Assembly (NCBI GenBank): GCA_012839115.1
Contig: DUNX01000031.1
Span: 1 to 44,742, forward strand
DNA length: 44,742 nt
Reading direction: 5' to 3'
From: Bacillota bacterium
GTDB taxonomy: Bacteria > Bacillota > UBA4882 > UBA10575
Made by a program: the position numbers and the translations under genes. Positions 1 through 44,742 of this stretch are shown piece by piece (positions within the stretch are counted from its first letter, which is position 1; each line of letters starts with the position of its first letter). Under the pieces are notes generated by a model that saw only the letters and a program-made list of their open reading frames with translations, made no database searches and was not told where the DNA came from.

Positions 1-108
1 AATGGCAGTTTCTTTCTTAATGGCAGTTTCTTTCTTAATGGCAGTTTCTTTCTTAATGGCAGTTTCTTTCTTAATGGCAGTTTCTTTCTTAATGGCAGTT
101 TCTTTTTA
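1..108. repeat. Six-copy 18-bp tandem repeat at the left edge
   Basis: The unit aatggcagtttctttctt is repeated head to tail from the first base. Five copies are perfect and the sixth (91-108) is degenerate. Diverged copies follow at about 151-168 and 186-203, mixed with a second motif, cgggatttctttctt, near 110-125 and 171-185. The array may continue to the left of the window. There are no spacers, so it is not a CRISPR array. The unit length is a multiple of three, but no credible gene covers it. Confidence 0.9.
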
Positions 109-580
109 AGCGGGATTTCTTTCTTAAGTATTATTAAAAAACGGGTTCTTAATGGTAGTTTCTTTCAAAACGGGATTTCTTTCTTAATGGTAGTTTTCTT
201 TTCAATTTTTAAGCGGCGCAAAAAATGCCGGGAACACCAAAAATTTAACGATGCCGGGAAAAAGGATTTTGGCGACTCTTCCCGAAAATATTACCTGAAG
301 TATCTGGGAATTATATTTTTCGATATATCTTTGTCATTTTCCAGGTATTCATATCAGAAATATTTATCCCCAAAGATTTTGATTAAAAATATTTATAGAA
401 GGTATTTATTTTTTCTTTATTTTATTGCCGGTATTTATTAGATATATTTATCAGAGACGTTTTTGATAAAAAATCGTTATATGGATAAAAGACAGTTGCC
501 TTAAGGATCTGGAAGGCCAAGGTATATGGAGAGAACTGCAAAACTGCTAAGATAGAATTGATAAAAGGAGGAGAAACCCT
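109..580. other. AT-rich intergenic region without a credible gene
   Basis: The region is far more AT-rich than the rest of the window and holds scattered tatttat motifs. An 84-codon open frame at 187-441 has no ribosome binding site and begins inside the decayed repeat array, so I do not call it a gene. The only functional signal I see is the aaaggagg Shine-Dalgarno at 564-572, which serves the next gene. Confidence 0.6.
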
Positions 581-1354
581 GTGCGTATAATTTTTCACCA
601 TCACCCGTGGGTTTACCGGGGGCTGTTCCTGACCGTACTTGCCTTGGGCGGTATTTTGCTCAGTGGGGTCTCTGCCGGGGCGGAGTCCGCCGGGGCGATG
701 TCTGCGGAAGCAGAAACGACCTCCGTTGAAACGGCGCCCGCCGGTACGGACTCCGCCATTCTCGCGGAGAATAGACCCTGGTCTTTGATGGGCGGTTATG
801 CCGTAGAAGAAGGGGCGCTTTTTGATGGTACCTATAGCTTTAGCCCGGCCTGGCAACTGAACCTCAGCCGGCGGGAGGAGCGCCTCCAATTACGTGCGGC
901 TTATCTTCCTGTCCCCAATTTGTCCTTGCAGGCCGGTTACGATTTTACCACAGAACAATACCTGGCGGGGCTAAAATACCGGGGCGAAGTGGGAGAGAAT
1001 ACCGCCTTTTTGGCGAAGGCCACCGGTTACCGACAGCAGGACGTTGACGAGTATTTCCTGGACTACCAGTTCGATTTAGAGATCGGGATCCACCATGGTC
1101 ATTTGGTTTTTGCCGGAATCAGAGGCGAGTATATCCCGGAAAAACCCCATGACCCGGAGATTTATGTCCGGATGGACTTGAATTGGGATTTTGGCAGGAA
1201 TTGGCATCTTCGCCTCGAACCGTTGGTTCTGGTGGAAGGGCGGGTTGACCACCGGACCACCCTCAGCCGGAAATGGTCCAACGGTACAGAAATCGGAATC
1301 TATTGCAAGAATGAAGATCTTCGCTGGGATGGCGGGATCTTTGTCAAACTGTAA
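581..1354 (+). CDS. Secreted beta-rich protein, possibly an outer-membrane-type barrel
   Basis: I do not recognise a named family. The 257-residue product starts at GTG 581, about 8 bases after aaaggagg. Residues 1-35 form a signal peptide: a basic start, a hydrophobic core around 14-30 and an Ala-rich cleavage region. An Ala/Thr/Glu-rich linker runs to about residue 60. The rest is a series of short segments in which polar and hydrophobic residues alternate (around 85-125, 145-175, 185-220, 230-257), with turns rich in Gly, Asp and Asn. This resembles a small beta-barrel of about 8-10 strands. The gene stands alone and ends in a terminator at 1403. If it is a true barrel the cell would need an outer membrane. 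A soluble beta-sandwich exported to the wall is the alternative. Confidence 0.6.
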   Translation: MRIIFHHHPWVYRGLFLTVLALGGILLSGVSAGAESAGAMSAEAETTSVETAPAGTDSAILAENRPWSLMGGYAVEEGALFDGTYSFSPAWQLNLSRREERLQLRAAYLPVPNLSLQAGYDFTTEQYLAGLKYRGEVGENTAFLAKATGYRQQDVDEYFLDYQFDLEIGIHHGHLVFAGIRGEYIPEKPHDPEIYVRMDLNWDFGRNWHLRLEPLVLVEGRVDHRTTLSRKWSNGTEIGIYCKNEDLRWDGGIFVKL

Positions 1355-1402
1355 GAAACAGGTCGCTGAAAAGCAGACCAGGGATGATTCGCGTACGCGC
1401 GG

Positions 1403-1431
1403 AAGGAGGCTGCCGGAAGGCGGCCTTTTTT
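1403..1431 (+). terminator. Rho-independent terminator after the 581 gene
   Basis: The stem GGCTGCC (1408-1414) pairs with GGCGGCC (1419-1425), with one G-U pair, around a GGAA tetraloop. Six T residues follow. Confidence 0.8.
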
Positions 1432-1505
1432 GATCCGTGGATGGCGTGCTCATTTTCCCCGGGCGGCAGGCATAAAGATGAAAAACAAAGGAGTGCCTGC
1501 CCGTT

Positions 1506-2717
1506 ATGGGAGTTTTTCGCTTTTCTGGAAGAACCCGCCGTTTTCTTCTTTTCTTCTTTTTGAGCCTAGCTTTGGTGGCAGCCGGGACTTCAAAAAACCG
1601 TAAAGAAATACCGGCCGGATCGGGTTACCGGCGGGTGGAAGGATATCCTCCCCTGATTTACCTTCCTGATTATACCGGAGGGCCGGCAGTTTATGCCCGG
1701 GCCGCTATTTTGGTGGAAGAGGTCAGCGGGATGATCCTGTATGCCAAAAACGAGCACCAGCGACGCGCTCCGGCCAGTACAACGAAGATCCTTACGGCCA
1801 TTGTCGCCTTGGAAAAAGGGAACCTGGAAGATGTGGTTACGGTCAGCCGGCGGGCCGCCCGGACAGGAGGTTCGGCCTTGTGGCTGAAAACAGGCGACCG
1901 GCTGACCCTCAAGGAATTACTGGAAGGGCTCATGCTCTGCTCGGGTAATGATGCGGGTGTTGCCGTGGCGGAACATATAGCCGGGTCGGAACGGAATTTT
2001 GCACGCATGATGAACAGGAAGGCAAAAGAACTCGGAGCGCTCAACAGTAATTTTCAAAATCCCCACGGGTTGCGGGCGCCTGCCCATTATACCACCGCCT
2101 ATGATTTGGCCCGCCTTACCTGTTATGCTCTGCGTAATCCGGAATTTTCCCGGCTGGTGTCAGCCAGGGAAGAGGCGATCCAGTGGTATCAAGGGGAAAA
2201 GACAAGAAAGGTCCGGAATACCAACAGGCTGCTTTGGTCATTTGCCGGAGCGGACGGGGTAAAGACCGGTACCACTGCTGAAGCAGGATACTGTCTGGTC
2301 GCTTCGGCTACCCGGGACGGCCGCCGCTTTATCTCCGTGGTCCTGAACAGTCCGGACCGTTGGGGGGAGTCGGCACGTCTTCTGGAGTACGGGTTTGATA
2401 ATTTTACCCTGAAGCTGCTGGCCACCCCGGAAGAGGCTGTGGGGAAAATAGAGACGGCAGGCGGATACCCCCGCGTAGTGGCGGTATACCCCCGACGGCC
2501 GTTGATGGTGGTAATCCCCAAGGGGGAGGAGGCATATGGGGAAAAAAAAATCAGTTTGCGCCGGGATAAACTCAGACTGCCGGTAAAACCGGGAACGGTC
2601 GCCGGGGAGGTAGCCTTTTTTTTCCGCGGGGAAAAAGTATGCGGGGTGGATCTGATCGTCCGGGAACGGGTGGATAAGGATTGGTGGTGGCGAAGGTTGT
2701 GGAGTGGCCGCGAATGA
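1506..2717 (+). CDS. dacF: D-alanyl-D-alanine carboxypeptidase, peptidase S11 (DacF/PBP5 type)
   Basis: This enzyme removes the terminal D-Ala from peptidoglycan stem peptides outside the membrane. All three penicillin-binding motifs are present: SxxK as STTK (Ser91 nucleophile, Lys94), SGN at 146-148 and KTG at 253-255. An N-terminal hydrophobic stretch at about 12-27 is the export signal. A C-terminal beta domain (about 300-390) is typical of S11 enzymes. At 403 residues the length is normal. ATG 1506 follows aaaggag by about 12 bases. The stop overlaps the start of the next gene (ATGA at 2714-2717), so the two are co-translated. In Bacillus dacF is expressed in the forespore, but the sequence does not show whether this copy is the DacF or the DacA/B paralogue. 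Confidence 0.9.
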   Translation: MGVFRFSGRTRRFLLFFFLSLALVAAGTSKNRKEIPAGSGYRRVEGYPPLIYLPDYTGGPAVYARAAILVEEVSGMILYAKNEHQRRAPASTTKILTAIVALEKGNLEDVVTVSRRAARTGGSALWLKTGDRLTLKELLEGLMLCSGNDAGVAVAEHIAGSERNFARMMNRKAKELGALNSNFQNPHGLRAPAHYTTAYDLARLTCYALRNPEFSRLVSAREEAIQWYQGEKTRKVRNTNRLLWSFAGADGVKTGTTAEAGYCLVASATRDGRRFISVVLNSPDRWGESARLLEYGFDNFTLKLLATPEEAVGKIETAGGYPRVVAVYPRRPLMVVIPKGEEAYGEKKISLRRDKLRLPVKPGTVAGEVAFFFRGEKVCGVDLIVRERVDKDWWWRRLWSGRE

Positions 2718-3880
2718 GTAGGGTCTTTCGGGCGCTTACCGTTGCTGCCATTTATATCGGTACGGTGATCGGCGCAGGGTTTGCTTCCGGACGGGAAATT
2801 TGGCAGTTCTTCTCGCAGTACGGGGTTGCCGGTACTTGGGGCCTGCTTTGCTCCACATTACTCCTGGCGGTTTTAGGGCCCAAGGTCATGGTGTGGGGGC
2901 GGCGCATTAAGGCCTCTTCCTACCAGGATTTCCTCCATAGCCTGGCCGGGAAATGGGCGGGCCGCGGCGGGGACCTGGTGCTCACGGTCTTTCTCCTCTT
3001 TTTACCCGGAATTATGCTGGCCGGCGCCGGCGCGATCACAGTACAACTGGGGGGAAGGTGGGAATGGGGTTGCTGGGGTACGGCCATTCTGGCTGTTATT
3101 ATCCTCAGCCGGCGGCTGGAGGGGATTAAAGGGGTCAACCTGGTATTTATCCCTTTACTCTTTGCGGCCGGGTTGCTCCTTAACCTGAAGACAGCCCCGC
3201 TTTTTTCCGGTACGGCCTTATCAGCGGTACCGGCAGCGACAACGGTGACGACGTTGCCAGTGCTGCCGGTGGTACCGGCGGCGACGGTAGTGCCGGCAGT
3301 ATCCCCACCGCCACCGGCCAAAGGCTACTGGCTCTTGGCCGCTTTACAATACAGCGCCTATAACCTGGTTTTGGCCTTACCGGTTCTGGTAACCCTCCAC
3401 CGCCTGCATGATGAGGCTGTCGTTTTGCGCCGGGGCGGGGTCCTCGGCGGTGTTTCCCTGGGTATTTTGGCTTTTCTTTTTCACCGGGTAATGGCGGTGG
3501 CCGGCGGCGGAAGCGGCGAGCTTCCGCTCTTCATCTTAACCGCAGGCTGGGGCAGATGGTGGCGGTATGGTTACGCCCTGGTTCTCTGGGGGGAACTTTT
3601 TTCCACCTTAATCGCCCATGGTTATGGTCTGGCCACCAGGATCGGGCCGGCGGAAAACCACCGCTTTACCTTGCGTGTTGCCGGTCTGATGGTTTTGGCG
3701 GTCATCATTGGTCAAGTAGGTTTCAGCCGTTTGATTAAGAATCTGTACCCTTTTTTCGGGATGGTCTCCCTTTTTCTCCTCTTACCTCTCTTGTTAAAGC
3801 CTCTCCCGGCAACCCGGGAACCTGGAAAGAGCGGCAGCCGGCGGGCTGCCCGCCCCAGGGCTCGGGGCAGGTTGGGATGA
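2714..3880 (+). CDS. YkvI-family multi-spanning membrane protein
   Basis: The product is a 388-residue integral membrane protein with about ten hydrophobic helices. The first helix carries the motif GTVIGAGFASGREIWQFF, which is typical of the YkvI family, a poorly characterised branch near the APC/LeuT-fold transporters. Its substrate is unknown. The start is ATG 2714, overlapping the stop of the carboxypeptidase gene in ATGA. The open frame extends 11 codons upstream to 2681, but that start has no ribosome binding site. An Ala/Pro/Val/Thr-rich segment (about 3214-3312) between two helices looks like an expanded low-complexity loop. The C-terminus is basic. A factor-independent terminator follows. 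Confidence 0.75.
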   Translation: MSRVFRALTVAAIYIGTVIGAGFASGREIWQFFSQYGVAGTWGLLCSTLLLAVLGPKVMVWGRRIKASSYQDFLHSLAGKWAGRGGDLVLTVFLLFLPGIMLAGAGAITVQLGGRWEWGCWGTAILAVIILSRRLEGIKGVNLVFIPLLFAAGLLLNLKTAPLFSGTALSAVPAATTVTTLPVLPVVPAATVVPAVSPPPPAKGYWLLAALQYSAYNLVLALPVLVTLHRLHDEAVVLRRGGVLGGVSLGILAFLFHRVMAVAGGGSGELPLFILTAGWGRWWRYGYALVLWGELFSTLIAHGYGLATRIGPAENHRFTLRVAGLMVLAVIIGQVGFSRLIKNLYPFFGMVSLFLLLPLLLKPLPATREPGKSGSRRAARPRARGRLG

Positions 3881-3898
3881 AAGAAAATGCCGGAAAAT

Positions 3899-3946
3899 CC
3901 CATATTTTACAACATAATTAGTCGACAAGTAAAATATGGATTTTTT
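3899..3946 (+). terminator. Terminator after the YkvI-type gene
   Basis: The inverted repeat atattttac (3902-3910) and gtaaaatat (3929-3937), extended by C/G pairs, is followed by six T residues at 3941-3946. The loop contains the 0A-box-like sequence of the spoIIE promoter. Confidence 0.7.
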
Positions 3947-3954
3947 GGTATACT
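3922..3954 (+). promoter_or_regulatory. Candidate Spo0A-dependent promoter for spoIIE
   Basis: The -10 TATACT (3949-3954) has a -35-like TCGACA (3922-3927) at a 21-bp spacing. The -35 overlaps GTCGACA, a 6-of-7 match to an inverted 0A box (TTCGACA). An over-long spacer with a 0A box at the -35 is the known architecture of the Spo0A-activated spoIIE and spoIIG promoters in Bacillus. The match is by eye only. Confidence 0.5.
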
Positions 3955-4001
3955 AAAGCTACGGCCGGATCATCTTCTGCTGTAATACTGGTTGCAAATA
4001 T

Positions 4002-4068
4002 AGCTGGATACTATCCATAACTGGACATTATCCTAATCGGACATTATCTATAACTGGATATTATCCAA
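4002..4068. repeat. Four imperfect repeats with GGATA-N-TATCC palindromes in the spoIIE leader
   Basis: Head-to-tail units of 15-18 bp start at about 4002, 4020, 4038 and 4053. The first and last contain the perfect palindromes TGGATAcTATCCA (4005-4017) and TGGATAtTATCCA (4055-4067). The middle units are decayed (GGACATTATCC-like). They lie between the candidate promoter and the coding region and could be operators or RNA structure. Confidence 0.65.
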
Positions 4069-4131
4069 ACTGGAGGGGAGTAAGTTGGGATAGAGGCGGA
4101 AAAGGCTCTGTCCTCGTGGAAAGGCGAGTTC

Positions 4132-6570
4132 ATGCAGGAAAAAAGAGGAACACGCGGGCGCGTGCGGGAAACCGGCCGGAAATGGAAGGGGTGGGGCCGG
4201 TTACTTTTTGGGTTGGCTGTCGGCGCCTCCCTTGGACAGTTGCAGTTGCCGCCGGGGTTTTTCCCTTTTGGGCCTGCTTTTTGCGGGGCTTGGCTAAAAA
4301 ATGGCCTTGGCGGAGGCGCCGTGGTTTTCTTTTTTACCTTCTTTGCGCTCTATTCCTATTCCGGCCTGCCGGGGGAGGAGTTTCCGGGGCGTGTTCTTTT
4401 TTATCTCCCGGTTTTGCTCGGTGTCTATTGCGCCCGGCGGCAAAAGAAGCCCTGGGCTTATCTCTTTGCTTTCCTCCTGCCGGCCGCGGTCCTTCTTTTG
4501 TTCTGGTTTACTCCCGCCGGGTACCGGTTGGCGGTCTTCTTCAATCTCCGGCAAGGGCTTGCGCGCGCGGGAGAAATCTTCCTCCTATATTTCTTGGTTT
4601 ATGTGCTGACACCCGGGACCGGTTTTCTTTTTTCATCCTTGCCAAAACCCGGGAAGGATAATAAAGAAATCCTTCTCTCCCTGGCCGTTCTGGCGGTGTT
4701 GATCTTTTTCTCCTTGGGACAGGCTTTCGACCCCGGTTCCCTGTTGGGGATACCTCTGGCGGCAGATCTGTTTTTTGCCTTTTTTCTCATTTTTTTGGCG
4801 GCAAAAAGGTACGGTACGGGAGGGGGGGCGATTGCCGCTGTTGTCTTTGGTGGTGTAGAGGTCATCTGCGGCAAGAGTATCCCTTTACGGCTTTTTTTCA
4901 TCACCGGCAGCGGTATTGCAGCCGGCCTTGGGTACGACGTTATGAAAAAAAAGTACGGTTTTGCCTTGGGTTTCCTCGTCCATATGGTACTGGCAACCGT
5001 CAGGTGGTGGGATGCCCCGGGTTTAGAAGAGCTTTTGCTGACAGGGACGGCGGCGGCCGTGGTTTTCCTAGCTTGCCCGGGCCGGCTTTGCCGGAAGATA
5101 GAAGAATTCTTGCCGTCACCGGCCGAGGTTACCGGGAATTTCCGGCAGCAAAAACGGTTGAAGGAAGTGGTTGTCGAACGCCTGCAGAGCCTGGCCATAC
5201 TTTTTGAACAAATCGCCGGGGCCTTTACCCGGGAGGAAGGCGGAAAAGAAGATGAAGGGCAACAGGAGATCTATGAGTTCGTTGAGAAAATCTCAGAGCA
5301 AAGATGCAGGTTTTGCCCTTGTTACTCTTCTTGTTGGGGCCAGCTTTTCTACACTACCTACCGGGAGATTTTTGATCTGATCGCTGCTGCGGAGATCACC
5401 GGGATGGCGGATCCGGCACAGATCAAAGGGCGCCTGGCCAAGGAGTGCCCGCAAAAGCAGGAGTTGATCATAGCTATCAATTCCTGGGTAGAGAGGCAAC
5501 AGGCCGAGCATATTTGGAGACGCCGGTATGAAGCGGGACAGGCCTTTCTCTCCGGGCAACTGCGGGAGATCTCCGGGATGATCGCCGGACTTTCCCGTCA
5601 TCTTAAATTAAGCGTTGAATTCCGGGCGGAAATTGAAGGGGAACTGCGGGCGGCCTTCCAAAGAATGAACTTACCGGTAAAAGAGATGATTGTTACCGGG
5701 TTGGAAAAAAACCGGGTGGAAATTTTTCTGGAGAAAAGGGCCTGCAACGGGCAGGAGGAGTGCTGCCGGATAATTGCCCCCTTAATCTCGCAGTTGCTGG
5801 GGAGAAGGTTCACCGTTCACCGGCAAAATTGTCCAGCCGGGGCGGGCGGGGAGTGCGGTTTTTATCTTCTTCCCCGCCGTTACTACAGGATTGAGTCGGC
5901 AGTGGAAAAAATCCCCCGGGACGGTAATACCCTATCCGGAGACAGCCACAGTATTTTGGAGTCGAAAGAAGGGTATGTCTTTGCCATTCTCAGTGACGGT
6001 ATGGGGGCGGGTCCGGGGGCGGCCCGCCAAAGCAGCACCACCATTTCCCTGCTGCAAAAGTTACTCGCAACGGGTCTGGATAAGAATTTCTGCCTGCAAT
6101 TACTGAATTCCCTTTTGATGCTGCGCAGCCCGGAAGAGAATTTTGCCACTTTGGACCTGTTTGTTTTTGACCAGTTTACTGCGGAAACGGAACTGATCAA
6201 AATCGGGGCCGCCCCCACCTATATCAAAAGAGGAAAAGAGGTGAATGTGATTAGCTCTACCTCCCTGCCGGTGGGAATCTTGAATAATGTGGAACCGGAA
6301 TATATCAGGTACGATCTGCGGGAAAACGACTTAGTGGTGATGGTAACCGACGGGGTGACGGATCTTGCGCGCACGGGTACGAATAGCCGGCAAAAGGAGG
6401 ACTGGATTTATAAAATCTTAACACAACTGGACCTTTCCGGGGTTGACTCCCTCTGCCATTATCTGTTGGAAGCGGCCAAGATTGAGGCCGGAGGGAGTGT
6501 GGAAGATGATATGACCATCCTTGTCCTGCAGGTTCTCAAGGAAAATCCGCGGGTGCGGGAGCAGGTTTAA
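4132..6570 (+). CDS. spoIIE: Stage II sporulation protein E, membrane PP2C-type phosphatase
   Basis: SpoIIE dephosphorylates SpoIIAA in the forespore, which releases sigma-F, and it also acts at the polar septum with FtsZ. The 812-residue length is normal. About ten membrane helices fill residues 20-310, a cytoplasmic linker follows, and the PP2C domain covers about 580-805. Its metal-binding motifs are all visible: SGDSHS, LSDGMGAG, TDGVTD and EDDMTIL. ATG 4132 has only a weak upstream aaaggcgag. The strongest Shine-Dalgarno (ggaggggag, 4072-4080) lies 52 bases earlier. The frame stays open back to 4084, but no ATG, GTG or TTG is in frame there. The N-terminus is therefore uncertain by up to 16 codons. 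The gene stands alone with a long leader. Confidence 0.95.
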   Translation: MQEKRGTRGRVRETGRKWKGWGRLLFGLAVGASLGQLQLPPGFFPFGPAFCGAWLKNGLGGGAVVFFFTFFALYSYSGLPGEEFPGRVLFYLPVLLGVYCARRQKKPWAYLFAFLLPAAVLLLFWFTPAGYRLAVFFNLRQGLARAGEIFLLYFLVYVLTPGTGFLFSSLPKPGKDNKEILLSLAVLAVLIFFSLGQAFDPGSLLGIPLAADLFFAFFLIFLAAKRYGTGGGAIAAVVFGGVEVICGKSIPLRLFFITGSGIAAGLGYDVMKKKYGFALGFLVHMVLATVRWWDAPGLEELLLTGTAAAVVFLACPGRLCRKIEEFLPSPAEVTGNFRQQKRLKEVVVERLQSLAILFEQIAGAFTREEGGKEDEGQQEIYEFVEKISEQRCRFCPCYSSCWGQLFYTTYREIFDLIAAAEITGMADPAQIKGRLAKECPQKQELIIAINSWVERQQAEHIWRRRYEAGQAFLSGQLREISGMIAGLSRHLKLSVEFRAEIEGELRAAFQRMNLPVKEMIVTGLEKNRVEIFLEKRACNGQEECCRIIAPLISQLLGRRFTVHRQNCPAGAGGECGFYLLPRRYYRIESAVEKIPRDGNTLSGDSHSILESKEGYVFAILSDGMGAGPGAARQSSTTISLLQKLLATGLDKNFCLQLLNSLLMLRSPEENFATLDLFVFDQFTAETELIKIGAAPTYIKRGKEVNVISSTSLPVGILNNVEPEYIRYDLRENDLVVMVTDGVTDLARTGTNSRQKEDWIYKILTQLDLSGVDSLCHYLLEAAKIEAGGSVEDDMTILVLQVLKENPRVREQV

Positions 6571-6744
6571 GCGCCGGTGGGATCAGATTTAAGCGCCTGC
6601 GGGCAGATCCAGGCGCCTGGGGAATGTTCCTGGTAATTTTCCGGCCGGAGCAGGAAGGAAACTAAATAACGGCGAAGACGTTATTAGGAGATAGAAACCG
6701 GGACGCCGGATCGCCGGCGCCCCGTCCGCCAGGAGCGGTAAAAC
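6571..6744. other. spoIIE-tilS intergenic region with small repeats and a hairpin
   Basis: Three loose copies of a gcgcc(g/t)g-rich motif follow the spoIIE stop (about 6571, 6592 and 6613). An inverted repeat AATAACG (6665-6671) / CGTTATT (6679-6685) lies ahead of tilS. The ribosome binding site aggag is at 6731-6735. I see no gene and no clear T-tract terminator. Confidence 0.5.
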
Positions 6745-8235
6745 ATGTTGGGGAGAAAAGCCGTGCACGAGCTGGAAAAGAAGGTTTTTGCCACTGTTAA
6801 GCAGTATAAAATGTTAAATCCCGGTGAGAAGGTGCTGGTTGCGGTTTCGGGAGGGGTCGATTCGGTGACCCTTCTCTTTGTCCTGCGCCGGTTACCACTG
6901 GCACTGCGCCTTCATGTTTTCCACCTCGATCACGGCCTGCGGCCGGAGGCGGAGGCCGAAAAAGAACTGGTGGTTAAGATCTGCACCGACTGGGGCCTTC
7001 CTTGCCGGGTGGAAGAGATCAAACTGGAAAAACGGGCGCGCGGCGCTTCCCTGCAAGAACGGGCGCGGAAGGAAAGGTACAGGCTGCTGGCGGAGGCGGC
7101 GCAAGCGGCCGGCGCCACCAGAATCGCCCTGGGCCACCAAGCTGATGACCAGGTGGAAACGGTTTTAATGCGTTTTCTGTCCGGCGCGGGGCCGGAGGGG
7201 CTTTCTGGGATTCCGCCGGTCCGCGGCCCATATATCCGTCCTTTGTTGGCCGTGAGCAGGGAGGAGATTCTGGCGTACGCCCGGGAATATTCCCTTCGCT
7301 GGCTGGAGGATACCTCCAACCGGGAGACGGACTATTTCCGTAACCGGATCCGCCACTGCCTGCTGCCGCTCCTCCACGAAGAATACCAGCCCGGCCTGGC
7401 AAAACGGTTGCAGGAAACCGCGGTTCTCTTCCGGGAATGGGAGGAATTTATCGGCGCGATGGTCGACGAGACCTTAAAGGAATGGGGGGTTAATCCGGAC
7501 CACGACTTTTGCCGCATCCCGGTACGGTCGTGGCTTTCTTTGGCCCCGGCCTTACGCCGGGCGGTCTTTCGCCGGCTCTTTTTTTCCCTCGTCCAAAGGC
7601 GCCGGGCGGCGCCGCCTGCCGGTGAAGCCAGGGCCGGCGGTATCCGGTTGGAATTCAAACATTCCGAGGCTTTTTTCCGCCTCCTGGCCGGAGAAAACGG
7701 GAAGGGAATTACTCTCCCCGGGGGTATGGAATGCCGGAAAGAAAACGATCTGTTGGTGATGGGCCTCAGGGAGGAGCGGGAGAAGGTTGCGCCGTTCCGG
7801 CAGTGCCTCACCGTACCCGGGGAGACCGTTTTGGAGGACGGACGGGGAGTGGTAAAAGCCGCTTGGATTACTCCAGCGGCGCTCCCCGCCGATTGGAAAA
7901 AAGTCCCCTTAGGGGAGGTTTTTCTTGACGGGGAGGAAATCGCCCTCCCCCTATATATGCGGACCCGGAAGCCGGGGGACCGTTTTTACCCGTTGGGACT
8001 GGGGGGGAGTAAAAAACTCAAGGATTTTTTTGGCGACCGGAAAATTCCCCGGCGGGAGCGGGATAAAATTCTCCTGCTGGTCGACGGAGAAGACAAGATC
8101 CTTTGGGTTGCCGGTTGCCAACCGGATGCCAGGGCTTGTATTACCAAAGAGACCCGGCGGGTTCTACATCTCATCTTTTTCCCCCATGACGGGGAGGGTT
8201 TTTTTTATTGTGGAAACAACCCGCCTGTGATATAA
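6745..8235 (+). CDS. tilS: tRNA(Ile)-lysidine synthase
   Basis: TilS uses ATP and lysine to convert C34 of tRNA-Ile(CAU) to lysidine, so that the tRNA reads AUA and is charged with Ile. The N-type ATP pyrophosphatase P-loop SGGVDS is at residues 35-40. The catalytic domain covers about 20-215, and the C-terminal TilS domain (KPGDRFYPLG at about 410, then KKLKDFFGDRKIP) ends the 496-residue protein. ATG 6745 is preceded by aggag. The gene is directly followed by ftsH, whose promoter overlaps its last codons. In Bacillus hpt lies between tilS and ftsH. Here hpt is 7 kb further on, beside guaA. Confidence 0.93.
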   Translation: MLGRKAVHELEKKVFATVKQYKMLNPGEKVLVAVSGGVDSVTLLFVLRRLPLALRLHVFHLDHGLRPEAEAEKELVVKICTDWGLPCRVEEIKLEKRARGASLQERARKERYRLLAEAAQAAGATRIALGHQADDQVETVLMRFLSGAGPEGLSGIPPVRGPYIRPLLAVSREEILAYAREYSLRWLEDTSNRETDYFRNRIRHCLLPLLHEEYQPGLAKRLQETAVLFREWEEFIGAMVDETLKEWGVNPDHDFCRIPVRSWLSLAPALRRAVFRRLFFSLVQRRRAAPPAGEARAGGIRLEFKHSEAFFRLLAGENGKGITLPGGMECRKENDLLVMGLREEREKVAPFRQCLTVPGETVLEDGRGVVKAAWITPAALPADWKKVPLGEVFLDGEEIALPLYMRTRKPGDRFYPLGLGGSKKLKDFFGDRKIPRRERDKILLLVDGEDKILWVAGCQPDARACITKETRRVLHLIFFPHDGEGFFYCGNNPPVI

Positions 8236-8236
8236 T
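8208..8236 (+). promoter_or_regulatory. Sigma-A promoter of ftsH inside the end of tilS
   Basis: TTGTGG (8208-8213), a 17-bp spacer and a perfect TATAAT (8231-8236). The tilS stop codon TAA (8233-8235) lies within the -10 box. The predicted transcript starts about 35 bases before the ftsH start codon. Confidence 0.75.
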
Positions 8237-8276
8237 ATGAGCTATGGCTTTTTCAGCCTCGAGAGGAGGTTTGTGA

Positions 8277-10163
8277 TTGCGCTTTTTTAGGGAATTGACC
8301 TTTTACCTGTTTCTCGCTATCATTGCCCTCTTTGCCCTCAGGCATTTTTTTGCTGAGAACCAGTCACCGAAGAATTTTACGTGGGATGAATTTTTAGCCA
8401 GGATAGAAGCTAACGAGATCGTTGAGGTAGATATTTATAGCGACGGCAAAATTCAAGGGAAATACAAGCCGGAAAAAGGCGGTGAGCCTCTTCCCTTTGT
8501 TTCCCAGGGACCGAGCCCTACTCTGTCTTCAGATGTTTATGAAGAACCTTTGGGACGGGCCGGGGTACCCAGGGAATATAAACAAAAGACCGAACCGTGG
8601 TGGGCAGTGGTCCTGCCCAGTCTTTTGCCGATCCTTATTCTTCTTGGCTTTTGGTTTTTTATTGTCAACCAAATGCAAAGTTCGGGCAGTAAAGCCATGG
8701 CCTTTGGTAAGAGCCGGGCCCGGATGTATACAGAGGAAAAAGCCAAAGTTACCTTTGACGATGTCGCCGGGGCGGATGAAGCCAAAGACGAACTCGTCGA
8801 GATTGTCGAATTTTTACAGCAGCCCAGGCGTTTTACGGAATTGGGGGCCAAAATCCCCAAGGGGATCCTTTTGGTCGGCCCGCCCGGAACAGGAAAGACT
8901 TTGCTTGCAAAAGCCGTGGCCGGAGAGGCCGGTGTGCCTTTCTTCAGCATCAGCGGTTCCGATTTTGTCGAGATGTTTGTGGGCGTAGGCGCCTCCCGGG
9001 TCCGGGACCTTTTTGAGACGGCCCGGAAAAATGCGCCTTGTATTGTCTTTATCGACGAGATTGACGCCGTGGGGCGTCAACGTGGAGCCGGTTTAGGCGG
9101 GGGCCATGACGAAAGGGAACAGACCTTGAATCAACTTCTGGTGGCGATGGACGGTTTTGAGCCAAATTCCGGGATTATTATTCTGGCGGCCACGAACCGC
9201 CCGGATGTCCTGGATCCGGCCTTGCTCCGGCCCGGTCGTTTCGACCGCCAAGTGGTGCTGGATATGCCGGATATCAAAGGACGGGAGGAGATCCTGAAGG
9301 TCCATGCCAAGGGAAAACCGTTGGCCCGGGATGTGGATCTGAAGGTGCTGGCCCGGAGGACTCCCGGGTTCACCGGGGCGGATCTGGCCAATACCCTGAA
9401 CGAGGCGGCCCTTTTAGCGGCAAGAAGGAACCAGCGGGCCATCGCGATGGCCGATTGCGAAGAGGCCATCGAGCGGGTAATGGCCGGCCCGGAACGGAAA
9501 AGCCGGATCATAAGTGAAAAAGAGAAACAATTAACGGCTTATCACGAAGCAGGACATGCATTGGTTGGGCATTTTCTCCCCACGGTGGACCCGATCCACA
9601 AGGTTTCGATTATCCCCCGCGGCCAGGCCGGCGGGTATACTCTGGCCTTGCCGGTGGAAGATAAGCGTTACGCCACCCGGACGGAGCTTCTGGAAGATGT
9701 GGTCTTCCTTTTGGGGGGCCGGGTTGCCGAAGCGGTGGTGCTGGGGGAGATTAGCACCGGCGCACGGAATGATCTGGAACGCGCAACCAAATTGGTGCGG
9801 AAGATGATTACGGAATACGGGATGAGTGATAAACTGGGGCCGATGACTTTTGGCCACGGCCCGGCGGAACAGGTCTTTTTGGGCCGGGATATCTCCCGTG
9901 ACCGGAACTACAGCGAACAGGTGGCGGCCAGCATTGACCAGGAGATGAAGGGGATGATTACAGAGGCCTATAACAAGGCGGAAGAGATCATCCGTACCCA
10001 CCGGGAGAAACTGGACGCCATCGTCGAGGCGCTTTTGGAGAAGGAGACTCTGGAAGCAGCCGACTTCGAACGCCTTTTGGCTTCCGGGGAGGATCCGGAG
10101 ATACCCCAGGCGGTTGATGCGCAAGCGGTTGAGGAGAGTTCCCCTGCCGGACAAGGGGGATGA
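8277..10163 (+). CDS. ftsH: ATP-dependent zinc metalloprotease FtsH
   Basis: FtsH is a membrane-anchored hexameric AAA+ protease that degrades misfolded membrane proteins and regulators. Transmembrane helices lie at about 8-25 and 108-130. Walker A GPPGTGKT is at 201-208, Walker B IVFIDEID at 256-263, the second region of homology around 300-325 and the zinc site HEAGH at 423-427. The protein has 628 residues. TTG 8277 is chosen because gaggagg (8262-8269) lies 7-8 bases upstream; no ATG fits. The promoter at 8208 makes the gene independent of tilS. The C-terminus is acidic and Gln/Ala-rich, as is common in FtsH. Confidence 0.97.
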
Positions 10164-10191
10164 AGAACTACCGGAACAGGAGGTAAAGAGG

Positions 10192-11139
10192 GTGGAACCG
10201 TTGACGGGCGGGGCACTGACGAAGAGGCCGGTGTGGGAGAGGCCGCTAAGGGGTGCGTATGCCCGGAAGCGTTCGCTCTTTCAGAAGCTGGTTTTATGGA
10301 CAAGCGCTATTCTCTTCCTGCTTCTGGTGGTGGTTTATGCCGGTTTGCAACAAACCGCCGGCAGAATTCTTGAACAACCCTTTAATATTCTGGTATTGGG
10401 CTTTGACGAGAGTACTACTGATGAGCGGGGGGTGCAATCGTCACGGACCGATACCATTTTTTTTCTCGCCTGGCAACCGCAGTTGAAAAAGGCCGGCGTT
10501 TTTTCGGTTCCCCGGGACAGCTTGGTGGAGATGGCCGGTTTTGGCCGGGAACGGATCAACATGGCTTATGTATACGGGGGATACCAGTTGACCAGGGAGA
10601 CAGTGGAAAGCCTGTTGTCTTTGCCGGTCCACCGGTTTGTGGGGGTGAATTTTGCCGCCTTTAGAGAACTCGTGGATTTGGTGGGCGGAGTGGAAATAGA
10701 TGTCGACAAAAGAATGCTCTACACGGACAAGAGCGCCGGCCTGTACATCGATTTGCAGCCCGGCCGGCAGCGGTTGGACGGGGAAAAAGCCTTGAATTAT
10801 GTCCGTTACCGCCGGGATCCGCTGGGGGATATTACCCGCGTCCGCCGCCAGCAACGGTTCCTTTCCGCACTGGCCGGGGAGTTAAAAAAGGAGATAACAC
10901 CGGAGAGGTTTTTTGCAATTGTTCGTATCAGCCGGAAGTACCTGCAGACGGATCTGACCCCCGGTGAAATCTTTGTCCTTTACTACCTCTTCACCCGTCT
11001 TGATCTGGGAAAAGATCTGACCTTTGCCACCCTGCCCGGGGAGTTTTACGAGTCTTACTGGCGTTTACACGGGCGGGAGCTTGAACGGTTGCTTGAACCT
11101 TTCGCCAACACCGGAACAGGCGCTGATAGCAAAAAATGA
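10192..11139 (+). CDS. LytR-CpsA-Psr (LCP) family protein
   Basis: LCP proteins transfer polymers such as teichoic or other secondary wall glycans from a lipid carrier to peptidoglycan, outside the membrane. The 315-residue product has a basic N-terminus, one membrane helix at about 32-52 and an extracytoplasmic LCP domain. Visible family motifs are the ILVLGFDE strand, the SRTDTIFF and SVPRDSLVEM segments, and the Arg-rich YVRYRRDPLGDITRVRRQQ motif that binds the pyrophosphate. GTG 10192 lies 8 bases after AGGAGG (10178-10183). The frame extends up to TTG 10114 inside ftsH, but without a ribosome binding site. It is probably co-transcribed with ftsH. Confidence 0.88.
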   Translation: MEPLTGGALTKRPVWERPLRGAYARKRSLFQKLVLWTSAILFLLLVVVYAGLQQTAGRILEQPFNILVLGFDESTTDERGVQSSRTDTIFFLAWQPQLKKAGVFSVPRDSLVEMAGFGRERINMAYVYGGYQLTRETVESLLSLPVHRFVGVNFAAFRELVDLVGGVEIDVDKRMLYTDKSAGLYIDLQPGRQRLDGEKALNYVRYRRDPLGDITRVRRQQRFLSALAGELKKEITPERFFAIVRISRKYLQTDLTPGEIFVLYYLFTRLDLGKDLTFATLPGEFYESYWRLHGRELERLLEPFANTGTGADSKK

Positions 11140-11236
11140 AGGGGCGGGAGAGATAATAGCGGGAGAAGTAATATAAGAACAGGCCATGGGCGGCAAAGGA
11201 ACGGGCAAGGAGCATAAAGGAGAGGAGAGGAGGCCG

Positions 11237-11989
11237 GTGCGCATCGACTTGGCTTTTGCGGTCGGTGAAAGAGATCCAGCGGAGTTTACCGGGAAGACGG
11301 TGGTGGTGATCGATGTCCTCCGGGCCTCCAGTACAATCTTAACTGCCCTGGCCGGCGGCTGTCCGGAGATTATACCAGTGGCCGAACCCGAAGATGCCTT
11401 CGCTTTTGCCGATAAACACGGGCGGGACCAGTTTCTAATCGGCGGCGAGAGGAAAGGTCTGAAGATCCCCGGGTTTGATCTGGGGAATTCGCCTGAAGAA
11501 TACAGTAAAGAGATGGTGGACGGGAAGAAGCTGGTCTTTACCACAACCAACGGCGCAAAGGCCCTTTTGGAAGCCGCCAATGCTGTAGAGATCATGGTTG
11601 GGGCATTTCTGAACGTAAGCCGGGTCTCTTCCTACTTGGAAAAGGTGGACCGGGAAGTTTTCCTGTTTTGTGCCGGGAGGAAAGGGCGCCTGGCTCTGGA
11701 GGACTTGCTTTGTGCGGGTATGATCATAGATAAGCTGGTTCTTGCCGCTAAAGATGAATCAGTGGTGGAGCTGACGGATCCGGCCCGCACCGGAATGCTT
11801 GCCTACAGGCAAACGGCGGGAATGGGCCCGGTGACAGCAGCCTTGGCCCAGACGGATCACGGTCGTTATCTTTCGTCTCTGGGGCTGGCCGGTGATTTGC
11901 GTTACTGCGGGCGGGTAGATCTCCTCCCGGTTCTGGCAAGGCTGGAGGAGGGAAGGATCGTGTCGGCCACGGAAGAAGAGGCGCCTTAA
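11237..11989 (+). CDS. comB: 2-phosphosulfolactate phosphatase, ComB/YitC family
   Basis: The ComB family hydrolyses 2-phospho-3-sulfolactate to sulfolactate. In methanogens this leads to coenzyme M, while in Bacillus the YitC homologue serves sulfolactate accumulation in spores. The spore setting is the likelier one here. Family landmarks are VVVIDVLRASSTI near the start, IGGERKG, FDLGNSP and the TTTNGAKALL loop. The 250-residue length is normal. I prefer GTG 11237, after gaggagaggagg. ATG 11186 in the same frame would add 17 residues, rich in Gly, Lys and Glu, that are not part of the fold. No partner genes for sulfolactate synthesis are in the window. Confidence 0.85.
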   Translation: MRIDLAFAVGERDPAEFTGKTVVVIDVLRASSTILTALAGGCPEIIPVAEPEDAFAFADKHGRDQFLIGGERKGLKIPGFDLGNSPEEYSKEMVDGKKLVFTTTNGAKALLEAANAVEIMVGAFLNVSRVSSYLEKVDREVFLFCAGRKGRLALEDLLCAGMIIDKLVLAAKDESVVELTDPARTGMLAYRQTAGMGPVTAALAQTDHGRYLSSLGLAGDLRYCGRVDLLPVLARLEEGRIVSATEEEAP

Positions 11990-12037
11990 CTTTCCGCGGC
12001 GCCTGTATCTGGAGGGTCCGGGATTGAAGTTACCGGG

Positions 12038-13717
12038 TTAAGAGTAGATGACAACGCGGTTGCGCCCTGCGCCCTTGGCACGGTAGAGCGCTTCATCGGC
12101 CTTAATAATCATTTCATCGGTATTTTTGGCTTGTTGGGGGATACAGGCGATCCCCCCGCTGATGGTCAGGGAGAAGGTTTTCCCGTCGCGACTGGTAAAA
12201 GTGGTCTGCTCAATCTGTTTGCGGATATTCTCGGCGACTTTTTTCAAGCGGGAAGGCTCACAGCCGTGGTCGCCGTTGCCAGTGGCGATCAGAATGAATT
12301 CCTCACCGCCAAACCGCCCGGGGAGCCAGCCCTCTTCGGCTTCGGCATGTTTCCGGATGATGGCGCCGACTTTTTTTAAAACCTTGTCGCCGGTGACATG
12401 GCCGTATTGGTCGTTAACCTGTTTAAAATGGTCGAGATCAAAGATGATACAGCCAAGGGTCAGCGTGGACCCGAGTTTCTCTTCCTGTGTGGCAAGGTAA
12501 TGATTAAGATAATAACGGTTGCAGAGGCCGGTCAATGGGTCGTGCCAAGCCAGTTTCTGGGTTTTTTGGTGCAGGAGGATATTCTCCAAGGCCAAGCTGA
12601 GCTGGTTGGCGATCAGCTGTAAGAATTCCAGTTGGTCCCGGTTGAATGCTCCTTCTTGCGAATGGGCGACAAACATGAGGCCGATCTCCTCTTCTTTGGT
12701 GAAAAGCGGGATCAGGAAGAAGGACTTTATCCCCAGCCGGTTCCAGAGGGCGCGCTCTTTTGCTGTGGCTTCTTTCTCATTACTGGGTTTTTTTCCATCC
12801 AAAACCCGGTAAGCCAGGCTCTCCGGATCACCGAACAACCGGATGAGGGAGGAAGGATCTTTTGCGCCCGAAACCGCCAAGAGCTGTAAATTACGGGCAG
12901 CAGGCTCGTCCGCCTCCTGAAAATCATCTTCCAAGCTCAGGATCGCACAGACGGAACTGCCGGAGACACCTTGGATAATATCGGTGATCTTCTCCAGCAA
13001 TTTCGGGTCTTGCATCTCATGGAGGAGGTATTGCTGGATCAAGCTTAGAGTATAGGAAGCGGCATATTTTTCTTCCAAGGCGGCATTGACTTCGTATAAT
13101 TGCTTCAGGTTACGTTCTTTCTCATGCAGCAATTGTTCCAGGTTTTGGATAAGATCTTCGGCCTGCCGGGAACGGAAAAGCGCCGTCAAGGAGGCCAGGA
13201 TTATGAAGAACAGTGAGAGGAAGATCCCTATTCCTTGCAGTATATATAGATGGGAGAGGCCTGCTTGTAAGTAGACTTCCGCGCCGTGAGGCCAAAGAGT
13301 AATGATATTGACCAAAAAAGCCAGACTTGCGAGGATAACGGTTAACCGCAACTCCTTGCGGCTAAATCCGGCTATTGAATCGTAGATCAAAAGAATATAG
13401 AGGACGAAAAGGAAGTTCAGGGGGAAATAGCCCAGAGTGTACAGGGCAAAGACCACCGAAACGTTGAGAAAGGCAAAAAACCAGGGAAAACGGTGGAAAT
13501 AAAGGATATTACGGTGGAGGAATATCTCTTTCAAAAAAAGGGTTATGAGAGTATAGAGAAATACCAGGGCAAACTGGTAGAAAAATGCCGGTTGATATTT
13601 TTTAACAATTAGTGCGGCAACAGCCAGCGCGAAAAGGAGGAGCCATTGTATATTCAGGGAGGTCCGCCACCGGTTGTATATTCTCTGTTTACGGGTGAGG
13701 GTTTTACTTGTTGACAC
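12038..13717 (-). CDS. Membrane GAF-GGDEF diguanylate cyclase
   Basis: The protein probably makes cyclic di-GMP from two GTP. Five to six hydrophobic helices in the first third form a membrane sensor domain. A coiled coil, a GAF domain in the middle and a C-terminal GGDEF domain follow. The active-site motif is RFGGEEF, an active variant of GGDEF, and FDLDHFKQVND supplies the metal ligands. The RxxD inhibitory site is absent: the aligned residues are EEGW. Start choice: GTG 13717 has ggagga about 10 bases upstream. TTG 13771 in the same frame would add 18 residues but has only a poorly spaced gaagg. It is divergent from the pseudokinase gene and converges on comB. Confidence 0.9.
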   Translation of the reverse strand: MSTSKTLTRKQRIYNRWRTSLNIQWLLLFALAVAALIVKKYQPAFFYQFALVFLYTLITLFLKEIFLHRNILYFHRFPWFFAFLNVSVVFALYTLGYFPLNFLFVLYILLIYDSIAGFSRKELRLTVILASLAFLVNIITLWPHGAEVYLQAGLSHLYILQGIGIFLSLFFIILASLTALFRSRQAEDLIQNLEQLLHEKERNLKQLYEVNAALEEKYAASYTLSLIQQYLLHEMQDPKLLEKITDIIQGVSGSSVCAILSLEDDFQEADEPAARNLQLLAVSGAKDPSSLIRLFGDPESLAYRVLDGKKPSNEKEATAKERALWNRLGIKSFFLIPLFTKEEEIGLMFVAHSQEGAFNRDQLEFLQLIANQLSLALENILLHQKTQKLAWHDPLTGLCNRYYLNHYLATQEEKLGSTLTLGCIIFDLDHFKQVNDQYGHVTGDKVLKKVGAIIRKHAEAEEGWLPGRFGGEEFILIATGNGDHGCEPSRLKKVAENIRKQIEQTTFTSRDGKTFSLTISGGIACIPQQAKNTDEMIIKADEALYRAKGAGRNRVVIYS

Positions 13718-13890
13718 TGTGTCATCTTCCTCCAATGCGAGAGAACGGTTGTCTATAATTTTAATCGGCAAAAACCTTCGTTATCTTTACCTGGAAACGC
13801 GCACGGATAAACCTCATCTCCCGATACCGGGGGATGGGAAAACTTACGCGCCGGTGTTACAGACAACGGCGAAATTGGCCAATTGATAAA
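13718..13890 (-). other. Structured leader upstream of the diguanylate cyclase gene
   Basis: Read on the minus strand, the leader can form two hairpins: CGCCG/CGGCG with an inner TGT/ACA, and CATC-C-CCCG/CGGG-A-GATG around GTAT. Each has a single internal mismatch. I could not match it to a c-di-GMP or other riboswitch consensus. It may be plain leader structure. Confidence 0.35.
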
Positions 13891-13918
13891 ATTATACCAT
13901 AATGAACGGAGGTGTAAA
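13891..13918 (-). promoter_or_regulatory. Promoter of the diguanylate cyclase gene
   Basis: On the minus strand TTTACA (13918-13913), a 16-bp spacer and TATAAT (13896-13891). The -35 overlaps the ribosome binding site of the divergent pseudokinase gene, so expression of the two could interfere. Confidence 0.6.
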
Positions 13919-13920
13919 GA

Positions 13921-15327
13921 GTGGAGCTGAAAATTACCGCCGCCAAGACCGGAGGGCACGGAAGAAAGATCTGCCTGGCCCAGGATAAGGCGGGAAAGAA
14001 ATATCTCCTGGAAGCACTGGAGCTCACGATTCCCTTGCGGGAACGTTTTTTCTTGGAGTTCTTGCGCGACCTGCGGGAGATGATCCGGCGGCTACCGGCG
14101 CCCCACAGCGGCAGCCTCCTGACTTACTTGGGAATAGAGAAGGTTGGTGAAGAATACTTCCTGGTACTACCCTTTCAACAGGAAGTCTGGGAGTACTGGC
14201 CCCGGTTGGGGACGCCCGGTTTTACCCTTAAAGAGGTGGTTGAAGCAGGGGAGGCAATGGGTGAAGTCTTGCGTTTTTTTCAAGAACAGAATGAGTATCC
14301 CCAGGGGTTTTTTTATACGGACCTTATCCCTTTGGGCGCGGGAAAAGTCGGCGTCCTTGACCCCCGTGTCCAGGCGATGCTCGCCCCTTACCGGGAAGGT
14401 GCGCACGCGTGCACGCGAGAGTTATGGGAGGGTTTTCGTCCTCCGGAGATTATAAAGGATGCCCAGTGGGACGGGAAGGCCAACCTGTATACCATCGGCC
14501 TCACCATGTATTATTTGGCAACCGGGGTTTATCCTTTTCCTTTAGAGCGTAAAGCAGAGACTGCCGCCGCAATTTTAAAGGAAGATCCGTTGGACCCCAG
14601 GTATCACCAACCGGAGATCGGGAGCGGGCTGGCGGTTTTACTTCAGGCGCTTTTGGCCAAGGAACCGGCGCGGCGGCCGGGGTTGCAGGAATTTTTAACC
14701 GGCATCCGCGAATTATATCATCAAGACCGGTTTTTGGCCACGGCCGGGGAAGAAGAGCGTTTCGCTGGCGAAGGGGAGCGGGTGCGGCGCCGGCTGGAAC
14801 AAAAAAGGAGAGCGTATCGGTGGTGGGCGAAGGCAAAGTTGCCGGTCCTCATTATCCTCCCGGTTTTGGTGATCCTATGCTTTTTTACCCGGCCCGGGTA
14901 TGAGGAGGTGGTTACCCCGGAGACAACCCCGGAAGAGGTGGTTGCCTACTTTTACGAAGGGTTGGCCGGTATAGACCATATGCTGTTGGAGCAGACAGTG
15001 ACCGGTGAAGCCGGGAGAGAATATATCAACTTAACCACCATGTTGCATGTTATCTCCAAAACCCGGATGCTCTATGAGGGGGTGCGTTTCCCCTTCATTA
15101 TTGTGGAGGATCTGAGGATCGATCCGGAAGAAGGTTCTCCAGCGGACCGCCCGTCCTTCCGGAGCAGTTTCCGGCTTAAGTATATCAGCGGGGAAGAATA
15201 TACGGTCCAGGAGCGTACGGAACGCCTGGTTTTGGAACGGGTTAAGTACGGGCGAAAAAAGTATAAATGGCAAATAATTGAGGTGCAGACGGAGATCCAC
15301 GCGGAGAGAAAGAAACCGGTGCTTTAG
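13921..15327 (+). CDS. Membrane-anchored protein-kinase-like protein, probable pseudokinase
   Basis: The 468-residue protein has a Hanks-type kinase fold. The C-lobe is recognisable: an APE-like PPEI at about 175, a long helix LYTIGLTMYYLATGVYPF at 189-206 and RRPGLQEFL at 251-259. The catalytic parts are degenerate. The HRDLKPxN loop reads YTDLIPLGAG (Asp134 kept, Lys and Asn lost), DFG reads DPR (147-149) and no Gly-rich loop is visible. It probably does not phosphorylate. A single membrane helix at 307-322 is followed by an outside domain of about 145 residues of unknown type. Codons 161-165 (AHACT) lie in an alternating GC tract that looks like a small in-frame insertion. GTG 13921 follows ggaggtg. 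Its neighbour, a cyclase, suggests signalling, but its ligand is unknown. Confidence 0.72.
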   Translation: MELKITAAKTGGHGRKICLAQDKAGKKYLLEALELTIPLRERFFLEFLRDLREMIRRLPAPHSGSLLTYLGIEKVGEEYFLVLPFQQEVWEYWPRLGTPGFTLKEVVEAGEAMGEVLRFFQEQNEYPQGFFYTDLIPLGAGKVGVLDPRVQAMLAPYREGAHACTRELWEGFRPPEIIKDAQWDGKANLYTIGLTMYYLATGVYPFPLERKAETAAAILKEDPLDPRYHQPEIGSGLAVLLQALLAKEPARRPGLQEFLTGIRELYHQDRFLATAGEEERFAGEGERVRRRLEQKRRAYRWWAKAKLPVLIILPVLVILCFFTRPGYEEVVTPETTPEEVVAYFYEGLAGIDHMLLEQTVTGEAGREYINLTTMLHVISKTRMLYEGVRFPFIIVEDLRIDPEEGSPADRPSFRSSFRLKYISGEEYTVQERTERLVLERVKYGRKKYKWQIIEVQTEIHAERKKPVL

Positions 15328-15507
15328 GTTAATTCGCGCGCACGGGGAACGTGCGCGCCGGCTTGGCATTAGCCTGCAACAGAGCGGCTGCGGTTTAGAT
15401 TAATTAGATTAATTCGTGCGTGCGCGGGCGCGGCCTGTCAATACCCCCCCAAGTTTACCGGGAGAGGCGCGTGGAGATGATAGAAACGGGAAAGAGGAGG
15501 AGTACTA
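15328..15507. other. Pseudokinase-hpt intergenic region with a perfect GC hairpin
   Basis: GCGCGCACG (15336-15344) and CGTGCGCGC (15350-15358) form a perfect 9-bp stem around GGGAA with no T tract after it. A second alternating tract, cgtgcgtgcgcgggcgcgg, lies at about 15416-15434, and direct copies of attaatt lie between them. No gene or clear promoter was seen. The ribosome binding site of hpt (gaggagg) is near 15495. Confidence 0.6.
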
Positions 15508-16074
15508 ATGAAGGAAGTAATGGCAGAGGTTCTTTTTTCGCCGGAGGCGATTGCCGCACGGGTAAAGGAACTTGGCGCCCAGATCAGTAAAGATTATGAA
15601 GGTAAAGAATTGGTCGTGGTCGGTGTTTTAAAAGGGTCGCTGCTGTTCATGGCGGACCTGATCCGGGAGATAAAAACACCCCTGCGCTATGATTTGATCG
15701 CCGTCTCCAGCTACGGGGCTTCCACCAGTTCGTCAGGGATTGTCCGTATTATTAAAGATATAGATGTCAGTATTGAAAATGAACATGTTCTGGTGATTGA
15801 AGATATAGTTGATACCGGATTAACCCTCAGATATTTAATAACAACCCTGTCTTCGCGACAGCCCGCGAGTTTAAAATCCTGTGTCTTGCTGGATAAACCT
15901 TCACGCCGGAAAATCGAGATTACCCCGGATTACAACGGCTTTGTAATTCCCGACCGGTTTGTTGTCGGGTACGGCTTGGATTTTGCCCAGCGTTATAGGC
16001 AATTACCCATGATTGCCGTGTTAAAACCGGAGGTATATAGCGCTGAGAAGAATGGAGAAAAAGAGGGGAATTAA
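15508..16074 (+). CDS. hpt: Hypoxanthine phosphoribosyltransferase
   Basis: Hpt salvages hypoxanthine and guanine with PRPP to give IMP and GMP in the cytoplasm. The PRPP-binding loop VIEDIVDTGLTL is at residues 96-107, and LKGSLLFMADL at about 41-51 is typical of the family. The 188-residue length is normal. ATG 15508 follows gaggaggag. guaA comes 44 bases downstream, so salvage and GMP synthesis are paired. In many Bacillota hpt lies between tilS and ftsH, so this position is a rearrangement. Confidence 0.95.
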   Translation: MKEVMAEVLFSPEAIAARVKELGAQISKDYEGKELVVVGVLKGSLLFMADLIREIKTPLRYDLIAVSSYGASTSSSGIVRIIKDIDVSIENEHVLVIEDIVDTGLTLRYLITTLSSRQPASLKSCVLLDKPSRRKIEITPDYNGFVIPDRFVVGYGLDFAQRYRQLPMIAVLKPEVYSAEKNGEKEGN

Positions 16075-16118
16075 GGCAGTCCCTGTCTTTGGAAAGCAAA
16101 AGATAAGAAGGTGCAAAA

Positions 16119-17741
16119 ATGACGGATATGGATACCATTGTGGTTCTTGATTTTGGCGCTCAATCAAGCCGGCTTTTAGCCCGGCAGATCCGGGAGGCAA
16201 AGGTTTTCAGTGAGATTTTGCCCGGAGACACCCCGCCGGAAAAACTGAAAGCATTGGCCCCCCGGGGGATAATTCTTTCCGGAGGACCGGGGAGTATTCG
16301 CGCACGTGCGCGCGCGTGCGATGATGCCGGCGCCCCCAAGTGTCATCCGGACGTTTTTCACCTGGGCATCCCGGTCCTGGCTATTGGTTACGGTATGGGG
16401 CTTTTGGTGCGGGAATTCGGCGGCGAGGTTACGGGGGTTTCCTCCCGGGAAGACGGTGCGTGCACGAACACACCAGCATGCACGCGCGCTCAAACGTGTG
16501 ACCCTGTACATACCTTAGAGATTTTGCAGATCAAAAAGGAAAAACCGCTTTTTTCCCAGTTGCCTGCTGGGGTTGAAGTCCGGATGGTGGGCCAAGGCGA
16601 CCGGGTAAAAGAGGCGCCGCCGGGTTTCACAGTTATGGCGGCAACCGCCAATACGCCCATAGCTGCGGTGGGCAACGATGAACGCCGCCTTTACGGGCTG
16701 CAGTTTCACCCTGAGGCAACCCCGGCTCCAGCCGGGCCTGCTATCTTGCAAAACTTTCTCTTCGGTCCTTGTAATTGCCGGCCTTCCTGGACTCCCGGGT
16801 CGTTCGTTGACCGGGCAATTGCCGGGATTAAACAAGAAGTTGGCAAAGGGCGGGTCCTCTGTGCGTTCAGCGGCGGGGTGGACTCGGCGGTGGCTGCGGT
16901 TCTTGCCCACCGGGCGATTGGTCCGCAATTGACTTGCGTCTTTGTGGACCATGGTTTGCTGCGGAAAAACGAAGCTGCGGAAGTGCAAAGGATCTTTGCG
17001 GAGAAGTTCCAGTTGAATCTGATTATGGTCGATGCGGCGGAACGGTTTCTGAACCGGCTGCGCGGGGTGGTTGATCCGGAAGAAAAACGCCGGGCGGTCG
17101 GTGAGGAGTTTATCCGGGTCTTTGAGGAAGAAGCACGGAAACTGGGGAAGATCGATTTTTTACTTCAGGGGACCCTTTATCCGGACGTCATCGAAAGCAT
17201 GATGGAAGACGGCCAGTCCGCCAAGGTCAAGAGTCACCATAATGTAGGCGGCCTGCCAGCGGATTTGCAGTTCAAACTTCTGGAGCCGTTACGCTTGCTC
17301 TTTAAAGACGAGGTACGGGCGGCCGGCAGAGAATTGGGCATCCCGGAAGAGGTGGTCTGGAGGCAACCTTTCCCCGGACCGGGTTTGGCGGTGCGGGTGA
17401 TCGGCGAGGTTACCCCGGAAAGACTGGCCCTGCTGCGGGAGGCGGACAGCATCGTCAAGCAGGAGATTGCCGCTGCCGGCTGGTCCCGGAAACTCTGGCA
17501 GTCCTTTGCCATTTTGACCGGGGAGAAAAGCGTCGGGATGACGGGGGGCCAGAGGACGTACGAATCAGTCCTGGTCCTAAGAGCGGTGACCAGTGAGGAT
17601 GCGATGACTGCCGATTGGGCCCGGTTGCCTTATGAGCTTTTGGACCGGATTTCCCGCCGGGTTATTACCGGGGTTCCCGGGATTAACCGGGTTGTTTACG
17701 ATATAACCGCCAAACCCCCGGGGACAATTGAGTGGGAGTGA
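16119..17741 (+). CDS. guaA: GMP synthase with a degenerate glutaminase domain
   Basis: GuaA aminates XMP to GMP with ATP. Normally the ammonia comes from glutamine through an N-terminal class I amidotransferase domain. The synthetase half looks intact: PP-loop SGGVDS at 251-256, the LLQGTLYPDVIES segment, and the dimerisation domain ending in KPPGTIEWE. In the N-terminal half the nucleophile motif, usually G-I-C-Y-G-M-Q, reads A-I-G-Y-G-M-G. Gly90 (GGT, 16386-16388) replaces the catalytic Cys. His197 and Glu199 (FHPE) remain, but the following HT motif is lost. Two extra segments (residues 61-67, RARARAC, and about 114-131) are coded by alternating GC tracts. I infer an ammonia-dependent enzyme. 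ATG 16119 follows gaaggtg. Length is 540 residues, against about 515-525 usually. Confidence 0.93.
   Translation: MTDMDTIVVLDFGAQSSRLLARQIREAKVFSEILPGDTPPEKLKALAPRGIILSGGPGSIRARARACDDAGAPKCHPDVFHLGIPVLAIGYGMGLLVREFGGEVTGVSSREDGACTNTPACTRAQTCDPVHTLEILQIKKEKPLFSQLPAGVEVRMVGQGDRVKEAPPGFTVMAATANTPIAAVGNDERRLYGLQFHPEATPAPAGPAILQNFLFGPCNCRPSWTPGSFVDRAIAGIKQEVGKGRVLCAFSGGVDSAVAAVLAHRAIGPQLTCVFVDHGLLRKNEAAEVQRIFAEKFQLNLIMVDAAERFLNRLRGVVDPEEKRRAVGEEFIRVFEEEARKLGKIDFLLQGTLYPDVIESMMEDGQSAKVKSHHNVGGLPADLQFKLLEPLRLLFKDEVRAAGRELGIPEEVVWRQPFPGPGLAVRVIGEVTPERLALLREADSIVKQEIAAAGWSRKLWQSFAILTGEKSVGMTGGQRTYESVLVLRAVTSEDAMTADWARLPYELLDRISRRVITGVPGINRVVYDITAKPPGTIEWE
16299..16320. repeat. Alternating purine-pyrimidine GC tract inside guaA (first)
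   Basis: The stretch alternates C/G/T with G/A almost perfectly and encodes RARARAC, which has no counterpart in ordinary GuaA between the GGPxS motif and the Ala-Pro that follows. It preserves the frame. Confidence 0.65.
16456..16511. repeat. Alternating purine-pyrimidine GC tract inside guaA (second)
   Basis: The tract includes gtgcgtgcacg, then gcatgcacgcgcgc, and codes for about 18 Cys/Thr/Ala-rich residues after the REDG motif of the degenerate glutaminase domain. GuaA proteins normally have only a few residues here. Confidence 0.55.
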
Positions 17742-17823
17742 TTGGCGTACGAGAAAGGTATTATTCTTTCCTCCTTGGGCAGAATAGTACACACGACAGA
17801 TGACTTGCGAAGGAGGAAGGGAG

Positions 17824-18174
17824 ATGCCCCCGAAAAAAATGGCTGAAGTTGCAGAAGGGATTTATTTGGAACCGGTACCGGTGACTCTTGGCGATGAGAT
17901 TCGCATTAAATATAAGGGAATGCTCAGCAAAACCGGGAGTGGTAAGGTCTATCTTCATGCCGGGTTTGGCTACGGGGAATGGTCAAACGTCCAGACTATC
18001 CCGATGCGCAAAACTAGGGATGGCGCCTGGTCGGCACGAATCAAAGTAGTGGATGATTCCCGTTTGAATTTTTGTTTTCGTGACGATGCCAACAATTGGG
18101 ATAACAACACCGGGCGCAATTGGTCGTACGAGATTCATAACGGATCATTAGCGGAATTTAGGGAGCAGTTTTAG
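17824..18174 (+). CDS. Small carbohydrate-binding-module protein (CBM25/53-like)
   Basis: The 116-residue product is nearly all one beta-sandwich domain like the starch/glycogen-binding CBM25/CBM53 group. Visible features are the strand with KVYLHAGFGYGEWSNV, a WSARIKV strand and the motif FRDDANNWDNNTGRNWSYEI, with aromatic residues placed for sugar stacking. It has no signal peptide, so it probably acts inside the cell, perhaps on glycogen. ATG 17824 is chosen because aaggaggaaggg lies just before it. An upstream ATG at 17800 would place that signal inside the gene. No glycogen genes are near. Confidence 0.75.
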   Translation: MPPKKMAEVAEGIYLEPVPVTLGDEIRIKYKGMLSKTGSGKVYLHAGFGYGEWSNVQTIPMRKTRDGAWSARIKVVDDSRLNFCFRDDANNWDNNTGRNWSYEIHNGSLAEFREQF

Positions 18175-18309
18175 TTTACATAAATAGGAAGAGAGGGAGG
18201 AGTTTCTAAAATTTTGTAGAAATTAATATGAATAGATAGAAGAGAGATTAACGTGCGTAGTTACGCGTGGAAATAGAATCAGGAAAGCTATTGTGAAGGA
18301 GGGGGGGAT
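18175..18309. other. Intergenic region with a short inverted repeat
   Basis: TTTCTA (18203-18208) and TAGAAA (18217-18222) form an AT-rich dyad 8 bases apart. A second small dyad, acgtgcgtagttacgcgt, lies at about 18251-18268. The first could be an operator for the receiver gene. I see no convincing -35/-10 pair. Confidence 0.4.
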
Positions 18310-18669
18310 ATGGCCAGGATTCTGGTTATTGACGATTCCCCGCTCTTCCGGCTGGTTCTTAGAGAAATTTTAACCAAAGGCGGAAATGAAGTCTATGAAG
18401 CTAGTACCGTTGAAGAAGGGTTGCGGATCTTCCGGACAATCTCTCCTGATCTTGTTTTTAAGGATTTGATTATGGAAGATAGTAACCCTTTGGAAGTGAT
18501 CAAAGATCTAATCCGCTATAGTCCCACAGCCAAAATTGTTATTTGCAGCACAGAGGGGCAGAAAAACCTGATTTACCAGGCGATTAGAGCTGGGGCCATG
18601 GATTTTCTAATCAAGCCCTTTAACACTAACGAGGTGACAATGACGGTAGAGCGTTTATTGGCAAAATGA
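18310..18669 (+). CDS. Stand-alone response-regulator receiver protein
   Basis: The 119-residue product is a single CheY/Spo0F-like receiver domain with no output domain. Key residues are present: the acidic pair Asp8-Asp9, the phospho-acceptor Asp52 in VFKD, a Ser/Thr in ICSTEG and the conserved Lys in FLIKPF. The usual MMP after the acceptor is changed to IME. It may act as a phosphorelay intermediate or bind a partner protein. No histidine kinase is near. ATG 18310 follows aaggagggggg. It is separated from the next gene by about 100 bases. Confidence 0.88.
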   Translation: MARILVIDDSPLFRLVLREILTKGGNEVYEASTVEEGLRIFRTISPDLVFKDLIMEDSNPLEVIKDLIRYSPTAKIVICSTEGQKNLIYQAIRAGAMDFLIKPFNTNEVTMTVERLLAK

Positions 18670-18767
18670 CCGGCAAAAATTCACTGGAGGAGTTTGCGCA
18701 GAAAAACAGAAAATTCAGATACCGGCAGAGATCTACCATAAGACGCAGCAATAAAGGGGGTTTTCCA

Positions 18768-19457
18768 ATGAAGCACAGTACTGCCAGGTATCTTATTTTA
18801 TTTCTATCTTTTGCTTTCGGCGTTTTTTTGCTTGCCCCGGTAACCGGCTCCCAGGGGGAAGAAGGGTTTTACCCGGCTTTGCCCGGCCGGTTTTTTTTGG
18901 CTGATGCCAACGGCAATCAGGTCCCGGACCATTTGGGCTTTACGGTTCTGGTGAAAGGGAATTATGCCGGGGAGAAGTTTTGGCTTTGCGGGGAGTTGCA
19001 GGCGCTGGTAGGGGATAATTGGCAGACCTTGGCCTATACAGCCCAGGAGTTTGACTGGGCGGGGGCGCCGGTGGAGGCAAGTATTTATTTTTACGGAGGG
19101 GAGATCCGCCGCTTGCAACAGGATGGCCCCTTTCGTCTGCTGTTGCAGTTGAAAGGGGTTGACGTGGACCGGCAGGAGTTTGCCGGGTTCACCCCGTCTT
19201 ACCAGCATGAGGCCTTTGAGAAATCGGATTTGGTTTTGACCGGCGGGGAAGCGAAGAAGACCAGTGAGGTTCTGAAGATGGTGGAAGATTGGGCGAAAAG
19301 CAGCCGGGTGACGCTGGGCCCGCTGGAAGAGGCGACTTTCACCTTTGACCGGTGGCGGCTGGATTTTCAGGGGACGCGCAGGGAGCCGGCCCGGCGGGTC
19401 TGGGTAGAGCCCACCGGAGAGATTAGTTGTGCCACGCGGGTGCGGGCGCGGGGATGA
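18768..19457 (+). CDS. Secreted protein of unknown function
   Basis: I do not recognise a family. The 229-residue product begins with a clear signal peptide (basic start, hydrophobic core at about 8-26). The mature part has a beta-rich look, with aromatic residues at regular intervals, and an early segment, ADANGNQVPDHLGF, of the calcium-binding DxNxN type. ATG 18768 is chosen for the aaaggggg 6 bases upstream. The frame reaches back to 18666, overlapping the receiver gene, but that region lacks a ribosome binding site. The C-terminus is rich in Arg (RVRARG) and overlaps an alternating GC tract. Confidence 0.65.
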   Translation: MKHSTARYLILFLSFAFGVFLLAPVTGSQGEEGFYPALPGRFFLADANGNQVPDHLGFTVLVKGNYAGEKFWLCGELQALVGDNWQTLAYTAQEFDWAGAPVEASIYFYGGEIRRLQQDGPFRLLLQLKGVDVDRQEFAGFTPSYQHEAFEKSDLVLTGGEAKKTSEVLKMVEDWAKSSRVTLGPLEEATFTFDRWRLDFQGTRREPARRVWVEPTGEISCATRVRARG

Positions 19458-19520
19458 GAACCGGCGCGGGGAGGAGATCCGGCAGCGAATGCGAATATCA
19501 TGAGGGAGAGGTGGTGCCTT

Positions 19521-20843
19521 ATGGATCTTTTCCGGGCTGCCGGGGAAAGGCAAAGAAGAAAAGAGGCGCCGTTGGCCGACCGTATGCGCCCGAAGACCCT
19601 CGATGAGTTTACCGGCCAGGAAGAAATTCTGGGACCGGGCAAGCTGTTGCGCCGGTCTATTGAGGCCGACCGTTTGGGCTCAATGATCCTCTTTGGGCCG
19701 CCGGGAACCGGGAAGACTTCGTTGGCCTTGTTGATTGCCGGGTACACACAGGCCCGGTTTGAGCGGTTAAATGCGGTAACCTCCGGGGTAACAGAGGTCC
19801 GGAAGTTGATCCAGGAAGCCGGGGAGAGATTGGCCCTTTACGGGCAAAAAACCGTGGTTTTCCTGGATGAAATTCACCGTTTTAACAAGGCGCAGCAGGA
19901 TGCCTTGCTCCCGGCGGTGGAAGACGGGACGATTCTACTGATCGGCGCGACCACCGAAAACCCTTATTACGAGTTAAACGCTCCTTTACTCTCACGGTGC
20001 CGTCTTTTTCGTTTGTCACCGTTGAAAAGAGGGGATGTGGAGGCTATTATCCGGCGGGCCCTGGCCGACCGGGAAAACGGGCTGGGAGAGTACAAGGTGG
20101 AATTGACCGCCGGCGCCATGGAGCACTTGCTGGACGTGGCGGGCGGTGACGCCCGTACAGCCCTGAACGGTTTGGAACTGGCGGTTTTAAGTACCGGACC
20201 GGCCACGGATGGCATACGTTACATTACCCCGGAGATCATCGAAGATTCGGTGCAACAAAAGGTTATCCGGTATGACAAGAACGGGGATGAGCATTACAAT
20301 ACGGTTTCCGCTTTTATCAAATCGTTGCGCGGTTCGGACCCGGATGCCGCCCTCTTTTACCTGGCCCGGATGCTGGCGGCCGGTGAGGACCCGCGGTTTA
20401 TCGCCAGAAGAATGGTTATTGCCGCTGCCGAGGATGTTGGGAACGCCGATCCCCGGGCGTTAACGGTGGCGGTTGCGGCCGCCCAGGCTTTGGAGATGGT
20501 AGGGCTGCCGGAAGGGCGGATCCCCTTGGCCCAGGCGGCGGTCTATTTGGCAACCGCACCAAAATCGAACGCAGCCTATTTGGGGATTGACCGGGCAATG
20601 GCTGATGTGCAAAGCCAGGAAACGGGGGAAGTTCCTTTGCATCTACGGGACGCCTCCCATCCGGGGTCAAAGATGCTGGGCCACGGCAAAGGCTACCTTT
20701 ACCCCCATGATTACCCCGGGCATTATGTGCGCCAGCAGTATCTGCCCGATCCGGTGAAAGACAAGGTTTATTACCAACCCAGTGACCAGGGGTATGAAAA
20801 GGAGATCCGGAAACGGATGGTAGAACGGGGAAAAAATAATTGA
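19521..20843 (+). CDS. rarA: Replication-associated recombination protein A (RarA/MgsA), AAA ATPase
   Basis: RarA is an AAA+ ATPase related to clamp loaders that acts at stalled replication forks. Walker A GPPGTGKT is at 59-66 and Walker B VVFLDEIHR at about 110-118, followed by the typical HRFNKAQQDALLP, GATTENPYYELN and LLSRCRLFRL sensor segments. The C-terminal tetramerisation domain contains AAEDVGNADP and HLRDASHPGSK. The 440-residue length is normal. ATG 19521 is chosen after gagaggtgg; the frame opens at 19500. Its stop codon lies inside the argF promoter. Confidence 0.95.
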   Translation: MDLFRAAGERQRRKEAPLADRMRPKTLDEFTGQEEILGPGKLLRRSIEADRLGSMILFGPPGTGKTSLALLIAGYTQARFERLNAVTSGVTEVRKLIQEAGERLALYGQKTVVFLDEIHRFNKAQQDALLPAVEDGTILLIGATTENPYYELNAPLLSRCRLFRLSPLKRGDVEAIIRRALADRENGLGEYKVELTAGAMEHLLDVAGGDARTALNGLELAVLSTGPATDGIRYITPEIIEDSVQQKVIRYDKNGDEHYNTVSAFIKSLRGSDPDAALFYLARMLAAGEDPRFIARRMVIAAAEDVGNADPRALTVAVAAAQALEMVGLPEGRIPLAQAAVYLATAPKSNAAYLGIDRAMADVQSQETGEVPLHLRDASHPGSKMLGHGKGYLYPHDYPGHYVRQQYLPDPVKDKVYYQPSDQGYEKEIRKRMVERGKNN

Positions 20844-20868
20844 TTTCACCCAGGAACTAATGTATAAT
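20840..20868 (+). promoter_or_regulatory. Sigma-A promoter of argF
   Basis: TTGATT (20840-20845), 17 bp and TATAAT (20863-20868). The -35 includes the stop codon of rarA. A perfect dyad, TATAAT-tt-ATTATA (20863-20876), covers the -10 and the likely start site and could be an ArgR-type operator. Confidence 0.75.
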
Positions 20869-20896
20869 TTATTATATTTTACCGGGGGTGGTCTCT

Positions 20897-21826
20897 TTGC
20901 AAAGTTTAAAAGGACGGGATTTCCTGATTCTAAAGGATTTTACCCCGGAGGAATTGTGGTTGCTGCTAAAAACCGCCGGGCACTTGAAGACCGGATCCTA
21001 CCTCCACCGGCAACAGGAGATATTGGCCGGGAAGACCCTGGGGATGGTATTTGCCAAAAACTCCACCAGGACCAGGATCTCATTTGAAGTGGCCATGCGG
21101 CAATTGGGTGGTTATGCCCTGTTTCTGAATACCCAGGACCTACAGTTGGGACGGGGCGAAACAATTGCCGATACTGCGCGGGTCTTCAGCCGGTACCTGG
21201 ACGGGATTATGATCCGTACTTATGCCCATGACGACGTGGTCGAATTAGCCCGCTACGCCGGTATTCCGGTAATCAACGGCCTGACGGACTGGGTCCATCC
21301 TTGCCAGGCGTTGGCGGATATTTTTACCCTCTACGAGAAGAAGGGGCGGGTGGCCGGTTTAAAACTGGCCTATGTCGGAGATGGTAACAACGTAGCCCAT
21401 TCCCTCTTGTACGGCGGGGCTTTATTCGGAATGAGAGTTTTTGTGGCGACGCCCCCGGCTTACCGGCCGTCGTCCGCGGTGGTGGAAGAGGCAACGGCGA
21501 TTGCCCGGGAGACCGGCGGGACGGTGGCGGTGGTTGATGATCCGCGGGAGGCGGTGCGCGGCGCCGATGCGGTTTATACCGATGTCTGGGTTTCCATGGG
21601 CCAGGAGGCGGAGCGGGAAGAGCGTCTGGCGGTTTTCCGTCCGTACCAGGTGAATGCCGGGTTAATGGCGCTGGCGGATGAACGGGCGGTGGTTCTCCAT
21701 TGCCTGCCGGCCCATAAGGGTGAGGAGATTACGGAGGAGGTCTTTGAGGGGCCGCAATCAGTCGTTTTTGACCAGGCGGAAAACAGGCTCCATGTGCAAA
21801 AGGCCATCCTGGCGATGTTGTTATGA
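20897..21826 (+). CDS. argF: Ornithine carbamoyltransferase
   Basis: The enzyme makes citrulline from ornithine and carbamoyl phosphate. The carbamoyl-phosphate site STRTR is at about residue 56-60. HPCQALAD and the ornithine-loop motif HCLPAH are both present, which separates it from aspartate carbamoyltransferase. With TTG 20897 it has 309 residues and a gggggtgg Shine-Dalgarno at 20884-20891. GTG 20888 would add three residues but overlaps that signal. It has its own promoter with a leader of about 20 bases and no other arg genes around it. It could serve arginine synthesis or the catabolic deiminase route; the sequence alone does not decide. Confidence 0.93.
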   Translation: MQSLKGRDFLILKDFTPEELWLLLKTAGHLKTGSYLHRQQEILAGKTLGMVFAKNSTRTRISFEVAMRQLGGYALFLNTQDLQLGRGETIADTARVFSRYLDGIMIRTYAHDDVVELARYAGIPVINGLTDWVHPCQALADIFTLYEKKGRVAGLKLAYVGDGNNVAHSLLYGGALFGMRVFVATPPAYRPSSAVVEEATAIARETGGTVAVVDDPREAVRGADAVYTDVWVSMGQEAEREERLAVFRPYQVNAGLMALADERAVVLHCLPAHKGEEITEEVFEGPQSVVFDQAENRLHVQKAILAMLL

Positions 21827-21937
21827 TGAAACCCGGTCGGGGATACGGATGAAACCGGCGGTTTTGGCATTGAAACAACGCATGTGCAGTTAAGAAAAGG
21901 GCGGTATTTTCATGAAAAGCGGTGGGGGTGTTGAGTT

Positions 21938-22675
21938 ATGCTGGAAGTTGAAGGACTGACGGTTAAAGCAGGGGATCGGATAATCCTGGAGGATATTTCC
22001 CTCACCATCGCCCCAGGGGAAGTTCATGTTCTCCTGGGACCGAACGGTTCCGGAAAAAGCACTCTGCTCCGGGCGATTATGGGCATGGGTGATCAGGAGA
22101 TTGTCTCCGGAAAAATGGTTTATAACGGGGAGGATATCACCAGGCTCTCCGTGGATGAACGGGCGCGGCTGGGAGTGGGAATAGCCGTACAACACTCGCC
22201 GGCCCTGCCGGAGGTGCGGCTGAGGGATTTAGCCGGCTTGCTGGCGGAAAGGTACAAGACCAGTTGGCGTAGTATGGCGCAGGCCCTGAATTGTGATCAT
22301 CTTTTGGACCGGGGCTTAAACGAGAATTTTTCCGGCGGGGAGAGTAAACGGGCGGAACTATTACAGCTGATGATTCAGAATCCCCGGTTACTACTGGTGG
22401 ACGAGCCTGAATCCGGTGTTGATTTAGAGAATATCGCCGTGGTGGGGGAAGCCCTTAATTCCCTTTTAAAAGGGGAGAAGATTAAGGAACGCGCAAAGGC
22501 CGGGTTGATTATTACCCATACCGGGCATATCCTTAATTATGTCAATGCCGACAGGGGTTATGTCTTGATCAACGGGCGGTTGGTCTGTGAAGGCAACCCC
22601 AGGGACCTTTTTGAGGTGATTAATAAACGTGGATTTGAGGGGTGTTTGGAATGCGCAACCTGCAAACGCATTTAA
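21938..22675 (+). CDS. sufC: SufC-type Fe-S assembly ABC ATPase
   Basis: SufC is the ATPase of the SUF iron-sulfur scaffold. Walker A GPNGSGKST is at 34-42, the signature is FSGGESKRAEL at about 131-141 (the SufC variant of LSGGQ), and Walker B LLLVDEPESGVD ends in the DEPxSGxD form typical of SufC. The C-terminus carries a short Cys motif, CLECATC, which ordinary SufC lacks. The gene overlaps the next by 25 bases. With only this partner and no sufS, sufU or sufD, the pair resembles the minimal two-gene (SmsCB-like) form found in anaerobes and archaea. Confidence 0.9.
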   Translation: MLEVEGLTVKAGDRIILEDISLTIAPGEVHVLLGPNGSGKSTLLRAIMGMGDQEIVSGKMVYNGEDITRLSVDERARLGVGIAVQHSPALPEVRLRDLAGLLAERYKTSWRSMAQALNCDHLLDRGLNENFSGGESKRAELLQLMIQNPRLLLVDEPESGVDLENIAVVGEALNSLLKGEKIKERAKAGLIITHTGHILNYVNADRGYVLINGRLVCEGNPRDLFEVINKRGFEGCLECATCKRI

Positions 22676-23895
22676 GGCAGTTAAGAGAGAGGGCTGAAAA
22701 AGCGCTGACCCTACCGTCCCCTTTCGGGCCGGATTTTGACCCCGCCCTTTACCTGAAAGAGGAGACCGGCGCCGCTGCCACCGGGGAGGACCTCTCCCGG
22801 CGAATGCAGGAAGCCATGCTCTTATCTGGATTTGATCCGGAGGAACGGGACCGGGCCGGCTCTTTTATGCAACAGAACGACGCCGTCCTCTATGAAGAGG
22901 TAGGCCGGGCCTATCAAGGCCAGGTGGAGATTATGGCCATTGAAAAGGCCCTGGAGAAATATGATTGGCTTTGGGACTATTGGTGGCAGGCAGTTCCGGT
23001 TGATGCCGACAAGTATACGGCTTACGCCGCATTGTACCAGAAAGGCGGTTATTTTATAAGGATTCTACCCGGGGCCCAGGTGGACCGGCCGATTCAGTCC
23101 TGTCTTTTGCAGTCGGAGAATGAAAGCAGCCAGCGGGTACATAATATCGTCATCGCTGAAGAGGGTTCCCGGGCGGAAATTATCAGCGGTTGTACCACTG
23201 TGCCGCAGGTGGAGACCGGTATGCACCTGGGGATCTCGGAGTTCTACATCAAAAAAGGGGCTTTCCTCTCGTTTACCATGGTTCATAATTGGGCGGAACA
23301 GTTTCATGTCCGCCCGCGGTCAGGGGCGATCCTTGAGGAGGATGCCACGTTTATCAATAATTATCTCCTGCTTAAACCCGTCCGCTCTTTGCAGAGCAAC
23401 CCCCGGGCGGTTTTGCGGGGGAAAGGGGCCAGGACCCGGTTTAACAGCATTGTTTACGGGCAGGAAGATACGGTTCTTGACTTGGGAACGGTCCTGGAGT
23501 TACACGCGGAAAATACCCGGGGCGAGGCGGTCAGCCGGGCGGCAGCCGACGGCCGCTCCCGCATTATGATGCGGGGAAAGCTGGTGGCTTCCAGTAATAC
23601 CGCCCAGGCGCGGCTGGAGTGTAAGGGGATTCTCCTTTCCCCCGGCACGGAGATGGCGGCCATCCCCGAACTGGAGGTCCAGGGGGCGCCGCGGGCTGAT
23701 TTGACCCACGAAGCAGCGGTGGGACCGATTAGCCGGGAGGCGGTGGAGTACCTGATGGCCAGGGGATTGACGGAGGAAGAAGCCACTTCCCTGTTGCTCC
23801 AGGGCTTTATGAAAGTGGGGATCACCGGACTCCCGGAGATCCTGGAAAAAGCCGTGGACGAAATGACGGAAACCATCTCCCTGGGCGGACTGTAG
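22651..23895 (+). CDS. sufB: SufB-type Fe-S scaffold protein
   Basis: The SufB/SufD family protein forms a beta-helix platform that builds the cluster with SufC. The central beta-helix region (about 140-345) and the C-terminal motif LTHEAAVGPISREAVEYL, matching the EHEAxxxxI region of SufB, are clear. A Cys in LECKGILLSPG sits where SufB has its essential Cys, so SufB is a better label than SufD. At 414 residues it is shorter than classical SufB (about 465), as in minimal systems. ATG 22651 follows gaggggt by 9 bases; GTG 22642 is the alternative. Confidence 0.87.
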   Translation: MRNLQTHLRQLRERAEKALTLPSPFGPDFDPALYLKEETGAAATGEDLSRRMQEAMLLSGFDPEERDRAGSFMQQNDAVLYEEVGRAYQGQVEIMAIEKALEKYDWLWDYWWQAVPVDADKYTAYAALYQKGGYFIRILPGAQVDRPIQSCLLQSENESSQRVHNIVIAEEGSRAEIISGCTTVPQVETGMHLGISEFYIKKGAFLSFTMVHNWAEQFHVRPRSGAILEEDATFINNYLLLKPVRSLQSNPRAVLRGKGARTRFNSIVYGQEDTVLDLGTVLELHAENTRGEAVSRAAADGRSRIMMRGKLVASSNTAQARLECKGILLSPGTEMAAIPELEVQGAPRADLTHEAAVGPISREAVEYLMARGLTEEEATSLLLQGFMKVGITGLPEILEKAVDEMTETISLGGL

Positions 23896-23935
23896 ACACT
23901 AGGCACTCAGGCACTAGGCCACCGGAGAAAGAGAG

Positions 23936-23974
23936 AGCGGGAGCTATCGCCACGCGGCAACTCCCGCTTTTTTT
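23936..23974 (+). terminator. Terminator of the sufCB operon
   Basis: AGCGGGAG (23936-23943) pairs with CTCCCGCT (23961-23968), followed by a run of T. The loop has a small internal hairpin. The remaining sequence to 24070 holds nothing else I can identify. Confidence 0.88.
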
Positions 23975-24070
23975 TGACCAGTTCCTGAAGTTCCTTTCAA
24001 AGCGGAAATATTGACCGGTTCCTTCAAGACGGAGAGGTTCGGGGCGGCAGTTGGTTTAGTTGCTCAGCCC

Positions 24071-24499
24071 TCACAGGTTGCTTAATTCTTCATCCGAAAG
24101 CAACTTATAGCCTTTTCCCCGCAGCGCTCCTTCGGCTTGAGGGTATTTTTCCGCCTCAATCACCAGGGCCGCCTGTTTTCCCCTTTCGATGACAAAACCG
24201 TAACAGTCTTCCAGGTTGATCTCATTTTCCGCCAGGACCTGAAGAAGATCGTGCATGGCGCCGGGTTTATCCGGAAGCAGGATGATAAGGATCCGGCGTT
24301 TGGAGACGGTGATGTTCTGCTCCTGTAAGGCGTTATATGCCGTTTCGCCCTTATCCACCAGAAACTTGGCCACCCCGAACTCCCCGGCACTGGCCAAGGA
24401 GACGGCTCTGATATTAACCGCATGATCCGCCAGGATTTTTGTGATCCGCTCCAGTTTTCCCGGGCGGTTCTCCATGAAGATTGACAGGTGGTAAGCCAT
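24071..24499 (-). CDS. Tandem ACT-domain protein
   Basis: The 142-residue product consists of two ACT domains (about 4-65 and 72-130), which are small ligand-binding modules for amino acids. ENRPGKLERITKILADHAVNIRAVSLA and LPDKPGAMHDLLQVLAENEINLEDCYG carry the Gly-rich turns of the fold. Proteins of this type are typically found next to phenylacetate-CoA ligase in anaerobes, as here. It probably regulates or senses aromatic amino acid breakdown. ATG 24499 is chosen after gaggggg; the frame extends to 24544, overlapping paaK. It is the second gene of a two-gene operon. Confidence 0.88.
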   Translation of the reverse strand: MAYHLSIFMENRPGKLERITKILADHAVNIRAVSLASAGEFGVAKFLVDKGETAYNALQEQNITVSKRRILIILLPDKPGAMHDLLQVLAENEINLEDCYGFVIERGKQAALVIEAEKYPQAEGALRGKGYKLLSDEELSNL

Positions 24500-24518
24500 G
24501 CCCACACCCCCTCTGTAA

Positions 24519-25799
24519 TTAATTCTCTCTCTTGTCGAAAACACGTTTTGCCTTCCCTTCCCAGACCGGAAGGGAACCGGGCTCAGCCAGTTGGACCGTG
24601 GGAGTAACGAGAATCTCTGCTTTCAGTTCTTCTGTAATCCGTTCTTGCAGACCGGTTAGGCTGGAAAGGGTTCCTTCAAAGATCTCCCGCTCCACTTCGA
24701 CCTTGACATAGAGTTTGTCCATGAAATTCTCGGTTTTTATTTCGATCAGGTAGTTTTTCCCCACCCCCGGAATCTTCATGATGGCCTTTTCGATCTGGAT
24801 CGGGAAGAGGTTGACACCGTTAATGATCAGCATGTCATCGGCTCTCCCCTTGATCCGGGCGATCCGTTTATGGACCCTTCCGCACTGGCACCGGCCCGGG
24901 ATGATGCTGGTCAAATCACCGGTCCGGTAACGCAGCAGCGGCATGGCTTCTTTCTGTAGAGTGGTGAGGACCAGTTCGCCTTCTTCGCCGTCGGGAACCG
25001 CTTCGCCGGTCTCCGGGTTGATCACCTCTACGAAATAGCGGTCTTCCCAGATATGCATACCGTCCTGGTAGGGGCATTCAAAGCCCACCCCCGGCCCGCA
25101 CATCTCGGAGAGCCCGTAGGAGTTGTAGGCTTTAACGCCGTAAAGCTCTTCAATTTGGCGGCGTAACTCTTCGCTGTGGGGTTCCGAGCCGATGAGAAAG
25201 ATCCGTAATTTGGTATCCTTCTTCGGGTCAAGACCCATCTCTTCAAAGACGGAAAAAAGGCGCAGGGCATAACTGGGGAGAATATGGACGACGGTTGTCC
25301 CGAAGGTTTGCATAAACCAAATCTGCCGCCTGCTGTTGCCCGGGCCGATGGGAATGGTCAGCGCCCCGAGCTTTTCGGCGCCATACTGGAAACCCAGGCC
25401 GCCGGTGAAAAGCCCGTACCCCATGGTGTTTTGGAAGACGTCCTGCTTGCGGACGCCCACCATATACAGGCAACGGGCCACCTGATCCGTCCATTTTTCA
25501 AGATCGTCCACTGTATGGAAAACGACCGTAGGGTTGCCCGTAGTTCCGGAGGAAGAATGCAGCCGGACCGCTTCCGACAGGTCCGTACGTAAAAAGCCGT
25601 AGGGAAAATGGTCCCGCAAGTCCTGCTTTTTCGTAAAAGGAACGGTAGCAAAGGCTTGCAGGGACTTAACTTCCTTAACCGGAAGGTTACGGTAAAAAGG
25701 AGCTCCGGCGGCCTTGGATAAGGTCTCGTTGAGGAACCGTAGTTGCATTTCTTTTATAGCCCCTTCTTCCATGGTTTCAACAGTTTTATCCCAAAACAT
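24519..25799 (-). CDS. paaK: Phenylacetate-CoA ligase
   Basis: The enzyme is a member of the adenylate-forming family that activates phenylacetate (or related aryl acids) with ATP and CoA. The phosphate-binding motif SSSGTTGNPTV is at about residue 82-92. YNSYGLSEMCGPG, the hinge region RYRTGDL and the C-terminal KGRADDMLIINGVNLFP are all typical of PaaK. The 426-residue length is normal. The start follows gggagga. In anaerobes such genes usually sit with indolepyruvate:ferredoxin oxidoreductase; those genes are not here. Its role in the cell could be formation or use of aryl-CoA during amino acid fermentation. Confidence 0.92.
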   Translation of the reverse strand: MFWDKTVETMEEGAIKEMQLRFLNETLSKAAGAPFYRNLPVKEVKSLQAFATVPFTKKQDLRDHFPYGFLRTDLSEAVRLHSSSGTTGNPTVVFHTVDDLEKWTDQVARCLYMVGVRKQDVFQNTMGYGLFTGGLGFQYGAEKLGALTIPIGPGNSRRQIWFMQTFGTTVVHILPSYALRLFSVFEEMGLDPKKDTKLRIFLIGSEPHSEELRRQIEELYGVKAYNSYGLSEMCGPGVGFECPYQDGMHIWEDRYFVEVINPETGEAVPDGEEGELVLTTLQKEAMPLLRYRTGDLTSIIPGRCQCGRVHKRIARIKGRADDMLIINGVNLFPIQIEKAIMKIPGVGKNYLIEIKTENFMDKLYVKVEVEREIFEGTLSSLTGLQERITEELKAEILVTPTVQLAEPGSLPVWEGKAKRVFDKREN

Positions 25800-25896
25800 C
25801 TACCATCCTCCCTTTTCACTTATGATAAACCCGGTTTGTTCAAGACCCGTGTCTCACCCTATTTTATCATAATTTTATCATAAATCACGCGGGGCG

Positions 25897-25956
25897 GTAA
25901 AAAAAGTGAATTCGCAGTAGAAAAAGTAGATTCTCCGTAGAAAAAGTGGCTCGCGG
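25897..25956. repeat. Three 20-bp tandem units upstream of veg
   Basis: Units starting at 25897, 25917 and 25937 share gta(g/a)aaaaagt and differ in their last nine bases. Just to the left attttatcat is repeated twice (25861-25880). They lie between the divergent paaK and veg genes, about 45 bp before the veg promoter. Confidence 0.75.
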
Positions 25957-25999
25957 AAGGTTTCTTTCCGGGGCGTTTTAAAAAAAATCCAGAAAAATC

Positions 26000-26028
26000 T
26001 TGACAAACGTCAAAGCCTTTGCTATAAT
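26000..26028 (+). promoter_or_regulatory. Consensus sigma-A promoter of veg
   Basis: TTGACA (26000-26005), a 17-bp spacer and TATAAT (26023-26028): a perfect consensus promoter. The Bacillus veg promoter is likewise one of the strongest known vegetative promoters. The leader is about 70 bases. Confidence 0.92.
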
Positions 26029-26105
26029 TTAAAATTTATTTCTTGACTAACAGGACAACCTGTGGTATCCTTATTAAAGGATGGTATAAAGGAAGGTGAA
26101 AAGGA

Positions 26106-26378
26106 ATGTCTAGACAGGCGCCGAATATTCTGGAGAAAATCAGGGAGGATCTGAACGATTTCGTCGGGCAGGAGATCTACCTGCGGGCGAATAGAGGCCG
26201 CAAAAAGATCTTTGAAGTCACCGGTGTGCTTGAGCAAACCTACCCTAAAGTCTTTGTGGTCAGTTTCCGGGAACGGCAGGTGGAACGGAGGGTTTCTTAC
26301 AGCTACGCCGATTTGCTTACGAAAACCGTGGAGATTTCTGTCGGTGACACGCCCATTGGGGTACAGGCCACCGGCTGA
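26106..26378 (+). CDS. veg: Veg family protein
   Basis: The 90-residue product matches the Veg family, small beta-rich proteins with an SH3-like fold (VGQEIYLRANRGRKKIFEVTGVLEQTYPKVFVV is diagnostic). In Bacillus Veg affects biofilm matrix gene expression; its biochemical role is unclear. ATG 26106 follows ggaaggtgaaaagg. It is a single-gene transcript bounded by a consensus promoter and a terminator, as expected for an abundant small protein. Confidence 0.93.
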   Translation: MSRQAPNILEKIREDLNDFVGQEIYLRANRGRKKIFEVTGVLEQTYPKVFVVSFRERQVERRVSYSYADLLTKTVEISVGDTPIGVQATG

Positions 26379-26397
26379 TTAACTCGGACGATCAAGC

Positions 26398-26430
26398 CCC
26401 GTCTTTTCACCGGGAAAGACGGGATTTTTA
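26398..26430 (+). terminator. Terminator after veg
   Basis: CCCGTCTTT (26398-26406) pairs with AAAGACGGG (26415-26423), followed by ATTTTT. Confidence 0.9.
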
Positions 26431-26513
26431 ATTTCCCCGCTTTTCCCCGCCCGCGTCACGCATGGGCGTACTCCCAAATCTTTACTCTCATTATGAAAGT
26501 TGGAGGCAGTCAA

Positions 26514-27815
26514 TTGCGACGGTTTTGGTTAGGCATTCTTTTGGGATTTTTTCTTTTTTTCCTTCCATCCCCTTCTGCGGCAGACAGTGAGGACCTGCGC
26601 GAGCCGGTTATTATTGTCAAATTGAACATAGAGGAGCCGGTAAATCTGGAACTTTCCGGGCCGGCTAACCTGTTTTATCAGGGAGAAAACGGCTGGATCC
26701 CGGCGCTGGAAGGGTCATTGTCCTCCGGGAAGACCTGGCTCCTTGGGGTGGAAAAGGGGACAATCTTCTTGACTACGGGTGTAGGCGACTGCATCACCTC
26801 CGCTTTTCCCCTGCTTTTTGTTCCGGTGGAACCGGGAAAACCCGTAAAAATCAACGGGCGGCCATACCCCGGTAAAATCGAACTGCGGCCCGGGAACGCT
26901 GTGGGCTTCTTCAACCACACCGGGTTGGAGGATTATGTAGCTGGGGTACTTGCCGGGGAAGTTTATGCCCATTGGGCACCCGCAGCGTTACAAGCGATAG
27001 CAGTGGCCGTCCGCTCTTATACCCTTTTCAACCTGAATCGCCACGGAGAGTTTGATTTTTGCGACCAGGTCCACTGCCAAAAATATCTGGGCTTACCCCA
27101 CGACCCTGCTTTTTCTTCCGCCGTGGGGGCAACCCGGGGTGAGGTTTTAACCTGGGAAGGCCGGGTTATTAACGCGGTTTATCATGCCAGCAGCGGCGGG
27201 TTTACCCAAAATAATGAGGATGTGTGGGAAGGGGAGGCCCTGCCTTACCTGCGTGGAGTGGAGGATTTTGACCAAAACGGGGAAAAGTATCATTGGCAGG
27301 AGAGCTTCTTTTTTTCCGGGGAGGAGCTTGCCGGTAAACTAGGGCTAAACGGCAACGGGACTTTGGAGATTTTCCCGGTTACCGCCAGGGAGAAGGGGTT
27401 TTCCGGGCTCGGTTTTCGCCGTGTTAAAGAGGGCGGGGAAATGGTGGTCCGTTATGAGACCATTCGCCGTCTACTCCGGTTACCCGGGCCGAACTTCCGT
27501 TTTTACAAGGTTAAAACAGAAGAGCTTATCGCAGCCGCCGGCAGGCTGGAGGAATTGGCTTTAGGCAGGGGAATGGAGTTTAGCGGGAAAGTCTCTTTGG
27601 AGGCCAAGCTCCGTATGGTCCTTCCGGTTGAGGAAATCCGCGGGCGTACTCTGATCGGTCCGGGGGAGGGGATCCTGGTGATCGGGCGCGGCGCCGGTCA
27701 CGGCGTCGGCCTTAGCCAGTGGGGCGCCCGGGCTTTGGCGGGAAAAGGCTATGACTACCGGGGGATTCTAAACCATTATTACGGGGAAAAAATCCGCATC
27801 CATAAGGAATATTAG
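26514..27815 (+). CDS. spoIID: SpoIID/LytB-domain lytic transglycosylase
   Basis: SpoIID-family enzymes cleave denuded peptidoglycan during engulfment. The 433-residue protein has an N-terminal membrane or signal helix (about 4-22). The SpoIID domain contains LEDYVAGVLAGEV, whose last Glu is the likely catalytic residue, then AVAVRSYTLF, YHASSGGFTQNNEDVW and the C-terminal GRGAGHGVGLSQWGARAL motif. TTG 26514 is chosen because ggagg (26502-26506) lies 7 bases upstream; ATG 26493 in the same frame has no such signal. Whether it is SpoIID itself or the SpoIID-like LytB paralogue cannot be decided: spoIIQ, spoIIM and spoIIP are not nearby. Confidence 0.88.
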   Translation: MRRFWLGILLGFFLFFLPSPSAADSEDLREPVIIVKLNIEEPVNLELSGPANLFYQGENGWIPALEGSLSSGKTWLLGVEKGTIFLTTGVGDCITSAFPLLFVPVEPGKPVKINGRPYPGKIELRPGNAVGFFNHTGLEDYVAGVLAGEVYAHWAPAALQAIAVAVRSYTLFNLNRHGEFDFCDQVHCQKYLGLPHDPAFSSAVGATRGEVLTWEGRVINAVYHASSGGFTQNNEDVWEGEALPYLRGVEDFDQNGEKYHWQESFFFSGEELAGKLGLNGNGTLEIFPVTAREKGFSGLGFRRVKEGGEMVVRYETIRRLLRLPGPNFRFYKVKTEELIAAAGRLEELALGRGMEFSGKVSLEAKLRMVLPVEEIRGRTLIGPGEGILVIGRGAGHGVGLSQWGARALAGKGYDYRGILNHYYGEKIRIHKEY

Positions 27816-27837
27816 GAGTCCCAGTCCACAGACGGCC

Positions 27838-27868
27838 AGGCCAAAAGGGCCAGAGGCCTTATTTTTTG
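27838..27868 (+). terminator. Terminator between the converging spoIID-type gene and splB
   Basis: AGGCC (27838-27842) pairs with GGCCT (27855-27859), followed by TATTTTTT. The region is also flanked by an 8-bp inverted repeat, GGAGTCCC (27815-27822) and GGGACTCC (27890-27897). Confidence 0.6.
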
Positions 27869-27899
27869 CGGCAGATATGGCGGAGAGCAGGGACTCCGG

Positions 27900-28922
27900 T
27901 CAAATGAAATATTCGATCACGGCTTTCGGGAAGAACCTGGGGATTTCCCGGCGAAAGAACTCTTCGAGCTCCGCCAGGTGCTCCGGGGGGTAGAGGTATT
28001 TTCCATAGCCACGTTTTCCCCATTTGAATTTGCGCTTTTCTTCCTCCATTTCCAGGCCGGAATCGGGGAAGCGTTCGCTGATTATTTTTTTGGCCCGGGC
28101 AGTAAAACGGTGGGAGATCAGTTCAAAACTGAGTTCCGGGAGACCGGGATCGAGCCGTTCGGCCAGTTCCGTCAAGAGGTAGCGGTAATCTGCCCGCCAG
28201 TTTTCATAGATGAATAAGGGAGCGATAATAAAGCCCAGGGGATAATCGGCGGCCGCCATTTTTCCGGCGGCTTCCAGGCGCTGGGAGAAGCGGGCGGTGC
28301 CCGGTTCAAAACGCTGGATGACCGCGGGAGTATTGAGGCTGAAGCGGAATTTCGTATGATTACGGTGTTCGGCTGTGAGCAGGTTGGAGATGCCGGCGTA
28401 TTTTGTGACCACCCGTAGCCTCCCGTGTTCCTGCCGGCCAAAGAACTCAATGGTTTTTCTTAACGAACCGGTGAGGTGTTCCACGGCCACCGGATCCGAA
28501 GTGCTGGCAGCTTCAAAAGTGGTGATTGCCGGCAGGTTTTTTTCGATATATTTTTCTACGGCATGCAGGATTTCTTCCAGATTTACATAGATTCTGACAT
28601 AGGGTTTTCTCCCTAAGGTAGTGGCGAGGTAACAATAGCGGCAGCCTCCGGGGCAACTGGTTCCCAGGGCGAATTCATAATCTGCCGAAGGCCGGCAGGG
28701 GTTGAGGGTAAGGGTCCTCTTCACCCCGACAACAAGGGTTTTTTTGGCTTCCACAAAGGCCTCACGGGCGGTGGCGCCCGGGATTCCGGTTACCCGGTTG
28801 TGGGAGGTTGTCATTGTGATCGGGGTTTTTCCTGCCCGGAAGTAAGAAAAAAGTTTTTGACCGAGGGGATAATCAAGGGCCTGCGGTTCAAAATAGACCC
28901 GGGCGGGAATAAAATAGGGCAT
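27900..28922 (-). CDS. splB: Spore photoproduct lyase, radical SAM, lacking the usual donor Cys
   Basis: SPL repairs the thymine dimer 5-thyminyl-5,6-dihydrothymine in germinating spores. The radical SAM motif CPGGCRYC (Cys90, Cys94, Cys97) binds the 4Fe-4S cluster. The SHRFT, EEKRKFKWG and C-terminal KAVIEYF segments match SplB throughout its 340 residues. The Cys141 of the Bacillus enzyme, in its FEASCTSD motif, gives back the hydrogen atom. Here the aligned motif is FEAASTSD, with Ser140 (AGC). An extra Cys76 in NPCRPSADY lies ahead of the cluster and might take over. This may be a trait of a clostridial subfamily. ATG 28922 follows aggaga on the minus strand. Confidence 0.93.
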   Translation of the reverse strand: MPYFIPARVYFEPQALDYPLGQKLFSYFRAGKTPITMTTSHNRVTGIPGATAREAFVEAKKTLVVGVKRTLTLNPCRPSADYEFALGTSCPGGCRYCYLATTLGRKPYVRIYVNLEEILHAVEKYIEKNLPAITTFEAASTSDPVAVEHLTGSLRKTIEFFGRQEHGRLRVVTKYAGISNLLTAEHRNHTKFRFSLNTPAVIQRFEPGTARFSQRLEAAGKMAAADYPLGFIIAPLFIYENWRADYRYLLTELAERLDPGLPELSFELISHRFTARAKKIISERFPDSGLEMEEEKRKFKWGKRGYGKYLYPPEHLAELEEFFRREIPRFFPKAVIEYFI

Positions 28923-29115
28923 GGTTTTTCTCCTGTGTCGTGCGGTTTTCTATCCATCCTGTATCTTTATTTTTCCCTGCTGCGGGCAGGGCCATGCAGG
29001 CAAGCAGGGGACCGGGGAGAGAACCGCGAACGGTAATAAGTAACAACAGGAGCAATGGGAGAACGGAAGAAACGGGCAGCAAGGTGAGGAACGGAAGCAA
29101 CAGGAACAACAGGAC
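28923..29115. other. Purine-rich intergenic region before the heptamer array
   Basis: It lies between divergent splB and murB. It is rich in ggaa, caac and aggaac motifs that look like decayed versions of the following 7-bp array. Open frames on both strands across it are by-products of the repeats. I could not find a clear promoter for either gene. Confidence 0.5.
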
Positions 29116-29244
29116 GAGCAACGAGCAACGAGCAACGAGCAACGAGCGACGAGCAACGAGCAACGAGTAGCGAGCGACGAGCGACGAGCAACGAGTAGCG
29201 AGTAGCGACGAGCAACGAGCAACGAGCAACGAGCAACGAGCGAC
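29116..29244. repeat. Heptanucleotide tandem array just upstream of murB
   Basis: About eighteen copies of a 7-bp unit run head to tail. GAGCAAC dominates, with GAGCGAC and GAGTAGC variants and one 3-base partial unit. Variants occur in an order that is itself partly repeated. The array ends directly before gaggtggga, the ribosome binding site of murB. A change in copy number would alter the leader but not the murB frame. Confidence 0.95.
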
Positions 29245-29257
29245 GAGGTGGGAGTTA

Positions 29258-30178
29258 TTGGCACGTGAATGGCGGGAAAGAATGGTCGAAGAGTTACAGT
29301 TAAAAGAGTACGTCTTCGATCTTCCCATGTCCAAAATAACATCATTCCGTGTGGGCGGCCCCGCCGATTTGGTTGTGGAGGCGGCTACCCATGAGGAATT
29401 GGCAACGGTGATTGAATACTGCCGCCGGGAAGAGATTCCCTGGTTGTTGGTGGCGAGGGGCACAAACCTGCTGGTCAGGGATGGAGGGATCCGCGGGGTG
29501 GTGGTCCGGTTAGGCCGGGGCTTCCAGGAGATCAAGGTTTGGGAGAACAACCTCTTGGCCGGGGCCGGTGTTGCTCTAAGCCGGCTGGCGGAAGCGGCTG
29601 CTGTTGCCGGTCTTTCCGGGTTGGAGTTTGCTTCCGGGATCCCCGGTAGTGTCGGTGGGGCCGTTTTTATGAATGCCGGGGCCTACGGTGGCGAAATCGG
29701 GCAACTTATTACCGGGGCCTCCTTGTACCAGCCCGGCGCCGGCTTTATCCGCCGGACCCGGGAGGAACTTGGTTTTGCCTACCGCCGGAGCCGGCTGCAG
29801 GACGAAGGGGAGATTCTCCTGGACGCGCAATTTTTACTGATTCCAGGGGAAGAAGCGGAGATCCGGGCGAAGATGGCGGAGTTGAACAGGAGGCGGAAGG
29901 AGAAGCAACCACTGGAATTTCCCAGCGCCGGTAGTATTTTTAAACGGCCGCCGGGGGCATTTGCCGGCCGGCTGATCGAGGCGGCCGGGTTGAAAGGGGT
30001 CAGAATCGGTGATGCGCAGGTAGCGGAGAAACACGCCGGTTTTATTATCAACCGCGGGCAGGCGACAGCCCGGGAGATCCTGTCCCTTATCAACCGGGTT
30101 AAGGAGGAAGTCTACCAAAAATCCGGGATTCTCCTGGAGACAGAGGTGAGAGTGGTGGGAGAAGAGAAAGAGGAATAA
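29258..30178 (+). CDS. murB: UDP-N-acetylenolpyruvoylglucosamine reductase
   Basis: MurB is a cytoplasmic flavoenzyme that reduces enolpyruvyl-UDP-GlcNAc to UDP-MurNAc. FAD-binding motifs TSFRVGGPAD and ARGTNLLVRDGG are at about 30-39 and 68-79. GLEFASGIPGSVGGAVFMNAGAYG is diagnostic, SAGSIFKRP carries the catalytic Ser, and a C-terminal Glu lies in LLETEVRVVG. The 306-residue length and the missing C-terminal insertion mark a type II enzyme. TTG 29258 follows gaggtggga; ATG 29282 inside is less well supported. Confidence 0.95.
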   Translation: MAREWRERMVEELQLKEYVFDLPMSKITSFRVGGPADLVVEAATHEELATVIEYCRREEIPWLLVARGTNLLVRDGGIRGVVVRLGRGFQEIKVWENNLLAGAGVALSRLAEAAAVAGLSGLEFASGIPGSVGGAVFMNAGAYGGEIGQLITGASLYQPGAGFIRRTREELGFAYRRSRLQDEGEILLDAQFLLIPGEEAEIRAKMAELNRRRKEKQPLEFPSAGSIFKRPPGAFAGRLIEAAGLKGVRIGDAQVAEKHAGFIINRGQATAREILSLINRVKEEVYQKSGILLETEVRVVGEEKEE

Positions 30179-30250
30179 AGTTCCGGCAGGAAAAAGATAA
30201 CTTCCGGGCGAATTAGAACCAAAAAACCACTGTTTTTCCAGGAGGAACTA

Positions 30251-31288
30251 ATGGCCCGGTTCAGAAATTTCTCTTTCTGCTCCAAGTTCATTCCCATTTT
30301 TCTTTTGGGTTTTCTCTTTTTCGCCGTCAATTCCCCTTTTGCCGCCGCCAAGCCACAGGAGCCGGTATGCCTGTTGCCTGAGGAATATGATGTGTGGGGC
30401 TGCGATTGGGGGAAAAACGGCAGGATTGTTTTTTCCGGAAAACTTGAGGGTGAGGAGGCCGAGAAAACCCGGCTTTGGCTATGCCGACCGGGAACGGACA
30501 GTGAACCCTTGCATTGGACAGGAACAGGGTCCCTGATGGACTTCTCGCCCCGCTGGTCGCCGCAGGGGGACGGCGTGGTAATGGTCCGCAGAAGCCCGGA
30601 ATCGGTGACCGGGGAGGGGACGGCTTCTTCGATTTGGTGGAAGGCTTATCCGTCGGGAGAAGGACGCCGGTTGACGTCCGGGCCTTGGGACCGGGATCCC
30701 GCCTGGTCGCCGCAGGGGGAATCGGTGGTCTTTGTCCGGGGGGACGGGCCTTTCTTTTCTTCCCTTGCGGTAATACCAAAAGAAGGCGGGGAAGCCACCC
30801 AGTTAACCTCCTTTAAGGAAGGGTTTATTACCGCTCCGGTCTGGGCCGGCGCCAGGATTTATTTTACCCGCCTGGAACTGGAGCCGGTAGAGATCTCCCT
30901 GCCGTCAGCAGAAAGCAGCGGGGACGCGCGCTTTCGCAGTTATAAAATTGGCAAAGGCGGGATCTGGTACCTGGATCTGGCGACCGGGGAAGAAAAACCA
31001 CTGATTGTTGATGAGCATGACAACCGGTATTCCGCAGTCTCTCCCAACGGCCGTTACCTTGCCTTTGTTTCCACGGGAGGAATAACCCTTGACAAACGTA
31101 AACCCCACCGGGACCGGGCCGGTTTGTTTGTTTTTGATCTGGAGACCGGCCGCAGACACCTGGTGGCCGAAGGAGTCAACAGTAACGGCGCGGCGCCGGT
31201 TTGGAGCCCGGACGGGAAAAAATTGGTCTTTTTTAGCTTTCGCCGGAAGCGCCCGGCGATGTGGGTGACGAATTGGGAGGCAAAATAG
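30251..31288 (+). CDS. Secreted PD40/TolB-like beta-propeller protein
   Basis: The 345-residue product has a signal peptide (hydrophobic core at about 12-30) and at least four WD40-like PD40 repeats with the pattern xPxWSPxGxxxVF: SPRWSPQGDGVV, DPAWSPQGESVV, YSAVSPNGRYLAF and APVWSPDGKKLVF. This gives a six-bladed propeller of the TolB/Dpp type. No protease domain follows, so it is probably a binding protein outside the membrane. Its partner is unknown. ATG 30251 follows aggaggaacta. It ends one base before birA, so the two are co-transcribed, with no obvious functional link. Confidence 0.8.
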   Translation: MARFRNFSFCSKFIPIFLLGFLFFAVNSPFAAAKPQEPVCLLPEEYDVWGCDWGKNGRIVFSGKLEGEEAEKTRLWLCRPGTDSEPLHWTGTGSLMDFSPRWSPQGDGVVMVRRSPESVTGEGTASSIWWKAYPSGEGRRLTSGPWDRDPAWSPQGESVVFVRGDGPFFSSLAVIPKEGGEATQLTSFKEGFITAPVWAGARIYFTRLELEPVEISLPSAESSGDARFRSYKIGKGGIWYLDLATGEEKPLIVDEHDNRYSAVSPNGRYLAFVSTGGITLDKRKPHRDRAGLFVFDLETGRRHLVAEGVNSNGAAPVWSPDGKKLVFFSFRRKRPAMWVTNWEAK

Positions 31289-32134
31289 ATGTCCAATCCG
31301 GAGCGGGGGTATAGGCTGGACCGGCTTTACCCCTGGGAGGTACAGAAGGGGCTCTCCACCCGCTTTGCCGGGCATTGGATCGAGTATTACGAAGAACTCC
31401 CTTCCACCAACCAGCGGGCGCGGGAATTGGCGGCGACAAGCCCGCCGGAGGGCCTGCTTGTTTTGGCGGAAAAGCAAACAGCCGGCCGGGGGAGGTTGGG
31501 CCGCAGCTGGTTTTCGCCGGCAGGTGCGGGGATCTGGATGACCTTACTGTTAAAGCCACCGGTCTTTCCCCCGGGAGAGTTACCCAAAGTGACGTTACTG
31601 GCGGCAGCCGCTGTGGCCAGGGCAATCAGTGCCGAGGCAGAACTGACGCCCCTGGTTAAATGGCCGAATGATCTCTATCTGGATAACCGGAAAATTGCGG
31701 GTGTTCTGGCTGAAACCGCCGGGAAGGCGGGCAGCCCATGGGAATATTTGCTCTTGGGGATCGGAATCAATGTCAATCAGGTTTCTACAGATTTTCCCGG
31801 CGATCTCCGGCAGAAGGCCGGTTCGCTCCGGCTGAGCCTGGGCGCGCCTGTGGACAGAGGGGTTCTTCTCCGGCGTTGCCTGGCGGTGCTGGAGGAAGAG
31901 TATGTTTATGCCTGTGAAAAGGGGTTTGTGCGGGCTTTGGCCTATTGCCGGCAATACTCGTTCATCCTGGGAAGGCATGTCGAGGTAAGAGACGGCGACC
32001 GGCGTTACCGGGGAAAAGCCGTGGCCATCCGGGATGACGGCCGCCTGGAACTACTGGTGGATGAAGGGGGGAAAACGGTGGGTATTGCAGCCGGGGAGGT
32101 CAGTTGTTTATCCCGCACGGGCAAAGAGGCATAG
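31289..32134 (+). CDS. birA: Biotin-protein ligase without the DNA-binding domain
   Basis: BirA activates biotin with ATP and attaches it to carboxylase carrier proteins. The catalytic domain is complete: STNQRARELA, GRGRLGRSW (biotinyl-AMP loop) at about 68-76, KWPNDLYLDNRKIAGVLAE and GIGINVNQ, then the C-terminal SH3-like domain. The N-terminus starts MSNPERGYRLDRLYPWEVQKGL. GYRL corresponds to the end of the winged-helix domain and hinge in the Bacillus enzyme, so about 60 residues of the DNA-binding domain are missing. It would then be a pure ligase without repressor function. No coding sequence for the lost part is seen upstream, where the propeller gene ends. Confidence 0.92.
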   Translation: MSNPERGYRLDRLYPWEVQKGLSTRFAGHWIEYYEELPSTNQRARELAATSPPEGLLVLAEKQTAGRGRLGRSWFSPAGAGIWMTLLLKPPVFPPGELPKVTLLAAAAVARAISAEAELTPLVKWPNDLYLDNRKIAGVLAETAGKAGSPWEYLLLGIGINVNQVSTDFPGDLRQKAGSLRLSLGAPVDRGVLLRRCLAVLEEEYVYACEKGFVRALAYCRQYSFILGRHVEVRDGDRRYRGKAVAIRDDGRLELLVDEGGKTVGIAAGEVSCLSRTGKEA

Positions 32135-32224
32135 TCCACAAGCCACATTTTTGGGGAATTTTTTGCATCCCCACCCGTTGCAGTATTGACCCTGGTAATC
32201 CGGGAAAGAATAAAAGTGATCTTA

Positions 32225-32264
32225 TTATATATCTTGTAAGCATCTTATATATCTTGTAAGCATC
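32225..32264. repeat. Two perfect 20-bp tandem repeats
   Basis: ttatatatcttgtaagcatc occurs twice without a gap or mismatch (32225-32244 and 32245-32264). It lies in the AT-rich region between birA and the GcvH-like gene, downstream of the small minus-strand open frame. Confidence 0.9.
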
Positions 32265-32285
32265 GTAAAAAAAATTTTTCCTTTT

Positions 32286-32372
32286 TCATTTACTCCGGCG
32301 ACGAATCACAATGATGGTCTTGCCGTTTTTTTTCAGAAAACCGTTGAGAAGCCCGGCAAGTAAATGGCACAT
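32286..32372 (-). CDS. Candidate 28-residue small protein
   Basis: An ATG at 32372 on the minus strand is preceded by gaaggaggg at 6-7 bases, one of the best ribosome binding sites in the window. It opens 28 codons to TGA at 32286. The product starts MCHLLAGLLNGFLKK, an amphipathic or hydrophobic helix, and ends in the basic VIRRRSK. A TATAAT (32422-32417, minus strand) lies about 45 bases upstream, with only a weak -35. The function is unknown: a small membrane-associated peptide or a leader peptide are both possible. No database comparison was made. Confidence 0.45.
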   Translation of the reverse strand: MCHLLAGLLNGFLKKNGKTIIVIRRRSK

Positions 32373-32445
32373 CCTTATCCCTCCTTCGAAATTTTCCTTT
32401 ACAAGCAGGCTGCTTCATTATATGATCAGATCGAAAAAAAGTGCT

Positions 32446-32475
32446 TTTCGCCGGGCAGAGATAAGCCCGCGCGAA
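32446..32475. other. Hairpin-forming inverted repeat upstream of the GcvH-like gene
   Basis: ttcgccgggc (about 32447-32456) and gcccgcgcgaa (about 32465-32475) can pair with one bulged base. A TACAAT at 32482-32487 just after it could be a -10 box, but its -35 is poor. The rest of the 32373-32584 gap shows no gene on the plus strand. Confidence 0.4.
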
Positions 32476-32584
32476 ATAGGGTACAATGTTTGGGAGTAAG
32501 CCGGGGATTAAAATCGCAGAGATAAGAACGCGCGCGAAACAGGTTGCTGCGCGGATCTGTGAAGCTTGATTGGGGGTAGGGCAA

Positions 32585-32977
32585 TTGATTCCATCCGACT
32601 TGAAATATAGTAAGGAGCATAGCTGGGCGAAGGTGGAGCAAGGCCGGGTAGTGATGGGGATCACTGCTTATGCCCAAGACCGGTTGGGGGACGTGGTCTA
32701 TGTTGACCTCCCCGGCATCGGTGAAAAGGTGAAGCAAAAAACGAAAATGACGACCATTGAGTCGCTGGACAGAGAGGCGGAGATCTATGCGCCGGTTTCC
32801 GGCGAGGTGGTTGCAGTCAATGATAATCTGCAGCACAGCCCGGAACTGATCAATCAAGACCCTTATGGCAAAGGCTGGATGGTGGTGATTGAGCCTTCCG
32901 ATCCGGGAGAATTCCCGGTTTTACTCTCAGCGGATGAGTACGAGAAGTACCTCCGCGTGGAGATCCGCGGCAGGTAG
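32585..32977 (+). CDS. GcvH-like protein without the lipoyl-lysine
   Basis: The 130-residue protein aligns with glycine cleavage H protein along its whole length: KEHSWAKVE, MGITAYAQDRLGDVVYVDLP, YAPVSGEVVAVND, GWMVVIEPSD and the C-terminal LLSADEYEKYL. In GcvH the swinging arm is attached to Lys in ESVKA. Here the aligned residues are ESLDR with Asp62 (GAC), and no Lys is close by. It cannot carry lipoate in the normal way. No gcvT, gcvP or lipoate ligase genes are near; the next genes are DUF951 and ribosomal. TTG 32585 is chosen after gggggt. The role is unknown. Confidence 0.88.
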   Translation: MIPSDLKYSKEHSWAKVEQGRVVMGITAYAQDRLGDVVYVDLPGIGEKVKQKTKMTTIESLDREAEIYAPVSGEVVAVNDNLQHSPELINQDPYGKGWMVVIEPSDPGEFPVLLSADEYEKYLRVEIRGR

Positions 32978-33060
32978 GCGACAAGTGGGAAAGCGATAGT
33001 TAAAAGACGCCGCATGCGCACGCATATGCGCGACGAAACCGCGTAACGGGGGTGTTGGCG

Positions 33061-33279
33061 ATGGCGTCAAAAAAACCGGTCAAATTTTACCTTGGGGACT
33101 GGATCGAGATGAAGAAACCCCACCCCTGCGGAGGAAGAGAATGGGAGGTTATGAGGGTGGGAATGGATTTCCGCCTGAAATGTTTAACCTGCGGGCGGAT
33201 GATTTTGATTCCCCGGACAAAGCTGGAGAAAGGTTTCAAAAAAATTATCAAAAGTGACTTTTCCGAAGCCCTGGAATGA
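33061..33279 (+). CDS. DUF951 family protein
   Basis: The 72-residue product belongs to DUF951, a small conserved family of Bacillota. KFYLGDWIEMKKPHPCGGREWEV is its signature, followed by a second Cys pair, CLTCGR. With the HPCGG Cys these suggest a zinc-binding knuckle. The function is unknown. DUF951 genes are commonly found just before rpsF, as here. ATG 33061 follows gggggtg. The rpsF promoter lies directly after its stop. An alternating GC tract with the palindrome gcatatgc (about 33006-33035) precedes it. Confidence 0.85.
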   Translation: MASKKPVKFYLGDWIEMKKPHPCGGREWEVMRVGMDFRLKCLTCGRMILIPRTKLEKGFKKIIKSDFSEALE

Positions 33280-33283
33280 ACGC

Positions 33284-33312
33284 TTGTTTTCTTGGGGGCA
33301 AAATGCTATAAT
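33284..33312 (+). promoter_or_regulatory. Promoter of rpsF-ssb-rpsR
   Basis: TTGTTT (33284-33289), 17 bp and TATAAT (33307-33312). It gives a leader of about 60 bases to rpsF. Confidence 0.8.
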
Positions 33313-33380
33313 ATGTCATGTACTTCCCTGCTCCGGTTAGGCGCCGGGGCCATTTGTCCACAGGGAGGAGGTGTCAGCGG

Positions 33381-33668
33381 ATGACAGCTTATGAAGTGAT
33401 GGTTATCTTCAAACCGCAGATGGAAGAGGAAGCCTTGGCGAACGCCGTCAGCCGGGTCGAAGAAACGATTAAGAACATCAAAGGCGAAATCACCCAGAGC
33501 GAACACTGGGGAAAACGCCGGTTGGCCTTCGAGATTGCGGGGTTCACCGAAGGCTATTATCTACTGTTACAGACTAAGCTGCCCAAAACCGAGGTTCAGG
33601 AGTTGGATAGGGTTTTAAAGATCTCCGATGAAGTCATCCGTCACATGATCGTGAAGCTCGACACCTAA
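33381..33668 (+). CDS. rpsF: 30S ribosomal protein S6
   Basis: S6 binds S18 and 16S rRNA in the platform of the small subunit. The sequence TAYEVMVIFKPQM at the start and WGKRRLAFEIAGFTEGYYLLLQ in the middle are typical, and the 95-residue length is normal. ATG 33381 is fixed by agggaggaggtg upstream. The frame extends to 33318, but the transcript from the 33307 promoter barely covers that part. The classic operon rpsF-ssb-rpsR follows. Confidence 0.97.
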   Translation: MTAYEVMVIFKPQMEEEALANAVSRVEETIKNIKGEITQSEHWGKRRLAFEIAGFTEGYYLLLQTKLPKTEVQELDRVLKISDEVIRHMIVKLDT

Positions 33669-33697
33669 CCTAATTTATAAGGTGGTGTATGTGAGAG

Positions 33698-34120
33698 ATG
33701 AATCATATAGCTTTAATCGGGAGATTAACGAGAGACCCTGAGCTCAGGTATACGCCGAACGGTACGGCGGTGGCCCAGTTTACCCTGGCGGTTGACCGGC
33801 CTTTCCTTAATCAAGCCGGGGAACGGGAAGCCGATTTTATTCCCATTGTGGCCTGGCAGCGACTGGCGGAAACCTGTGCTAACCACCTGCATAAAGGAAG
33901 GTTGGTGGCAGTCGAGGGACGGCTCCAGATCCGGAGCTATGAAGCGCAGGACGGCCAACGCCGGCGGGTGGCGGAAGTGGTTGCCGCAAATGTGCAATTT
34001 TTGGATCGGGCCTCGGAGAGCAGACGGGCAGGGGATGCAGATTCCGGCGACGTGGATCCGGGCGAACCCGTAGACCAGGAAAATCCGGAAGAAATCAATC
34101 TGGACGATCTTCCGTTTTAA
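33698..34120 (+). CDS. ssb: Single-stranded DNA-binding protein
   Basis: SSB coats single-stranded DNA in replication and repair. An OB fold covers residues 1-105 ([34 protein letters not shown]). An acidic, Pro/Gly-rich tail ends in DDLPF, the peptide that recruits partner proteins. At 140 residues it is slightly shorter than Bacillus SsbA because the tail is short. ATG 33698 follows ggtggtg. Confidence 0.96.
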
Positions 34121-34285
34121 CCCGGAAAGACAGGGGACGGTTCTGCGCGGACGGACGCTTCTACGGAGTGCTTGGGTAAAGGATGCTTTAACGGAAGGAT
34201 ATTCCTGCGTGGATGTGGCCGTATGAACGACGCCGTACGAACGTGGGTTGCGTAAGAATCCGCTGGATACTGGAGGTGAAAATAG
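34121..34285. other. Unusually long ssb-rpsR gap
   Basis: This operon gap is usually only a few tens of bases. Here 165 bases intervene. They begin with gacaggggacggttctgcg, a motif often seen in small dispersed repeats, and contain several gaac(g)/cgtacgaacg elements. No open frame or terminator is evident. It may be the remnant of an inserted repeat. Confidence 0.4.
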
Positions 34286-34513
34286 TTGCGGCGTGAACGG
34301 GGAAAAAAGAAGAAAAAGGTCTGTGCTTTTTGTGTCGACAAGGTGGAAAAAGTTGATTATAAAGACGTGGGCCGGTTGCGGAAATTCATAACTGAGCGGG
34401 GGAAGATCCTTCCCCGCCGGATCTCCGGAAACTGTGCCTGTCACCAGCGGCAGTTGACGGTGGCAATCAAACGGGCCAGACATGTGGCACTACTGCCATT
34501 TACCAGTGACTAG
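34286..34513 (+). CDS. rpsR: 30S ribosomal protein S18
   Basis: S18 pairs with S6 on the 30S platform. The 75-residue product has a basic start, [17 protein letters not shown], then [29 protein letters not shown]. The four Cys/His ligands (CAFC, CACH) mark the zinc-binding form. TTG 34286 is used, 7-8 bases after ggaggtg. The operon terminator follows. Confidence 0.96.
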
Positions 34514-34514
34514 C

Positions 34515-34550
34515 AGAAAGAAAGGAGGCCAAAGAGCCTCTTTTCTTTTT
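34515..34550 (+). terminator. Terminator of the rpsF-ssb-rpsR operon
   Basis: GAGGC (34525-34529) pairs with GCCTC (34536-34540), extended by A-T pairs between agaaagaaag and the trailing ttttcttttt. Confidence 0.82.
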
Positions 34551-34619
34551 CCAGGAGCCAACAGGAGGAAAAACCGTTTGTGGTGTTGAAATAGAATCAG
34601 AAATTGAGGGGGGAGATTG

Positions 34620-34949
34620 ATGAGTCACCCCAAAGAAGTGGATATTGCCCGCGGTATCCGGATGATTGAATGGCTGAAGGCAGAACTCGTGGACGGGTTG
34701 GCCACGCTCTTTAAGGCACTGGTAAAAAATAGCGGGGAGATGATTGGCGACGCCTTAGCCACTATTATTATGACCTGTTATTTCCTGGGAAAGAGGCTGG
34801 GTGTGAGTTTTCAGCAGCTGGATCAGGGCTTAAAGGAAAAACTCCGGTCCCACCTGGAGGCCGATCACCAACTGGAAAAATGGTACGGAGATATCTCCGG
34901 ACTTTTACATTATATGGATGAAAAAACAGAAGAGAGAAATAACTGGTAG
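34620..34949 (+). CDS. MazG-like family protein
   Basis: The 109-residue all-helical product resembles the MazG-like family found near ribosomal genes in Bacillota. It lacks the full EExxE metal motif of active MazG pyrophosphatases, so catalysis is doubtful. A hydrophobic helix, [23 protein letters not shown], fills the centre. The tail is charged (EKTEERNNW). ATG 34620 follows gaggggggaga; TTG 34617 precedes it directly. It is 11 bases ahead of rplI, so the two are co-transcribed. Confidence 0.68.
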
Positions 34950-34960
34950 GGGGTGAAGTA

Positions 34961-35410
34961 ATGAAGGTCATACTCCTGGAATCTGTAAAAGCCCTTGGGA
35001 AGAGGGGTGATATTAAGGAGGTGGCCGACGGGTACGCCAGGAACTATTTATTCCCCAAAAAACTGGCGCTGCAGGCTACTCCGGCGAATATCCGCCGTTT
35101 TGAAGAGGAGAAAGCCCAAATTAAAGCGAGGGAGGTTCAGGAGGAAGCCGAAGCCCGGGAATTGGCGGCAAAAATCGAAGGCGTGGTTTTGCATTTTTCT
35201 GCAAAAGCGGGGGAAGGCGGGAAGCTTTTTGGCTCAATCACCGGCAAGGAGATCTGTGACGAACTGGCGAAAATCACCGGGATTGTTGTTGATAAGAAAA
35301 AACTTGATCTGCCGGAAACGGTGAAGTCCACGGGCAGTCATACGGTGAAGGTCCACCTTTACCCGGGTGTTACCGCCGATTTTACTCTGGAGGTAACTGC
35401 CACGGAGTAG
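34961..35410 (+). CDS. rplI: 50S ribosomal protein L9
   Basis: L9 binds 23S rRNA at the base of the L1 stalk. [36 protein letters not shown] is the N-terminal domain. The long central helix covers about 40-75, and the C-terminal domain ends the 149-residue protein. ATG 34961 follows gggggtg. The order rplI, lonC, dnaB is known from several spore-forming anaerobes. Confidence 0.97.
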
Positions 35411-35487
35411 GTTCCGCGCGCACGGATAATCGTTTTAACTTGTCTCACTGGCGCATGGCTGCGCTTAAAGGCTAGGAGGTGTCGGTA

Positions 35488-37422
35488 GTGAAAGGCATGA
35501 TTAAAGGCCGGAGTGAAGAAAACCAAAACGCATCAAGAGAGAATTATTTCTCCCCAGAAGAACAAATACAGCGGCAAGTAACGGCCATTTATACCCTTCT
35601 GGCCAATTTTTACGGCTCCGATAAATTGGTCATGAAAGCCGGTAAAATGGATGCCTTAAAATTGATGCGCTCGAAGAACCTGGGTGAACGGGTCTTGGCT
35701 TTGCAGCGGTTGATCTTTGAAGATCCTACATTGGACAACCTTCCCGAAGAGCAGGAACTGCCGCGGGTACTTAATGAGATTGAGGAAGAGATCGCCGATC
35801 TGATCGCCAGAAAAACCGTGGAGGAGAAGATTGAACAGAAGATCGCCGAACGGATGCAGCGACGGCATGAGGATTATATTAAAGAAATCAAGATGCAGGT
35901 GCTAAAGGAAGTGGCAGGTCCGGATAACCCGCATACTTTGAAGAAATATGCGGATCTGGAGAAACTGGAGACGGTCTCCCTTTCCCGTTCCGCCCTGGAG
36001 GTACTCCGGCCGATCCGCCTTGAGCAAGTAGTGGGACAGGATGCGGCGGTCCGGTCGCTCCTGGCCAAGGTGGCGTCGCCCTTTCCGCAGCATGTTATCT
36101 TATACGGCCCGCCGGGGGTAGGAAAGACCACCGTGGCCCGGCTGGTTTTGGAAGTGGCCAAAAAACTGCCGTATACCGCTTTCAACAAAGACGCGCCTTT
36201 TGTTGAAGTGGACGGTACCACCCTCCGGTGGGACCCGCGGGAGGTAACCAACCCGCTCCTGGGCTCCGTCCATGATCCGATCTACCAGGGGGCGCGGCGG
36301 GATCTGGCCGACGGGGGGATTCCCGAACCAAAGCTGGGGATGGTTACAGAGGCCCACGGCGGCATCCTCTTTATTGATGAGATCGGTGATATGGACCAGA
36401 TGCTCATGAATAAGCTCCTCAAGGTTTTGGAGGACAAGCGGGTGAAGTTTGATTCCGCCTATTACGACCCGGATGACCCGGGGGTTCCCAAGTATATCCG
36501 GAAGCTCTTTACCGAAGGGGCGCCGGCCGACTTCTTACTGGTGGCGGCGACGACCAGGGATCCGTCGGAAATCAGCCCGGCCCTTCGCTCCCGCTGTGCC
36601 GAGGTGTATTTTGAACCTTTAACCCGGGAGGCGGTTGAGAGGATTGTCTCCGAAGCCGCCCAGCGTTTACAGGCGGCAATCGACCCGGAGGTCCCGGCCG
36701 CGATCAGCGAATACACCATCGAAGGACGGAAGGCCGTGGGTATTTTGGCCGACGCCTACGGTATGGCCCTTTACCGGGGCACCGGCCACGGCCGGAAAAG
36801 CCGGAAGAAGCAGGTAATGATTGCAAAAGAAGATCTTTATGAGGTTTTCCGCGTCAGCAGACTTACACCGCGGACAACCAGCAGAGGCCGGGAAGCCGGT
36901 GAGATTGGCAAGATTTTTGGCCTGGGCGTCAGCGGTTTTGTCGGTTCGGTTTTGGAGATTGAGGCTACCTCTTTTCCAGTGAAAAAAGGCCAGGGTAAAC
37001 TCAGGTTTAACGAAACCGCCGGCACCATGACCAAGGATTCGGTCTTTAACGCCCTCTCCGTGGCGCGGAGCCTTACAGGGATCGACCCGTCCGATTATGA
37101 CCTGCATGTAAATGTCATTGGCGGCGGTAAGATCGATGGCCCCTCAGCCGGCGTTGCGATTGCGCTGGTCCTCATCAGCGTTCTCCTGCAGCGCCCCTTG
37201 CGCCAGGATATTGCCGTGACCGGTGAAGTTTCAATTCAAGGAAAGGTCAAAGGGGTCGGCGGTTTGCCCGAGAAGATTTACGGCGCGAAACAGTCCGGAA
37301 TCAAACAGGTCTTTGTCCCCTGGGAGAATGAAAAGGAGATTCCCGGGGAGATCGAGGAGATCGAGGTGACACCGGTTAAAGAGATCCGGGAATTGATGGA
37401 AAAGGTCTTTTTCCTTCAGTAA
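35488..37422 (+). CDS. lonC: LonC-type Lon family protease
   Basis: This is a Lon-family AAA+ protease of the type found in spore formers. The 644-residue protein lacks the classical Lon substrate-binding domain. A helical N-terminal region (about 1-165) precedes the ATPase part, with Walker A GPPGVGKT at about 207-214 and Walker B ILFIDEIGD. The C-terminal protease domain has catalytic Ser554 in DGPSAG and Lys596 in LPEKIYGAK. GTG 35488 is chosen, 8 bases after AGGAGG; GTG 35479 overlaps that signal. Its target is not known. It sits between rplI and dnaB. Confidence 0.9.
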   Translation: MKGMIKGRSEENQNASRENYFSPEEQIQRQVTAIYTLLANFYGSDKLVMKAGKMDALKLMRSKNLGERVLALQRLIFEDPTLDNLPEEQELPRVLNEIEEEIADLIARKTVEEKIEQKIAERMQRRHEDYIKEIKMQVLKEVAGPDNPHTLKKYADLEKLETVSLSRSALEVLRPIRLEQVVGQDAAVRSLLAKVASPFPQHVILYGPPGVGKTTVARLVLEVAKKLPYTAFNKDAPFVEVDGTTLRWDPREVTNPLLGSVHDPIYQGARRDLADGGIPEPKLGMVTEAHGGILFIDEIGDMDQMLMNKLLKVLEDKRVKFDSAYYDPDDPGVPKYIRKLFTEGAPADFLLVAATTRDPSEISPALRSRCAEVYFEPLTREAVERIVSEAAQRLQAAIDPEVPAAISEYTIEGRKAVGILADAYGMALYRGTGHGRKSRKKQVMIAKEDLYEVFRVSRLTPRTTSRGREAGEIGKIFGLGVSGFVGSVLEIEATSFPVKKGQGKLRFNETAGTMTKDSVFNALSVARSLTGIDPSDYDLHVNVIGGGKIDGPSAGVAIALVLISVLLQRPLRQDIAVTGEVSIQGKVKGVGGLPEKIYGAKQSGIKQVFVPWENEKEIPGEIEEIEVTPVKEIRELMEKVFFLQ

Positions 37423-37529
37423 ATCCCGGCAGGAGGCTTCTCCCGCGCGTTTTTCAAAAAAACCCCGGCGGGACCGCGCTGGATCGCCTGTGGGTTTGTA
37501 ATATGACCGGGAAAGGAGGTTGCGGGGAG

Positions 37530-38870
37530 ATGAGCCCTGACTTGTTGGAGAGGGTTCCACCACAGAATTTAGATGCCGAGCGTTCCGCCTTGGGCGCGAT
37601 GTTCCTGGATAAAGAAGCTATTTACCGGGCGATGGAGGTTTTGCGCCCGGATGATTTCTATAAAGATGCCCACCGCCACATTTACCAGACCGTCCTGGAC
37701 CTTGCCAATAAGGGAGAACCTGTTGATCTGGTGACCGTCACCGAAGCGCTCCGGCAGGGCAAGCGCCTGGACGAAGTGGGCGGGGTGGCTTACCTGACCG
37801 AACTGGCCAATGCTGTTCCTACTGCGGCGCATATTGACCATTATGCCCGGATTGTCGAGGAAAAGTCTTTGTTGCGGCAGTTGATCCATGCAGCCGGAGA
37901 GATCATGGCCGCCAGCTATGAATCACGGGAAGAAGTCGAGGAGATCCTGGATGAGGCGGAGCGAAGGATTTTTTCCGTTGCCAACCGCCGTTCCGGGCGA
38001 AGTATCAGCAGCCTGAAACAGATTCTGATCGAAGCCTTCGAACAAATAGAGTACTTATATGAATCCAAAGGTGCAGTTACAGGCGTACCCACCGGTTTTG
38101 CCGATTTTGACCGTATAACCGCAGGGCTGCAACCCTCGGATCTGATTATCCTAGCCGCGCGGCCCAGCATGGGCAAGACCACCCTTGCCTTGAATATAGC
38201 GGAAAATGCCGCGGTCCGTTTAAAAATCCCCGTGGCCGTCTTCAGTCTGGAGATGTCCAAAGAACAGTTGGCGATTAAACTGTTATGTGCTGAAGCCGGT
38301 GTGAATAACCAGCGCATCCGCACGGGAGACCTGACGGAAGAGGATTGGCCCAGGCTTTCCCATGCTTTGGGACGGCTCAGTGAAGCAAAGATCTTTATTG
38401 ACGACTCCCCCAATATCTCCGCCTGGGAGATCCGGGCAAAAGCCAGGAGGATCAAGTCTGAACATGGTTTGGGCTTGATTATCATTGATTATCTCCAATT
38501 AATGCAGGGCCGGTACCGGACGGAAAACCGGCAGCAGGAGGTCTCGGAGATTTCCCGCTCCCTTAAAGCGCTGGCCAGGGAGTTGTCCACACCCGTTGTC
38601 GCCCTCTCCCAGCTATCCCGGGCGGTGGAACAACGGCCCGGTAAAAAACCGTCCCTTGCCGACCTGCGGGAGTCGGGCTCTTTGGAACAGGACGCGGATT
38701 TGGTCTGTTTTCTTTACCGGGAGGATTATTATGATCCGGAGACAGAAAAGAAGAATATCACCGAACTAATCGTGGCCAAACATAGAAACGGGCCCACCGG
38801 TAAGGTGGAGTTCTACTTCCAGAAGGAGTTCAGCAAGTTTGTGAGCATTGAGAAATACCGGAATCTGTAA
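37530..38870 (+). CDS. dnaB: Replicative DNA helicase
   Basis: The hexameric helicase (DnaC in Bacillus naming) unwinds DNA at the fork. The N-terminal DnaB domain starts with PPQNLDAERSALGAMFLD. The RecA-type motor has Walker A ARPSMGKTT at about 210-218, Walker B LIIIDYLQLM and the RESGSLEQDADLVCFL segment. The 446-residue length is normal and no intein is present. ATG 37530 is chosen because aaaggagg lies between it and ATG 37503. Confidence 0.97.
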   Translation: MSPDLLERVPPQNLDAERSALGAMFLDKEAIYRAMEVLRPDDFYKDAHRHIYQTVLDLANKGEPVDLVTVTEALRQGKRLDEVGGVAYLTELANAVPTAAHIDHYARIVEEKSLLRQLIHAAGEIMAASYESREEVEEILDEAERRIFSVANRRSGRSISSLKQILIEAFEQIEYLYESKGAVTGVPTGFADFDRITAGLQPSDLIILAARPSMGKTTLALNIAENAAVRLKIPVAVFSLEMSKEQLAIKLLCAEAGVNNQRIRTGDLTEEDWPRLSHALGRLSEAKIFIDDSPNISAWEIRAKARRIKSEHGLGLIIIDYLQLMQGRYRTENRQQEVSEISRSLKALARELSTPVVALSQLSRAVEQRPGKKPSLADLRESGSLEQDADLVCFLYREDYYDPETEKKNITELIVAKHRNGPTGKVEFYFQKEFSKFVSIEKYRNL

Positions 38871-39067
38871 ATACACTACCGGATACAATGGGAAAAAATG
38901 AAGGGAAGCCGGGGATAATAAGGAGGGGCCCATCGCGAAGGGGTCGCACCTATAAACAGACGTAAACACCACGGAAGTAAAGCTAGATGCGCATAGGCCT
39001 GCGGGTGCGGACGGCCCGTGCCCGGGCCACCGTGCAGGCGCCAGTAGTTGGGAGAAGGTGTGGAAAG
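38871..39067. other. dnaB-GerMN gap
   Basis: It contains aaggaggggccc (about 38921) without a start codon at the right distance and a lone TACAAT (38884-38889) without a good -35. It also holds gcccgtgcccgggcc, a GC dyad, near 39017. The frame that opens at 38987 runs into the next gene but has no ribosome binding site. I call no gene here. Confidence 0.45.
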
Positions 39068-39619
39068 ATGGGGAAAAGAACGGGGTGGCTTATCGCTCTT
39101 ATCCTCTTGGTTTTGGCAGCCGGTTTCACTTATTTTTCCCTGAAGCGGCGGGCCCGGCGGGAGCTTGAGCCCGGGCCGCCAACAGATACCGAAGTGACCC
39201 TCTATTTTGTCAACCGGGAGTATATAACCACCGGCAATGAGGAGCTGCCCAAATTATTGCCGTTCACAAGAAAAATAAAGGCTTACGGGGATGGCAGGAC
39301 CGGCAGGGAGAGCTTGGTAACGAATGTCCTGGCGGAGTTGCGGAAACCACCCGCGGGTGAGGAGGTTACAACAGCGCTCCGTGATAATTTGCGGATCACC
39401 GGGGTCCGTATAGAAGAGGCCACAGTCTATGTGGATTTTTCCTCTGATAACCTGCATGGGGGGTCTTTGGAAGAGATTTTGCTGGTCGAGCAGGTTGTCA
39501 CGACCCTTACCGGCCTGCCCGGCCTGGAAAAAGTCCAGTTTTTGGTAGACGGGGAACGCCGGGATACCCTAATGGGGCATATCAGTGCCGATGAACCGCT
39601 GGGCCGGGAGGATTTGTGA
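39068..39619 (+). CDS. GerMN-domain membrane-anchored protein
   Basis: The 183-residue product has one N-terminal membrane helix (about 5-25) and an outside GerMN domain: VTLYFVNREYITTG at its start, VTNVLAELRKPPAGEE, VRIEEATVYVDFSSDNLHGG and LVEQVVTTLTGLPGLEKVQFLVDG. The domain occurs in the germination protein GerM and in lipoprotein-type variants, and is thought to bind wall or protein partners. It has a single domain rather than the two of Bacillus GerM. ATG 39068 follows agaaggtg. A terminator closes the gene. Confidence 0.85.
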   Translation: MGKRTGWLIALILLVLAAGFTYFSLKRRARRELEPGPPTDTEVTLYFVNREYITTGNEELPKLLPFTRKIKAYGDGRTGRESLVTNVLAELRKPPAGEEVTTALRDNLRITGVRIEEATVYVDFSSDNLHGGSLEEILLVEQVVTTLTGLPGLEKVQFLVDGERRDTLMGHISADEPLGREDL

Positions 39620-39656
39620 GCCTGGAGTTGTATACCTTTTTTTATTTTTTTGTTAC

Positions 39657-39681
39657 AGACCGGAAAACGCCGGTTTTTTTC
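39657..39681 (+). terminator. Terminator after the GerMN gene
   Basis: ACCGG (39659-39663) pairs with CCGGT (39670-39674), followed by a T run. A long T-rich stretch also precedes it. Confidence 0.78.
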
Positions 39682-39710
39682 TGGTCAAAAACGACATGTT
39701 CCATTATAAT
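39682..39710 (+). promoter_or_regulatory. Promoter of the acyl-CoA dehydrogenase-etfBA operon
   Basis: TGGTCA (39682-39687), 17 bp and TATAAT (39705-39710). The leader to the first gene is about 165 bases and GC-rich, with ggcggc/gccgcc dyads that could fold. No known riboswitch was recognised. Confidence 0.6.
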
Positions 39711-39882
39711 ATAGACAACCCAAGACACACACGGTTTAGGCGTGGATATGCCGCTGGTGCACTGTGGGTGTGCCGTGGGCGGCGTCACGGGCGGCGCTTA
39801 AAGCGGGCGCGGTTAAGCGAAGGCGTGCGGTTAGCAAGGACCGCTGCCAAAGATCCCATAAGTCAGGAGGAGGTTTGGTAGA

Positions 39883-41043
39883 ATGGAGTATTTTCTCACC
39901 GATGTGCAATTGGAAATCAAAGAATTGGCCCACCGGATCGCCGAGGAAAAGGTCCGGCCGGTAGTACATGAATTGGATGAAAGCGGGGAGTTCCCGTGGG
40001 AGATAATGAAGGTTTTAGCCGATGCGGATCTTTTCGGTGTTTATATCCCTGAGGAATACGGCGGCTTGGGCGGCGGCGTCATGGAACAACTGTTGGTAGT
40101 CGAAGAGTTGAGCCGGGTCTGCAGCGGGGTAGCGGTTAGTTATGCGGCCAGCGGGTTGGGGGCTTTCCCCATCCTTCTCTTCGGCAATGAAGAACAGAAG
40201 GAAAAGTATATCCCGGATATCGCCGCCGGGAAGAAATTGGCCGCTTTTGCGCTTACTGAAGCCAATGCCGGGAGCGACGCCGCGGGGATAGAGACCACTG
40301 CTACGCTGGACGGGGATTATTATGTGTTAAACGGGACGAAGCAGTGGATTACGAACGGCGGGGAAGCGGAGGTTTATACTGTAATCGCCATGACCGACAA
40401 GAAGAAGGGGAGCCGTGGCGCCAGCGCTTTTATTGTAGAAAAAGGAACCCCCGGCTTTTCCTTTGGGAAAAAAGAGGACAAGATGGGGATCAGGGCCTCG
40501 GCCACCAGAGAGTTGATCTTTAACGATTGCCGGATCCCCCGCTCCAACCTGTTGGGGCGCGAGGGAATGGGCTTTATTGTTGCCATGAAGACCCTGGACC
40601 GGACCAGGCCGGGTATTGGCGCCCAGGCGGTGGGGATCGCCCAGGGGGCACTGGAAGAAGCCGTTAAGTATTCCCGGGAGCGGGTCCAGTTTGGCCAGAC
40701 GATCTCTTCGTTCCAGGCGATCCAGCACATGCTGGCCGATATGGCGACCCAGATCGAGGCAGCCCGGGCGCTGGTCTACGCTACCGCCCGGATGATCGAC
40801 AGCGGGGTAAAGGATTTCTCCAAGGAATCGGCGATGGCCAAGGTTTTTGCCTCGGATGTGGCGATGCGGGTTACCACCGATGCCGTCCAGGTCTTTGGCG
40901 GTTACGGTTATATGAAAGAATACCCGGTAGAGAAGATGATGCGGGACGCCAAGATTACGCAGATTTATGAAGGAACCAACCAGATCCAGCGCAATGTTAT
41001 TGCCCTGGAGTTGATTAAAGAATACGCCAGTAAGAAGAGGTAA
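39883..41043 (+). CDS. bcd: Acyl-CoA dehydrogenase (butyryl-CoA dehydrogenase type)
   Basis: This flavoenzyme interconverts short-chain acyl-CoA and enoyl-CoA, exchanging electrons with ETF. FAD/substrate motifs FALTEANAGSDAAG and WITNGGEAEVY are at about 123-136 and 154-164. The C-terminal helix bundle holds YEGTNQIQRNVIA, whose Glu is the catalytic base of the short-chain group. Length is 386 residues. ATG 39883 follows caggaggagg. With etfB and Fd-type etfA directly after it, the likely job is butyryl-CoA formation by flavin-based electron bifurcation. The other butyrate genes (thl, hbd, crt) are not in the window, so chain length is inferred. Confidence 0.93.
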   Translation: MEYFLTDVQLEIKELAHRIAEEKVRPVVHELDESGEFPWEIMKVLADADLFGVYIPEEYGGLGGGVMEQLLVVEELSRVCSGVAVSYAASGLGAFPILLFGNEEQKEKYIPDIAAGKKLAAFALTEANAGSDAAGIETTATLDGDYYVLNGTKQWITNGGEAEVYTVIAMTDKKKGSRGASAFIVEKGTPGFSFGKKEDKMGIRASATRELIFNDCRIPRSNLLGREGMGFIVAMKTLDRTRPGIGAQAVGIAQGALEEAVKYSRERVQFGQTISSFQAIQHMLADMATQIEAARALVYATARMIDSGVKDFSKESAMAKVFASDVAMRVTTDAVQVFGGYGYMKEYPVEKMMRDAKITQIYEGTNQIQRNVIALELIKEYASKKR

Positions 41044-41075
41044 GTCGCGTACGCACGCGCGGTAGGAGGAAGACA

Positions 41076-41861
41076 ATGAAGATTATCGTCTGTATCAAGC
41101 AGGTCCCCGATACTACCGAAGTTAAGATTGACAAGGAAACCAATACCTTGATCCGGGAAGGGGTCGCTTCGGTTATTAACCCCTTTGATTTGTATGCCAT
41201 CGAAGAAGGACTGCGGCTCCGGGAAGAACACGGCGGGACGGTCACCGTGCTTTCCATGGGTCCGGTGCAGGTGATTGAGTCTTTACGGGAAGCCCTCAGT
41301 ATGGGGGCGGACGAGGCGATTTTACTCAGCGACCGGGCTTTTGCCGGCGCCGACACGCTGGCTACCGCCTATACCCTCTCGAAAGCCGTGGAAAAGATCG
41401 GTGCTTTTGACCTGATTATCTGTGGTAAGCAGGCGATCGACGGTGATACAGCCCAGGTCGGCCCGGAGTTGGCCGAGATGCTGGAGATACCCCATGTCAC
41501 ATATGTCCGGCGGGTGCACGGGATTGCCAGCGGCCAGATTACAGTGGAACGGATGACTGAAGAAGGGTCGGAAAAGATCCGTTTTCCCCTGCCGGGCTTG
41601 ATTACGGTGGTGAAAGAGATTAATGAGCCGCGGCTACCGTCGATTAAAGGAAAAATGCGTGCCAAGAAGGCCGAAATTCCGGTCTGGTCAGCCAGTGAGT
41701 TGGGGACCGACCCGGAGAAAACCGGCTTGCAAGGCTCACCCACCTGGGTAAAGAAGGTTTTCACCCCGGAACAGAAGGGCGGCGGCGAAATTTTCGAGGG
41801 TGAGATCGAGGAACAAGTGGCGAAACTGGTGCGCAGATTACGTGAGACCAAGATCGTCTAA
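41076..41861 (+). CDS. etfB: Electron transfer flavoprotein beta subunit
   Basis: EtfB forms the heterodimer with EtfA and in anaerobes carries the bifurcating FAD's NADH-binding surface. MKIIVCIKQVPDT at the start, NPFDLYAIEEGLRLRE and FDLIICGKQAIDGDTAQVGPELAEML are diagnostic. Length is 261 residues. ATG 41076 follows taggagg, right after an alternating GC tract, cgcgtacgcacgcgcgg (41046-41062). etfA follows after 15 bases. Confidence 0.96.
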   Translation: MKIIVCIKQVPDTTEVKIDKETNTLIREGVASVINPFDLYAIEEGLRLREEHGGTVTVLSMGPVQVIESLREALSMGADEAILLSDRAFAGADTLATAYTLSKAVEKIGAFDLIICGKQAIDGDTAQVGPELAEMLEIPHVTYVRRVHGIASGQITVERMTEEGSEKIRFPLPGLITVVKEINEPRLPSIKGKMRAKKAEIPVWSASELGTDPEKTGLQGSPTWVKKVFTPEQKGGGEIFEGEIEEQVAKLVRRLRETKIV

Positions 41862-41876
41862 GGGGGCCGGAGTTTT

Positions 41877-43160
41877 ATGAGTATCCGTGTTATTGAAGAT
41901 AAATGTATCGGTTGCCGGCTTTGCGTTGCCGTTTGCCCTTTGGGGGCGATCACCATTGTGGAGAAGAAAGCCCGGATTGACCTGGATAAATGTAACCTTT
42001 GCGGCGTCTGCGTCTCCGAGTGTGAGAAGTTTGAGGCCATTGAGATTATTCGGCATGCCGAGCATGCCGAGCATGCCGAGCATGCCGAGCATGCCGAGCA
42101 TGCCGGGCATGCCGAGCATGCCGGGCATGCCGGGGAGAAAGAGGCGGCCGGGGATAAGGAAGGTTACCAAGGGGTCTGGGTCTTTGCCGAGCAGAAAGAG
42201 GGTACAGTGGCCGGGGTAACCCTGGAACTGCTTGGTGAAGGAAGAAAGTTGGCCGATAAGTTGGGAACAGTGCTCAGTGCAGTTTTACTCGGTAACAGCA
42301 TGGAACAGGCGGCGCAGGAATTGATCGCCTATGGGGCGGACCGGGTTTACCTGGCCGACTCCCCGCAACTGGCGGATTTTTTAGAGGATCCCTACGCCGA
42401 AGTGTTGACCGAATTATGCCGGGAATACAAACCCGCCATATTGCTGCTGGGGGCGACGACGATCGGGCGTTCACTGGCGCCGAAGGTGGCAGCCCGCCTG
42501 CGGACAGGGCTCACCGCCGACTGTACGGGTCTGGCCATCGACGGGGAAACAAAGAACCTTTTGCAAACCAGGCCGGCTTTTGGCGGTAATCTGATGGCAA
42601 CGATCCTTTGTCCCAACCACCGCCCGCAGATGGCGACGGTCCGGCCGCGGGTCTTCCCACCGGCCAAGCGGGATGAAAACCGCACCGGCGAGGTGGTCAG
42701 GTACGATTACAGTACCCGCCGTTTGTTGCAGCGTGCGGAATTGCTGGAGGTCATAAAAGCGGCGGGAACCACGATCAATCTGGCGGAGGCGAATATCATT
42801 GTCGCCGGTGGGCGGGGGCTTTGTGACCAGAAGAATTTTGCCCTCGTCGAGGAGCTGGCGGAAGTGTTAGGCGGTGCGGTCGGGGCCTCCCGGGCGGTGG
42901 TTGATGCCGGCTGGATCCCCTATGCGCACCAAGTAGGGCAGACCGGAAAGACCGTTTGTCCCAAAATCTATATTGCCTGCGGGATTCACGGCGCCGTTCA
43001 GCATCTGGTCGGGATGCAGTCTTCAGAATTGATCATCGCGATCAATAAAAACCCGGAAGCCCCCATCTTCAATGTGGCGGATTACGGGATTGTCGGTGAT
43101 GTGCTGGAAGTGATTCCGGCTTTGCTCAAGGAAATCAAGAAGGCAAGAGGAGAAGCGTAA
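41877..43160 (+). CDS. etfA: Electron transfer flavoprotein alpha subunit with 2x[4Fe-4S] domain and His-Ala repeats
   Basis: EtfA binds the electron-carrying FAD. This form has an N-terminal ferredoxin domain with two cluster motifs (Cys10, 13, 16, 20 and Cys39, 42, 45, 49), an arrangement known from anaerobic ETFs. Between it and the normal EtfA part lies a tract of nine HAE/HAG triplets (residues 60-86, 42054-42134). The EtfA body then runs from YQGVWVFAEQ, with the C-terminal FAD-binding segment containing VGQTGKTVCPKIYIACGIHGAVQH and SSELIIAINKNPEAPIFNVADYGIVGD. Length is 427 residues. ATG 41877 is preceded by gggggccgg, a modest signal. Confidence 0.96.
   Translation: MSIRVIEDKCIGCRLCVAVCPLGAITIVEKKARIDLDKCNLCGVCVSECEKFEAIEIIRHAEHAEHAEHAEHAEHAGHAEHAGHAGEKEAAGDKEGYQGVWVFAEQKEGTVAGVTLELLGEGRKLADKLGTVLSAVLLGNSMEQAAQELIAYGADRVYLADSPQLADFLEDPYAEVLTELCREYKPAILLLGATTIGRSLAPKVAARLRTGLTADCTGLAIDGETKNLLQTRPAFGGNLMATILCPNHRPQMATVRPRVFPPAKRDENRTGEVVRYDYSTRRLLQRAELLEVIKAAGTTINLAEANIIVAGGRGLCDQKNFALVEELAEVLGGAVGASRAVVDAGWIPYAHQVGQTGKTVCPKIYIACGIHGAVQHLVGMQSSELIIAINKNPEAPIFNVADYGIVGDVLEVIPALLKEIKKARGEA
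42054..42134. repeat. Nine 9-bp repeats coding for His-Ala-Glu/Gly in etfA
   Basis: The unit catgccgag (variant catgccggg) is repeated nine times in frame. Each junction makes the palindrome gcatgc. The order of the third residue is E,E,E,E,E,G,E,G,G. Confidence 0.97.
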
Positions 43161-43264
43161 GGTTTAAGAAGGCAAGCAGGTAAGAGGTAGAAAAATAGCG
43201 GTCCAGGGGATGAGACCCTACGGGAAATGTACCAATGAAAACCCCTGTCTTCCCGACCTTCCGG

Positions 43265-43311
43265 CCCCGGCCGGCCGCAGGGCCCCGGCCGGGGCGGGAG
43301 GTTATTTTTTC
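43265..43311. terminator. Likely bidirectional terminator between etfA and the YigZ-family gene
   Basis: CCCCGGCC (43265-43272) pairs with GGCCGGGG (43287-43294). A T-rich stretch (ttatttttt, 43302-43310), overlapping the YigZ stop, follows about 8 bases later on the plus strand. The stem is very stable but the T run is offset. The rest of 43161-43264 shows nothing I can name. Confidence 0.5.
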
Positions 43312-43907
43312 TCCGTTTCCGTCCAGGCGACACCGGTAAGGCTGGAAAGGGCTTTGAAGAGTTTCTCCCGGTTTTCTTCAGGGGCGCGCAGGCGCAAGGA
43401 GACATGTTCCCCGTAGGTTGTCTCCTGGGTAGTAGCCCGGCAGGCGTGGAGAACCTGGTTCACCGGAGAGAGTTGGGCATAATCACAAGTTAGAATCAGG
43501 GTAAAACTGGGAACGATCCGGGCCTTGCCCGCCTTGGCCAGGACCTGAAGGGCTACCGAGTGGTAGGCGTCGATCAAGCCCCGGACCCCGAGTTTTTTTC
43601 CCCCGTAGTACCTGGTGACGACGACCACGGTATTGGTAAGACCCGTCTTGCGGATGGCATTGAGGATGGGACGGCCGGCGGTGCCCGGCGGTTCGCCATG
43701 GTCGTTATAGTAGAGAAGAGGTTTGTCGCCGGTACCCAGGGAATAAGCGTAGCAGTTATGGGTTGCTCCCGCATGTTCCCGGCGGATTTGGGCGATAAAA
43801 TCCCTTGCCTCGTCTTCGGTGGCAACCGGAGCGGTGTGACCAATAAAGACGGAACGCTGGATCTTCTCTTCATGGGTCGCCCGGGCGGCAACAGTATAAT
43901 ATATCAT
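43302..43907 (-). CDS. YigZ/YvyE (IMPACT) family protein
   Basis: The 201-residue product has the two-domain structure of the UPF0029/IMPACT family: the N-terminal domain with HNCYAY, DHGEPPGTAGRPIL and TRYYGGKKLGVRGLIDAY, and a smaller C-terminal ferredoxin-like domain. Family members are linked to translation control in eukaryotes; the bacterial function is unsettled. The start at 43907 follows aaagggagg on the minus strand. It stands alone. Confidence 0.93.
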   Translation of the reverse strand: MIYYTVAARATHEEKIQRSVFIGHTAPVATEDEARDFIAQIRREHAGATHNCYAYSLGTGDKPLLYYNDHGEPPGTAGRPILNAIRKTGLTNTVVVVTRYYGGKKLGVRGLIDAYHSVALQVLAKAGKARIVPSFTLILTCDYAQLSPVNQVLHACRATTQETTYGEHVSLRLRAPEENREKLFKALSSLTGVAWTETEKK

Positions 43908-43985
43908 AGCGGCCTCCCTTTATTAAATCGTCATGGCTCCGGCCCCGGGTTTTCCGCCGGATCTGCGCTGGCGAGGAAATAATTA

Positions 43986-44016
43986 AGAAAAAACCCCCGC
44001 AGAGATTCTCGGGGGG
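43986..44016 (-). terminator. Terminator of tRNA-Leu (minus strand)
   Basis: On the minus strand the stem CCCCCG/CGGGGG (44015-44010 and 43999-43994) is followed by TTTTTTCTT, just after the tRNA 3' end. Confidence 0.85.
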
Positions 44017-44029
44017 ATTATTTTGAAGT

Positions 44030-44116
44030 TGGTGCCGAAGGCCGGACTCGAACCGGCACGCTTTTGAGGGCGGTAGATTTTGAGTCTACTGCGTCTGCCA
44101 ATTCCGCCACTTCGGC
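44030..44116 (-). tRNA. tRNA-Leu, anticodon CAA
   Basis: On the minus strand the acceptor stem GCCGAAG (44116-44110) pairs with CTTCGGC near the 3' end, and the CCA end is encoded (44032-44030). The anticodon stem-loop GTAGA-CTCAAAA-TCTAC gives CAA, which reads the Leu codon UUG. A long variable arm and the T-loop GGTTCGAGTCC are present, as expected for a class II tRNA of 87 bases. Confidence 0.96.
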
Positions 44117-44124
44117 TCATTGCC

Positions 44125-44153
44125 ATTTTAACAAAGAGAGCGAAGGATGTCAA
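44125..44153 (-). promoter_or_regulatory. Promoter of tRNA-Leu
   Basis: On the minus strand TTGACA (44153-44148), 17 bp and TAAAAT (44130-44125), ending 8 bases before the tRNA. Confidence 0.9.
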
Positions 44154-44283
44154 TAGCCGGGTGAAGAATTCCGTTGACGGGGAGAGCGGGAGACGCGTCC
44201 GGGCGCTGGGCAAAGAATGCCGTCGGCCACAGTATGGAAAGAGACGAAGAGACCACAATAAACCGGGGTTTCGGGGAAGTGTG

Positions 44284-44312
44284 TAAAAAAAGGCGGTGAA
44301 TAATCACCGCCT
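44284..44312 (-). terminator. Minus-strand terminator with no recognised gene before it
   Basis: AGGCGGTGA (44291-44299) pairs perfectly with TCACCGCCT (44304-44312) around ATAA. On the minus strand it is followed by TTTTTTT (44290-44284). It could end a transcript coming from the right, or insulate the tRNA promoter. The flanking stretch 44154-44539 has no credible open frame on either strand. Confidence 0.75.
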
Positions 44313-44439
44313 GGGTTAATTTAATTATATGCTGTTTTTTTGACCTCGGTGGGCCTGGTGCGGGCCTGGCCGGAGAAGGTATGAGTGAATTGCTTTGGTT
44401 CTGCCGGTGAAGGATAAGGGCGGGTTTTGGTTTGACTCC

Positions 44440-44468
44440 TTGACTCTTAATTGCTTTGGCGATATTAT
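44440..44468 (+). promoter_or_regulatory. Promoter of the FAD-dependent dehydrogenase gene
   Basis: TTGACT (44440-44445), 17 bp and TATTAT (44463-44468). A second TTGACT lies at 44432-44437. The leader can form AAGGCC-aaa-GGCCT. Confidence 0.7.
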
Positions 44469-44539
44469 TGTATGCGTCCGAGCTGAAAAGGGAAGAAGGC
44501 CAAAGGCCTAAAAAGCCCACGAAAAGCGGGGGGGGAATA

Positions 44540-44742
44540 ATGAAAAGGTATGACGTGATCATCGTCGGCGGCGGTCCGGCGGGGATTTTTGCCGCTGTTG
44601 AACTGACCAAAGCGACCAGCAAGATCTTGATCCTGGAAAAAGGGAAAAAGTTGGCCGAGCGCCACTGCCCTTCTAAAGAACAGGGAACCGCCTGTCTGGG
44701 TTGTCAACCCTGTTCTGTTGTTTGCGGGTGGGGCGGGGCCGG
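44540..44742 (+). CDS. FAD-dependent dehydrogenase (COG2509 type), 5' part only
   Basis: The gene is cut by the window edge after 67 codons. The first 25 residues hold a Rossmann FAD-binding motif, DVIIVGGGPAGIFAA. A Cys-rich stretch ending CLGCQPCSVVCGWGGAG follows, matching the uncharacterised FAD-dependent dehydrogenases that continue with AFSDGKL. The Cys residues suggest an Fe-S or metal site, though this is not established for the family. ATG 44540 is preceded by a run of nine G, an unusual ribosome binding site. Confidence 0.85.
   Translation, partial: MKRYDVIIVGGGPAGIFAAVELTKATSKILILEKGKKLAERHCPSKEQGTACLGCQPCSVVCGWGGA

Follow-up and report, generated by a model that had tools for sequence, protein, structure and literature searches.

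The locus raises the question of whether a short segment upstream of spoIIE is a Spo0A-controlled promoter, whether it also serves the preceding gene as terminator, and how old this type of control is. In Bacillus subtilis, the spoIIE promoter has a 21-bp spacing, with remodelling of the polymerase by Spo0A, and the spoIIG promoter has a spacing of 22 bp; B. subtilis spoIIE is reportedly a Spo0A- and sigma-A-dependent gene, as York et al. (1992, cited in PMC12090719) are said to have described. The window, i.e., the whole stretch of 44,742 nucleotides that was analysed, corresponds to contig C134 in the 2.35-Mb assembly of an uncultured Bacillota lineage.

Promoter elements and neighbouring genes

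The promoter elements stand between two genes of the plus strand. The upstream gene (2681-3880) encodes a membrane protein, YkvI-like by our reading, that gave no match in searches against Pfam and NCBIfam; most family members carry a homologue at this position. The downstream gene (4132-6570) lies in a frame open from 4084. It was matched to NCBIfam TIGR02865 with E 8.9e-127, yet under the curated cut-off, and to Pfam SpoIIE_N and SpoIIE, both above cut-off, and is a genuine spoIIE.

The -35-like hexamer TCGACA (3922-3927, plus strand), the spacer (3928-3948) and TATACT (3949-3954) were read directly, and the 21-bp distance given in the initial annotation is exact. The hexamer is overlapped, as had also been proposed, by an inverted 0A box, GTCGACA (3921-3927; minus strand TGTCGAC), that agrees with the consensus TTCGACA/TGTCGAA in six of seven positions. 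Two further elements were absent from that annotation: an extended -10, TGG-TATACT (3946-3954, plus strand), and a putative degenerate distal 0A-like box, TGCCGGA (3888-3894, plus strand), at offset -34 from the hexamer. The latter belongs to a 10-bp tandem, TGAAAGAAAA/TGCCGGAAAA (3878-3897), as its second element, and fits the one-mismatch rule given below. Both boxes of the window are thus imperfect, the proximal one at 6/7 and the distal one with G at position 6, and the distal box is degenerate throughout the class.

Taken with the comparisons below, these elements allow the segment 3888-3954 to be read, with high confidence, as a Spo0A-activated, housekeeping-sigma promoter of spoIIE. The main-sigma RNA polymerase would recognise the extended -10, and the -35-like hexamer, about 4 bp too distant for ordinary contact, would double as the inverted 0A box. 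Phosphorylated Spo0A would bind this proximal box with the help of a further Spo0A unit seated some 33 bp upstream, on the distal direct element, and the bound Spo0A would position or remodel the polymerase, turning spoIIE on at entry into sporulation. Binding by Spo0A, its dependence on phosphorylation, the identity of the sigma factor and the step of activation are what we infer by analogy with B. subtilis; sequence conservation alone cannot name the bound protein. The extended -10 could permit some Spo0A-independent transcription.

The presumed spoIIE leader carries a 17-bp tandem repeat (4.5 copies, ATAACTGGACATTATCC; 4000-4074, plus strand) between promoter and ribosome site, and in the sister species this position is occupied by repeats whose unit is related to it but distinct. 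The repeat was considered as a genome-wide element and rejected (nine places in its own genome with up to three mismatches versus four for the reversed control); its two best genome matches, with 0 and 1 mismatch, both lie in the spoIIE leader. Within 4072-4165, the good ribosome site GGAGGGGAG is followed by an in-frame GTT, replaced by ATT in locus L034, and by no in-frame ATG, GTG or TTG before 4132 (putative spoIIE start). In each of the three genus members, a TTG one frame off runs for two codons before it meets a stop.

Comparison of spoIIE upstream regions

Within the window, the perfect match to TCGACA-N21-TATAMT is unique, and four matches with up to two mismatches were counted against 2.2 expected. 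0A-like 7-mers with one mismatch numbered 471 against 454 expected and are therefore uninformative by themselves. Such single-window statistics cannot settle the question of chance, for which comparison is decisive. Of 16 family genomes, 15 contain the fuller pattern TCGACA-N18-TGN-TATAMT, 14 of them once; the matches total 16, against none for the reversed-pattern control. The two matches of G008 represent one locus on overlapping contig ends (97% identical over 359 bp), and in G013, the sole family genome without a match, spoIIE is cut by a contig end. Thirteen family matches fall at upstream regions of spoIIE that had been read directly; at the remaining two loci (G004 and G012), a SpoIIE-like frame follows downstream by our reading.

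The phylum-wide comparison used the regions upstream of spoIIE in 132 sequences representing 78 families: the window, 48 earlier loci, 24 loci and 59 fetched stretches. The sample represents part of the SpoIIE-bearing genomes, a SpoIIE match having been obtained in 162/199 and 57/61 genomes of two surveys; three loci were dropped, L043 because it lies at a contig edge, L052 because tblastn gave no match, and L263, which was left off the table. Spacings of 10 to 35 were scored with GACA fixed and up to one mismatch to TATAAT. By this rule, and with uneven sampling, 94 of the 132 sequences, belonging to 53 of the 78 families, carry the form GACA-21-TATAAT. Any other spacing within the range occurred in at most 12 sequences, 22 bp being the runner-up, and in 40 dinucleotide shuffles the 21-bp form was found in 0.57 sequences on average (maximum 3). 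The distal box was sought as TGNCGAA with one mismatch allowed and C4 and G5 fixed. Of the 94 sequences, 50, covering 36 of the 53 families, have a direct 0A box starting 32-34 bp upstream of the hexamer, as against 0-3 sequences in five displaced control windows. Addition of the 22-bp forms and the both-box forms raised the totals to 110/132 sequences and 63/78 families, and no accepted variant was seen in 22/132 sequences (15 families).

Among the 46 named genomes listed (of 80 loci), 39 have exactly 21 bp; this count omits loci whose titles give no more than 'Bacillota', 'Firmicutes' or 'Clostridia bacterium', along with a few others. The strict 21-bp form is carried by all 20 Paenibacillus and by 19 of the other 26, including Geosporobacter, Caloramator, Thermincola, Thermobrachium, Lucifera, Fuchsiella, Gorillibacterium and more, and both boxes are present in 27 of the 46. 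A distribution confined mostly to the neighbourhood of the window's own class had been obtained with a strict rule (27 of 110 loci at 21 bp). It was discarded when relaxation of the first two hexamer positions revealed that the apparent restriction came from the rule and not from biology. Outside the class, a TTTC-like element was also observed about 10 bp past the proximal box (offset +9 to +13 after the hexamer), as was a preference for C at -6; together they suggest tandem half-sites there too.

A geometry shared across most families sampled is most simply accounted for by an ancestral origin and a functionally fixed 21 bp. Spo0A-type control of spoIIE is thus very probably ancestral, and the earlier suggestion that direct control is old gains support from the counts of sequences and families at 21 bp. 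These data also bear on a plain sigma-A promoter that would work from its extended -10 without Spo0A control, the 0A-like sequence at 21 bp being there by chance. TGG-TATACT is indeed a good extended -10, with a TGN that never varies within the class; in most sampled families, however, both the 21-bp spacing and the distal box are fixed, and the full pattern is single-copy per genome, which makes such a promoter highly unlikely.

The Spo0A-activated promoter proposed here resembles that of B. subtilis spoIIE in its gene, sigma-A-type -10, 21-bp spacing and 0A box over the -35, and differs from it in the extended -10 and the degenerate distal element. With B. subtilis spoIIG it would have in common a long spacer and a sigma-A promoter activated by Spo0A, but spoIIGA of the class is without the architecture. 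The likeness to the Bacillus Spo0A/sigma-A promoter type that had been put forward for spoIIE is supported. spoIIGA was tried as a second carrier in the lineage and rejected, the 21-bp architecture being found upstream of it at 1 of 29 loci. That one case is in G029 (loci L010 and L137), a genome without the 21-bp form at spoIIE. Within the genus, the spoIIGA upstream regions (L158, L157 and L160) share conserved AAAAAGGAAT... and TATATAATTGAA, without the 0A/21-bp form.

In Clostridioides difficile, the DNA-binding domain of Spo0A is described as binding spoIIE DNA in vitro (PMC3485338), and spoIIE is called a direct Spo0A target (PMC13395437). The likeness lies in this direct targeting and the difference in an additional regulation of C. 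difficile spoIIE by a CamA methylation site; the passages cited state no spacing. Taken together, the evidence from B. subtilis and C. difficile means that Spo0A control of spoIIE was already known in two classes. What the comparison adds is the geometry itself, including the distal box, as a property common to most families sampled; a literature search of CC-licensed papers returned no prior statement of a phylum-wide 21-bp spacing. Regulatory DNA can rarely be aligned across a phylum, and here a promoter geometry (distal 0A box, about 33 bp, -35/0A box, 21 bp, -10) is readable in most sampled families of spore-forming Bacillota. The age of direct Spo0A control becomes a countable trait, and a simple pattern is provided for locating spoIIE promoters in uncultured genomes. 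It also marks lineages in which the switch may be rewired, such as the window's own class with its two Spo0A proteins.

The predicted hairpin around the proximal box

The 0A-like site had been assigned to a terminator loop belonging to the upstream gene, with one short segment serving both signals. Its position in a loop was reproduced: a hairpin is predicted at 3887-3951 (plus strand), with an 18-nt loop (3911-3928) containing the box and a U-run at 3941-3946, and could be a weak terminator of the upstream gene. Its folding energy is -24.3 kcal/mol (z -3.84), and none of 200 shuffles was equally stable. A stable AU-rich stem followed by a U-run is present, and the short loop (3-8 nt) of a terminator is absent. 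The hairpin is not among the 12 terminator-like sites returned by a standard terminator scan of the window, because its 18-nt loop is too long.

The double role was not upheld in the relatives. In the same fold test applied to genus members, -25.1 kcal/mol was obtained for the window, -15.2 for L033 and -9.2 for L034, and no equivalent hairpin formed around the box in the other family members folded, though box and -10 are kept there. The stop of the upstream ORF lies inside or adjoins the promoter in eight family members, at +29, +17, +11, +6, -7 or -14 relative to the box; the stop positions for L033, L034 and L036 were set aside as artefacts of in-frame stops early in the match. Because the stem weakens or is missing in relatives and upstream stops fall in or beside the promoter, the conserved design does not include a terminator around the box, and the hairpin was rejected as a conserved terminator. 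Comparison of this region in relatives, as had been recommended, thus returned the box, spacing and -10 as kept and the hairpin as not kept. On this comparison, the hairpin is a local feature outside the conserved device, although it may stop part of the transcription that reads through from the upstream gene.

If selection had placed the Spo0A site in the loop of an intrinsic terminator, this would explain why a hairpin that is predicted to be stable, and is followed by a U-run, has the box in its loop, with a weaker version in L033. We regard this as unlikely, since the box, the spacer length and the -10 persist in L033 and L034 as the stem decays, other folded family members have no equivalent, the upstream ORF enters the promoter in several of them, and an 18-nt loop on an AU-rich stem makes a poor terminator. 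The two hairpin arms also contain the parts of a different candidate promoter, TTTACA (3906)-N18-TAAAAT (3930-3935), matched by a standard scan with 10 of 12 consensus positions and normal spacing. That this is the working promoter is hardly credible, given its location in the arms and the absence of its TAAAAT part from L034 and from the other family members shown.

The class variant and its two Spo0A proteins

In the class to which the window belongs (f1-f5), the 21-bp form of the Spo0A-type promoter is present at 23 of 24 loci, with L024 at 22 bp. C at hexamer position 2 occurs in 23/23 class members versus 22/71 sequences outside the class, and TGN before the -10 in 23/23 versus 8/71; neither feature played a part in the selection. 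In place of TGTCGAA, the distal element of the class is a degenerate 10-bp tandem of GAAA-like sites. Repeat identity within the class is 0.57 at a shift of 10 and 0.50 at 11, compared with 0.24-0.37 at other shifts and with 0.35 at a shift of 10 outside the class; in f1 the tandem partly overlaps upstream coding sequence, so that the signal there need not be purely regulatory. Judged by its sequence, the class promoter is a variant of the known spoIIE type with an invariant box C, an extended -10 and changed distal repeats.

Two Spo0A proteins are encoded in the window's own genome, at L179:2735-3541 (G000:C122) and L178:3608-4414 (G000:C124). One lies beside a spoIVB-like gene and has the helix RVERAMRFAIE, its recognition helix being normal-looking (RVERAMR versus RVERAIR in PDB 1lq1). 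The other lies near FHA, PP2C and PrkC-like kinase genes (by our reading) and has the helix SGVESAIRHTIA; in its SGVESAIRHTIE, two arginines of the canonical SRVERAIRHAIE are replaced. With matches of E below 1e-50 taken, the SGVESAIRHTI helix type was found in 27 of 29 class genomes and the RVER-[IM]RFAIE type in 28 of 29, the gaps being G018 and G028, and G026, whose second match falls outside the sample. No prior statement of a duplicated Spo0A was found in the search of CC-licensed papers.

As a speculative and rather improbable extension, the spoIVB-linked Spo0A (RVER-[AS]-MRFAIE) would read the proximal TCGACA and the second (SGVESAIRHTIE) the distal GAAA tandem, forming a two-input AND gate on the ancestral promoter. 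The class being a single lineage, the link between paralog and distal element counts as one event and is no proof by itself. A third Spo0A was observed in G006.

Follow-up and report, generated by a model that had tools for sequence, protein, structure and literature searches.

Introduction

The H-protein of the glycine cleavage system (GcvH) is usually regarded as a lipoate carrier. Its relative GcvH-L keeps the lipoyl-lysine and is lipoylated and then modified by SirTM. GcvH-L is encoded in SirTM macrodomain operons of Streptococcus and Staphylococcus and, like the protein described below, stands alone without glycine cleavage (PMC4518038; PDB 5a35). LbpA of the sHdr sulfur-oxidation system is likewise a protein of the GcvH fold outside glycine cleavage; it is defined by the conserved lysine together with two conserved cysteines and strictly retains the lipoyl-lysine; it also has a ligase of its own (PMC6067878). 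Two NCBI models, TIGR03077 (not_gcvH) and NF045810 (GcvH_rel_desulf), describe further GcvH relatives outside the glycine cleavage system. Work on mouse GCSH implies functions beyond glycine cleavage (PMC7868403), but this evidence is confounded by lipoate relay. In the open-access literature we found no report of a GcvH that is retained without the lysine and the lipoate machinery.

The gene studied here lies in a stretch of 44,742 nucleotides (the window) from a Bacillota genome assembly of 2.35 Mb in 148 contigs with a completeness of 97% (G000, genus g1). A sequence-only reading of the window had described a GcvH homologue with aspartate in place of the lipoylated lysine. We compared the gene and its surroundings within a sample of 29 genomes of the same class, mostly draft assemblies, and with GcvH loci outside the class.

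Results

An H-protein without the lipoyl-lysine

The gene (32585..32977, plus strand) encodes a protein of 130 aa that matches the Pfam family GCV_H (PF01597) with 136 bits and TIGR00527/NF002270 with 150–151 bits, which is above the cut-off for true gcvH. Scores against the models of GcvH relatives remain far lower, with 69 bits for TIGR03077 (cut-off 144) and 48 bits for NF045810 (cut-off 150). The H-protein of T. thermophilus (1onl) is matched in sequence with E = 4e-35 and is also the best PDB match of an AlphaFold2 model (pLDDT 92.8) with a TM score of 0.94, while the E. coli H-protein reaches 0.92–0.93. The hybrid barrel-sandwich fold is therefore predicted to be intact. GcvH-L (5a35) shows 21% identity in a structure alignment. 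The sequence contains no cysteine, so that it has neither the lysine nor the two cysteines by which LbpA is defined. Translation probably starts at TTG 32585 rather than at the alternative TTG 32570, because a stop codon closes the frame of the upstream TTG in G002; the resulting N-terminus MIPSDLKYS is in line with MVPSNLKY of relatives.

In alignments to 1onl, the E. coli protein and the homologues of the class, the lipoyl-lysine position (K64 in E. coli, K63 in the pea H-protein) is occupied by the aspartate codon GAC at 32768..32770. As the earlier reading had stated, the motif ESVKA is changed to ESLDR; the former lipoyl hairpin, SVKAA at residues 62–66 of E. coli, reads SLDRE here (32762..32776). 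The six residues before and the six after the aspartate include no lysine. The two other sampled genomes of the genus, G001 and G002, whose proteins are 76–88% identical, also carry aspartate with the codon GAC and show neither AAA nor AAG at this site. Since all three sampled genomes of genus g1 share the aspartate, an error in the reads or the assembly was ruled out.

Loss of glycine cleavage and of lipoate supply

No glycine cleavage genes neighbor the gene, as had been noted from the sequence, and neither GcvP (PF02347) nor GcvT (PF01571) was detected anywhere in G000, G001 or G002. The search for lipoate supply comprised LipA and the LplA/LipM/LipB-type domain. Neither LipA (TIGR00510) above the cut-off nor the LplA/LipM/LipB-type domain (PF21948) was found in the three genomes. 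The LipA matches in G001 and G002 are partial only and far below the cut-off (E of about 1e-3, 18–19 bits compared to 310), and for this reason they are probably other radical SAM proteins. Since the lysine is missing and no LplA/LipM-type ligase or LipA was detected in G000, lipoate cannot be attached to the protein, in agreement with the initial interpretation. A second GcvH of the lysine type, for which a search had been proposed, does not occur in G000 (97% complete), where the window gene is the only copy.

We also considered a function as octanoyl/lipoyl relay hub as for the Bacillus type of GcvH. The possible acceptor, the 2-oxoacid dehydrogenase E2 (PF00198), is absent from genus g1 and from nearly the whole class, which rules out a relay role.

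Distribution of the lysine in the class

GcvH is present in all 29 genomes of the class, including nine without GcvP and GcvT. The lysine is replaced in seven of them: by Asp in G000, G001 and G002 (g1) as well as G023 (g13), by Asn in G005 (g4) and by Thr in G019 and G026 (g10). None of these seven genomes contains GcvP, GcvT, LipA or LplA above the cut-off, whereas GcvT is present in 20 of the 22 genomes that keep the lysine. Absence of lysine and absence of GcvT coincide with a Fisher p of 2e-5 when genomes are counted irrespective of phylogeny. Among the genomes with lysine, G016 has lost GcvP and GcvT and kept LipA and LplA, and G027 has lost all four. G024 and G025 (91 and 88% complete) keep the cleavage system without a LipA match over the cut-off.

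In a FastTree tree of eight concatenated syntenic proteins g4 groups with g1 (support 0.68), g10 with g16 (0.93), and g13 is basal in its own family (0.91–0.95). From these placements the lysine appears to have been lost at least three times, in g1 with g4, in g10 and in g13, and these losses look independent; glycine cleavage itself was probably lost four times in the class. Since a single base change separates the Asn codon of g4 from the Asp codon of g1, a substitution path from Lys via Asn to Asp is plausible for these two genera. A widespread family of GcvH proteins without lysine was not apparent, with none among about 120 or more GcvH proteins outside the class, a sample of 79 loci plus phylum samples that is biased to close matches.

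Selection and residue changes

Within genus g1 the dN/dS of gcvH ranges between 0.10 and 0.22 depending on the alignment, compared to 0.06–0.14 for pairs of lysine-type gcvH genes and 0.05–0.28 for neighboring genes. These values indicate purifying selection on the gene and no decay within this genus. When lineages are compared, gcvH diverged faster than its neighbors after glycine cleavage was lost: GcvH of G000 and G005 is 49% identical as compared to 72% for the neighboring genes, whereas the lysine-type pair G003–G009 of comparable depth shows 77% and 78%. This fits either a shift in constraint followed by renewed stability or a partial relaxation, so that part of the change may reflect relaxation. 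The gene is intact in eight of the nine genomes of the class without glycine cleavage; gcvH of G019 is shifted out of frame by a single-base deletion, which is an error or else a mutation that arose recently.

Across the 19 class genomes with glycine cleavage, 37 positions of GcvH are invariant. In the eight intact proteins from genomes without the system 24 of them are unchanged and 13 are changed, the latter including Glu14 and all five hairpin positions 62–66 (p = 0.003 for the hairpin), each of which is altered in some of these genomes. Glu12 and Glu14 hold the aminomethyl-lipoate arm in the E. coli H-protein (PMC7733448). Position 14 is Glu in all 19 genomes with glycine cleavage and Ser, Val, Leu or Gln in seven of the eight without. 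The window protein has Ser (AGC, 32621..32623, plus strand) like the rest of g1, while Val is found in g4 and G027, Leu in G016 and Gln in g13; g10 retains Glu. As a clean marker of the loss of glycine cleavage Glu14 is weakened by the fact that some lysine-type GcvH proteins of other classes vary here as well, and it therefore serves as supporting evidence and not as a marker alone. The earlier statement that the whole fold and the flanking motifs are kept thus stands for the fold, but not for all functional motifs, with Glu14 and the entire lipoyl hairpin altered.

Genomic context

The conserved upstream neighbor is birA, encoding a biotin-protein ligase (31289..32134, plus strand; PF03099, TIGR00121, synteny). 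Directly downstream of gcvH follow a DUF951 gene (33052..33279, plus strand; PF06107, 99 bits) and rpsF for ribosomal protein S6 (33318..33668, plus strand; PF01250), the first gene of a conserved rpsF-ssb-rpsR-rplI-lon-dnaB block. In lysine-type relatives of the family the order runs from birA through gcvH, ligase (PF21948), DUF951 and rpsF to dnaB. The lysine-bearing gcvH of related genomes occupies the same place as the window gene, which is thus alike to GcvH of glycine cleavage in sequence, fold and genomic descent; it differs by the missing lipoyl-lysine, the altered hairpin and Glu14 and the absence of P- and T-protein, LipA and ligase. In g1, g4, g10 and g13, which lack the ligase gene here, gcvH is directly followed by DUF951. 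The ligase is also absent from this position in G018, where it is located elsewhere, and in G027. A position before DUF951-rpsF, raised previously as a possible peculiarity of GcvH proteins without lysine, is therefore not specific to them and does not tie the loss of lysine exclusively to this block, since lysine-bearing relatives lie there too, with the ligase gene in between.

A consensus scan upstream of gcvH yielded one sigma-70-like promoter candidate (32398..32426, plus strand), with 1.3 expected by chance. BirA of the window comprises 281 aa and begins at the catalytic domain, whereas BirA of G003, G005 and G010 comprises 323–332 aa with an N-terminal helix-turn-helix-like stretch; in the window the biotin repressor domain seems to have been lost. 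Several relatives carry a bioY-like gene and MCE transport genes (mlaD, mlaF and mlaE-like; L114:5502-9133) between birA and gcvH with the adjoining micro-ORF described below. The window has none of these genes at this position.

A divergent micro-ORF

Comparing the intergenic region upstream of gcvH with that of relatives exposed an unannotated micro-ORF of 28 aa, MCHLLAGLLNGFLKKNGKTIIVIRRRSK, at 32286..32372 on the minus strand, divergent from gcvH. It is preceded by a strong Shine-Dalgarno-like stretch, GAAGGAGGG (32379..32387, minus strand), which is of the AGGAGG type in most relatives. The family consensus is LLxxxLNPxLKKxGKTMILIxRRxK. In one genus group 285 third-position substitutions stand against 56 at second positions, and because changes concentrate at third codon positions the micro-ORF is very probably translated. 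It occurs as a single copy in 28 of the 29 class genomes and always adjoins gcvH or, in G017, gcvT of a divergent gcvT-gcvH-gcvPA-gcvPB operon; in the remaining genome, G026, the contig breaks off immediately before gcvH. Within the class it stays beside gcvH even when the rest of the operon is gone.

In a sample of 299 genomes of the phylum matches at E < 1e-3 were found in about 32 genomes outside the class. In about 23 of these the micro-ORF is no more than about 5 kb away from gcvT or a true gcvH and is always divergent. It is near a short GcvH-like gene in G059 and G100 and elsewhere in about six genomes, and the contig of G094 ends. The micro-ORF is not covered by any Pfam or NCBIfam family, and no literature on a gcv-linked microprotein was found among open-access papers. 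That the micro-ORF is merely a glycine riboswitch read in antisense was ruled out: no glycine riboswitch (RF00504) was found in the window, in relatives it is separated from the micro-ORF by about 150 bp or more, and in other classes the micro-ORF does not overlap with it.

A separate observation concerns a GcvH-like protein of only 98 aa in family f36 (L275:4347-4643), which has IHSHKGPISLP at the site with lysine present. Its gene adjoins a proton pyrophosphatase-like gene, and gcvT is not nearby.

Discussion

Taken together, the window gene is probably the ordinary gcvH of the class after loss of its pathway, kept by a second role that does not depend on lipoate. We consider this the best reading because the protein cannot be lipoylated, the glycine cleavage system and a second GcvH are absent, and purifying selection acts on the gene. 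Recruitment of the fold for another role, as proposed from the sequence, is supported in outline, though not as a separate family; a function as scaffold or regulator is a guess. Unlike the LbpA lineage, this lineage has abandoned lipoate. Glycine cleavage may have been lost first, a state shown by G016, and lipoate assembly second, as in G027, before the useless lysine would have been replaced. The H-protein would already have served as a lipoate-independent protein-binding platform before these losses, and this role alone would now preserve its fold. Since the micro-ORF persists with gcvH, the first candidate partner would be the 28-aa microprotein encoded divergently upstream; a partnership with the lysine-less GcvH is speculative. 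It is possible, but rather doubtful, that the two share an ancient lipoate-independent function and that the pair alone is left after glycine cleavage and lipoate were lost repeatedly. The micro-ORF may also be maintained for a reason unrelated to gcvH; in a few families outside the class it is found apart from gcv genes.

Alternative explanations account for less of the data. A functionless gcvH might survive only by its position between birA and the rpsF operon and decay slowly, for which the deletion in G019 and the accelerated divergence of H-proteins without glycine cleavage could be taken as signs. We regard this as unlikely, given the low dN/dS in g1, close to that of lysine-type relatives, the intact genes in all but one of the genomes concerned, the 24 unchanged invariant residues and retention by several independent lineages. 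A cis effect would also be compatible with the close synteny to DUF951-rpsF throughout most of the class and with the conserved divergent upstream region. In that case DUF951-rpsF or the micro-ORF would depend on the transcript or promoter region of gcvH for expression, and the protein itself would not matter. Such a role would not need the selection on amino acids seen in dN/dS and invariant residues, and we judge it improbable.

The replacing residue itself might be functional, for instance as a new modification site of a carrier or enzyme. Aspartate is fixed in g1 and independently in g13, and Asn occurs in the probable sister genus g4, but three different residues across four lineages, one lineage that lacks glycine cleavage and keeps the lysine, and surrounding residues that vary as in a free site make this very unlikely. 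Least credible is lipoylation or acylation of another lysine by salvage from neighboring organisms. GcvH of G005 has a lysine one residue past the site and LipS1/LipS2 systems exist in other organisms (PMC10332631); against this, genus g1 has no lysine near the site, the genomes without the lysine lack the LplA/LipM/LipB-type domain, and with the P, T and E2 proteins absent there are no users of lipoate.

The retention of GcvH after loss of its pathway in these anaerobic bacteria points to an unrecognized second job of the protein. Lineages without the pathway, lipoate assembly and the lysine in which GcvH is still selected represent natural experiments that isolate a lipoate-independent function. 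In addition, a conserved microprotein family beside gcv operons escapes annotation models.

Further observations in the window

Short repeats, with the minus-strand reading SLLVARCSLLVARRSLLVA..., are located at 28950-29250 just before murB. They resemble a simple array of repeats and may confuse the start of murB. An electron-transfer flavoprotein alpha-like protein (41877-43160, plus strand) has an N-terminal ferredoxin-like domain and contains a run of His-Ala-Glu/Gly repeats, HAEHAEHAEHAEHAGHAEHAGHAG.
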